This document shows, one piece after another, positions 1-40,256 of a stretch of 40,256 nucleotides of DNA; positions within the stretch are counted from its first letter, which is position 1, and the number at the start of each line of letters is the position of its first letter. The stretch lies in assembly GCA_903904855.1 (NCBI GenBank), contig CAIVEH010000026.1, positions 1 to 40,256 of the forward strand, written 5' to 3'. The position numbers and the translations under genes were made by a program. The notes below the pieces were generated by a model. It was not told the origin of the DNA, did no database searches, and worked only from the letters and a program-made list of their open reading frames with translations. This DNA comes from an uncultured Bacteroidota bacterium (GTDB lineage Bacteria; Bacteroidota; Bacteroidia; Chitinophagales; Chitinophagaceae).

Positions 1-1480
1 AAAAAACGCTCAAAAACCAGAGGGGCTGAATAGTAACCTTTGTTTGCTCTTTCAGGTTGTCGAAAAGAAATTTCCTTTCATCATCGGTAGTGGTTTCATC
101 TTCTATAATATCAATCATCGCAGGTATCCTGGCAATAGGTCCCCGTAGGTCATGGCCTATCACCGAGAATAATTTGTCCTTCATTGAATTAAGTTCTTCC
201 AATTGCCTGTGCTGGATTGCCAGTTGTTTATTAAGCTTTTTAGCTTTGCCCCAGTAGAAAAATAACCCCAGCAAAAATGCAATCAGGACAGATGCAATCA
301 ATTCAAGCTCATGCCGCTGGCGAACATTGTGTTTGATCAGTGTTTCCAGTTCCCTGATTTGCTGATTTGTTTCGAGCTGCCAGGAAGAACCAATATTTGC
401 AATTTCTTTGGTTTTATCGATATTGAAAACGGTGTCTGTAAGGTTTTGCTTTTCTCTCAGTGCGGCCAGGGCTTCCTTAAATTTCCCTTGTTGCTCCAGC
501 AAGGAGGCTATATCACCATAAACATTGGCAAGGGAAACCTTGCTTTGTATCCTTTCAGCAAGTTCCTTAGCTTTCATCAGATATTGCATCGCTGAATCAG
601 GCTCGGATTTCTCTTTTATCCTTGCAATCTCCATCAAAAAATTCGATTGAAATTCGGGCATATTATTAGTCATTGCTGCCGATAATCCCTTCTGCAAATA
701 ATTAATAGCCGTATCTAATGCACCTTTACTCTGGTAATACTCGCCCAGGTATAACAGGCTTTCACTATGGGAAGCAAGGAGTTCCGGCTTTCCGCTTTCA
801 TTCAAAGCTTTAAGAAACATCTGCAAGGCAGAATCCTGTTTTCCCTGTCCGGCATACCATACACCAATAGCGTTGTATAAATAAATAGTCGCATCCGTAA
901 GCGGCGTTTTATTACTGACCTCAACTCCTTTGCTGAAATACCTCCACGCATTATCCTTATCATTCATAAGGATATAAATATTGCCAAGATTCATATAATT
1001 GAGTAACAGGCCATGGTAGTCAGTTACTGAGTCATATATCTTTAGAGCATCAATGAAATATTTAGTAGCAACATTGTAGTTACCTTTATTGGCCTCCATT
1101 GTACCCAGGTTATGGGTTATTTCTGCCACACCTTTAAGGTCCTTGTTTTCGCGATAGATTTTTAGGGCTTTCAATGCCCTTGTTTTGCCTAAGTCTATCC
1201 TCCCCTGATTTTCATCAATTACCGAGAGCTTGGTAAGTATTCTTGCAGTTCCTAAATCATATTTACTGGATCTGGCAAAATCCATAGCTTGCTCAGCATA
1301 CCAGTTTACCGAGTCCAGATTCTTTTCAGAATAGTAAGTAAGGATTTTTACGTATGCATCAATCTTATCTTCCTTCCTGGCTGACTTGCCAGATAAAGAA
1401 ATCAATTGACCTATAGTCTCCTGGGCAGACAATAAAACTGGCATCAATAGAAAAAAGCCAATTACAGGTAAAAATTTCAT
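1..1480 (-). CDS. TPR-repeat sensor histidine kinase, 5' part (runs off the window edge)
   Basis: The reading frame is open from an ATG at 1478-1480 to position 1, so only about 493 residues are visible. It begins with a cleavable signal peptide (MKFLPVIGFFLLMPVLLSAQ). Tetratricopeptide-like helical repeats with NLG and YLGEYY signatures follow to about residue 370. A transmembrane helix lies near residues 393-415, then a coiled-coil linker and a dimerisation/phosphoacceptor box, FSVIGHDLRGP, with His443 as the probable phosphorylated residue. The ATP-binding domain lies outside the window. This architecture is typical of Bacteroidota periplasmic-TPR histidine kinases; the ligand and partner regulator cannot be told from here. 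The gene diverges from bioB, and a perfect TAnnTTTG element sits 22 nt upstream of its start. The family assignment is firm and the signal sensed is unknown. Confidence 0.9.
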   Translation of the reverse strand, partial: MKFLPVIGFFLLMPVLLSAQETIGQLISLSGKSARKEDKIDAYVKILTYYSEKNLDSVNWYAEQAMDFARSSKYDLGTARILTKLSVIDENQGRIDLGKTRALKALKIYRENKDLKGVAEITHNLGTMEANKGNYNVATKYFIDALKIYDSVTDYHGLLLNYMNLGNIYILMNDKDNAWRYFSKGVEVSNKTPLTDATIYLYNAIGVWYAGQGKQDSALQMFLKALNESGKPELLASHSESLLYLGEYYQSKGALDTAINYLQKGLSAAMTNNMPEFQSNFLMEIARIKEKSEPDSAMQYLMKAKELAERIQSKVSLANVYGDIASLLEQQGKFKEALAALREKQNLTDTVFNIDKTKEIANIGSSWQLETNQQIRELETLIKHNVRQRHELELIASVLIAFLLGLFFYWGKAKKLNKQLAIQHRQLEELNSMKDKLFSVIGHDLRGPIARIPAMIDIIEDETTTDDERKFLFDNLKEQTKVTIQPLWFLSVF

Positions 1481-1501
1481 TCAGATTGTTTAAGTAATCT
1501 A

Positions 1502-1509
1502 CAAAAGTA
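1502..1509 (-). promoter_or_regulatory. Candidate -7 promoter element of the histidine kinase gene
   Basis: The minus strand reads TACTTTTG, a perfect match to the Bacteroidota -7 consensus TAnnTTTG. It ends 21 nt before the ATG at 1480. No convincing -33 TTTG is visible at the expected spacing, so this is a motif match only. Confidence 0.5.
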
Positions 1510-1699
1510 GCACAATATTATAAACGCTTGTTAACAATTGTGCACATAAATACATATAAAATAATTTAAAACGAAAATAAACATAAATAATATATCGTTT
1601 ATTTCATGTTTAATAGTGGTGATAATGAATGCTTGCTAACTTTATTTTCTAGTTCTCTTAAAATCTGATAGTTTCGCCAAATAATAAGTGGAAACAAAC

Positions 1700-2707
1700 A
1701 TGAATGATATCCGTCATAACTGGACAAAGGAAGAAATTACCGAAATATATGAAAGACCATTAATTGGGCTTATTCTTGATGCAGCAGATATGCATCGCCG
1801 CTATCATAAGGTTGGCGAAGTGCAGATCAGCAGCCTACTATCTGTAAAAACCGGTGGATGTTCTGAAGATTGCGGTTATTGCCCCCAGGCAGCCAGGTAT
1901 CAGACAGGAGTGAAAGTGCAGGCATTGATGAAAACTGACGAAGTAGTGGCAGCTGCAAAAAGTGCCAAAGCCGGAGGAGCCTCCAGGTTTTGTATGGGTG
2001 CAGCCTGGAGAGAAGTTAGGGATAATACCGACTTTGACCGGGTGCTGGAAATAGTAAAAGAGGTTAACAAACTGGAGATGGAAGTATGTTGCACTCTGGG
2101 TATGCTAAATGAATACCAAGCTGAAAGGCTGGCTGAAGCAGGCTTATATGCTTACAATCACAATATAGATACCTCTGAAGAACATTATCATGAGGTTATT
2201 ACAACACGTACTTATGATGACCGGCTCAATACCCTGGAGCATGTAAGAAAAGCCGGGATTTCTGTTTGCAGTGGCGGCATAATAGGACTGGGAGAAACGG
2301 ATGAAGACCGGGCAGGCATGTTGCTTACATTGGTAAATCTGCCTGAACATCCGGGATCAGTACCAATTAATGCACTGGTACCTGTGGCCGGTACACCTCT
2401 TGGCGAGAATAACAGGGTTCCTTTTGATGACCTGGTTCGTATGGTTGCCACCGCAAGAATATTGATGCCCCGTTCTGCAGTCAGGTTATCAGCCGGAAGG
2501 CTTGAACTTTCGGTGGCAGAGCAGGGAATGTGTTTCCTGGCTGGCGCTAATTCTATATTTGCAGGCGATAAACTGCTTACCACTGCCAACCCTGAGTTTA
2601 ATGCTGATGTAGCCATGTTCCGCACTCTTGGGCTAAGGCCCAAGGCAGCATTTGCCGATGGCCACCCTAAAAACAGAGAGAAAGCAATAGCACATGAACC
2701 CTGTTGA
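1700..2707 (+). CDS. bioB: Biotin synthase
   Basis: A radical SAM enzyme that inserts sulfur into dethiobiotin, the last step of biotin synthesis. The [4Fe-4S] cysteine motif C-x3-C-x2-C is present in GGCSEDCGYC (Cys54, 58 and 61 counted from the chosen start). The family motif YNHNIDTSEEHY and the conserved LSAGR (arginine ligand of the second cluster) are also visible. I chose the ATG at 1700 (335 aa); an in-frame GTG at 1688 would add four residues. Full length for the family. Its 3' end overlaps bioF by 14 bases, which points to co-transcription and translational coupling. A weak -7-like TAGTTTCG lies at 1669-1676. Confidence 0.97.
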   Translation: MNDIRHNWTKEEITEIYERPLIGLILDAADMHRRYHKVGEVQISSLLSVKTGGCSEDCGYCPQAARYQTGVKVQALMKTDEVVAAAKSAKAGGASRFCMGAAWREVRDNTDFDRVLEIVKEVNKLEMEVCCTLGMLNEYQAERLAEAGLYAYNHNIDTSEEHYHEVITTRTYDDRLNTLEHVRKAGISVCSGGIIGLGETDEDRAGMLLTLVNLPEHPGSVPINALVPVAGTPLGENNRVPFDDLVRMVATARILMPRSAVRLSAGRLELSVAEQGMCFLAGANSIFAGDKLLTTANPEFNADVAMFRTLGLRPKAAFADGHPKNREKAIAHEPC

Positions 2708-3830
2708 GCAATATCTTGCCTCCCGGCTTGAAGAAAGAAAAGTGGCCGGCAATTTAAGAAAGCTCAGTACACACAGGGCAACTGTTGATTTTTATTCCAA
2801 CGACTATCTGGGTTTTGTAACTAGTGGGATACTGGCTGATGAACTGCAGAGATCATCGCTGAATATTAAACCGGCGACAGGCTCTACCGGTTCCCGTTTA
2901 TTATCAGGCAATACTACTCTGGCCGAAAATCTGGAAAAAAACATTGCGGCATTTCACAAAGCCGAAGCTGCTCTGCTGTTCAATTCAGGCTATGATGCCA
3001 ATGTTGGTTTACTGTCATGCATTTCCAGCAGGCATACTACAATTCTATCCGATGAACTGTGCCATGCCAGTCTGATTGATGGTATAAGGCTGAGCCAGTG
3101 CAGCCGGAAATATAAATTTGCACACAATAACCTGGAAGAACTGGAATCACAATTAAAAAAGCACATTAATGATGGGCCTGTAATAGTAGTTGCAGAATCC
3201 GTTTATTCCATGGATGGCGATATGGCTCCTCTGAAAGAAATGGCAGATTTATGCATTAGCCATGGCGCTCAGCTTATTGTGGATGAAGCTCATGCCACCG
3301 GGCTATTCGGAGACAAAGGCGAAGGACTGGTATGTGCATCCGGGTTGCAGGATAAAGTGTTTGCAAGGATAAATACATTCGGCAAAGCTCTGGGATGTCA
3401 TGGAGCAGTCGTTCTGGGCAGCAATCTTTTACAGCATTATCTTGTCAATTTTGCAAGGACGTTTATCTATACCACAGCACTTCCGGAACACTCTTTGCTT
3501 GCCATAGAGAGCGCTTACCGGTATATGAACAGCAATAACTTTACAAACCAGCCATTACACGATTTAATTGCCTTCTTCAGAAATGCCATTAAGGAAAGCA
3601 GAATGAATGGATGGACCGACAGTACCAGCCCCATACAGGCACTGATTGCAGGTGATAACATCCGGTGCAAACAACTTGCCATAAAGCTACAGGAAGCCGG
3701 ATTACAGGTTAATGCGATCCTACACCCTACAGTACCGGCAGGTATGGAGCGGCTAAGGGTTTGCCTGCACGCATTCAACACAAAAGAGGAAGTGGCAAGA
3801 CTTTTCCAAGTACTTGCTACTGAATATTAA
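2694..3830 (+). CDS. bioF: 8-amino-7-oxononanoate synthase
   Basis: A PLP enzyme of the alpha-oxoamine synthase family that condenses pimeloyl thioester with L-alanine to give KAPA. It has 378 residues, near the usual length. Visible landmarks are the substrate/cofactor segment GSTGSRLLSG, the PLP-pyridine aspartate motif VDEAHATG, and the Schiff-base lysine in FGKALGCHGA (Lys231). The ATG lies inside the end of bioB with a 14-base overlap. The gene ends 2 nt before the stop of the oppositely oriented adenylate cyclase, leaving no room for a terminator. No bioC, bioH or other pimeloyl-making gene is in the window. Confidence 0.96.
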   Translation: MNPVEQYLASRLEERKVAGNLRKLSTHRATVDFYSNDYLGFVTSGILADELQRSSLNIKPATGSTGSRLLSGNTTLAENLEKNIAAFHKAEAALLFNSGYDANVGLLSCISSRHTTILSDELCHASLIDGIRLSQCSRKYKFAHNNLEELESQLKKHINDGPVIVVAESVYSMDGDMAPLKEMADLCISHGAQLIVDEAHATGLFGDKGEGLVCASGLQDKVFARINTFGKALGCHGAVVLGSNLLQHYLVNFARTFIYTTALPEHSLLAIESAYRYMNSNNFTNQPLHDLIAFFRNAIKESRMNGWTDSTSPIQALIAGDNIRCKQLAIKLQEAGLQVNAILHPTVPAGMERLRVCLHAFNTKEEVARLFQVLATEY

Positions 3831-3832
3831 AT

Positions 3833-5344
3833 TCAGCTCCTTTTGTCGAGGTAATACATATTAATACACCCCTTGTTTTTAGCTTCAATTTTCCCCCTGT
3901 GAATGCAATTGAAGTTATCTTTTATTAAATGGTAGGTAGATTCAGAAATATTGATTTTTCCTTCTTCACTGTTTTGTTCAATCCGTGATGCAACATTTAC
4001 AGTGTCTCCCCATATATCGTAAGAAAATTTGGTGACGCCTACGATTCCTGCAACCACATTGCCACTGTTTATGCCTAACCTGATACCAAATGTTTTGTTG
4101 CCTTGCTGCAGTTTTCGCTGGTACATAAAATCCCTTATTTCTAAAGCTGCCGCTGCAATGTCAATGGCGTGGCCCGGATTAGCCACTGGCAGACCTGAAA
4201 CGGCCATATAGGAATCACCTATAGTTTTAATTTTCTCAATCTGGTATCTGGCTAATATATCGTCAAATGCTTTGAAGCATATATGCAGTTCTCCCACCAA
4301 TACCTGAGGCGACATTTGCTCTGCTGCCGAGGTGAAGCTTACAAAGTCGGTAAAGAGTACAGTTACATCAAAAAAATGCTTTGCATCGGCATACCCTTTT
4401 GCCTTTAGTTCCTCAGCAACTTCAGCCGGAAGAATATTCAGTAGAAGATCTTCTGACCTTTTCTTTTCTTTTACCAATGCACGGTTGAATTTCTTCTGAA
4501 TAATAATAGTCCGGTAAGCCAGGATAGAAATTACCAGTAAAGCAATCAAGCCCAGAATATAAAAATAACGTTCACGGTTCTTTTGTTCCATGTCCCTGAT
4601 ATTTTTATCAAGCTCATTTTTTTGCAATTGCAGATTAGTCTTCTGCAATGCAAGCCTGCTTGCCTGAAAATCAAGCTGGCTTTGTTGCAATTTCAGATTC
4701 GCGGCCTGTAGCGCTTTGTCCCGTTCTGATAGTATCAGTGTATGGTTGGTTTTCTCAAGTTGGTTTTGTTTTTCATTCAACTCAATCGACTTATTCTCCA
4801 GATGCTTTTCTACAACCTCCTTTCCGGTTATTAATGAATCTACGCGCCTGCCAAATTTATATACCAGGTGCTTCTGCTCTATTTTAAGTGCTTTTTTAGA
4901 ATTACGTTTCAAAGAGATCATTTTTCGGTAGCTATCCAGCGCACCAGCTACATTTCCTGCCAGGTTCTGTGCAGCGCTTAGCGTTTTATAAGCCTTTTTC
5001 ATCAGGTTGATATCACCTGAAACTTCACCTGAGCTTATTGAACGATTCAGGCAGTCAATAGCCTTATTTATATTTATTGTCTGGTCTTTGGAAACCGAAT
5101 CACCTGGCACGAAATTCTCTAAAGGCTGCTTTGCTATTTTCAGGTAAATTTCACCGAGGTTCCTATAGCTATAAGCCATAATTGCGGTATCCTTCTTTTC
5201 TGTAGCGGTTTTCAGGATTTTATATTCGCATTTCAACGCTTCGGTTAGTTGTCGCAACTGCTGGTTTGCATTGGTTTCTTTTTTCTCCTGTGCATGTCCT
5301 GCAAAGGGTATCAGAAATAAAATAGCAAGTATGAGTTTATCCAT
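3833..5344 (-). CDS. Class III adenylate cyclase with TPR-like sensor region
   Basis: A membrane cyclase that should make cAMP from ATP in the cytoplasm. It starts with a signal peptide (MDKLILAILFLIPFAGHAQ). A TPR-like helical region and a long Gln/Leu-rich coiled coil (about residues 165-258) follow, then one transmembrane helix (about 261-283) and a C-terminal CHD catalytic domain. All key residues are present: metal-binding Asp333 (FTDF) and Asp377 (GDSYM), adenine-specifying Lys373 and Asp443, and transition-state Asn450 and Arg454 in NVASR. The Lys/Asp pair argues for adenylate rather than guanylate cyclase. The gene lies antisense between bioF and bioD. Its start codon is preceded by a perfect 16-bp inverted repeat (5348-5396). 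The periplasmic TPR plus membrane plus cyclase layout parallels the histidine kinase at the left edge, with the output domain swapped. Confidence 0.93.
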   Translation of the reverse strand: MDKLILAILFLIPFAGHAQEKKETNANQQLRQLTEALKCEYKILKTATEKKDTAIMAYSYRNLGEIYLKIAKQPLENFVPGDSVSKDQTININKAIDCLNRSISSGEVSGDINLMKKAYKTLSAAQNLAGNVAGALDSYRKMISLKRNSKKALKIEQKHLVYKFGRRVDSLITGKEVVEKHLENKSIELNEKQNQLEKTNHTLILSERDKALQAANLKLQQSQLDFQASRLALQKTNLQLQKNELDKNIRDMEQKNRERYFYILGLIALLVISILAYRTIIIQKKFNRALVKEKKRSEDLLLNILPAEVAEELKAKGYADAKHFFDVTVLFTDFVSFTSAAEQMSPQVLVGELHICFKAFDDILARYQIEKIKTIGDSYMAVSGLPVANPGHAIDIAAAALEIRDFMYQRKLQQGNKTFGIRLGINSGNVVAGIVGVTKFSYDIWGDTVNVASRIEQNSEEGKINISESTYHLIKDNFNCIHRGKIEAKNKGCINMYYLDKRS

Positions 5345-5347
5345 GGT

Positions 5348-5396
5348 AAAATAATTTCAGATGAATTTTAAAACCAGGAACATCTGAAATTATTTT
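5348..5396. repeat. Perfect 16-bp inverted repeat at the adenylate cyclase start codon
   Basis: The left arm AAAATAATTTCAGATG (5348-5363) and right arm CATCTGAAATTATTTT (5381-5396) are exact reverse complements separated by 17 nt. The nearer arm ends 3 nt from the cyclase ATG (5342-5344, minus strand). In mRNA it would place a 16-bp hairpin directly against the start codon. As DNA it could be a dimeric operator. Its role is inferred. Confidence 0.75.
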
Positions 5397-5603
5397 TTCA
5401 GCAGGTGCAGCTTGGATTTGTTGCTTCCTGAGAGTGAAGCATCTTGGGATTATAGTAAAAATAAGCATTTCTACACTAATTTTGACACTGATGTTATCCA
5501 ATTTACCAAAGAAATTTAAAGGTTTGCTGCCTACCAAGGCAGAGTGGGCTAAAATTATGAAGCTGCAGATGATACAAAATTAAGAGCAACCCTTATCCGC
5601 ATA

Positions 5604-6230
5604 ATGATCCAATCAATAGCAATAGCAGGCATTCACACAGGTATTGGCAAAACAATAGCATCGGCAGTAATAGCCGAAGCTATCGGAGCTGACTATTGGA
5701 AACCGGTGCAGGCGGGAGCAGAAGAACGAGATGCAGTTACAGTGCAACAGTTACTTACCAATGGCGAAACCAGAGTGCATAAAGAAGCTATTGTTTTATC
5801 CCAGCCTATGTCTCCTCATGCCGCTGCCGCTATCGATGATATAGTCGTTGATTATACAAAATTCATCTGGCCACAAAGTAAAAATAAGCTCATAGTTGAA
5901 ACAGCCGGTGGCCTTTTATCGCCCATGTCATCTTCCACCACAATGGCCGATTTTATAAGCCACTATAAGTTGCCGGTAATTCTTATTGCTCAGAATTATC
6001 TCGGCAGCATCAACCATACTTTGTTAACCCTCGAAGTATTGAAAAGCAGAGGAATAAAATTGCTGGGGCTGGTAATGAATGGCGCCGCCAATACTTCATC
6101 TGAATCTTTCATTGAGGAATATAGCCATGTACCTATAATTGCCCGGATAACTCATATCGATATTGCTGATAATCACAACATAGTAAAATGCGCAACTACG
6201 ATCCGGCCTCATATACTGAGATATGTTTAG
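5604..6230 (+). CDS. bioD: Dethiobiotin synthetase
   Basis: An ATP-dependent cytoplasmic enzyme that closes the ureido ring of dethiobiotin from DAPA and CO2. At 208 residues it has the usual length. The N-terminal P-loop GIHTGIGKT (residues 9-17) and the following WKPVQAG segment (catalytic Lys32) are diagnostic, and VETAGGLLSPM matches the family's central motif. bioA follows after 31 bp in the same direction, so the two probably form one transcript. The pair is separated from bioB-bioF by the antisense cyclase and 259 bp of intergenic DNA, so a second promoter is likely; only a one-mismatch -7-like AAGGTTTG was seen, near 5518. Confidence 0.95.
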   Translation: MIQSIAIAGIHTGIGKTIASAVIAEAIGADYWKPVQAGAEERDAVTVQQLLTNGETRVHKEAIVLSQPMSPHAAAAIDDIVVDYTKFIWPQSKNKLIVETAGGLLSPMSSSTTMADFISHYKLPVILIAQNYLGSINHTLLTLEVLKSRGIKLLGLVMNGAANTSSESFIEEYSHVPIIARITHIDIADNHNIVKCATTIRPHILRYV

Positions 6231-6261
6231 TTTTGGCCTTCAATTCAACCATTCAGTTTAA

Positions 6262-7533
6262 ATGTCCACAATAAAAGAGCGCGACAGGCAGGTGATCTGG
6301 CATCCCTATACAGCAATGAAAGCCTGGCCCGAGGCTATAGCAATTGTAAAAGGAGAAGGTGTTTATCTCATTGACGAAAACGATAACTGGTACATAGATG
6401 CCATATCTTCGTGGTGGGTCAATCTGCATGGCCATGCACATCCTTATTTAGCGCAGAGAGTAAGTGAGCAGATAGCCTTGCTGGAGCATTGCATGTTTGC
6501 GGGGTTCACACACGAACCTGCTGTAAGACTGGCAGAGCGACTACTGGAGATATTACCCGAAGGCTTAAAAAAGGTCTTTTATTCCGACAATGGTTCTACA
6601 GCAGTAGAAGTAGCTATAAAAATGGCGTTGCAATACTGGACAAACAAAGGCATAAAAAAGAATAAACTGCTGGCTTTGCAAAACGCTTATCATGGCGATA
6701 CATTCGGCGCAATGGCAGTAAGCGGAAGAAGTGTTTTTACTGAAGCATTTACTGATTTCCTTTTTGAGGTTGATTTTATTCCCTTCCCCGATAAACAGGA
6801 TAGCTCTTACAGTCTTGCAACCCTTGAAAGATTGCTGCAGAATGGCGATGTAGCTGCCTTTATTGTGGAACCACTGGTGCAAGGCTCAGCCGGTATGCAA
6901 ATGTATGATGCCGATACCCTGGAATTGTATTTCAGCCTGTGCCGCAAATATGGAACACTTATTATTGCTGATGAAGTAATGACAGGATTTGGCCGCACCG
7001 GGCCACTTTTTGCCTGCGATTACATTCACACGCACCCCGATATTATTTGCCTCTCCAAAGGCCTTACCGGTGGCGCTATGCCAATGGGCGTTACTGCAAC
7101 AACTCAGGATATTTTTGATGCCTTTTATGATGATGATAAGTTGAAAATGCTCTACCACGGCCACTCCTATACCGCCAACCCCACCATCTGTGCCGCAGCA
7201 CTTGCCAGCCTCGATTTATTGCTGCAGGATAGTTGCACCGAAAACAGGAAAAGGATCATTAAAGCACATGCCGCATTTGCGGCATCCATTTCAAACCATC
7301 CTGCTGTTGCTGACATCAGGCAAATGGGAACAATCATTGCTATAGAAATTGCAACTGAAACACCATCTTATCACAACAGCCTGCGAGATGTGATGTATCG
7401 TTTTTTTCTGAGCAAAAAAATAATCATGCGCCCTCTTGGTAATATTATTTACATCCTGCCACCGTATTGTATCAGTGATGAAGAACTGGATTATATTTAT
7501 CGTTCTATAACGGAATTGCTAGGCTCATTATAA
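6262..7533 (+). CDS. bioA: Adenosylmethionine-8-amino-7-oxononanoate aminotransferase
   Basis: A class III PLP aminotransferase that converts KAPA to DAPA with S-adenosylmethionine as amino donor. It has 423 residues, typical for BioA. Recognisable signatures are the N-terminal WHPYTAM, SSWWVNLHGHAHP, the phosphate-binding FYSDNGSTAVEVAIKMA, the aspartate in IIADEVMTGFGRTG, and the PLP lysine in LSKGLTGG (Lys266). The order bioD then bioA with 31 bp between them supports one operon. No terminator hairpin was found in the 277 bp downstream, which is AT-rich and otherwise featureless up to the dxr promoter element. Confidence 0.97.
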   Translation: MSTIKERDRQVIWHPYTAMKAWPEAIAIVKGEGVYLIDENDNWYIDAISSWWVNLHGHAHPYLAQRVSEQIALLEHCMFAGFTHEPAVRLAERLLEILPEGLKKVFYSDNGSTAVEVAIKMALQYWTNKGIKKNKLLALQNAYHGDTFGAMAVSGRSVFTEAFTDFLFEVDFIPFPDKQDSSYSLATLERLLQNGDVAAFIVEPLVQGSAGMQMYDADTLELYFSLCRKYGTLIIADEVMTGFGRTGPLFACDYIHTHPDIICLSKGLTGGAMPMGVTATTQDIFDAFYDDDKLKMLYHGHSYTANPTICAAALASLDLLLQDSCTENRKRIIKAHAAFAASISNHPAVADIRQMGTIIAIEIATETPSYHNSLRDVMYRFFLSKKIIMRPLGNIIYILPPYCISDEELDYIYRSITELLGSL

Positions 7534-7765
7534 ATATCTACTTTACAAGGTAATATTTTTTAATTCTATTATTTATCAAACTTGCATGTAAGGCTGATGT
7601 AATTCCGGTAATTTCAATGGATATTTCAGTACAGTACGATTGGTTTTCTTATAATAACAAATAAAATATTATATCGTTTCTTTAGCAGGAGTCGTTGCAT
7701 GCCACTAAATTGTAGTATATATTTCTCTTCTTATTCTTTTAACTTATTTCCCTTTTAGTTTTTAA

Positions 7766-7773
7766 TATCTTTG
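7766..7773 (+). promoter_or_regulatory. Candidate -7 promoter element of dxr
   Basis: TATCTTTG matches TAnnTTTG exactly and lies 37 nt upstream of the dxr ATG, in an AT-rich intergenic region. The -33 element is not obvious. Confidence 0.5.
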
Positions 7774-7810
7774 GGGTTCGGAATATTTGAATTTTTAAAT
7801 TTTTGGGTGC

Positions 7811-8980
7811 ATGAAGCGTTTAGCGATATTGGGGTCAACAGGATCGGTTGGCACGCAGGCATTAGAAGTGGTGGCTGCGCATCCTGATCTGTTTGAAGTG
7901 GAGGTGCTGAGCGCGCATAGTAATGCAACCCTGCTTATAGAGCAGGCAAGGAAGTTTAAACCCAATGCGGTTGTAGTAACCGATGAAACAAAATATAAAG
8001 AGGTAAAGGATGCTCTGCTTATGCTACCCATAAAGGTGTTTGCAGGTCAGCAGGCTTTGTGCGATGTGGTTCGGTGGGAAAGTGTAGATACCGTACTTGG
8101 AGCAATATTAGGCTTTGCTGGTCTGCAGAGCGTACTGGCGGCAATAGAAGCCGGTAAGCGCATAGCGCTTGCCAATAAAGAAACCCTTGTAGTAGCCGGC
8201 GAGCTGGTAATGCAGAAGGCTATTGAAAACAAAGCGTTGATAATACCGGTCGATAGTGAACACTCTGCAATTTTTCAGTGCCTGGTGGGCGAGGATATGG
8301 ATACGGTGGAGAAAATGATCCTTACTGCTTCAGGAGGGCCTTTCCTTGGCCGCAAACCCAATTACCTGGTGAATGTAAAGGCCAGTCATGCCCTGCAGCA
8401 CCCAAACTGGAGCATGGGCGCCAAAATAAGTATCGACAGCGCTACACTAATGAACAAAGGGCTGGAGATAATTGAGGCAAAATGGCTATTCGGGCTGCAG
8501 AACGACCAGATTGATGTGGTGATCCACTCGCAATCAGTGATTCACTCCATGGTGCAGTTTACAGATGGTTCTATCAAAGCGCAGATGGGCCTGCCCGATA
8601 TGAAACTACCTATACAATATGCACTTGCTTTTCCGCAGCGTATCCATAATAACTACAAGCGTCTTGATTTTAAAGATTTTCCGAAACTAACATTTGAGCC
8701 TGCCGATTATAAAACTTTCCGTAATCTTGCCATCGCAAAAGAGGTGTTGTACAAGGGTGGTAATGCGGCATGTGTTATGAATGCGGCAAATGAAATGGTG
8801 GTACATGCTTTTTTGCAGAATAAAGTAGGCTTCCTGGAGATGAGCGATATGATAGAAAAGACACTGGAGCAGGTGCCATTTATTGAGCATCCCGGCCTGG
8901 ACGATTATAAAGAGAGCGATGCCGAGGCAAGAGTTTTTGCAACAGAGTTTATTAAGAAAAGCCAGTTGTCTATTTATTAG
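7811..8980 (+). CDS. dxr: 1-deoxy-D-xylulose 5-phosphate reductoisomerase
   Basis: Catalyses the second step of the MEP isoprenoid pathway, making MEP from DXP with NADPH and a divalent metal. It has 389 residues, the normal length. The N-terminal nucleotide-binding motif LAILGSTGSVGTQAL, the metal and substrate loop VDSEHSAIFQCL, TASGGPF, and the conserved NKGLEIIEAKWLF block are all present. The ATG at 7811 is the natural start because the nucleotide-binding strand begins at once. rseP follows in the same direction after 160 bp that contain two heptad-repeat blocks. Co-occurrence of dxr and rseP is common in bacteria. Confidence 0.97.
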   Translation: MKRLAILGSTGSVGTQALEVVAAHPDLFEVEVLSAHSNATLLIEQARKFKPNAVVVTDETKYKEVKDALLMLPIKVFAGQQALCDVVRWESVDTVLGAILGFAGLQSVLAAIEAGKRIALANKETLVVAGELVMQKAIENKALIIPVDSEHSAIFQCLVGEDMDTVEKMILTASGGPFLGRKPNYLVNVKASHALQHPNWSMGAKISIDSATLMNKGLEIIEAKWLFGLQNDQIDVVIHSQSVIHSMVQFTDGSIKAQMGLPDMKLPIQYALAFPQRIHNNYKRLDFKDFPKLTFEPADYKTFRNLAIAKEVLYKGGNAACVMNAANEMVVHAFLQNKVGFLEMSDMIEKTLEQVPFIEHPGLDDYKESDAEARVFATEFIKKSQLSIY

Positions 8981-8984
8981 TATA

Positions 8985-9019
8985 TAGTCTTTAGTACTTA
9001 GTCTAAAGACTTTAAAGAC
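8985..9019. repeat. Heptanucleotide-phased repeat block 1 with hairpin
   Basis: Five consecutive 7-mers (TAGTCTT, TAGTACT, TAGTCTA, AAGACTT, TAAAGAC) start 4 nt after the dxr stop. The block also folds: AGTCTTTAG (8986-8994) and CTAAAGACT (9003-9011) are perfect 9-bp arms with an 8-nt loop, so it might act as the dxr transcript end. The origin of the repeat family is not known to me. Confidence 0.6.
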
Positions 9020-9088
9020 GAAAAATTAAACAATTGAATTATATAATCAATAATATTTAAATAAAAACAAAACATTCAGGTCTTCAAC

Positions 9089-9123
9089 TTTAGACTAACT
9101 ACTAAAGACTTTAGACTTTTTAA
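9089..9123. repeat. Heptanucleotide-phased repeat block 2
   Basis: Successive 7-mers TTTAGAC, TAACTAC, TAAAGAC, TTTAGAC and TTTTTAA end 17 nt before the rseP ATG. The GAC cores keep 7-nt phase, and the unit resembles block 1 read on the other strand. Confidence 0.55.
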
Positions 9124-9140
9124 ATTCCAGATAAGAAAAA

Positions 9141-10526
9141 ATGCATTCACTTACTATATTATTAATGTCGGGCACCTTGGTTAAGGTGGTTCAGTTGTTT
9201 GTGGCCTTATCACTGCTTATTGTATTGCACGAGGGCGGGCACTTTTTCTTCGCCAAGTTATTCAAGACAAGGGTTGAAAAATTTTACCTCTTCTTTGATT
9301 TCCTTTTCCCATTTTCCGGGCTGCTCAATTTCGCTCTGTTCAAGAAAACGAAGGGCGAAACCGAATATGGTATTGGCTGGTTCCCACTGGGAGGCTATGT
9401 TAAGATAGCTGGTATGGTAGATGAGAGCATGGATAAAGAGCAGATGGCCCTGCCGCCTCAGCCCTGGGAGTACCGCAGCAAGAAGCCTTATCAGCGGCTA
9501 TTCATTATGCTGGGAGGTATTATAGTAAATACACTGCTGGCAATTGTGCTGTACATTATCGTTTTCGGCGTTTATGGTGAGGAATATTTGCTGACCAGGA
9601 ATGCAAAATTCGGTATTGCGGTCGACAGCCTGGGAAGAAGCATAGGCCTGCAGGATGGTGATATTATCAGGTCGGTAGATAATCAGCCTATTGAGCGTTT
9701 CGACCGTATTCCTATGGCAATTGTTTATAGTCACAACCAGACAGGGACTATTGAGGTTACCCGGGATAATAAAGATATGACCATTAATATCCCATCGGGC
9801 ACTGTTCGCAAGATGCTGAAAATGCAGAAGGGAGGATTTATGGCGCCTGCCGTACCTGCCATTGTAGATTCACTTTTCCCAAATGGTACTGCAAAAAAAA
9901 TAGGGATTCAGGTTGGCGATAGTATTGTAGCCATGAATGGGACACCTGTCAGGTTCCTCAATGAAGTAGATGAAATAAAAACAGCCAACTATGATAAGCC
10001 TTTAACCATAACCTTGAAAAGGAATACAGAAACAGTAACTGTAAATACAGTTATAGCAAAAGATTCACTGATAGGCATCGGTTATTGCAAGCCGCAGAAA
10101 TTTTTCCATTTCGAGGTAATACACTATAATCCCTTCCAGGCCATAGTAAGGGGTTTTGGATATACTTTCGAACAGTTCGGATCTTATCTCAGCCAGTTCA
10201 AATTGATATTTACATCTAAAGAAGTAAAACCAAATGAAAGTCTGGGAGGAATAATCAGTTTCGGGAAAATCTTCCCTTCCGAATTCGATATGCGCCAGTT
10301 CCTGATGCTTACAGCCTTTGTATCCATCATACTTGCCTTTATGAACCTGCTGCCAATTCCAGGCCTGGATGGCGGTTATGTAATATTCCTGCTGTTCGAA
10401 ATGATAACCGGTAAAACAGTAAGTGAGAAAGTAATGGAACGGGCTACTACAGTAGGCCTGGTATTATTGCTTACACTGATGGTATATGCCAACGGGCTGG
10501 ATATTTTCAGGTTGTTTAAACATTGA
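9141..10526 (+). CDS. rseP: RIP (site-2-type) zinc metalloprotease RseP
   Basis: An intramembrane protease that in other bacteria cleaves anti-sigma factors and signal-peptide remnants within the inner membrane. It has 461 residues. The zinc motif HEGGH (His30, Glu31, His34) lies in the first membrane helix. PDZ-like domains occupy the middle, with signatures RSIGLQDGDIIRSVDN and AKKIGIQVGDSIVAMNG. The second catalytic motif, IPGLDGG (Asp410 as third zinc ligand), lies near the C-terminus among membrane helices. The start at 9141 gives nine residues before a second possible Met in the leader; either keeps the active site. It follows dxr. Confidence 0.95.
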   Translation: MHSLTILLMSGTLVKVVQLFVALSLLIVLHEGGHFFFAKLFKTRVEKFYLFFDFLFPFSGLLNFALFKKTKGETEYGIGWFPLGGYVKIAGMVDESMDKEQMALPPQPWEYRSKKPYQRLFIMLGGIIVNTLLAIVLYIIVFGVYGEEYLLTRNAKFGIAVDSLGRSIGLQDGDIIRSVDNQPIERFDRIPMAIVYSHNQTGTIEVTRDNKDMTINIPSGTVRKMLKMQKGGFMAPAVPAIVDSLFPNGTAKKIGIQVGDSIVAMNGTPVRFLNEVDEIKTANYDKPLTITLKRNTETVTVNTVIAKDSLIGIGYCKPQKFFHFEVIHYNPFQAIVRGFGYTFEQFGSYLSQFKLIFTSKEVKPNESLGGIISFGKIFPSEFDMRQFLMLTAFVSIILAFMNLLPIPGLDGGYVIFLLFEMITGKTVSEKVMERATTVGLVLLLTLMVYANGLDIFRLFKH

Positions 10527-10660
10527 TAATAACCTGAGGCATAAACAGCAGTCTACCTTTAAGAAATAAAGCTATGAGCCAGGTAACCATACTTATGGCT
10601 TATGAACCATTTCAGGGATTACGTATTTAATAAGCTACGGTCATTTTAATCATATAATTT

Positions 10661-11101
10661 ATGCTGGTACAAAACATAAAAGTTACGGTTGATGCAATTG
10701 TATTCAGCACATCAGGCGGCAGACTACAGTTGCTGCTGGTAAAAAGGAAGTTTGATCCGGGTAAAGGTATGTGGGCATTTCCCGGCGGGTTTGTGGAAGA
10801 TGATGAAGAATTAGAGATAGCTGCTGTGAGGGAACTTGAAGAAGAAACCGGGTTAAAACTTACTGCAATGACCCAATTGCACACCTTTGGAAAAGTAGGC
10901 AGAGATGCACGTGGTCGCACTATTTCAGTGGCATACTATGCTATTATTACCGGCGCTTCACAGGCAGTAAAAGGAGCAGATGATGCCGAAAAAGCAGAGT
11001 GGGTGGATGTGGCCAGCATAAATGAAATGGCTTTTGACCATATGGAAATTCTGGCATTAGCTTTGAAGCAATTGAGCGATAAGCTACACATGGCCAGGTA
11101 G
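10661..11101 (+). CDS. NUDIX hydrolase
   Basis: A 146-residue enzyme expected to hydrolyse a nucleoside diphosphate linked to another group. The Nudix box (G-x5-E-x7-REUxEExGU) spans residues 43-65, with Arg57, Glu58, Glu61 and Glu62 in RELEEETGL. The preceding KFDPGKGMWAFPGGF is typical of the ADP-ribose pyrophosphatase/YjhB-like branch, but the substrate cannot be fixed from sequence. The protein lacks the winged helix found in NrtR regulators, so it is an enzyme only. It stands alone, 134 bp after rseP. Confidence 0.92.
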   Translation: MLVQNIKVTVDAIVFSTSGGRLQLLLVKRKFDPGKGMWAFPGGFVEDDEELEIAAVRELEEETGLKLTAMTQLHTFGKVGRDARGRTISVAYYAIITGASQAVKGADDAEKAEWVDVASINEMAFDHMEILALALKQLSDKLHMAR

Positions 11102-11220
11102 CAAATTATTTTTTGCAAGTTGATTTCTTAGCTGTGAAGTGTTTTTTTTCAATTACGGCTAATTTGAAGAAGTATTCTTAAACAATCAGGTTATAAATAT
11201 TAATTTTATAATTTTTTTCA

Positions 11221-11228
11221 TACTTTTG
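11221..11228 (+). promoter_or_regulatory. Candidate -7 promoter element of the 1040-aa T9SS gene
   Basis: TACTTTTG is an exact TAnnTTTG match, 36 nt upstream of the ATG at 11265, in strongly AT-rich DNA. Confidence 0.5.
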
Positions 11229-11264
11229 CAATCGATATTTTTCAACCTATAAAAAGCAATAAAA

Positions 11265-14200
11265 ATGAAGAAAATTACCTTTATAACGGTAATAATCCTA
11301 TCTGGATTTCTGATACCAAAAACCAGCTTTAGCCAAACAACCATCTCAAAATGGTATAACCAGTGGAACGCCAATAATGACGGAGTAGCCGGGGCTTTAT
11401 ACTACTGGTTTACATATCCTGACAGCAATATATTGATACCTGGTTCCTGGGGCGGGGGAACTGCCAGTAATATAGGAATTCATGGTATGGGGTTTTCATT
11501 TGACCCTACAGATCATTCTTATTCGTATAATTTCAATAATCCGGTATTGCCTGCTATGATTGATACCGGCCAGTCGTTTACAGTGGATAGCTTTATGTTT
11601 TACTATAACTATGTAAGGAATAACCCTTCCACAACTGTGGTAGACAGTGTAATTATAGAGTTTACACGTACAGCATTTACCTCATCCCCGGACTCTGGAG
11701 TTTATAAATTACAATTTATAAGTCCTTTTACATTATCCGATTCATGGACAACAGATCCGTTCACAGGCTATTCAGCTGATGGCCTGCCGAGATTCAGTAC
11801 TGCTATTGTAGATAATAACATTTTAAAAAATGACATACTGGATTCCTGTAAGATGCCATCTCCAGGTTCAAAAATGCGTTATGCAATACCACTTACCAAT
11901 AGTTCGACCCATATTACCTCAACCACAGGGGTTTTTACTACCCAGGATTCAATGACAATCAATCTTGGCAGTGGTATTTATTGTAAATATCCTGAAAAAT
12001 TGGTTGCCTATGTTTATTTTAAAAGTGGTGTAAACTACGTTTTAAATACCCCGGCTACTTCAGCTAATTTTATGCTCCTCTATGCAGGCAACCCAACCAG
12101 TTCAACCGGTACGCCATTTGGGCAGACGCCATCCTACCCTGTAACAGGATATCCAGGTTCTTATAATACCGGATTAATTAATAATAATTCAACCAGATAT
12201 GGTGTAGGCGGTGGATTTACCTTCAGTTCTCATGAGATATTAATACCTGCCAATGCCTATACTTTTGATGTTGGATTTGAGGTGCCAGCATATGGATTTC
12301 ACGTAAAATATGTAACACCTGTTGCTCCAATATCAGGCCTGTCATCGGTATGCGAAGGTTCAACTATAACATTGACCGACCCTACGCCAGGTGGCACCTG
12401 GAGCAGCGGTTATACACCTATTGCCACAGTGGGCGCTACTACAGGCATAGTTACAGGTGTGTCGTGGGGTTATATTAATATTACTTACACTACTCTGGCA
12501 GGCTACGCAATAAAGCCGATATATGTAAATCCTATACCATACTCAATATCAGGGTCTTCTACAATGTGTACTGGGACTCCTTTAAGTTTATATGATGGTT
12601 CACCAGGCGGATCATGGAGCAGTTCTCCTCTTACAGTAGCAACCGTGGGTTCATCTTCCGGCGTCGTTAACGGACTTACAGCAGGAGTAGCTACTATTAC
12701 CTATGCCTATCCGACAGGTTGTCATGTTACCAGGCCCATTACTGTAAATACTGTACCTTCTTCAGGGAGCATCAGCGGTTCATCAACAGTGTGTACAGGC
12801 AGCACGATAACTTTAACTGATGGTATAGCCGGCGGAGTATGGTCGTCTTCCGGCACAGGGATCGCTACAGTTGGCAGCTTATCGGGGATTTTGAGCGGAG
12901 TTACCCTGGGAACGGTTAATATCAGCTATACAGTAACAAATAGTTGCGGCTCATCCACAGCCGTTAAGTCCGTTACCGTAAGTTCAACACCATCTGCCGG
13001 CATTATTACCGGCGCATCTTCGGTATGTGTGGGAAGCACAATTACATTGACAGATGGTGCAACAGGCGGTGTATGGTCATCATCAGGCACTTCAATTGCA
13101 ACTGTTGGCAGCACCGGTATAGTAACGGGTGTTTCGGCAGGCACAGTGGCTATAAGTTATACAGTAACTACCCCATGCGGCACTGCAACTGCAATAGCAG
13201 CTCTTACCGTTAACCCGTTAACTTCGGCTGGCACAATAGCGGGGCCATCATCAGTTTGCGTACTGGCAACAATAACACTTAGCGATGGCGTTGCCGGTGG
13301 TGTATGGTCTTCAACGAACACCAGCATTGCAACAGTGGGCAGCACAGGCATTGTAACCGGTGTTGCAGCAGGAACGGATAGTATACTTTATACTGTAACC
13401 GGCATTTGCGGTACAGTATCGGCAGCACAGCCAATAACTGTAAATCCTTTACCAGTGGCTGGCATAATTAGTGGACTGCACACTGTATGCGCTGACAGCG
13501 CAATTACATTGACAGATACAATTGCAGGCGGAAGCTGGAGCAGCGTTACAACCGGCATTGCCACAATTGGTACTTCCGGAATAGTAGCAGGTGTTTCGGC
13601 AGGCACAGACAGTATAAAATATACTGTAACCAATGTATGCGGCAGCGCAATAGCATCGTTCTTAATCACTGTTAACCCATTGCCCAATGCAGGTACTGTA
13701 TCCGGCGCTTCTACAGTTTGTACAGGTAGCAGTATTACCCTTACCGACTCTATAAGCGGTGGTTCATGGACAGCAACAAACAGTGATGCATTTATTTCCA
13801 CAACAGGGGTTGTATTAGGCATGATTACAGGTATGGACACTATAAAATATACTGTTACCAATGTTTGCGGTACAGCCACTTCGAGTAAAGTAGTATCGAT
13901 TATTACAGTACCTGATCCAGGCGTAGTAACCGGGCCGGATACAGTATGTATTCCATTAGCTATCACAATGATTGATACAGTAACCGGAGGTATCTGGAGT
14001 ATTTCCAACAGCAATGCTACAATTGGTACTTCGGGGTCTGTAACCGGAGTAACAGCAGGAACTGACACTGTTGTATATTCGGTAACCAATACCTGTGGAA
14101 CCAGTACTGCTCATAAATTACTTGTTGTAAGCGATTGCATCAATGGTGTAAAGGAATTGCCTGCTGGAAGCCTGTCAATAAAAATATATCCAAACCCTGC

Positions 14201-14387
14201 CCGGGATAATATTACTGTTGTATCAACAGAGCTGATCAAAACGATTGCAATAACCAATACACTTGGCCAGAATGTATTCAGCAGCGAATATCATGATAAT
14301 AAGATTATAATAAGCCTGAAAAAATTGCCAAATGGCATTTACTATTTGAAAGTGAATGACATTAGTTACAAGGTAATAAAGGAGTAA
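11265..14387 (+). CDS. Secreted multi-Ig-like protein with T9SS C-terminal sorting domain
   Basis: A 1040-residue exported protein. It starts with a signal peptide (MKKITFITVIILSGFLIP, cleavage near SFSQ), followed by an unrecognised region (about 25-355) rich in Ser, Thr and aromatic residues. Eight tandem Ig-like modules of 75-78 residues follow (about 358-955), each with the pattern VC-x-GSTITLTD-GG-x-WSS-...-IATVG-...-YTVTN-x-CG-...-TVNPLP-AG-ISG. Residues 965-1040 form a Por secretion-type C-terminal domain (IKIYPNPARDN ... NGIYYLKV), which directs export through the outer membrane by T9SS and anchoring at the surface. Two cysteines per module suggest one disulfide each. The same module occurs in the 35931-40073 protein. 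Adhesion or matrix function is a guess. A strong palindromic terminator lies 17 bp downstream. Confidence 0.88.
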   Translation: MKKITFITVIILSGFLIPKTSFSQTTISKWYNQWNANNDGVAGALYYWFTYPDSNILIPGSWGGGTASNIGIHGMGFSFDPTDHSYSYNFNNPVLPAMIDTGQSFTVDSFMFYYNYVRNNPSTTVVDSVIIEFTRTAFTSSPDSGVYKLQFISPFTLSDSWTTDPFTGYSADGLPRFSTAIVDNNILKNDILDSCKMPSPGSKMRYAIPLTNSSTHITSTTGVFTTQDSMTINLGSGIYCKYPEKLVAYVYFKSGVNYVLNTPATSANFMLLYAGNPTSSTGTPFGQTPSYPVTGYPGSYNTGLINNNSTRYGVGGGFTFSSHEILIPANAYTFDVGFEVPAYGFHVKYVTPVAPISGLSSVCEGSTITLTDPTPGGTWSSGYTPIATVGATTGIVTGVSWGYINITYTTLAGYAIKPIYVNPIPYSISGSSTMCTGTPLSLYDGSPGGSWSSSPLTVATVGSSSGVVNGLTAGVATITYAYPTGCHVTRPITVNTVPSSGSISGSSTVCTGSTITLTDGIAGGVWSSSGTGIATVGSLSGILSGVTLGTVNISYTVTNSCGSSTAVKSVTVSSTPSAGIITGASSVCVGSTITLTDGATGGVWSSSGTSIATVGSTGIVTGVSAGTVAISYTVTTPCGTATAIAALTVNPLTSAGTIAGPSSVCVLATITLSDGVAGGVWSSTNTSIATVGSTGIVTGVAAGTDSILYTVTGICGTVSAAQPITVNPLPVAGIISGLHTVCADSAITLTDTIAGGSWSSVTTGIATIGTSGIVAGVSAGTDSIKYTVTNVCGSAIASFLITVNPLPNAGTVSGASTVCTGSSITLTDSISGGSWTATNSDAFISTTGVVLGMITGMDTIKYTVTNVCGTATSSKVVSIITVPDPGVVTGPDTVCIPLAITMIDTVTGGIWSISNSNATIGTSGSVTGVTAGTDTVVYSVTNTCGTSTAHKLLVVSDCINGVKELPAGSLSIKIYPNPARDNITVVSTELIKTIAITNTLGQNVFSSEYHDNKIIISLKKLPNGIYYLKVNDISYKVIKE

Positions 14388-14403
14388 TGCAACCAATTTA
14401 ATG

Positions 14404-14435
14404 TGCAAAGACCACCTCGCGAGGTGGTCTTTGCA
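14404..14435 (+). terminator. Perfect 32-bp palindrome, terminator of the T9SS gene
   Basis: The arm TGCAAAGACCACCTCG is followed directly by its exact reverse complement, giving a 16-bp GC-rich stem 17 bp after the stop codon. A uridine tract is nearly absent on the plus strand, so efficiency is uncertain. Confidence 0.75.
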
Positions 14436-14642
14436 TGTTTACCCACCAGCAGCGGGCTATAAAAGTTTCAATTGCCTGGTGTTCTGCAAAGGGTAATCTT
14501 CTGAAAAAAATTATGGAGAGGGAAGTCTTCCGGCTCACCAAAAAATAATTCGGAGCCAATATTTGCTTCAGTTTATACAGGTCACAGAACTTTCACCTAC
14601 TTGAATGAGCCGGTAACAAAGAAAATGCCAAGGAAAATTAAG

Positions 14643-14671
14643 AGGGCCTTCTCTTTTTTTGAGATGGCCCT
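14643..14671. terminator. Hairpin terminator, probably for the VOC protein gene
   Basis: AGGGCCTTCTC (14643-14653) pairs with GAGATGGCCCT (14661-14671) with one mismatch around a seven-T loop. It lies 23 bp past the stop of the minus-strand gene ending at 14694 and may act in both directions. Confidence 0.6.
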
Positions 14672-14693
14672 TTAAGAATACTGTGTATTGGTA

Positions 14694-15104
14694 TTAAACC
14701 TTTGGTTTATCCCAGTTAAACATCCAGTGTATATCATACTTATCAACACACATCCCGAACCATGCACCCCAGAAAGTATCCTGAAGCGGCATGATTATTT
14801 TACCGCCCTCAGAAAGTTTGCTAAAGGTGTGGTTACACTCGTCCTGAGTATCGAAACGCAGAGAAACAGAGATATTATCGCCTATAGTAGCTCTGTGATT
14901 TTCCGAACTGTCGCAGAAAAACATCTTTGATCCGGCCATTTCCATTACTCCATGGAGAACCTTGTTTTTCTGCCCCTCGGTTGATGGTTTGGGCGCATCG
15001 CTGTAACGGACAATATTAATAATTTTCCCACCCAGTACCTCTTTGTAATAATTCATGGCTTCTTCACAATTGCCATTAAAATAGATATAAATGTTGGCTT
15101 GCAT
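14694..15104 (-). CDS. VOC superfamily protein, PhnB/YjdN-like
   Basis: A 136-residue protein with the paired beta-alpha-beta-beta-beta fold expected of glyoxalase/PhnB-like proteins. Diagnostic segments are IYIYFNGNCEEAMNYYKEVLGGKI at the N-terminus, SVSLRFDTQDECNHTFSKLSEGGKI in the middle and the C-terminal WGAWFGMCVDKYDIHWMFNW. PhnB-like proteins are metal-binding in structure, but their reaction is generally unknown, and the gene neighbours do not help. It is a single-gene unit on the minus strand, ending before a hairpin at 14643-14671. The family is confident and the function unknown. Confidence 0.88.
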   Translation of the reverse strand: MQANIYIYFNGNCEEAMNYYKEVLGGKIINIVRYSDAPKPSTEGQKNKVLHGVMEMAGSKMFFCDSSENHRATIGDNISVSLRFDTQDECNHTFSKLSEGGKIIMPLQDTFWGAWFGMCVDKYDIHWMFNWDKPKV

Positions 15105-15259
15105 AATTACATGTTTTGAGCAAATATAAACTAATAATTCGTTCTATTATCAGATCAATTACATCCAGTCTCAGTCAAAAGCAGAACCTTGTAATAGCCA
15201 GAGTTATTAATCTTAGCTTAATTCGTGCATGGGATTTAGGGGTTCAAAGGTAATTACCT

Positions 15260-15267
15260 TACCTTTG
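15260..15267 (+). promoter_or_regulatory. Candidate -7 promoter element of panD (near-leaderless)
   Basis: TACCTTTG matches TAnnTTTG exactly and ends only 7 nt before the panD ATG at 15275. If used at normal spacing it would give an mRNA with a leader of only a few nucleotides. Confidence 0.5.
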
Positions 15268-15274
15268 CGCCGCT

Positions 15275-15619
15275 ATGCAAATAGAAGTATTAAAATCCAA
15301 AATACACCGGGTAAAAATTACCGAGGCAAACCTGCATTATATTGGCAGCATCACCATAGATGAAGATCTGATGGATGCTGCAAACCTGATTGAGAACGAA
15401 AAGGTGCAGGTTCTTGATATTGAGAATGGCGAGCGCCTGACCACCTATGTAATTAAAGGCACAAGAGGATCGGGAATGATATGCATGAACGGTCCTGCTG
15501 CAAGACGAATAAATGTGGGCGACCTTGTCATTATTTTATCATACGCCATGATGGATTTTGAAGAAGCCAAAAAGTTTAAACCTTTTATTATTTTCCCCAC
15601 TGAAGGCAATACTTTGTAA
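15275..15619 (+). CDS. panD: Aspartate 1-decarboxylase proenzyme
   Basis: Makes beta-alanine from L-aspartate for pantothenate and coenzyme A. It is a pyruvoyl enzyme that self-cleaves between Gly24 and Ser25; here HYIGSITID places the pair at exactly residues 24 and 25. [22 protein letters not shown] and [10 protein letters not shown] are further family blocks. At 114 residues it is full length. It is followed after 30 bp by the flippase-like gene, and in turn by rfaE2, probably one operon. panB and panC are not in the window. Confidence 0.97.
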
Positions 15620-15649
15620 TAACCTTCTATTAAGTATATTTATACGATT

Positions 15650-16666
15650 ATGAAGAAAACCCTTATTACGATATTGCAATATGTGGTATTTCTGGGGTTG
15701 GGAATCTATATCGTCTATCATATGCTGCATCAGCTGACTGATAAACAGGAAGCTGAACTGGTTGCAGCCATCAGGAGTATTAATGCTTTTTATCTGATTC
15801 CTATCTGTACTGCAGGTTTTTTCTCTCATTTTTTCCGTGCATTACGTTGGCGGTATCTGCTAGAAACAGTAGATATGCGGCCAACAGTACTGAATACATC
15901 GATGGCGGTGATGATAGGGTATATAACCAACCTTGCGTTGCCACGTGCGGGTGAAGTGGCTAAATGTACTGTACTAGCCAAATATGAAAAGATGCCGGCT
16001 CATAAAATGATCGGGACCATTGTAGCAGAAAGGGCATTTGATATTTTCTGCCTGATAATTATTGCTATAGCGGCATTTATTCTTCAGTTCAACTGGATAG
16101 ACGATTATATTGGAGTAAGAATGGTAAGGCTGGGCCAAAAGATAAAATCCAATGTGCCATTGTTAATCGGGATTGCTGGTGGTCTTACCCTTATTATTAC
16201 AGCAATCGTAATCATTTACAAAAGGAGCAAGGAGACAAAGTTTGGCAGGTTTATGAAAGAAATGAATCGGGGTATTCTTTCAATACTGCACATGAAAAAG
16301 AGGTGGCAATTCATTGGATATACTGTACTTATATGGCTCATGTATGTGCTGCAGATTTATATAGGACTTAAAAGCCTTCATGATACTCATGACCTTACTC
16401 CCCTGGCAGCGCTCGTTGTGCTTGTTTACGGCAGTGTGGGTATGATAGTAACACCAGGTGGCATAGGTTTATATCCATTCCTGGTAGCTCAGATTTTAGG
16501 TGTTTATCTTATCAGTGATGTTCCTGCACAGGCATTTGGATGGATTGCATGGGTAGTTCAGACAGGCATAATAATAGTATTGGGGGTAGTTTCTCTTTTA
16601 TTTATTCATCCGTATAACCGCAATAGAGATGAAAAAGCTGCATTGGATACAGCAAAAAATATATAA
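15650..16666 (+). CDS. Lysylphosphatidylglycerol synthase TM-region (flippase-like) membrane protein
   Basis: A 338-residue integral membrane protein with about eight hydrophobic helices, matching the UPF0104/LPG_synthase_TM family (YbhN- and AglD-like). Characteristic positions are FFSHFFRALRWRYLLET near residue 60, the GYITNLALPRAGEVAKCTVLAKYE segment, and GGIGLYPFLVAQ in the C-terminal half. It lacks the soluble lysyl-transferase domain of MprF, so it is not expected to make lysyl-phosphatidylglycerol. Members have been proposed to move lipids or lipid-linked sugars, but the substrate here is unknown. Its 3' end overlaps rfaE2 by 38 bp, and rfaE2 makes activated heptose, so an envelope-glycolipid role is a fair inference. 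Confidence 0.85.
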   Translation: MKKTLITILQYVVFLGLGIYIVYHMLHQLTDKQEAELVAAIRSINAFYLIPICTAGFFSHFFRALRWRYLLETVDMRPTVLNTSMAVMIGYITNLALPRAGEVAKCTVLAKYEKMPAHKMIGTIVAERAFDIFCLIIIAIAAFILQFNWIDDYIGVRMVRLGQKIKSNVPLLIGIAGGLTLIITAIVIIYKRSKETKFGRFMKEMNRGILSILHMKKRWQFIGYTVLIWLMYVLQIYIGLKSLHDTHDLTPLAALVVLVYGSVGMIVTPGGIGLYPFLVAQILGVYLISDVPAQAFGWIAWVVQTGIIIVLGVVSLLFIHPYNRNRDEKAALDTAKNI

Positions 16667-17120
16667 CAGAGAAGACATGGCGAGGCAATGCCACGTATGG
16701 CGGGCTAGTGGTAAAAAACTTGTGTTTACCAATGGTTGTTTTGATATTCTTCATCATGGTCATCTTGATCTCCTGGCCAGGGCTGCCGATTTTGGTAATA
16801 TTCTTATACTGGCACTTAATACAGATAGTTCGGTGCAAAGGCTTAAGGGTCCTGAACGCCCGATAACCAATGAAACTGACAGGGCTTTCCAGGCTGCCTC
16901 CTTACTTTGTGTTGATGCTGTTTGCCTGTTTGATGAAGATACCCCTGAAGCTTTAATAAAACTATTAAAACCAGATGTGCTGGTTAAAGGCGGTGATTAT
17001 ACAATAGAAAATATTGTAGGAGCTGAATTTGTGCAGAGCTGCGGAGGGAGTGTGGAAATTATACCTTTTGTGGATGGGTATTCGACTACTTCAGTTATTG
17101 AAAGGATCAGAAAGCTGTAA
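16629..17120 (+). CDS. rfaE2: D-glycero-beta-D-manno-heptose 1-phosphate adenylyltransferase
   Basis: Transfers AMP from ATP to heptose 1-phosphate, giving ADP-heptose precursor for LPS core or other heptosylated glycans. It is a 163-residue stand-alone version of the C-terminal half of HldE. The nucleotidyltransferase signature FTNGCFDILHHGH (HxGH at residues 42-45) and the downstream LKPDVLVKGGDY and DGYSTTSVIERI motifs are clear. The ATG at 16629 lies inside the preceding gene (38-bp overlap, different frame); it is accepted because the N-terminal helix matches the usual length of the family. The sugar kinase partner (rfaE1/hldA) is not in the window. Confidence 0.93.
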   Translation: MKKLHWIQQKIYNREDMARQCHVWRASGKKLVFTNGCFDILHHGHLDLLARAADFGNILILALNTDSSVQRLKGPERPITNETDRAFQAASLLCVDAVCLFDEDTPEALIKLLKPDVLVKGGDYTIENIVGAEFVQSCGGSVEIIPFVDGYSTTSVIERIRKL

Positions 17121-17278
17121 TACCGGTTTAAGAAAATTGCAGACATCATCTTTGTCTCAGCAAATTGCTTCAATTCATAAAAGAGCCTTTTTAGTGGCTC
17201 CTCCAATTTAATTAATGTATAAAATAGAAATAAAACACTCTTTTAAATAGGTTTATATAGCTGTATATTCTACACTTT

Positions 17279-17307
17279 AAATTCGGGGTTCGCTGAACCC
17301 TGAATTT
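17279..17307. other. Long-stem hairpin of unknown role
   Basis: AAATTCGGGGTTC (17279-17291) pairs with GAACCCTGAATTT (17295-17307) around a 3-nt loop; the only non-Watson-Crick pair is one G-U. There is no T-tract behind it on the plus strand. It could end the rfaE2 transcript or be a structured leader element of ppk1. Confidence 0.5.
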
Positions 17308-17432
17308 GCTTGGGAAATAATTTAATATCAGTATATCATATAGAAAATTCCACCCGCCGCCCATTATTAAGAAATTGTAAACTTTTAAAGTCCCCCAACA
17401 ATAAAGCTTAATTTTACTCCGTATAGTTCAAC

Positions 17433-17467
17433 TACTTACGACTATCGACTTACGACTTAGGACTGAA
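17433..17467. repeat. Heptanucleotide-phased repeat block 3
   Basis: GAC trinucleotides occur at 17440, 17447, 17454 and 17461, exactly 7 nt apart, in units CGACTAT, CGACTTA, CGACTTA, GGACTGA. The block ends just before the ppk1 ATG at 17473 and resembles blocks 1 and 2 between dxr and rseP. Confidence 0.6.
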
Positions 17468-17472
17468 AAAAC

Positions 17473-19551
17473 ATGCTGAAATCGAATAAGCAGACAATAG
17501 TACGCGACATAAGCTGGCTTTCCTTTAACGCCAGGGTATTGCAAGAGGCAAAAGATGAATCAAATCACATTCACGATCGTTTGCGTTTTCTGGGAATTTT
17601 TTCCAACAACCTTGATGAGTTTTTCAGGGTGAGGGTGGCAGCACTTAATAAGATGGTGTTATTGGGAAAAGCGGCTAAAATGCACATGGAGGCCAACCCT
17701 GATAAGATCCTGAAGAAAATTCAGCAAACAGTTATTACCCAGCAAGCGGATTTCGACAGTACGTATTCTGAGATAATAACCGAGCTGGAACGGAAAAACA
17801 TCTTTATAAAAAACGAGAAGCAACTGTCTAAACATCAAAAGGCATTTGTAACAAAGTTGTTTGAAGAAAAAATCAGGACCCAGATCATTCCGCTGATGAT
17901 TGAATCCATACCTCAGATGCCACTTTTGCGCGATAAATCCATCTACCTGGCGTGTGTATTGGGAAAAACGAATGAATCAATGAGCCAGCGCTATGCATTG
18001 ATAGAAATACCTACCAAGGTGCTGCCCCGGTTTGTAATACTGCCTTCGGATAAAGGGCAGACAGACCTTATTTTGCTGGAAGACATAATAAGGCTTAATC
18101 TCCAGGGTTTGTTTGCCCCGTTTGGGTTCAACAGATTTCTTGGGTATATAATTAAGGTAACTCGGGATGCTGAACTGGAGATAGATAATGATGTAAATAC
18201 CAACCTTATATCGCAACTGGAAAAGGGCCTTAAGAACCGGAAGAAAGGCCGCGCAACGCGATTTGTGTATGACCGGCAAATTGACCCCCATTTGCTGAAT
18301 TTCCTCATCCGCAGACTGGGACTGACTAAAAAGGATAATCTGATACCAGGCGGAAGGATACATAATTTCAAGGATTTTATTGATTTCCCGGCATCTATAT
18401 TTAATGATATCAAACCCAGGCCTCAGCCCTTTATACACCCCTTGCTGAAGCAGCCTTGCCGGATAATGGACATTATTGAGAAGCAAGATGTAATGCTTCA
18501 TCTGCCTTATCATTCCTTCGATTCTATCATTGACCTGCTGAGGGAGGCAGCGATTGACCCCTTTGTGCAGAGTATACGCATCACCTGCTACAGGCTGGCT
18601 AAAAACTCTAAAATTGTAAATGCACTGATCAATGCGGTAAGGAATGGTAAAGAAGTTACGGTGGTGCTGGAACTCAGAGCGAGGTTTGACGAAGAAGCAA
18701 ATATGCGCTGGAAAGAACAACTGGAGGAGGAGGGAGTTAAGGTTGTTCTGGGTATACACGATATGAAGGTTCATGCCAAAATATGTGTGATCAAAAAACG
18801 GGAATTCAACAAGACCACCCAATATGGCTTTGTGAGTACCGGCAACCTGAATGAGAATACGGCGCGCTATTATGGCGACCATTGCCTACTGACCACCAAC
18901 CGGAATATACTGGCAGATATAAACAGGATATTTGATTACCTGGAAAACCCGGTAAAAAAGATATCCAATCTGGCCAATTGCAAAATACTACCTGTTTCTC
19001 CGCTGAATATGAGAAACACCATGCTGCTACAGCTAAATAAGGAAATAAGGGTAGCAAAACGAAAGAAACCGGCATCGGCAATTATTAAACTCAACAGCCT
19101 GGTAGATACAGTGCTTATTGATAAGATTTATGAAGCTGCCAGGGCTGGTGTTGATATTAAAATGGTGATAAGGGGCATTTGTTGCGCCTATACGCAGGAA
19201 AAAGCATTTAAGGAACATATATACGCCATAAGCATACTGGATGACTACCTCGAACACGCCCGGGTAATGGTTTTTGGCAGCGGCAATGATGCGGTGGTAT
19301 ACATCTCCTCTGCCGACTGGATGGTGCGTAACCTGGACCACCGTGTGGAGGCAGCCTGCCCTATTTATAATAAAGAAATCAAGCAGGAATTGATTGAAAT
19401 TCTGAACATTCAGCTTGCGGAGAATGTAAAAGGCCGTATCTTGGATAATGATCAGACGAATGAATATGTGCAGAGAGAAGAACATAAACAAGAATTGCGC
19501 TCGCAGGTGGCGATTTATGAATACCTGCGCAATAAAACCTATAATAATTGA
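17473..19551 (+). CDS. ppk1: Polyphosphate kinase 1
   Basis: A reversible enzyme that polymerises the gamma-phosphate of ATP into polyphosphate. It has 692 residues, the standard length. The N-terminal block DISWLSFNARVLQEA and FLGIFSNNLDEFFRVR, the central LHLPYHSFDSIIDLLREAA, and the phosphohistidine motif MKVHAKICVIKK (His434, next to the E. coli His435 position) are present. A second conserved histidine sits in NLDHRVEAACPI (His623). The ppx gene overlaps its last codons, forming a make-and-break polyphosphate pair. A heptad-repeat block directly precedes the start codon. Confidence 0.97.
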   Translation: MLKSNKQTIVRDISWLSFNARVLQEAKDESNHIHDRLRFLGIFSNNLDEFFRVRVAALNKMVLLGKAAKMHMEANPDKILKKIQQTVITQQADFDSTYSEIITELERKNIFIKNEKQLSKHQKAFVTKLFEEKIRTQIIPLMIESIPQMPLLRDKSIYLACVLGKTNESMSQRYALIEIPTKVLPRFVILPSDKGQTDLILLEDIIRLNLQGLFAPFGFNRFLGYIIKVTRDAELEIDNDVNTNLISQLEKGLKNRKKGRATRFVYDRQIDPHLLNFLIRRLGLTKKDNLIPGGRIHNFKDFIDFPASIFNDIKPRPQPFIHPLLKQPCRIMDIIEKQDVMLHLPYHSFDSIIDLLREAAIDPFVQSIRITCYRLAKNSKIVNALINAVRNGKEVTVVLELRARFDEEANMRWKEQLEEEGVKVVLGIHDMKVHAKICVIKKREFNKTTQYGFVSTGNLNENTARYYGDHCLLTTNRNILADINRIFDYLENPVKKISNLANCKILPVSPLNMRNTMLLQLNKEIRVAKRKKPASAIIKLNSLVDTVLIDKIYEAARAGVDIKMVIRGICCAYTQEKAFKEHIYAISILDDYLEHARVMVFGSGNDAVVYISSADWMVRNLDHRVEAACPIYNKEIKQELIEILNIQLAENVKGRILDNDQTNEYVQREEHKQELRSQVAIYEYLRNKTYNN

Positions 19552-20450
19552 TACTAGCCGCTATTGATATAGGATCGAATGCCGCCAGGTTGCTGATAAG
19601 CGAGGCCTCGGTATATAAGGACGGAACAGTGGATTATACCAAGCAGAACCTGCTCCGGATCCCGCTCAGGCTTGGTTTTGATGTATTTGATAATGGTTTC
19701 ATCAGCGATGTAAAAAAGGCCAAACTAATAGAGACCCTGAAAGCATATAAACTGCTGATGGGTATTTATAAAGTGGAGGCCTACAAAGCCTGTGCCACCT
19801 CGGCCATGCGCGATGCCAGCAACGGACCTAAAATACTGGAAGAGATTTATGCAGAAACCGGTTTTAGGATCAATATCATTACCGGGCAGGAAGAGGCCAA
19901 TATTATATACGAAACACACATTGCTGAAAACCTGAGCGATAACCGTGCCTACCTATACATTGATGTTGGTGGTGGCAGCACTGAAGTAACCCTTTATTCG
20001 CATGGCCATACCATCTTTAAAGAATCGTTTAACATAGGCACAATAAGGTTGCTGCACAATAAAGTAACTGATGAACAGTGGGAGCATATGAAATGGTTTG
20101 TGAAAACCTATGCCCGCGATTACCAGCCACTTGAGGCCATAGGCACCGGCGGCAACATCAACAAGATATTTTCTATCTCCAAACGCAAGGAAGGGCGGCC
20201 ACTCTCGCTCGACCTGCTTAAGGATTATTACAAAGAACTGAGCTATACACCGCTTGAAGAGCGTAAACATCTATACCAGTTCAGAGACGACCGCGCCGAT
20301 GTAATTGTGCCAGCCTTACAGATTTATATTGCCATAATGCGGTGGGCGCTGGCCGATGAGATTTATGTGCCTAAAATAGGCCTTGCCGACGGGCTGATTA
20401 AAATGCTGTATAGTGAGCATATGAATAAGACTGCTATGAAGGTGGGGTGA
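19548..20450 (+). CDS. ppx: Exopolyphosphatase / GppA-family phosphatase
   Basis: A 300-residue ASKHA-fold phosphatase expected to release phosphate from polyphosphate or to hydrolyse pppGpp. The first phosphate-binding loop AAIDIGSNAARLLI begins four residues into the protein, and the second motif YIDVGGGSTEVTLY lies near residue 140. The domain then ends early, as in the short Ppx/GppA type without the extra C-terminal HD-like domain. The only start that includes the loop is TTG at 19548, whose bases overlap the ppk1 stop as TTGA, a coupling arrangement like the usual ATGA. Pairing with ppk1 favours polyphosphate as substrate. Confidence 0.92.
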   Translation: MILAAIDIGSNAARLLISEASVYKDGTVDYTKQNLLRIPLRLGFDVFDNGFISDVKKAKLIETLKAYKLLMGIYKVEAYKACATSAMRDASNGPKILEEIYAETGFRINIITGQEEANIIYETHIAENLSDNRAYLYIDVGGGSTEVTLYSHGHTIFKESFNIGTIRLLHNKVTDEQWEHMKWFVKTYARDYQPLEAIGTGGNINKIFSISKRKEGRPLSLDLLKDYYKELSYTPLEERKHLYQFRDDRADVIVPALQIYIAIMRWALADEIYVPKIGLADGLIKMLYSEHMNKTAMKVG

Positions 20451-20484
20451 TAGGTATTATTTATTTTGGTTTGAATATTTAGTA

Positions 20485-20871
20485 ATGGCCAAAAATCCTC
20501 TTCTTATAATATCACTGCTCCTTGTCATAGGGTTAAGCTCATTTAAGAAAGATAAAGACGAACCTGGAAGTAAGCTGGATTTATATGCTACTATTACCGG
20601 CCGGATTATAGTGGATGGAAGAGTGGGATTAAGTGTAACAGCAACCATACAAAACAACTCAAAAACCACTTTGTCTTTCATGAATATGACATGTGATTAT
20701 GAAAGTAGATTTTGTACTGATAATGTGAAATATGATGTTGAGTATAAGCTTGGTTGTGATGGTAATTTTCCAGTGGTATATGATCTGAAACCTGGTAACA
20801 AATATGATTATAAGCTTACAGTATACGTACACGGCGTGTATTTGCCTGAGGTTTATAACTTTCAGCTTTAA
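20485..20871 (+). CDS. Uncharacterised small exported protein
   Basis: I do not recognise this 128-residue protein. It has a hydrophobic N-terminal segment (LLIISLLLVIGLSS, residues 6-19) followed by a charged stretch (KKDKDE), fitting a signal peptide or membrane anchor. The remainder reads like a single beta-sandwich domain: alternating hydrophobic strands, TATIQNNSKTTLSFMNMTC, and a C-terminal KLTVYVHGVYLPEVYNF. Three cysteines (in MTCDY, RFCTD and LGCDG) could form a disulfide. It starts 34 bp after ppx in the same direction and might be read through from it, but no functional link is visible. Confidence 0.7.
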   Translation: MAKNPLLIISLLLVIGLSSFKKDKDEPGSKLDLYATITGRIIVDGRVGLSVTATIQNNSKTTLSFMNMTCDYESRFCTDNVKYDVEYKLGCDGNFPVVYDLKPGNKYDYKLTVYVHGVYLPEVYNFQL

Positions 20872-21162
20872 AGTGTTTCAAATTAATTTTATTATTATTA
20901 TAATTTTGATGAGAAATCAAATTTCAAATTAGAATTTTATTGGTTTGTACCTGAATACCCGAAGGAGCGTATGTTCTCACCATGGAAATCAAATGGTACA
21001 ATCTGGAGTAATGCTTTGTGGTACTGAGTTTATTGATTTAGCGACATAAGTTCTGGTATCTGAATCCAATAGATTGATAGATCGTGGATAACTCAGCTTC
21101 AGAACCCAGTGGCGTTTAGAGTCCGTCAATTTCTGATCTGATCTTGTGGCTATAGTAATGGA
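20872..21162. other. Intergenic region between two gene 3' ends
   Basis: These 291 bp lie between the unknown exported gene and the end of the minus-strand regulator. A 46-codon open stretch (20887-21027) has no good start and no family I recognise. I see no convincing terminator. Confidence 0.4.
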
Positions 21163-21795
21163 CTAATTTGGGCACTTCTGGGAAAGTACGGGCGCCAGAT
21201 TTCCCATAAAAACCTTGCCTTTACGAATTGAAATTTCTCCCCGCTCGTGCATGTGGCGCATGGCACGAATTACGGTCTCTACCCTCAGACATGTCATATT
21301 GGCTATCTGCTGGCGGGTGAGTTTTATTTTACCGCATTCGGTGCATACGTTATGGTTGTTTGCCTTAAGGTAGGCAATGAGTGATTTGATGCGTTCTTCA
21401 GGTTCATTATGCAGCAACTCTGTAAGAATAAAGAATTTGAATCTGAGCCGCTGAGCGAGTAGTCTGGAGAATGAAAAATGTATTTCGGGGTGATCCTGCA
21501 GTAGCTGATGAAAAGTAGACTGGTGCAGTTTTATTACCAGTGAATCCTCATCGGCAATGGCAGTGGCAGCATAAGGAGCACCATCAAACAGAGGTAATTC
21601 ACCAAAACATTCACCAGGCTCAACCAACAACTGAAGATATTCTTTGCCTTCATTGTTGAAATTGGCCCACCTTATCTTACCGCTTACCAACTGATAGTAG
21701 AAATTGCATCTGTTGCCTTCAAAGAAGATGACTTCGCCAGCTGCGACTTTCTTATATGTAGCGCCAAGTGCAAGCAAGTAAGCAATATCTACCAT
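21163..21795 (-). CDS. Crp/Fnr-family transcription regulator
   Basis: A 210-residue regulator with an N-terminal cyclic-nucleotide-binding-like barrel (about 12-115), a long dimerisation helix (about 117-145) and a winged helix (LTRQQIANMTCLRVETVIRAM, 159-179). The recognition helix carries Glu173 and Arg177 in VETVIR, as in FNR-type ETxxR. In the phosphate-binding cassette (GELPLFDGAPYAATA) the Arg-Ser pair that holds cAMP in CRP is replaced by Tyr-Ala, so cAMP binding is doubtful. A CTEC motif (Cys151 and Cys154) sits between the dimer helix and the HTH; Cys30, 63, 169 and 208 are also present. I chose the ATG at 21795 over an upstream in-frame TTG (21804). It diverges from the nos operon, suggesting it controls that operon. 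Confidence 0.9.
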   Translation of the reverse strand: MVDIAYLLALGATYKKVAAGEVIFFEGNRCNFYYQLVSGKIRWANFNNEGKEYLQLLVEPGECFGELPLFDGAPYAATAIADEDSLVIKLHQSTFHQLLQDHPEIHFSFSRLLAQRLRFKFFILTELLHNEPEERIKSLIAYLKANNHNVCTECGKIKLTRQQIANMTCLRVETVIRAMRHMHERGEISIRKGKVFMGNLAPVLSQKCPN

Positions 21796-21870
21796 TGATG
21801 GCAATTTTAATATGAATTGCTAAAGTAAAAAAAATGAAGAATTCTATGCATGATTGCCAACATGGTCCGG

Positions 21871-21886
21871 TATGATTAAAATCATA
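21871..21886. promoter_or_regulatory. Candidate Crp/Fnr operator, site A
   Basis: TATGATTAAAATCATA has perfect 7-bp arms, read as ATGA-N6-TCAT, the NTGA-N6-TCAN geometry of Crp/Fnr sites. It lies 75 bp upstream of the regulator start and about 185 bp upstream of the nos cytochrome start. Confidence 0.55.
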
Positions 21887-21994
21887 TCAACACATCGCAG
21901 AAGATAAAAATGTCCTTATTAATTTAATAATCAGGACCTTATAGTAGTAATATTGGATAGAATATGTCTCGAGAAAAAATTATTTTTCTTCATT

Positions 21995-22010
21995 TATGAT
22001 TCTACGCATA
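21995..22010. promoter_or_regulatory. Candidate Crp/Fnr operator, site B (nos operon)
   Basis: TATGATTCTACGCATA shares TATG-N8-CATA with site A and is very similar to site C upstream of ric. It lies 61 bp before the nos cytochrome ATG. Confidence 0.55.
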
Positions 22011-22019
22011 ATTGACCCA

Positions 22020-22050
22020 TTGGGGATGGAGTAATCTTGCTTTATAATTG
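22020..22050 (+). promoter_or_regulatory. Weak candidate promoter of the nos operon
   Basis: A TTG at 22020-22022 and TATAATTG at 22043-22050 (one mismatch to TAnnTTTG) are 20 bp apart, matching Bacteroidota -33/-7 spacing. Operator site B lies just upstream, as expected for an activated promoter. Confidence 0.35.
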
Positions 22051-22071
22051 TTAAACTAACAAATTGAAAAT

Positions 22072-22548
22072 ATGAAAAAAATATTGCTAATACCTGTTAT
22101 CTGTATGATACTTGCCTCGTGTGGTGGTAACAGTTCTGATTCAAAAAAAAATCCGTACACCGCCGATGATTCAAAAAAGGAAGCAAATGGCAATCCTTCT
22201 TACGATCCTAACAGAGGCGAAGGAAAATTTACTCATGTAGATATCCCCGCTGCACTGGATGCAGCCATGGCTGCGAATGGTAAAAAATCATTTGATGTAA
22301 AATGCGGTTCCTGCCACAAGCTGACTGCCGAAAAACTGGTGGGGCCTGGATGGCAGGGCGTAACCCAAAGGCACACACCTGAGTGGATCATGAATTTTGT
22401 TACTAATACTGACGCTATGCTGAACAAAGACCCCAAAGCCCAGGCCCTGCTGGAACTGTGCCTGGTGAGAATGCCTAACCAGAACCTGAGCGATGATGAT
22501 GCCCGTGCATTGTATGAATTTATGAGGCAGAATGATGGCGTAAAGTAA
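22072..22548 (+). CDS. Lipoprotein monohaem cytochrome c of the nos operon
   Basis: A 158-residue exported cytochrome. The signal peptide ends in a lipobox (MILASC, Cys17), so it should be lipid-anchored in the periplasm. A flexible Lys/Asp/Asn-rich linker follows, then a class I cytochrome c domain with haem motif CGSCH (Cys78, Cys81, His82). A methionine in LVRMPNQN is the likely second axial ligand. It is the first gene of the nos operon and lies 45 bp before nosZ, so it most likely passes electrons to nitrous oxide reductase. Small cytochromes c are regular members of clade II nos clusters. Confidence 0.92.
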   Translation: MKKILLIPVICMILASCGGNSSDSKKNPYTADDSKKEANGNPSYDPNRGEGKFTHVDIPAALDAAMAANGKKSFDVKCGSCHKLTAEKLVGPGWQGVTQRHTPEWIMNFVTNTDAMLNKDPKAQALLELCLVRMPNQNLSDDDARALYEFMRQNDGVK

Positions 22549-22593
22549 CTCCAACCAATTTCCTAATATATCAATTAACCAAAACAATTATTT

Positions 22594-24579
22594 ATGAGAC
22601 ATCTTAAATATCTTACAGTAGCAGGCGCCATAGCGCTTGTAATCGGCATAAATTCATGCAAACCAAAAAATGCAGAAAGTGCAGTTACCAATGATGCGGC
22701 ATCGAAAGCATATGTGGCTCCAGGGAAGTATGATTTATTTTACAATTTTGTATCGGGTGGATTCAGCGGGCAATTGAGCGTATATGGCTTGCCAAGTGGC
22801 AGGTTGTTGCGAGTGATACCTGTATTCTCGGTTGACCCTGAAAAAGGTTATGGCTATAGTGAAGAAACCAAACCTATGCTGATGACATCCCACGGCTCGG
22901 TGCCTTGGGACGACCTGCATCATACCGAACTGTCGCAGACCAATGGAGAGATAGATGGAAGATGGGTATTCGGGAATGCTAACAATACACCCCGCGTGGC
23001 ACGAATTGATCTTACCACTTTCAGAACTGCGGAAATAATAGAACTGCCCAACAGCGGTGGCAATCATAGCTCACCGTTCATTACCGAGAATACAGAGTAT
23101 GTGGTAGCAGGAACCCGTTTCAGTGTTCCGCCCGATTATGAAAACGGAGATGTCCCCATCAATACTTATAAAAAGAATTTCAAAGGCCATATCAGTTTTA
23201 TAAGCGTAGGGAAGGAAGGCCAGATGGATATAGCATTCCAGATAGAATGCCCAGGTGTCAATTTCGATCTGTCTCATGCGGGAAAAGACAAATCTCATGG
23301 TTGGTTCTTCTTTAGTTGTTACAACACTGAGCAGGCTAACACGCTGCTTGAAGTAAACGCATCGCAACGCGACAAGGATTTCATCATGGCGCTCAACTGG
23401 AAGAAAGCAGAAGAATACCTGAAAGCAGGTAAGGGTAAGAAAATAGCAACCAAGTATGCACATAATGTGTATAATGAGAAAACACACACTGCTACATCAG
23501 AAATTAAAACAGAAGTTACCGTACTGAATGCCATGGAGCTGAAAGACATCTGTTATTTCATTCCTTGTCCAAAATCTCCCCATGGTTGTGATGTGGATCC
23601 AACAGGCGAATATATAGTAGGTAGCGGCAAACTGGCTGCGCTGATACCTGTATTCAGTTTCGATAAAATACAGAAAGCAATTGCAGATAAGGCGTTTGAT
23701 GGCGATTTCCAGGGCATACCAGTTATAAAATATGAAGCTGCACTTTATGGCGAAGTGAAGAAACCTGGCTTAGGCCCTTTGCATACCGAATTTGATGGTA
23801 ATGGATTTGCTTATACTTCCATGTTCGTATCCAGTGAGGTAGTTAAATGGAATATTAAAGAACTTAAAGTAGTGGATAGGGTACCAACGTTCTATTCAGT
23901 GGGCCACTTATGTGTGCCAGGTGGAGACAGCCGCAAGCCCAATGCCAAATACATGATAGCCTATAACAAAATTACCAAAGACAGGTATCTGCCTACCGGT
24001 CCGGAGCTGGCACAGAGCGCACAACTCTTTGACATTACTGGTGAAAAAATGCAGATGATACTTGACTTCCCGACTATAGGCGAACCGCACTATGCCCAGG
24101 CAGTATCAGCAGACCTGATAAAGAACAACTCAGTTAAGTTTTATAAAATTGAGGAGAATGCAAATGCTTTTGTTGCAAAGGGTGAAGGTGAAGCTAAAGT
24201 TGTGCGCAATGGAAACAAGGTGGATGTTTATATGACGGCGATCCGGTCGCACTTTGTTCCAGATAATATTGAAGGTATAAGAATGGGCGATGAAGTATAT
24301 GTGCATGTTACAAATCTGGAGCAGGACTGGGATGTGCCGCATGGTTTCGCAATAAAGGGTGCATTAGCATCAGAACTGCTGATCATGCCGGGTGAAACAC
24401 AAACTATTAAATGGACACCTGATCGTGTAGGTATTTTCCCGATGTACTGTACTGACTTCTGCAGTGCACTGCACCAGGAAATGTCAGGCTACATAAGAGT
24501 GTCACCAACCGGTAGTAATGTGCCATTGCTGTTCAGTACAGGTAAAAATATGCCTGTAGAAGAAGCTGCTAAAAAGTAA
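22594..24579 (+). CDS. nosZ: Nitrous oxide reductase, clade II (Sec-exported)
   Basis: Reduces N2O to N2 in the periplasm using the CuZ and CuA copper centres. At 661 residues it is full length. The beta-propeller part contains histidine-rich motifs expected for CuZ (HGSVPWDDLHHTELSQ, SPHGCDVDPTGEY, LGPLHTEFDGNG). The C-terminal cupredoxin domain has the complete CuA motif YCTDFCSALHQEM, with Cys619, Cys623, His627 and Met630. The N-terminus is a Sec-type signal without a twin arginine, which marks clade II (atypical) NosZ. It also ends in INSC, a possible lipobox, so the enzyme may be a lipoprotein. It sits between its cytochrome and NosL. A large hairpin follows the stop codon. Confidence 0.97.
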   Translation: MRHLKYLTVAGAIALVIGINSCKPKNAESAVTNDAASKAYVAPGKYDLFYNFVSGGFSGQLSVYGLPSGRLLRVIPVFSVDPEKGYGYSEETKPMLMTSHGSVPWDDLHHTELSQTNGEIDGRWVFGNANNTPRVARIDLTTFRTAEIIELPNSGGNHSSPFITENTEYVVAGTRFSVPPDYENGDVPINTYKKNFKGHISFISVGKEGQMDIAFQIECPGVNFDLSHAGKDKSHGWFFFSCYNTEQANTLLEVNASQRDKDFIMALNWKKAEEYLKAGKGKKIATKYAHNVYNEKTHTATSEIKTEVTVLNAMELKDICYFIPCPKSPHGCDVDPTGEYIVGSGKLAALIPVFSFDKIQKAIADKAFDGDFQGIPVIKYEAALYGEVKKPGLGPLHTEFDGNGFAYTSMFVSSEVVKWNIKELKVVDRVPTFYSVGHLCVPGGDSRKPNAKYMIAYNKITKDRYLPTGPELAQSAQLFDITGEKMQMILDFPTIGEPHYAQAVSADLIKNNSVKFYKIEENANAFVAKGEGEAKVVRNGNKVDVYMTAIRSHFVPDNIEGIRMGDEVYVHVTNLEQDWDVPHGFAIKGALASELLIMPGETQTIKWTPDRVGIFPMYCTDFCSALHQEMSGYIRVSPTGSNVPLLFSTGKNMPVEEAAKK

Positions 24580-24621
24580 ATAATAAAATACTTGTTACAA
24601 AGTAACCAACTGCTTTTAATA

Positions 24622-24668
24622 GATTCAACTTGCCATTAAGGAATTATCTCCTGGTGGTAAGTTGAATC
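24622..24668 (+). promoter_or_regulatory. Large stem-loop between nosZ and nosL
   Basis: GATTCAACTTGCCA (24622-24635) pairs with TGGTAAGTTGAATC (24655-24668), a 14-bp stem with one G-U pair and a 19-nt loop. No T-tract follows. A role in 3' stabilisation of nosZ mRNA or partial termination before the maturation genes is inferred. Confidence 0.6.
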
Positions 24669-24698
24669 CACGGCGGCATAATTTCAAAAAACGGTTAG

Positions 24699-25712
24699 AT
24701 GCAAAATGATAAATTATTGATCAGTACAAGGGCGATTGTGGCAATTTGCGGTTTCAGCCTAATAGCAGTGATGTTTGTACCCATGTGGCGTATTGACCTT
24801 AATGCACCTCAATATCCTGAGGGCCTGAGTTTAGCAATTCATGCCAATAGAATAAAGGGTAATGTAGATATCATAAACGGACTGAACCACTATATAGGTA
24901 TGAAGACGTTGCATGACAAAGATTTCCCTGAATTTACGATTCTGCCATGGTGTATTGGTTTCTTTATAGGTTTGTTTCTGCTTGTAGCGCTATTGAACAG
25001 GAGAAAATGGTTCTATGCATCCTTCTTTTTGTTTGTTGCCTTTGGTATTATAGCAATGGCAGATTTCTGGCGATGGGAATATAATTATGGGCATAATCTT
25101 GATCCTCATGCAGCAATAATAGTTCCGGGAATGGCTTACCAGCCACCATTAATAGGTTATAAACAATTGCTTAATTTTGCCGCATATTCTATACCAGATA
25201 CAGGGGGATGGATTTTTATAGGCTGCGGGGTATTGCTTATGCCGGGTGTATTTTTTGAATGGCGGAAAAGCAGAAAAGCAAAGAAGATAGGCCTGGTTTC
25301 AGCCTTATTATTATTGCCACTATTTCTATTAAGTAGTTGCAGTACCGGCCCGGAAGCAATTAAAACAGGATCTGATAACTGCGCATTCTGTAAAATGACT
25401 ATTTCAGATCCGAGGTTTGGGGCGGAGATTGTAACACATACCGGTAAAGCCTTTAAGTTTGATGATATTCACTGCATGGTAAGCTATTATGATGCACTTG
25501 ATAAAAACCTAAAAAAAACAGCAACCGTTTATCTTTCCGATTTTTGCGGTAATCATACACTCGTCCCTTCAGACAAATGTATACTGCTGTTAAGTAAAGA
25601 TTTTAAATGCCCTATGGACGGACACATTGCTGCCTTCAGTAGTTCAGATAGTATGGAAAGGATAAGGCAAACCTATCCGGGTGAAAAAACCGAACTGGCA
25701 CTAAACAAATGA
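24699..25712 (+). CDS. nosL: Membrane protein fused to NosL copper chaperone
   Basis: A 337-residue two-part protein. The N-terminal ~200 residues contain four hydrophobic segments (about 10-28, 85-105, 107-125 and 170-188), with a conserved-looking extracytoplasmic stretch GNVDIINGLNHYIGM. After a basic linker (EWRKSRKAKK) comes a fifth hydrophobic segment ending in LLSSC, which looks like a lipobox. The NosL domain follows, with copper-binding motif NCAFCKMTISDPRFGAEI and FDDIHCM. NosL delivers copper for NosZ assembly. To my knowledge the two parts are usually separate genes, so this is likely a fusion; no frameshift is needed to explain it. The stop overlaps nosD as ATGA. Confidence 0.88.
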   Translation: MQNDKLLISTRAIVAICGFSLIAVMFVPMWRIDLNAPQYPEGLSLAIHANRIKGNVDIINGLNHYIGMKTLHDKDFPEFTILPWCIGFFIGLFLLVALLNRRKWFYASFFLFVAFGIIAMADFWRWEYNYGHNLDPHAAIIVPGMAYQPPLIGYKQLLNFAAYSIPDTGGWIFIGCGVLLMPGVFFEWRKSRKAKKIGLVSALLLLPLFLLSSCSTGPEAIKTGSDNCAFCKMTISDPRFGAEIVTHTGKAFKFDDIHCMVSYYDALDKNLKKTATVYLSDFCGNHTLVPSDKCILLLSKDFKCPMDGHIAAFSSSDSMERIRQTYPGEKTELALNK

Positions 25713-26947
25713 AAAAGGTTTCCTGGATATTGTGTTGTATTCTGCTATTTAACGGTATGCTGAAAGGCAAGACTCTAAAGGTGGGTAAAGGTCAGGTGAT
25801 TGCAGATATTACTTCAGGTTTAAAAGAGATATCTGCCGGCGACACTCTTGTAGTTGCACCAGGCATTTATCGTGAAAAAAACCTGGTTATTGATAAATCG
25901 ATAGTAATGACCGGTATCAATCATCCTATACTGGATGGGGAGAATACGTATGAAAATGTTTCTGTAAAAGCTGATTGGGTAACTGTAGATGGGTTTTCAA
26001 TTGTCAACTCTGGTATATCCAGTACAACAGATTATGCCGGCCTCAAAATTTACAACCGGCATAATGTAACCATCAGCAATAATATTCTGAATGATTGCTT
26101 TTTTGGTATTTATGCACAGTATTGCAGGAATTGTATAATCAAAAATAACCGGCTAAGTGCTCACCAGGTACAGGAACAAAGAAGTGGTAACGGTATACAC
26201 TGCTGGAAATGCGATACCATGCAGATAACAGGCAACAACGTTTCCGGGCACAGGGACGGTATCTATTTTGAGTTTGTTACCAATTCCATTATCTGGCGGA
26301 ATTTATCGAGCGGGAATATGCGATACGGGCTTCATTTTATGTTTTCCAACCATGACACCTATGCAGCGAATGTATTTGAAAACAATGGAGCAGGAGTATC
26401 GGTAATGTTCTCCAATCACGTGCATATGTTCCATAATACTTTCAGGGAAAACTGGGGCGATGGTTCGTATGGTTTACTGCTTAAGGAAATTTCAGACAGT
26501 TATATAGATGGCAATATTTTTGAAAGAAACACAATCGGAATTTTTATGGAAGGAGGCAGCCGGATTGAGATGTATAAGAATACTTTCCGGGGAAATGGGT
26601 GGGCGCTAAAAATACAGGCCAGCTGTATGGATATTACACTTAAGAACAACAACTTCATGAGCAATACATTTGATGTAGGTACCAATGGATCACTTGTACT
26701 TAACACTTTCGACTATAACTATTGGGACAAATATGAGGGCTATGACCTCAACAGAGATAAAACAGGAGATGTGCCATACCGGCCCGTAAGTATGTATAGT
26801 ATGATAGTAGAGAAAAACCCACCAGCAATGATGTTATTCCATAGTCTGATAACTACCCTGCTTGACAAGTCGGAAAAAGTAATACCCAGCCTTACTCCTG
26901 AAAACCTGAAAGACAATCATCCATTAATGAAACCCCTTCAGTTATGA
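25709..26947 (+). CDS. nosD: NosD, periplasmic copper-maturation protein
   Basis: A 412-residue protein with a signal peptide (MKKVSWILCCILLFNGMLKG). Right-handed parallel beta-helix repeats of the CASH/NosD type fill most of the chain, visible as recurring strands such as NVTISNNILNDCFFGIYAQYCRNCIIKNNRL and DSYIDGNIFERNTIGIFMEGGSRI. The closing motif FDYNYWDKYEGYDLNRDKTGDVPYRP is typical of NosD. It works with the NosFY ABC transporter in building the CuZ centre of NosZ. Four-base overlaps with nosL and nosF point to tight translational coupling. Confidence 0.95.
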   Translation: MKKVSWILCCILLFNGMLKGKTLKVGKGQVIADITSGLKEISAGDTLVVAPGIYREKNLVIDKSIVMTGINHPILDGENTYENVSVKADWVTVDGFSIVNSGISSTTDYAGLKIYNRHNVTISNNILNDCFFGIYAQYCRNCIIKNNRLSAHQVQEQRSGNGIHCWKCDTMQITGNNVSGHRDGIYFEFVTNSIIWRNLSSGNMRYGLHFMFSNHDTYAANVFENNGAGVSVMFSNHVHMFHNTFRENWGDGSYGLLLKEISDSYIDGNIFERNTIGIFMEGGSRIEMYKNTFRGNGWALKIQASCMDITLKNNNFMSNTFDVGTNGSLVLNTFDYNYWDKYEGYDLNRDKTGDVPYRPVSMYSMIVEKNPPAMMLFHSLITTLLDKSEKVIPSLTPENLKDNHPLMKPLQL

Positions 26948-27654
26948 TTGAAGCTATAAACATCAGCAAAAATTTTGGTAAGCTGAAAGCGCTGAATAAT
27001 ATTTCGATAGCTACCGGAGCAGGTCAGAGTATTGCACTAGTCGGCCCCAATGGCTGCGGAAAGACAACATTTATCAAGTGCATACTGGGCATGGTTGTTC
27101 CCGACTCAGGCACCATAAAACTGAAAAATGAAAGTATTGCAGCAGGTTGGAAATACCGGTCGATGATAGGCTATATGCCGCAGGCCGGCCGGTATCCCGA
27201 CCAGATGAAAATAGGCCAGGTGATAGAAATGCTTAAAGATATAAGACAATCAGCATCATCGCCTGATGATGACCTGATAAAAGCATTTTCGCTGAAGGGA
27301 CTGTATAACAAACGTATGGGTACATTATCTGGAGGTACTCTGCAAAAAGTGAGTGCCTCCATTGCCTTTATGTTTGACCCTGAAGTATTGATACTCGATG
27401 AACCAACTGCAGGCCTGGACCCTGTGGCATCAGAAGCACTGAAAGAAAAGATAATGGCCGAAAAACAAAAGGGTAAACTATTTCTGATAACCTCGCATAT
27501 ACTCAGTGAGCTGGAAGAACTGGCTTCACACATTGTGTATATGCAGGATGGGGTTATCATGCTTTATAAAACAATGGAAGCGCTGAAGGCAGATACCGGA
27601 GAAAACAAATTATCACGTGCCATAGCACAATTAATGACCAAGCCTGCGCAATGA
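26944..27654 (+). CDS. nosF: NosF, ABC transporter ATPase
   Basis: A 236-residue cytoplasmic ATPase that energises the NosDFY maturation system. Walker A is GPNGCGKTT (residues 34-42), the signature is LSGGTLQK, Walker B is VLILDEPTAGLDP, and the switch histidine is in ITSHILSELEEL. The length and order are standard for NosF. It overlaps nosD at its start and nosY at its end by four bases each. Confidence 0.95.
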   Translation: MIEAINISKNFGKLKALNNISIATGAGQSIALVGPNGCGKTTFIKCILGMVVPDSGTIKLKNESIAAGWKYRSMIGYMPQAGRYPDQMKIGQVIEMLKDIRQSASSPDDDLIKAFSLKGLYNKRMGTLSGGTLQKVSASIAFMFDPEVLILDEPTAGLDPVASEALKEKIMAEKQKGKLFLITSHILSELEELASHIVYMQDGVIMLYKTMEALKADTGENKLSRAIAQLMTKPAQ

Positions 27655-28418
27655 TCAAGATTGTAAAATACATACTTCTCGATATTCTGAGAAATAAGAT
27701 CGTAGTGGCTTATACTCTATTTCTTTTTGCCATTACATTCTGTGTGTTCAGCCTTGAAGACAACACTGAAAAGGGATTGCTCACCTTACTGAATCTTATT
27801 CTCTTCATTGTGCCATTGGTGAGTATAATATTCTCCACTATTTATATTTACAACAGCTCAGAGTTTATTGAGTTGCTGGTAAGCCAGCCCATCAGGAGAA
27901 AGAGTATCTGGCTTTCATTATTTACCGGGCTGGCAGGAGCGCTCACCCTGGCTTTTATAATTGGTGCAGGTATACCTTTATTGATTTATGTGAGGTCAGT
28001 AACCGGATTAATGATGATACTGAACGGAATATTGATCTCTGTTATATTTGCTTCACTGGCTATGGTAGCCGCAGTGCGCACAAGAGATAAAGCCAAGGGA
28101 ATAGGCTTTTCAATACTTTTATGGCTTTTCTTTTCGCTTGTATATGATGGGTTTGTATTATTCTTATTGTTCCAGTTTTCAGATTACCCACTCGAAAAGG
28201 CAATGATATTCATAAGCGCACTTAACCCTATCGACCTTGGCCGTATTCTGATATTGCTAAAGATGGATGTATCAGCATTGATGGGGTATACCGGCGCAGT
28301 TTTTAAAGAATTTTATGGAACAGAAAAAGGGTTAATTGTCTCCTTTTCTGCAATGATACTCTGGATACTACTTCCGCTACTTTACTCATTAAGGAAATTT
28401 AACCGAAAAGATTTATAA
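27651..28418 (+). CDS. nosY: NosY, ABC-2-type permease
   Basis: A 255-residue inner-membrane permease with six hydrophobic segments and the ABC-2 feature LLVSQPIRRKSIWLS on the cytoplasmic side. It partners NosF and NosD, and the complex is thought to handle a sulfur or copper species for CuZ assembly. It overlaps nosF by four bases and is followed after 2 bp by the truncated hemoglobin gene, which therefore shares its transcript. Confidence 0.94.
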   Translation: MIKIVKYILLDILRNKIVVAYTLFLFAITFCVFSLEDNTEKGLLTLLNLILFIVPLVSIIFSTIYIYNSSEFIELLVSQPIRRKSIWLSLFTGLAGALTLAFIIGAGIPLLIYVRSVTGLMMILNGILISVIFASLAMVAAVRTRDKAKGIGFSILLWLFFSLVYDGFVLFLLFQFSDYPLEKAMIFISALNPIDLGRILILLKMDVSALMGYTGAVFKEFYGTEKGLIVSFSAMILWILLPLLYSLRKFNRKDL

Positions 28419-28420
28419 CA

Positions 28421-28783
28421 ATGAAAACAGACATTGCGGGACGAAGTGACCTTGAAATTCTGATCAACAGATTCTATGACAAGGTAAGAGTGAATCCTGT
28501 TATCGGCCAATTTTTTGCACATGTAAACTGGGATAAGCACCTTCCGGTTATGTACGATTTCTGGGAGAATACAGTATTCTATACCGGAGGTTATTTGGGC
28601 AATCCATTACAGATCCATCAGGCATTTCATAAGAAACATCCATTAAATGCAGATCATTTCAAGCAGTGGCAGGATTTGTTTTTGTCAACAGTTGATGAAC
28701 TATTTGCGGGAGAGAAAGCTGAGTTGGCAAAGCAGCGAGCCTTGAGCATTTCAACAGTAATGCAGATAAAGACCATTAACTGA
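28421..28783 (+). CDS. Group III truncated hemoglobin
   Basis: A 120-residue globin of the short 2-over-2 fold. Group III features are the early helix RSDLEILINRFYDKVRVNPVIGQFF, FWENTVFYTGGYLGNP in the E region, and HFKQWQDLF with the conserved G-helix tryptophan (Trp83). His70 (or His73) in HQAFHKKHPL is the likely proximal haem ligand. Group III members in other bacteria bind oxygen and NO and have been tied to NO defence. It is the last gene of the nos operon, 2 bp after nosY, followed by a bidirectional terminator. That position suggests NO or oxygen protection of N2O respiration. Confidence 0.92.
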   Translation: MKTDIAGRSDLEILINRFYDKVRVNPVIGQFFAHVNWDKHLPVMYDFWENTVFYTGGYLGNPLQIHQAFHKKHPLNADHFKQWQDLFLSTVDELFAGEKAELAKQRALSISTVMQIKTIN

Positions 28784-28834
28784 TATTTTCTGATACAACA
28801 CATTTCATTCCCCTAATCAAATTGTTGCAAAAAG

Positions 28835-28864
28835 AAGAGGCTGCAATTAATCCTGCAGCCTTTC
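28835..28864. terminator. Bidirectional terminator between hemoglobin and FAS1 genes
   Basis: AGGCTGCA (28838-28845) and TGCAGCCT (28854-28861) form a perfect 8-bp stem that extends with A/T pairs and one bulge. A T-rich tail follows on each strand. It serves two convergent genes. Confidence 0.8.
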
Positions 28865-28884
28865 TTTATAACCAACCATCTTTC

Positions 28885-29451
28885 TTATTTCTTAGGTGGC
28901 AGCAACACTCCATCAATAACGTATATGATGCCATTGGATGCAGGAACAGTACCAATAACGTTAGCAGTTCCGTTGACTATTATCTTTCCATCCTTCTTAG
29001 TGATTGTAATATTATCTCCGTTTACCTGTCCGATTTTTTGCCCATCAACCAGTTGTTCTTCCTTGAATACACCAACAGATACATGGTATTGAAGAATATC
29101 GGCCAACGCTTCTTTTTTATCAGGTTTCAGTAAGCCTTCCAAAGTACCTGCTGGCAATTTATCAAAAGCAGCATTGGTAGGTGCAAAAACTGTAAATGGC
29201 CCGGCATTGCTTAATGCATCAACCAGGCTGGCGGCCTTTACAGCCCCCACCAATGTAGTATGGTCTTTACTGCCCACTGCAACCTGCACAATGTTCTTCG
29301 CTGACAGGTCATCTTTTACTCCTGACTGGCCTGAATTACTGGTAGGTGCTATTTCTGTCTTTGTGGCTTCACCTTGTGCAGGTTCATTGCTATTGCAGCC
29401 TGCCAGCCAAAGGCTTAGGAAGCATAATAATGGTACTGTGATCTTTCTCAT
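28885..29451 (-). CDS. Fasciclin (FAS1) domain lipoprotein
   Basis: A 188-residue exported protein. The signal peptide ends in the lipobox LAGC (Cys19), then a short Ser/Thr/Glu linker and a single FAS1 domain (about 50-186). Its typical blocks are TLVGAVKAASLVDALSNAGPFTVFAPTNAAFDKLPAGTLEGLL, ILQYHVSVG and the closing IYVIDGVLLPP. FAS1 domains mediate adhesion or cell-surface binding; no more specific role can be given. It converges on the nos operon with a shared terminator. Its start faces ric across a 192-bp region holding operator site C, so it may be co-regulated. Confidence 0.93.
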   Translation of the reverse strand: MRKITVPLLCFLSLWLAGCNSNEPAQGEATKTEIAPTSNSGQSGVKDDLSAKNIVQVAVGSKDHTTLVGAVKAASLVDALSNAGPFTVFAPTNAAFDKLPAGTLEGLLKPDKKEALADILQYHVSVGVFKEEQLVDGQKIGQVNGDNITITKKDGKIIVNGTANVIGTVPASNGIIYVIDGVLLPPKK

Positions 29452-29575
29452 AAAATAATTTGAAGTGTTAATAATATTCTATAAAAGTAACAGGTCACTT
29501 TCCCTTCCATTTATGAGCCCAATCATAAACGGCCATTTATTTTCAGAAAGAATGATTTTGTTAATCCTTGCAGAT

Positions 29576-29591
29576 TATGACTCTGCGCATA
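29576..29591. promoter_or_regulatory. Candidate Crp/Fnr operator, site C (ric)
   Basis: TATGACTCTGCGCATA differs from site B at 2 of 16 positions and keeps TATG-N8-CATA. It lies 52 bp upstream of the ric ATG. A one-mismatch -7 element, GAGCTTTG, is at 29613-29620. Confidence 0.55.
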
Positions 29592-29643
29592 TTACAGAGA
29601 TTAAAATCAGCGGAGCTTTGCATCTGAAATAAAACATACGATC

Positions 29644-30384
29644 ATGACGCTTATACAGGAAATAGAAACACAGAATACAATTGGTAAAACAGTTGCCAAT
29701 AACTTCCGGACTGCAGAGGTATTCAGGAAATATGGTATTGACTTTTGCTGCAAAGGCGGCAGAATGCTGGCTGATGTGTGCATGGAAAGGAACCTTGATA
29801 TGGAAGCAATAGAAAAGGAGCTGGATGAGAAAACAGCGGCGGTAACGCCAATTTCAGAGGACTCCTATCAGACGATGGGTTTGGATGCATTGGTTGATCA
29901 TATAATGCTGGTACACCACACATACGTGAGGGAAAGTATACCACCTATGCTAGCTTTTTTGCACAAGGTAAATAAAGTGCATGGTGAGCGCCATCCTGAA
30001 CTGGCAGAAATTTATGACCTGTTTGAAGGCTGCGCCAATGAACTGACCCACCACATGGTGAAGGAAGAGAATATTCTTTTCCCTGCGATAAAGAAAATGG
30101 TGTTGGCTAAGCAAAACGGAACACAAGTAACGCCATTCTTTTTCGGACCACTGGAAAATCCTATAGGCATGATGGAGAACGAGCATACTACTGAAGGAGA
30201 GCGGTTTTTCAGAATAGCTGAATTGACCAACAATTTTACTCCGCCCGATGATGGCTGCACTACATATAAGGTAGCGTTTCAGAAACTGGAAGAGTTTCAG
30301 AATGATTTGTTCACACACATACACCTGGAGAACAACATACTGTTTCCAAAGGCATTACAACTGGAAAAAGAGTTGTTGGGGTAG
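29644..30384 (+). CDS. ric: Iron-sulfur cluster repair di-iron protein (RIC/ScdA/YtfE/DnrN)
   Basis: A 246-residue cytoplasmic protein that helps restore iron-sulfur clusters damaged by NO or oxidants. The N-terminal ScdA domain has the signature YGIDFCCKGGRMLADVC (Cys35 and Cys36). A hemerythrin-like four-helix bundle follows, with iron-binding histidine/glutamate sets in HIMLVHHTYV, HHMVKEENILFP, ENEHTTEG and HIHLENNILFP. It stands just beyond the nos/hemoglobin block and shares an operator-like motif with it, fitting a nitrosative-stress regulon. The cysteine desulfurase gene follows 111 bp later. Confidence 0.95.
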   Translation: MTLIQEIETQNTIGKTVANNFRTAEVFRKYGIDFCCKGGRMLADVCMERNLDMEAIEKELDEKTAAVTPISEDSYQTMGLDALVDHIMLVHHTYVRESIPPMLAFLHKVNKVHGERHPELAEIYDLFEGCANELTHHMVKEENILFPAIKKMVLAKQNGTQVTPFFFGPLENPIGMMENEHTTEGERFFRIAELTNNFTPPDDGCTTYKVAFQKLEEFQNDLFTHIHLENNILFPKALQLEKELLG

Positions 30385-30465
30385 CTACTTTTTGAAAATT
30401 CAGGCACATTATATTTGAATAAATTTTGTGATTTGTCCATCAATAAATATTACAAAAGAATAGGT

Positions 30466-30473
30466 TAATTTTG
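30466..30473 (+). promoter_or_regulatory. Candidate -7 promoter element of the cysteine desulfurase
   Basis: TAATTTTG matches TAnnTTTG exactly, 22 nt upstream of the ATG at 30496. This suggests independent transcription from ric. Confidence 0.5.
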
Positions 30474-30495
30474 CAGGCTTATTCAAAACCACATA

Positions 30496-31629
30496 ATGAG
30501 CCGTATTTATTTCGATAATGCAGCCACAACTTCGCTTGACCCTGAAGTACTGGCGGCAATGATGCCTTTTCTTACCGAAAAATTTGGTAACCCTTCCTCC
30601 ATTTATTCTTATGGCCGGGAAACTAAAATGGCTATCGAGCTGGCACGCAAAAGTGTTGCCAAGACACTCAATGCAAGCCCCGGCGAAATCTTTTTTACCT
30701 CAGGTGGCACAGAGAGTACCAATACTGCGCTCCATGCAGCAATACGCGACCTGGGCTGCAGGCATATTATTACCTCGCCCATTGAGCATCATGCCACATT
30801 GCATACTGTGGAATACCTGGCTCACACAGGCCAGGCGACACTGAGCTATGTGAAACTGACTGATAAAGGGCACATAGATCTTAACCATCTGGAAGAACTG
30901 CTGGCTGGCAGCAAGGAGCGTTCGGTGGTAACGCTGATGCATGCCAATAATGAAATCGGTAATCTGCTGAAAATAAAAGCAGTTGGCGAGCTCTGTGAGA
31001 AGTATAATGCTATTTTTCATAGCGATACTGTGCAGACAGTAGGCCATTATCCTTTCGACCTTAAAAAGCTGAATGTTCATTTCATTAATGGTGCCAGTCA
31101 TAAATTTCATGGGCCTAAAGGCGTGGGGATTCTCTACGTAAATGAAAATGTAAGTATCAAACCCTATATCAACGGAGGCTCGCAGGAGCGCAATATGAGG
31201 GCCGGTACCGAAAACCTTTATGGCATAGTAGGTTTTGCCAAAGCACTGGAAATAGCAACTGCACGCTATGAGCAGGACAGCGCTTATATAAAAGACCTAA
31301 AAGCCTATATGACCGGAAGGTTGAAAGAAACATTCCCTGATGTGGTATTTAATGGCGATACGGAAGGCAGCAGTTTGTATACCGTAGTCAACGTATCCTT
31401 CCCAATGACAGAGCGCTCAGATATGCTCCTGTTCAACCTGGATATGGCGGGTATATGCGTGAGCGGTGGCAGCGCCTGCACCAGTGGTGCAAACTCAGTG
31501 AGCCATGTGATTAAGGCAATTTATAACGGTCATGCCGGAGACAGGGTGCCTATCAGGTTTTCATTTTGCAGGCATAGTACCAAAGATGAAGTAGACATGG
31601 TGATAGAAAAGCTGAAGGAACTGGTGTAA
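30496..31629 (+). CDS. Cysteine desulfurase (NifS/IscS family)
   Basis: A 377-residue PLP enzyme that takes sulfur from cysteine for iron-sulfur clusters or thiolated products. It begins YFDNAATTSLDPEVL. The PLP lysine is in GASHKFHGPKG (Lys203) and the persulfide cysteine in SGGSACTSG (Cys328). The short loop around Cys328 places it in the group I (NifS/IscS) class rather than SufS. No iscU, sufE or iscA partner is adjacent, so the exact paralogue cannot be named. Being next to ric hints at a cluster-repair role, but it has its own promoter-like element. Confidence 0.94.
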   Translation: MSRIYFDNAATTSLDPEVLAAMMPFLTEKFGNPSSIYSYGRETKMAIELARKSVAKTLNASPGEIFFTSGGTESTNTALHAAIRDLGCRHIITSPIEHHATLHTVEYLAHTGQATLSYVKLTDKGHIDLNHLEELLAGSKERSVVTLMHANNEIGNLLKIKAVGELCEKYNAIFHSDTVQTVGHYPFDLKKLNVHFINGASHKFHGPKGVGILYVNENVSIKPYINGGSQERNMRAGTENLYGIVGFAKALEIATARYEQDSAYIKDLKAYMTGRLKETFPDVVFNGDTEGSSLYTVVNVSFPMTERSDMLLFNLDMAGICVSGGSACTSGANSVSHVIKAIYNGHAGDRVPIRFSFCRHSTKDEVDMVIEKLKELV

Positions 31630-31822
31630 TATATACCAGGTAGTGTATAAATTGCTTCAATGAAATTTAACCACAAAGATCACTTACAATAAAATCACCT
31701 TATTATTCTTGGCGAAGTATATAGCTTTTTAAAACTGATATTCACTTCAGGTACATCAGCAAAGTATGCCATGTGATGGTTGAAGACTGTGAAGCCAATA
31801 TTACCTTAGCATCTATTATGCT

Positions 31823-31830
31823 TATCTTTG
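31823..31830 (+). promoter_or_regulatory. Candidate -7 promoter element of pyk
   Basis: TATCTTTG matches TAnnTTTG exactly and would give a leader of roughly 80-95 nt. A 9-codon frame beginning MKKNFL (31838) lies in that leader and is probably incidental. Confidence 0.45.
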
Positions 31831-31926
31831 CGGCGCATGAAGAAAAATTTCTTAGCACACTCTTAATCTGAAATTAAAATACGGGTTGCACAGAGTGGGG
31901 AAATTTACACCATGCAGGAAAAGTGT

Positions 31927-33348
31927 ATGGCACATAAAACAAAAATAGTAGCAACAGTAGGCCCTGCCTGCAATACTTACGATAAATTACTGGCCCTTGT
32001 TACTGCCGGTGTAAACGTATTCCGTCTTAATTTCTCGCATGGCACCCATGAGCAGCATAAACTTGTGATGGACCATATAAAAGCAATCAACCTGAACAAC
32101 AGGTTGAATATTGCTATACTCTGTGATCTGCAAGGACCGAAGCTAAGAGTGGGTGATATAAAAGACAATGCGCTTGACCTGAAGAAGGGTGATGAGTTTT
32201 ATTTTACCAATGAGCCTTGTATTGGCACCCTGGAGCATATCTACTTATCCTATCCCAACTTTCATAATGATGTAAGGGAGGGTGAGAAAATATTGCTGGA
32301 TGATGGTAAAATAGAAGTGCTGGTAAAGGAGATACTTGCTGACAACCGAGTTAAAGTTGAAGTGTTATCTCCTGGTATTTTGTCTTCGAAAAAAGGCGTT
32401 AACCTGCCCGATACCAAAATCTCACTGCCCTCTTTATCTGAGAAAGACCTTAACGACCTGGATTTCATTATCAGCCAGGATATAGACTGGGTGGCGCTGT
32501 CGTTTGTGCGCTGCCCTGAAGATGTAATGCAGCTGCGTGAAATATTGAAGAGTAAAAACAGCGGAGCCAAGATTATCTCGAAAATTGAAAAGCCGGAGGC
32601 CCTGAAACAGCTGAGGGAAGTGATACTTGCATCGGATGCTGTGATGGTGGCCCGTGGCGACCTGGGTGTAGAGCTGCCTCTGGAGCAGGTGCCAATGATA
32701 CAGAAAACCATAGTGAGTAAATGTATACACCGTGCAAGGCCGGTAATTATTGCTACCCAGATGATGGAGAGCATGATAGACCGCACCCGCCCCAACCGAA
32801 GCGAAATAACCGATGTGGCCAATGCAGTGCTGGAAGGCGCTGATGCAGTAATGCTTAGTGGGGAAACAGCAATGGGTCAGTACCCTGAGCTGGTGATAAA
32901 AACAATGGTAAGTATTATTAATGAGGTAGAAAAAGAAGCCATAGTTTATAACCGCAACCTGAATCCGCAGCCTCATTCTCCTTCGTTTCTCAGTGATGCA
33001 CTCTGCTATAATGCCTGCGAAATTGCGAAGGACATTAATGCCAATGCACTTATAGGCATGACACAATCGGGCTATACGGCATTTATGTTATCAAGCTATC
33101 GTCCGCATTCTCCACTTTATGTGTTTACAAAAACTAAAAAGCTGGTGAACCAACTGAGCCTGAGCTGGGGGGTAAAAGCATTTTATTATGATAAGGAAGA
33201 AAGTCTTGATGGCATCATTGCCGACCAGGTTAATTTCCTTAAAGACCAAGGCTTGCTGAAATCGGGTGATGTGGCTGTAAATACCGGCAGTACACCAATT
33301 CATGAACATATGCCTACCAATATGCTGAAGATAACGAAGGTGGTGTAG
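31927..33348 (+). CDS. pyk: Pyruvate kinase
   Basis: The glycolytic enzyme that converts phosphoenolpyruvate and ADP to pyruvate and ATP. Clear blocks are KIVATVGPAC, the substrate loop RLNFSHG, ISKIEKPEAL (catalytic lysine), VMVARGDLGVELP and LSGETAMGQYP (metal and ADP sites). The C-terminal regulatory domain is present. I chose the ATG at 31927 (473 aa, starting MAHKTKIVATVGP) because family members begin right before this strand; an in-frame ATG at 31912 would add five residues. It stands alone with its own promoter-like element. Confidence 0.96.
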   Translation: MAHKTKIVATVGPACNTYDKLLALVTAGVNVFRLNFSHGTHEQHKLVMDHIKAINLNNRLNIAILCDLQGPKLRVGDIKDNALDLKKGDEFYFTNEPCIGTLEHIYLSYPNFHNDVREGEKILLDDGKIEVLVKEILADNRVKVEVLSPGILSSKKGVNLPDTKISLPSLSEKDLNDLDFIISQDIDWVALSFVRCPEDVMQLREILKSKNSGAKIISKIEKPEALKQLREVILASDAVMVARGDLGVELPLEQVPMIQKTIVSKCIHRARPVIIATQMMESMIDRTRPNRSEITDVANAVLEGADAVMLSGETAMGQYPELVIKTMVSIINEVEKEAIVYNRNLNPQPHSPSFLSDALCYNACEIAKDINANALIGMTQSGYTAFMLSSYRPHSPLYVFTKTKKLVNQLSLSWGVKAFYYDKEESLDGIIADQVNFLKDQGLLKSGDVAVNTGSTPIHEHMPTNMLKITKVV

Positions 33349-33375
33349 AGTTGGATATTAGATTTATTTTTAGCA

Positions 33376-33383
33376 TAGATTTG
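33376..33383 (+). promoter_or_regulatory. Candidate -7 promoter element, near-leaderless membrane protein gene
   Basis: TAGATTTG matches TAnnTTTG exactly and ends 11 nt before the TTG start at 33395. An out-of-frame ATG at 33385 would fall at or before the expected transcription start. Confidence 0.4.
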
Positions 33384-33394
33384 CATGAAATTCT

Positions 33395-34021
33395 TTGTTT
33401 CTGAAAACCAGGTACCTGATACTTTTTCTTCTTTTTATAATTGCATCTGTAGCAAGCAGAGCCCAGCAAATTTCATTTAAAGATACTGTAGCAGCCTACA
33501 ACCTGCATAAAAACAGGATCAATAATACGGGTATGAAAGTACTCGGCGGCTGGGGACTGGCCAATATTGCGGCAGGAGGTATTGGTTACGCCACAGCTAA
33601 CCGTGACGAAGCAAAATACTTCAGCGAAATGAGCATGGCCTGGGGAGTTGTGAATACAGGTATAGCTGCCCTGAGCCTGATAAATATAAGAAGAGAAATG
33701 GCAGCTGACATGGGATATGAGAGATCTTACAGGAGCTACAAAGCCAATAAAAGATTGTTTCTGATAAATGCCGGGCTGGATGTGGTTTACATTGGCGCAG
33801 GGCTAGGATTGGCAAGCTATTCCCAGAACTCAAAACTTACAAAAACTGATCAGGCCATGTATGGGGGCTTTGGTAAATCAGTAGTTATACAAGGCGTCTT
33901 CCTGCTGCTGTTTGACAATATAATATTCTCTGCCCACCAGCTGGATAACAGCAAGTGGTACAGGATTATGAATGAGATCAGGTTTACAAATAAGACTGTT
34001 GGGTTTAATTATTCGTTTTGA
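33395..34021 (+). CDS. Uncharacterised membrane protein
   Basis: I do not recognise this 208-residue protein with confidence. It starts with a signal peptide (YLILFLLFIIASVASRAQ) and then has four hydrophobic segments (about 48-66, 79-96, 123-142 and 165-185), with glycine-rich faces such as GGWGLANIAAGGIGY. The only in-frame start that keeps the signal peptide is TTG at 33395. An ATG ten bases upstream is in another frame and stops after about 31 codons. Either TTG is the true start or there is an indel near 33390. It is convergent with cutC, 47 bp away, and no neighbour suggests a role. Confidence 0.72.
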   Translation: MFLKTRYLILFLLFIIASVASRAQQISFKDTVAAYNLHKNRINNTGMKVLGGWGLANIAAGGIGYATANRDEAKYFSEMSMAWGVVNTGIAALSLINIRREMAADMGYERSYRSYKANKRLFLINAGLDVVYIGAGLGLASYSQNSKLTKTDQAMYGGFGKSVVIQGVFLLLFDNIIFSAHQLDNSKWYRIMNEIRFTNKTVGFNYSF

Positions 34022-34068
34022 GGAAGTAGTTTTTAGACAAGCAAAAATACCTTCAACAATTGTAATTT

Positions 34069-34746
34069 CTATACCGACTTCAAAGCCGCTACCATTCTCT
34101 TCACCTCCTCTTCATCTGAAATATTAACTACCCCACGGGAAATTACCCCGGAACTGTGAAACTCCTTTGCTCCTGTAGAATTGGCTATTGAAGCAATGTT
34201 TGAAGACCGGATGGTGCCTCCGGGCATGATTGTTATACGGCCTGCAGCATGTTCCAACAGTTTAGCCAGAAGTGGCGCACCCTCCATTGCTGTTTTTTGC
34301 AAGCCTGAGGTAAGAACCCGAACACAACCGGCCTCTATCAGGCTGTCGAGCGCTTCGAAAGCATCGGGAGTTTCATCAAAGACTTTGTGGCAGCTTACAG
34401 CCATAGGGTAGGCCAGATCTACAATGCGTTTCATCTGGATGGTATCTATCTTTCCATTGGGCAGCTGCACTCCGGTTACAATACCGGGGCAGCCCAGCTC
34501 GCGGCAAATAAGGATGTCTTTGAGTATTATTGCCATATCGGCCTCATCAAAAACATAGGAGCCTCCCCTAGGCCGAATCATTGGCCAAACCGGGATATGC
34601 GTATAGGCCAGGGCATATTGTATCAGTCCATAACTGGGTGTAGTACCCCCTTCGAGCGGGTCGGCACAGAGTTCTACTCTTGAGGCACCGGCCTTATCAG
34701 CTATAAGGCAGGATTGTATATTGAATGCGCAAACTTCTAAGATCAT
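34069..34746 (-). CDS. cutC: CutC family protein
   Basis: A 225-residue TIM-barrel protein. The N-terminal signature MILEVCAFNIQSCLIADKAGASRVELCADPLEGGTTPSYGLI is diagnostic. PVWPMIRPRGGSYVFDEAD, PMAVSCHKVFDETPDAFEAL, VRVLTSGL and ITIMPGGTIRSSNI follow in the expected order. CutC was named for copper homeostasis, but the direct biochemical role is unsettled. Here it follows the glycosylasparaginase gene by 44 bp in the same direction, which links it to glycan breakdown rather than to copper. The nos copper genes are more than 5 kb away and in another transcription unit. Confidence 0.95.
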   Translation of the reverse strand: MILEVCAFNIQSCLIADKAGASRVELCADPLEGGTTPSYGLIQYALAYTHIPVWPMIRPRGGSYVFDEADMAIILKDILICRELGCPGIVTGVQLPNGKIDTIQMKRIVDLAYPMAVSCHKVFDETPDAFEALDSLIEAGCVRVLTSGLQKTAMEGAPLLAKLLEHAAGRITIMPGGTIRSSNIASIANSTGAKEFHSSGVISRGVVNISDEEEVKRMVAALKSV

Positions 34747-34790
34747 TTTTGAGCTATACTTAATTTCTTAAACAATAATTACAGGATCGG

Positions 34791-35813
34791 TTATTTTGAT
34801 GCAAAAACAGCTTTGGCATGAAACACCTCTTCAGTAGTTCCGTTTTTTACAGAATACGAAAACCCTTCCTGCAAAGCATAAGCGCCGTATTCACCCTTCT
34901 TGTTCAGAGCAAGGAATCCGACCTGCACTTCTTTAGCGGCAACCGGATTGCGGGCCACTATGCGTTCAACCGCTTTTTTGCATGCAGTCTCGGGATCCAT
35001 ACCCTGTCGCATCAGTTCTACAACAAGGTGAGAACCTACAATACGTATAACTTCTTCGCCAACACCGGTGCTGGTGGCAGCCCCAACCTCATTATCTACA
35101 TACAACCCTGCCCCTATGATGGGGGAATCGCCCACACGGCCGTGCAATTTATAGGCCATACCACTTGTGGTGCAGGCTCCGCTCATATTGCCACTGGCAT
35201 CCAGCGCCACCATGCCAATGGTATCGTGGTTTTTAGCGCCGCCTGGCAGCACATTTTCAATATTTTTTACCGGTTTGTATTTCGATGTTTTCAGCCACTC
35301 TTTCCATTCTGCTTCACTTTTTGCTGTGAGCAGTTTTTCTTTCTTAAATCCGTTTTCGAGGGCAAACTGTAAAGCGCCATCGCCAACCAGCATTACATGT
35401 GGGGTCTTTTCCATCACCATCCGTGCTACTGATATTGCATGTACTACATGCTCCAGGCAGGCAACAGAACCACACTTGCTGTTTTCGTCCATAATGCAGG
35501 CATCGAGTGTCACACGGCCATCCCTGTCGGGTCGGCCGCCAAGGCCAACAGATTGATTGTTGGGGTCGGCTTCAGGTACCATGACACCTTTTTCTACAGC
35601 ATCAAGCGCCCTGCCACCTTTGCCCAAAATGGTCCAGGCTGCGCTGTTGGCTTCTTTACCGAAGTCCCATGTTGAAATTACAATTGGGTTATCTTTTATC
35701 ACCGGATATTTGGATTCAGTAACCGGATCTGTTTTTCCAAACAATCTTTGCCCGGCAATAACCGCAGCGGAAGTAAGTAATGAAAGCTTAAGAAATTTTC
35801 TCCGGTCGGACAT
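34791..35813 (-). CDS. Glycosylasparaginase (N4-(beta-N-acetylglucosaminyl)-L-asparaginase), Tat-exported
   Basis: A 340-residue Ntn-hydrolase that splits the GlcNAc-asparagine bond left from N-glycoprotein degradation. The N-terminus has a twin-arginine signal (RRKFLKLSLLTSAAVIAG). Auto-cleavage should occur before Thr198 in NHDTIGMVALD, making alpha and beta chains; GRVGDSPIIGAGLYVDNEVGAATSTGVGE is the substrate-binding region. Flavobacterial relatives are periplasmic. It is the first gene of a probable two-gene unit with cutC. Upstream is the terminator of the T9SS/NHL gene. Confidence 0.94.
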   Translation of the reverse strand: MSDRRKFLKLSLLTSAAVIAGQRLFGKTDPVTESKYPVIKDNPIVISTWDFGKEANSAAWTILGKGGRALDAVEKGVMVPEADPNNQSVGLGGRPDRDGRVTLDACIMDENSKCGSVACLEHVVHAISVARMVMEKTPHVMLVGDGALQFALENGFKKEKLLTAKSEAEWKEWLKTSKYKPVKNIENVLPGGAKNHDTIGMVALDASGNMSGACTTSGMAYKLHGRVGDSPIIGAGLYVDNEVGAATSTGVGEEVIRIVGSHLVVELMRQGMDPETACKKAVERIVARNPVAAKEVQVGFLALNKKGEYGAYALQEGFSYSVKNGTTEEVFHAKAVFASK

Positions 35814-35857
35814 AGTTAAGAATTAGGGTAACAAGGTATAAAAAAGTATTAATAAAA

Positions 35858-35894
35858 TATCCTGTACCGGAGTGGGAAACTCTGATACAGGATA
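35858..35894 (-). terminator. Terminator of the T9SS/NHL gene
   Basis: The left arm TATCCTGTACCGGAGT (35858-35873) pairs with ACTCTGATACAGGATA (35879-35894) across a 5-nt loop, with one mismatch and one wobble. On the minus strand it is followed by a T-rich tract. It lies 36 bp past the stop at 35931. Confidence 0.8.
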
Positions 35895-35930
35895 ATACTT
35901 GTTGCCTGTTTTAATCAGGAACAACTAATT

Positions 35931-38900
35931 TTATTCAACCACCACTTTAACCACATTTCTGCTGTTGGCAGTTCTTGCGGTAAGGAAGTATATGCCAGCC
36001 GGCTGGCTGATATTTATTTCTGTGGCTTTATTAGTTGTGGTGGTGGTTTCAAGAACTTTTTCGCCTACTGTATTAGTAACAATTACCTCTGCCTCCTCAT
36101 CAATTACAGATGACAGGTTAAGGGTAAAAATACCTTTGTTCGGATTTGGTGCAATCATCAGTTCGTTCTGGTTTGAATTGATCATTTGCACACCCACACT
36201 GCTGATGGTAATGGAAATATAATTGCTTACTGCAGTATTGGTACATGCATCTCCGCCGCCCGATACGCAATTGATCACTTCGGTACCTGCCAGACTGCTA
36301 TTTACAATATAAGTATTGTTGGTAGCTCCGGAAACGGCAGTACCATTTACGAACCACTGGTAGTTAGGGTGTGTAGTGCCGACAACAACTGCTGTCAATG
36401 TATCGTTCTGATGTGTTGAAACTATATTGCCCGGTGAAGAGGAGATACTGATAGAGATGTATGAAGGTACGAGTACTGTCATGATAATATTATTACTGAA
36501 TACGGAATCTATTGTGCTGCAGGTAGCGCTGCTCGTAAGCATTGCATAAACAACATCGCCATTTGTAGGAACATCAATATATGCAGGACCGGTAGCTACA
36601 TTAATACCATTCCTGGTCCATCTGTAGAAAGGTGTCGGGCCTCCATATAATGAGTGTGCACTGTAGGTAGCTGCAGCGCCTTCGCACATAGTGCTGCCGG
36701 GAGCCACTGTAATATTAACTGTTGGTGTTTCGGTAGTATTTACAGTCATTGTTATGCTGTTGCTCATAACTGTGGCAGGCAGAGGGCAAACATAATTGCT
36801 GGTGAGCGCACAGGTAACAATATCGCCGTTGGCAGGTACATAACTGAACGGATTACTGTATGAATAAACCGATCCGTTTACATTCCACTGGTAAACAGGC
36901 GCAGTACCTCCGTTTGTTTCAGTTGCAGTGTAGGTAACCGTATTGCCTACGCATACAGTATCTCCATAAATACCGCTTGTAATATGGACAGCAGGTACGA
37001 GGGATGGGTTTACAACCGCGGTGACAGTATCTGAAACAGATGGCGCAGAAATGCAACCAAGGCTACTGCTCAATTTACAGCTAATATGGTCGCCGTTTAC
37101 AGGTGTATAAATAAATGCTGCCCCGCTGCCCAATGCAGTTCCATTAACAGCCCATTGGTATACAGGAGATCCACCTCCGTTAACCGGATTGGCTGTATAA
37201 GTAACCGGTGTAGATGGGCAGGTAGTGAAGCCCGGGCTGGCTGAGAAACTGATGCCTGGTGTCACAATTGGGTCTATACTGATATTTACGGTAACGGTCA
37301 CTGTGCCGCAGCCATTTGTAACGCTGTAATTAATAGTATCCTGTCCTACTACAAGACCGCTGACAAGGCCTGTGCCGGTTATTGAAGCATTGGTATTACT
37401 GGAGCTCCATGATCCTCCAGGAGTTGCATCGCTAAGTGATGTTGAAGAACCAAGGCACACATAAGAAAGGCCACCAATGGCAGCAGGCGATGGCAGAGGA
37501 TTAATGGTAATGGACTTGGTTGCATAAGCAGTACCGCAGGAAGTGGATACTGTGTAGGAGATAATATCGGTACCGGCTGTAACACCTGTTACAGTACCAC
37601 CTGCAAGAGTAGCATTGGCATTGAGGGCGCTCCATGTGCCACCCAGTGTAGCATCGGTAAGTACTGAAGTAGCTCCCTGGCAAACAGTAGCCGAACCGGT
37701 TATTGTGCCTGCTGACGGCACGGATATTACATTGATGGTTGTAGTGGCAGAAACAGATCCGCAACTATTACTAACTGTATAAGAGATAACGGTTACACCT
37801 ACGGTTACACCAGTCACCAAACCTGTGCCGGATACAGTGGCATGGGCATTACTTGCACTCCAGGTGCCACCAGGAGCCACATCTGCCAATGGTAACGTGC
37901 CGGAAAGGCATACATTGTTGAGACCTGTAATAACGCCTGCATCAGGCAAAGGATTTATTGTAACTGTCTTGGTAATATTATTGATACCGCAGGCATTGGA
38001 TAAGGCGTAAGTAATAACATCAGTACCGCCCACCAGGCCAGTTACTGTTCCGCCGGTTACAGAAGTATTGCCTGTGCTTTCGCTCCAGGTTCCTCCCGGA
38101 ACGGGGTTAGTAAGTACGATTGATGAACCCTGGCATACCACTGAAGGCCCGGTAAGTGAAGTTCCTCCGCCGAGAACAGTGATGATATTTACTGTAACCG
38201 AAGCTGTAGCTGTACCGCAAAAATTGGTTACATCATAACTGATGACATCTGAGGTACCAGCAGTAATACCGGTTACTGTTCCTCCAACCACTGTTGCTGT
38301 CCCGGTGCTTTCGCTCCAGGTTCCCCCAGGCGATGCATCGGTAAGAACAATGGAGGATCCGGCACACACATTCGATGGGCCGAGTATAGTGCCAGCATCA
38401 GGAGCTGCAATAACGGTAACATTAATAGTTGCGGTTGACGTGCCGCAAATGTTACTTAACGTGTAACTGATTACATCAGCTCCGGCAATCAATCCATCAA
38501 CCGTTCCACCGGTAACAGAGGTATTACCAGTGCTTTCAGTCCATGTACCTCCTGACGTCAGATCATCGAGTACTATAGATGCACCTACGCAAACTGTTGT
38601 AGTGGACCCTGTTATTGGCAGTACTGCCGGTAGTGGATTTATGGTTACAATAATAGTATCGGTTGTTGTCAGTATACCATCTGATACCTGAACGGTGAAG
38701 CTGTCCATTCCACTATATGTAGGATTAGGCAGATAATACAAACCACTTCTCTGTACACTGCCACCGGTTGTAGCTGCGGTACCTGTAAGACCTACAGTCC
38801 CGTTAGTGGGAGCCCATGCACCGGCACTCCAGGTCAATGTCTGGTTCAGATCAGAATCTGTTACAGCCAGTAAAACTCCCAGGCTATCACCAGTCGCCCC

Positions 38901-40073
38901 CTGGCACATGGAAATTGATTGCCTAGTACCTCCGGTGAAATAAGGTTTGCTGTCGGGTCTTACCACCCGTATCCTGCTATTGTTCTGGTCTGAAATATAA
39001 TAATGGTTAACATCGACAACAACCATAGATGCAGGACCAACCCTGACAGCAGCAGCAGTTGCCAACTGGCCATCGCCAGCAAAACCGCCAAAACCACCTG
39101 CACCAGCGCCTGTACTTATTATACCTGTTGCACTTACGATCCTCACCCTGGCGTTACTGTTATCTGCAATAAATAAATTGCCTGCTGCATCCATTTTTAC
39201 ATCCGCAGGCCTGTTGATCTGGGCAGTGGCTGCAGCACCACCATCTCCTGCGAACCCACCGGTTCCGCTACCTACATAAGTGCTGATAATTCCGGTACTT
39301 ATGGTTACTTTCCTTACCTTATTGTTGCTTCTGTCGGCAATGTAAATATTACCTGCTGCATCTGTACACACCCCTCTTGGGCTGTTTAATTGTGCTGCAG
39401 TTGCAGCTGCCCCATCTCCAGCAGTGCCTGCTGTACCTATACCGGCAACTGTGGAAATAATACCTGTAGACAACACTATTTTGCGTATTTTATTATTATT
39501 CGCATCTGCAATGTATAAGTTTCCCGATCCATCAATAGCCAGGCCCCTTGGCTGATTTAGCTGTGCGGCCGAAGCTGCTGCCCCATCGCCTAAAGAGCCT
39601 CCGGTACCAGTTCCGGCAAATGTGGAAATAATACCAGTAGATGCTGTAACAACCCTTATTTTATTACTGCTGCCATCGCTGATGTATACATTACCGGCAG
39701 CATCGACCGCTACCCCGGCAATGCCTGGTGCACCAAAACCACCAGCTCCGAATTGCACTCCTGTAGCTGTGGCCGGGCTGCCATCACCACCGGTACCTGT
39801 TGTGCCATCTCCTGCCACCAGCGTAATAATGCCAGTAGTCATGTTGATCATTCGCACCCTGTTGTTGCTGTTATCGCAGATATACATATTGCCCGCCGCA
39901 TCAGTATTGAGCATGGCTGGGCCATTTAGACGGGCAGTTGCGCCAGCTCCGCCATCTCCCAAATATCCGGCGGTACCTGTACCTGCATAAGTCTCAATGA
40001 TATTATTCTGTGCACTGGAAGAAAACCCAAATGCCAATAAGATTAAACCTATAAGTAAACCTTTATTTCTCAT
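35931..40073 (-). CDS. Giant secreted NHL-propeller/Ig-like protein with T9SS sorting domain
   Basis: A 1380-residue surface or secreted protein. After the signal peptide (MRNKGLLIGLILLAFGFSSSAQ) come six NHL repeats (about 23-375) of the type GTAGDGAAATAAQLNSPRG-...-NIYIADRSNNKVRKV-STG-IIST, enough for one six-bladed propeller. A linker domain with DSFTVQVSDG (about 385-485) follows, then six Ig-like modules of about 76 residues (about 488-940) with the Cys pair VC...CG. Four PKD-like repeats of about 90 residues carry the YQWxVNG motif (about 941-1300). A Por secretion C-terminal domain (MIAPNPNKGIFTLNL ... PAGIYFLTA) ends the chain. The Ig modules are homologous to those in the protein at 11265-14387. 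Binding to a carbohydrate or protein surface is a guess. Confidence 0.9.
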   Translation of the reverse strand: MRNKGLLIGLILLAFGFSSSAQNNIIETYAGTGTAGYLGDGGAGATARLNGPAMLNTDAAGNMYICDNSNNRVRMINMTTGIITLVAGDGTTGTGGDGSPATATGVQFGAGGFGAPGIAGVAVDAAGNVYISDGSSNKIRVVTASTGIISTFAGTGTGGSLGDGAAASAAQLNQPRGLAIDGSGNLYIADANNNKIRKIVLSTGIISTVAGIGTAGTAGDGAAATAAQLNSPRGVCTDAAGNIYIADRSNNKVRKVTISTGIISTYVGSGTGGFAGDGGAAATAQINRPADVKMDAAGNLFIADNSNARVRIVSATGIISTGAGAGGFGGFAGDGQLATAAAVRVGPASMVVVDVNHYYISDQNNSRIRVVRPDSKPYFTGGTRQSISMCQGATGDSLGVLLAVTDSDLNQTLTWSAGAWAPTNGTVGLTGTAATTGGSVQRSGLYYLPNPTYSGMDSFTVQVSDGILTTTDTIIVTINPLPAVLPITGSTTTVCVGASIVLDDLTSGGTWTESTGNTSVTGGTVDGLIAGADVISYTLSNICGTSTATINVTVIAAPDAGTILGPSNVCAGSSIVLTDASPGGTWSESTGTATVVGGTVTGITAGTSDVISYDVTNFCGTATASVTVNIITVLGGGTSLTGPSVVCQGSSIVLTNPVPGGTWSESTGNTSVTGGTVTGLVGGTDVITYALSNACGINNITKTVTINPLPDAGVITGLNNVCLSGTLPLADVAPGGTWSASNAHATVSGTGLVTGVTVGVTVISYTVSNSCGSVSATTTINVISVPSAGTITGSATVCQGATSVLTDATLGGTWSALNANATLAGGTVTGVTAGTDIISYTVSTSCGTAYATKSITINPLPSPAAIGGLSYVCLGSSTSLSDATPGGSWSSSNTNASITGTGLVSGLVVGQDTINYSVTNGCGTVTVTVNISIDPIVTPGISFSASPGFTTCPSTPVTYTANPVNGGGSPVYQWAVNGTALGSGAAFIYTPVNGDHISCKLSSSLGCISAPSVSDTVTAVVNPSLVPAVHITSGIYGDTVCVGNTVTYTATETNGGTAPVYQWNVNGSVYSYSNPFSYVPANGDIVTCALTSNYVCPLPATVMSNSITMTVNTTETPTVNITVAPGSTMCEGAAATYSAHSLYGGPTPFYRWTRNGINVATGPAYIDVPTNGDVVYAMLTSSATCSTIDSVFSNNIIMTVLVPSYISISISSSPGNIVSTHQNDTLTAVVVGTTHPNYQWFVNGTAVSGATNNTYIVNSSLAGTEVINCVSGGGDACTNTAVSNYISITISSVGVQMINSNQNELMIAPNPNKGIFTLNLSSVIDEEAEVIVTNTVGEKVLETTTTTNKATEINISQPAGIYFLTARTANSRNVVKVVVE

Positions 40074-40256
40074 GCAACTCTATTTTAACCCGAAATTTAA
40101 GATATTTTATGATATTTTAAGCATTTGTAGAATTATTTCTATAGGTATAGGCACTTAGGTCGCAATATCAATCCTTTGATAACAAGCGTATTGGATCATT
40201 TTTGACCATTCTTTTTATAAGGGTATCAAAGATTACTCCCATTTTTTGTCTTCTGT

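Follow-up and report, generated by a model that had tools for sequence, protein, structure and literature searches.

The analysed window, i.e., the whole stretch of 40,256 nucleotides, belongs to an uncultured Bacteroidota bacterium of the family Chitinophagaceae (class Bacteroidia, order Chitinophagales) and carries a nos cluster with a Crp/Fnr regulator gene divergent from it. A scan of public genomes showed that the nearest NosZ loci were located in Bacteroidota MAGs, one of which was labelled Flavipsychrobacter stenotrophus, and the host probably belongs to this group. The genes of the region are as follows:

21163..21795, minus strand: Crp/Fnr regulator of 210 aa (counted from the ATG) with the recognition helix LRVETVIR, the protein proposed to read the sites (Pfam cNMP_binding and HTH_Crp_2 above cut-off)
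22072..22548, plus strand: cytochrome c, first gene of the nos cluster (PF00034)
22594..24579, plus strand: nosZ, Sec-dependent (clade II) nitrous-oxide reductase (TIGR04246, 922 bits)
24699..25712, plus strand: NosL-domain membrane protein (PF05573)
25709..26947, plus strand: nosD (TIGR04247)
26944..28418, plus strand: ABC ATPase and permease in the nosF/nosY position (PF00005, PF12679)
28421..28783, plus strand: group III truncated haemoglobin (best PDB match 2ig3, E 9e-6)
28885..29451, minus strand: fasciclin-domain lipoprotein (PF02469)
29644..30384, plus strand: ric, iron-sulfur cluster repair di-iron protein (TIGR03652, 237 bits)

The pattern TATG-N8-CATA was found five times in the window, compared with 1.45 expected matches, and none of 100 shuffles reached five. 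One match (36753–36768) was enclosed by an ORF (35931–40073). The other four, designated sites A–D, are listed below with the promoter boxes assigned to them:

21871..21886, minus strand: site A, full palindrome TATGATTAAAATCATA, centre 83.5 bp upstream of the regulator ATG
21995..22010, plus strand: site B, asymmetric TATGATTCTACGCATA, candidate operator of the nos promoter, centre 69.5 bp upstream of the cytochrome ATG
22032..22039, plus strand: putative -7 box of B, TAATCTTG, one mismatch, 33 bp from B, centre to centre
29482..29489, minus strand: putative -7 box of D, TACTTTTA, one mismatch, 34 bp from D
29512..29527, minus strand: site D, full palindrome TATGAGCCCAATCATA, candidate operator of the fasciclin promoter, centre 68.5 bp upstream of the fasciclin ATG
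29576..29591, plus strand: site C, asymmetric TATGACTCTGCGCATA, candidate operator of the ric promoter, centre 60.5 bp upstream of the ric ATG
29613..29620, plus strand: putative -7 box of C, GAGCTTTG, one mismatch, 33 bp from C

An earlier note on this DNA had reported three copies of the pattern, A, B, and C, upstream of nos and ric. Their positions and letters were accurate, as were the distances from the site end to the ATG of 61 bp for B and the nos cytochrome and of 52 bp for C and ric; however, a fourth copy, D, which lies 64 bp before C, had been overlooked. The assignment of all three to the type ATGA-N6-TCAT was correct for A but not for B and C. In the window, only A and D were full palindromes of this type, and B and C had the variant right half CGCATA, so that each of the two intergenic regions combined one full palindrome (A or D) with one site of the variant form (B or C).

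Conservation of the site was scored in the best 80 loci obtained by scanning public genomes with the NosZ of the window, i.e., loci picked by NosZ similarity; 75 of them were scorable, and in the other five the DNA preceding the cytochrome gene could not be used. A site matching at least eight of the ten fixed positions and centred 50–95 bp before the nos cytochrome was present in all 75 loci, with at least nine positions matching in 69 and all ten in 40. Mean pairwise identity among the 75 loci was 92% over the ten fixed positions and 32% over both the next 21 bp and the preceding 20 bp. The 80 loci contained 121 perfect sites, 108 of them intergenic; for 29 other permutations of the half-site letters, the highest count was 15. 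The genes located 20–260 bp behind the perfect sites encoded the nos cytochrome (47), fasciclin (25), the regulator (25), ric (8), and other proteins (39), where genes on both sides were taken and one site may be counted twice.

Because the 80 loci had been selected by NosZ similarity, 149 genomes drawn evenly from the class were also used, 56 of which had a NosZ above the cut-off. Within 2.7 kb upstream of nosZ, TATGA-N6 was the top palindrome among all 1024 five-base half-sites at spacings of 4–8. Its perfect form occurred there in 17 of the 56 genomes, the window included, and the ACGCATA variant was found upstream of nosZ in four, the window again among them. In the nearest 1.1 kb, the palindrome ranked second over the 56 genomes, with 11, behind ATCAT-N4 with 13. 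A site with at least 9/10 positions was missing within approximately 1.8 kb of nosZ in 26 of the 56 genomes; thus, the operator is widespread in the class, but not universal. Taken as a whole, the comparison of the loci indicates that TATGA-N6-TCATA is almost certainly a real operator.

The position of the site relative to the predicted promoter was also conserved. In 71 of the 75 nos loci, the site centre was followed at 33 or 34 bp by a -7 box of the type TAnnTTTG, searched for with at most one mismatch, compared with a mean of 1.7 and a maximum of 7 in 1000 shuffles of the downstream DNA. This fixed distance, together with the unconserved spacer, suggested the geometry of a class II activator. 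Judging by the usual place of the -7 box, the predicted boxes of the 71 loci would put the dimer near -41, the position at which the site centre is fixed in class II Crp/Fnr promoters. The earlier note had instead given distances to the -7 boxes of 51.5, 40.5, and 29.5 bp, forming a series of helical turns. That series was not borne out, and the conserved distance was 33–34 bp (33 for B and C, 34 for D). At site A, a TAnnTTTG-type box at 33–34 bp was absent on both sides, and the site is probably involved in autoregulation of the adjacent regulator gene. In one relative (L033), a D-like site was kept at 8502 with TACTTTTA at 33 bp, and a C-like site was kept as well, its box also at 33 bp.

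The asymmetric form TATG-N6-CGCATA occurred 45 times in the 80 nos loci, and at 37 of these sites the CGCATA half faced a -7 box at a distance of 33 or 34 bp. In addition to nos, this form preceded fasciclin genes (5), genes of a heme-copper-oxidase-fold membrane protein (4), and ric (2), and thus reappears at promoters unrelated to each other. In the tree of the regulators, this form was concentrated in one clade of nos-divergent regulators, several members of which were back to the symmetric form. CGCATA may be a half-site, on the side of the promoter, whose affinity or contact with the polymerase is altered. The variant pattern TATGAYTNNACGCATA taken without a box matched in 8 of 99 genomes of the order versus 6 matches of the reversed control and is, therefore, not informative on its own; with the -7 box, it gave 7 matches in the order versus 3 in the control.

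In the 5.6-Mb genome to which the window belongs, the perfect palindrome was not over-represented by raw count (15 sites versus 14 in the reversed control); the perfect sites stood out by location, not number. Six of the 15 were not enclosed in an ORF of at least 60 aa, and one of the six overlapped a gene start. Three of the six flanked genes of interest, namely site A (regulator/nos), site D (fasciclin/ric), and a site on contig C128 that precedes a cytochrome c gene, behind which lies a gene of the COX1 family. This pair may be norC/norB-like; the NCBIfam models gave no name to the COX1-family protein. The combination of a site and a -7 box at the fixed distance (hereafter, composite) was found in the genome at three places only, B (nos), C (ric), and the norC-like site, the last with the exact box TACCTTTG at 33 bp; D counts as a composite only if one mismatch is tolerated in the last G of the box. 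The norC-like composite was symmetric and the other two were of the CGCATA form, with zero matches in the control. Thus, all composites of this genome precede genes of N-oxide metabolism or repair, provided that the norC-like gene is what it appears to be.

Among 395 genomes of the class, the symmetric composite (TATGA-N6-TCATA with the box at the fixed distance) was detected at 237 sites in 123 genomes, compared with 23 for the reversed control. The strict form TATGATTNNAATCATA was found at 36 distinct places (38 rows, in which two sites appeared twice) in 24 of the 149 genomes, compared with 5 for the reversed control, and 31 of the 36 places lay outside coding frames by the ORF rule. When 160 bp upstream of the gene and 20 bp into it were considered, a site with at least 9/10 positions accompanied the fasciclin gene in 39 of 51 cases and ric in 17 of 29 in the nos loci. 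In the order sample, a site was found at 1 of 29 scored ric genes, namely the window's own, and a perfect site at 1 of 18 NorB-like loci, that of the same genome; the ric locus L267 had only 8 bp of upstream DNA. A NorB-domain gene in another genome (L149) also had a site. The expectation of the earlier note that the motif precedes nos, nor, and ric genes held for the close nos loci, and ric appeared as a target in this genome and part of its nos-linked relatives, but ric as an order-wide target was not supported, NorB-like genes of the order rarely carried a perfect site, and nearly half of the NosZ genomes of the class were without a 9/10 site near nosZ.

Reading of the composites gave 92 distinct sites, 83 of which had a downstream ORF; 82 proteins were scanned against Pfam (one reference occurred twice). 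The 32 proteins from regulator-bearing genomes comprised seven cytochromes c, two fasciclin proteins, two cNMP-binding regulators, two metal P-type ATPases, and one each of a hemerythrin, an HPP-domain protein, COX1, a beta-eliminating lyase, a MobA-like protein, a U32 peptidase, HGD-D, a 4Fe-4S protein, and a TonB receptor. The 50 proteins from other genomes were a broader mix, which, among the first 25 of 60 families, included cytochromes c, ScdA_N/hemerythrin proteins, histidine kinases, and pyruvate:ferredoxin oxidoreductase. This broader mix suggests that the motif serves N-oxide genes in the genome studied here and a wider, apparently low-oxygen, set of genes elsewhere.

The regulator was assigned to the Crp/Fnr superfamily by PF00027 (72 bits) and PF13545 (32 bits), both above cut-off. 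Its predicted structure had the CRP fold (mean pLDDT 91.5), and the best Foldseek matches were of the CRP type (GlxR / MtbCRP and E. coli CRP; E 5e-17, 25–26% identity). The overall fold and the Glu and Arg of the recognition helix are shared with these proteins; however, in the window's helix VETVIR the first Arg is replaced by Val, the outer base of the site is A, not G, and the CRP model gave 58 bits against a cut-off of 266. In the alignment with GlxR, the Arg that contacts the cAMP phosphate corresponds to Tyr, so cAMP is unlikely to be the ligand. The recognition helix of E. coli FNR, VETISR, likewise starts with Val-Glu, and the half-site core TGA followed by T is also common to both; the outer base in FNR sites is T instead of A. 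Unlike FNR, the window's protein has no N-terminal Fe-S cysteine cluster (one Cys in the first 45 residues), and the Fnr model gave 37 bits against a cut-off of 228. The absence of the first CRP Arg, which had been proposed as the cause of the outer A, is by itself an insufficient explanation, because Val also occupies this position in E. coli FNR.

The recognition segment LRVETVIR was nearly unchanged across the regulator clade, from Chitinophagaceae to Flavobacterium loci. Cultured environmental strains with the module include a Flavobacterium from the NosZ scan and Pinibacter soli. The clade (E 1e-25 or better) was represented in 41 of the 395 class genomes, and the symmetric composite was present in 34 of these 41 versus 89 of the 354 others (Fisher p=5e-13, relatedness ignored). 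Three of the seven regulator genomes without the symmetric composite (G239, G040, and G042) carried the CGCATA variant at nos. Among 50 composite sites listed in regulator genomes, 13 were located within 3 kb of the regulator gene. In addition, for 76 VETVIR regulators with enough upstream DNA, a perfect site was found upstream in 31 cases and a site with at least 9/10 positions in 56; the regulator was divergent from nos in 36 loci.

In our view, it is highly probable that TATGA-N6-TCATA is the operator of the 21163–21795 regulator, which would activate nos, ric, the fasciclin gene, and the norC-like gene from class II positions and control its own expression from site A. A regulator dimer bound to B, C, or D would stand 33–34 bp upstream of the TAnnTTTG-type -7 box, near -41, and activate the nos, ric, or fasciclin gene, respectively; the same arrangement would serve the norC-like gene on the other contig. 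B and C would represent a directional form of the operator, with CGCATA as the promoter-proximal half. The protein is thus predicted to be an activator and not a repressor, and it presumably responds to a nitrogen-oxide or low-oxygen signal. The idea that the adjacent regulator reads a previously undescribed operator of an N-oxide regulon gained strong comparative support, but the operator also occurs at other genes and with regulators outside the clade.

In another reading, the operator is real and its main reader here is a different Crp/Fnr protein, either an FNR-type sensor or a longer Crp of 352–362 aa, with a different or overlapping role for the adjacent regulator. Relatives of one FNR-type query were found in 291 of the 395 class genomes, and a perfect site lay upstream of 6 of 13 regulators of the TETAIR helix type, which have N-terminal cysteines; together with the composites in genomes without the clade, this indicates that the motif is common to several regulators. 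When the shared ..IR end of the helix was examined as a reason for the outer A, a perfect site accompanied 40 of 122 regulators with xE[TS]xIR helices versus 4 of 20 others, with no significant difference (p=0.31; many of the others reside in the same loci as FNR-type genes). Three further Crp/Fnr proteins of the window's genome, whose helices read TESLIR or AESLIR (22–26% identity, the next match to the regulator being at 26%), are possible competitors. However, none of the three has a 9/10 site upstream, whereas the motif associates with the clade of the adjacent regulator, lies upstream of most VETVIR genes, and is accompanied by the divergent arrangement with nos. A different main reader therefore seems unlikely, and the adjacent regulator is most likely the protein that reads the operator and controls N-oxide genes in this genome.

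We consider it very unlikely that a repressor binds the palindromes or that they belong to some feature of the RNA or DNA with no relation to Crp/Fnr proteins. Site A, which has no -7 box at 33–34 bp, would be compatible with such a role, and the direction of control is a prediction from sequence; however, the spacing of 33–34 bp is that of a class II activator site, TGA-N6-TCA is the core of Crp/Fnr family sites, and the sites co-occur with a Crp/Fnr regulator. A chance origin from AT-rich intergenic DNA, with which the raw genome count would agree, is of negligible probability and is ruled out at nos by the 75/75 conservation, the unconserved spacer, and the 121 sites against at most 15 for other half-site permutations.

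A heme-copper-oxidase-fold membrane protein was encoded directly behind the regulator in 51 of 54 nos loci. A profile comparison of this protein with NorB-like proteins yielded no more than a weak match, in which the helices did not correspond, and was set aside; a PDB sequence search gave no match. An extension of the regulator model, which we regard as doubtful, is that sensing or consumption of NO by this protein at the membrane sets the activity of the regulator, and that CGCATA orients the dimer on class II promoters. If true, the regulator, the membrane protein, and the directional half-site would form a Bacteroidota-specific N-oxide signalling module.

The operator TTGAT-N4-ATCAA is characteristic of FNR, DNR, and NnrR, and DNR senses NO through heme. 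The conserved site described here differs from this operator in its outer base A and, with respect to DNR, in the half-site TATGA in place of TTGAT and in the presence of a Bacteroidota -7 box. DNR and NnrR of proteobacteria are similar to the window's regulator in that they belong to the Crp/Fnr family and lack the FNR cysteine motif, and their targets are denitrification genes; the motifs of DNR, NnrR, HcpR1, and HcpR2, as given by Rodionov and colleagues in the accessible part of that work, differ from TATGA-N6-TCATA (PMC1274295). HcpR2, also a Crp/Fnr protein and a proposed nitrosative-stress regulator of Bacteroidota (Bacteroides and others), reads GTAACnnnnGTTAC in most Bacteroides and has Pro at position 181, whereas the regulator studied here has Glu at this position (PMC1274295, same part). 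Control of clade II nosZ by Crp/Fnr proteins is known for NssA/B/C of Wolinella and the Nitrosophilus regulators, which belong to another phylum and for which the accessible part of the source gives the consensus TTGA-N6-TCAA (PMC11539149). A search of the open-licence literature, a scope that leaves most subscription journals outside, found no described regulator or operator for Bacteroidota nos genes and no paper describing the TATGA-N6-TCATA motif.

In conclusion, the palindrome is conserved before the genes for N2O destruction in many Bacteroidota, and the adjacent, little-studied regulator very probably binds it and switches these genes on, as far as this can be read from the genomes compared. 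The organisms able to remove N2O, a greenhouse gas, include Bacteroidota that have a clade II NosZ. With the operator and its spacing defined and a single candidate gene for the regulator, the control of this sink for N2O becomes directly testable, and the operator motif may be used for reading regulons from metagenome-assembled genomes.

The nos genes are recurrently adjoined by a gene for a fasciclin-domain lipoprotein (28885-29451 in the window), which has a site of its own. A palindrome matching at least nine of the ten fixed positions of TATGA-N6-TCATA was located before the fasciclin gene in 39 of 51 cases.

Paired sites were found in the own genome, at the locus with the NorB-like gene (L112), where they are followed by an Rrf2 regulator and a membrane protein of the heme-copper-oxidase fold:

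L112:2763 and 2785, two sites with nine of ten matches, 22 bp apart, upstream of the Rrf2 gene (2982-3458)

The -7 box TAGTATTG lies 33 bp, centre to centre, from the second of these sites (2785), upstream of the Rrf2 gene. Site pairs spaced 21-22 bp apart, i.e., two helical turns, also precede the regulator gene in L087, L092, L104, and L108.

FNR-type regulators with three N-terminal cysteines had a perfect site directly before their own gene in L121, L124, L125, L129, and L151; these loci were picked via the motif itself and thus form a biased sample. Short hydrophobic proteins of 90-114 aa, whose likeness was judged by eye, were encoded 53-60 bp after the sites in L117, L118, L283, L330, L343, L344, and L351. 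An NCBIfam scan of two of them (L117 and L330) gave no match.

In the own-genome NorB-like protein (L112:814-2127), position 187 is occupied by Ala, whereas 82% of the aligned NorB-like proteins carry His; the active site of this protein may therefore be unusual.
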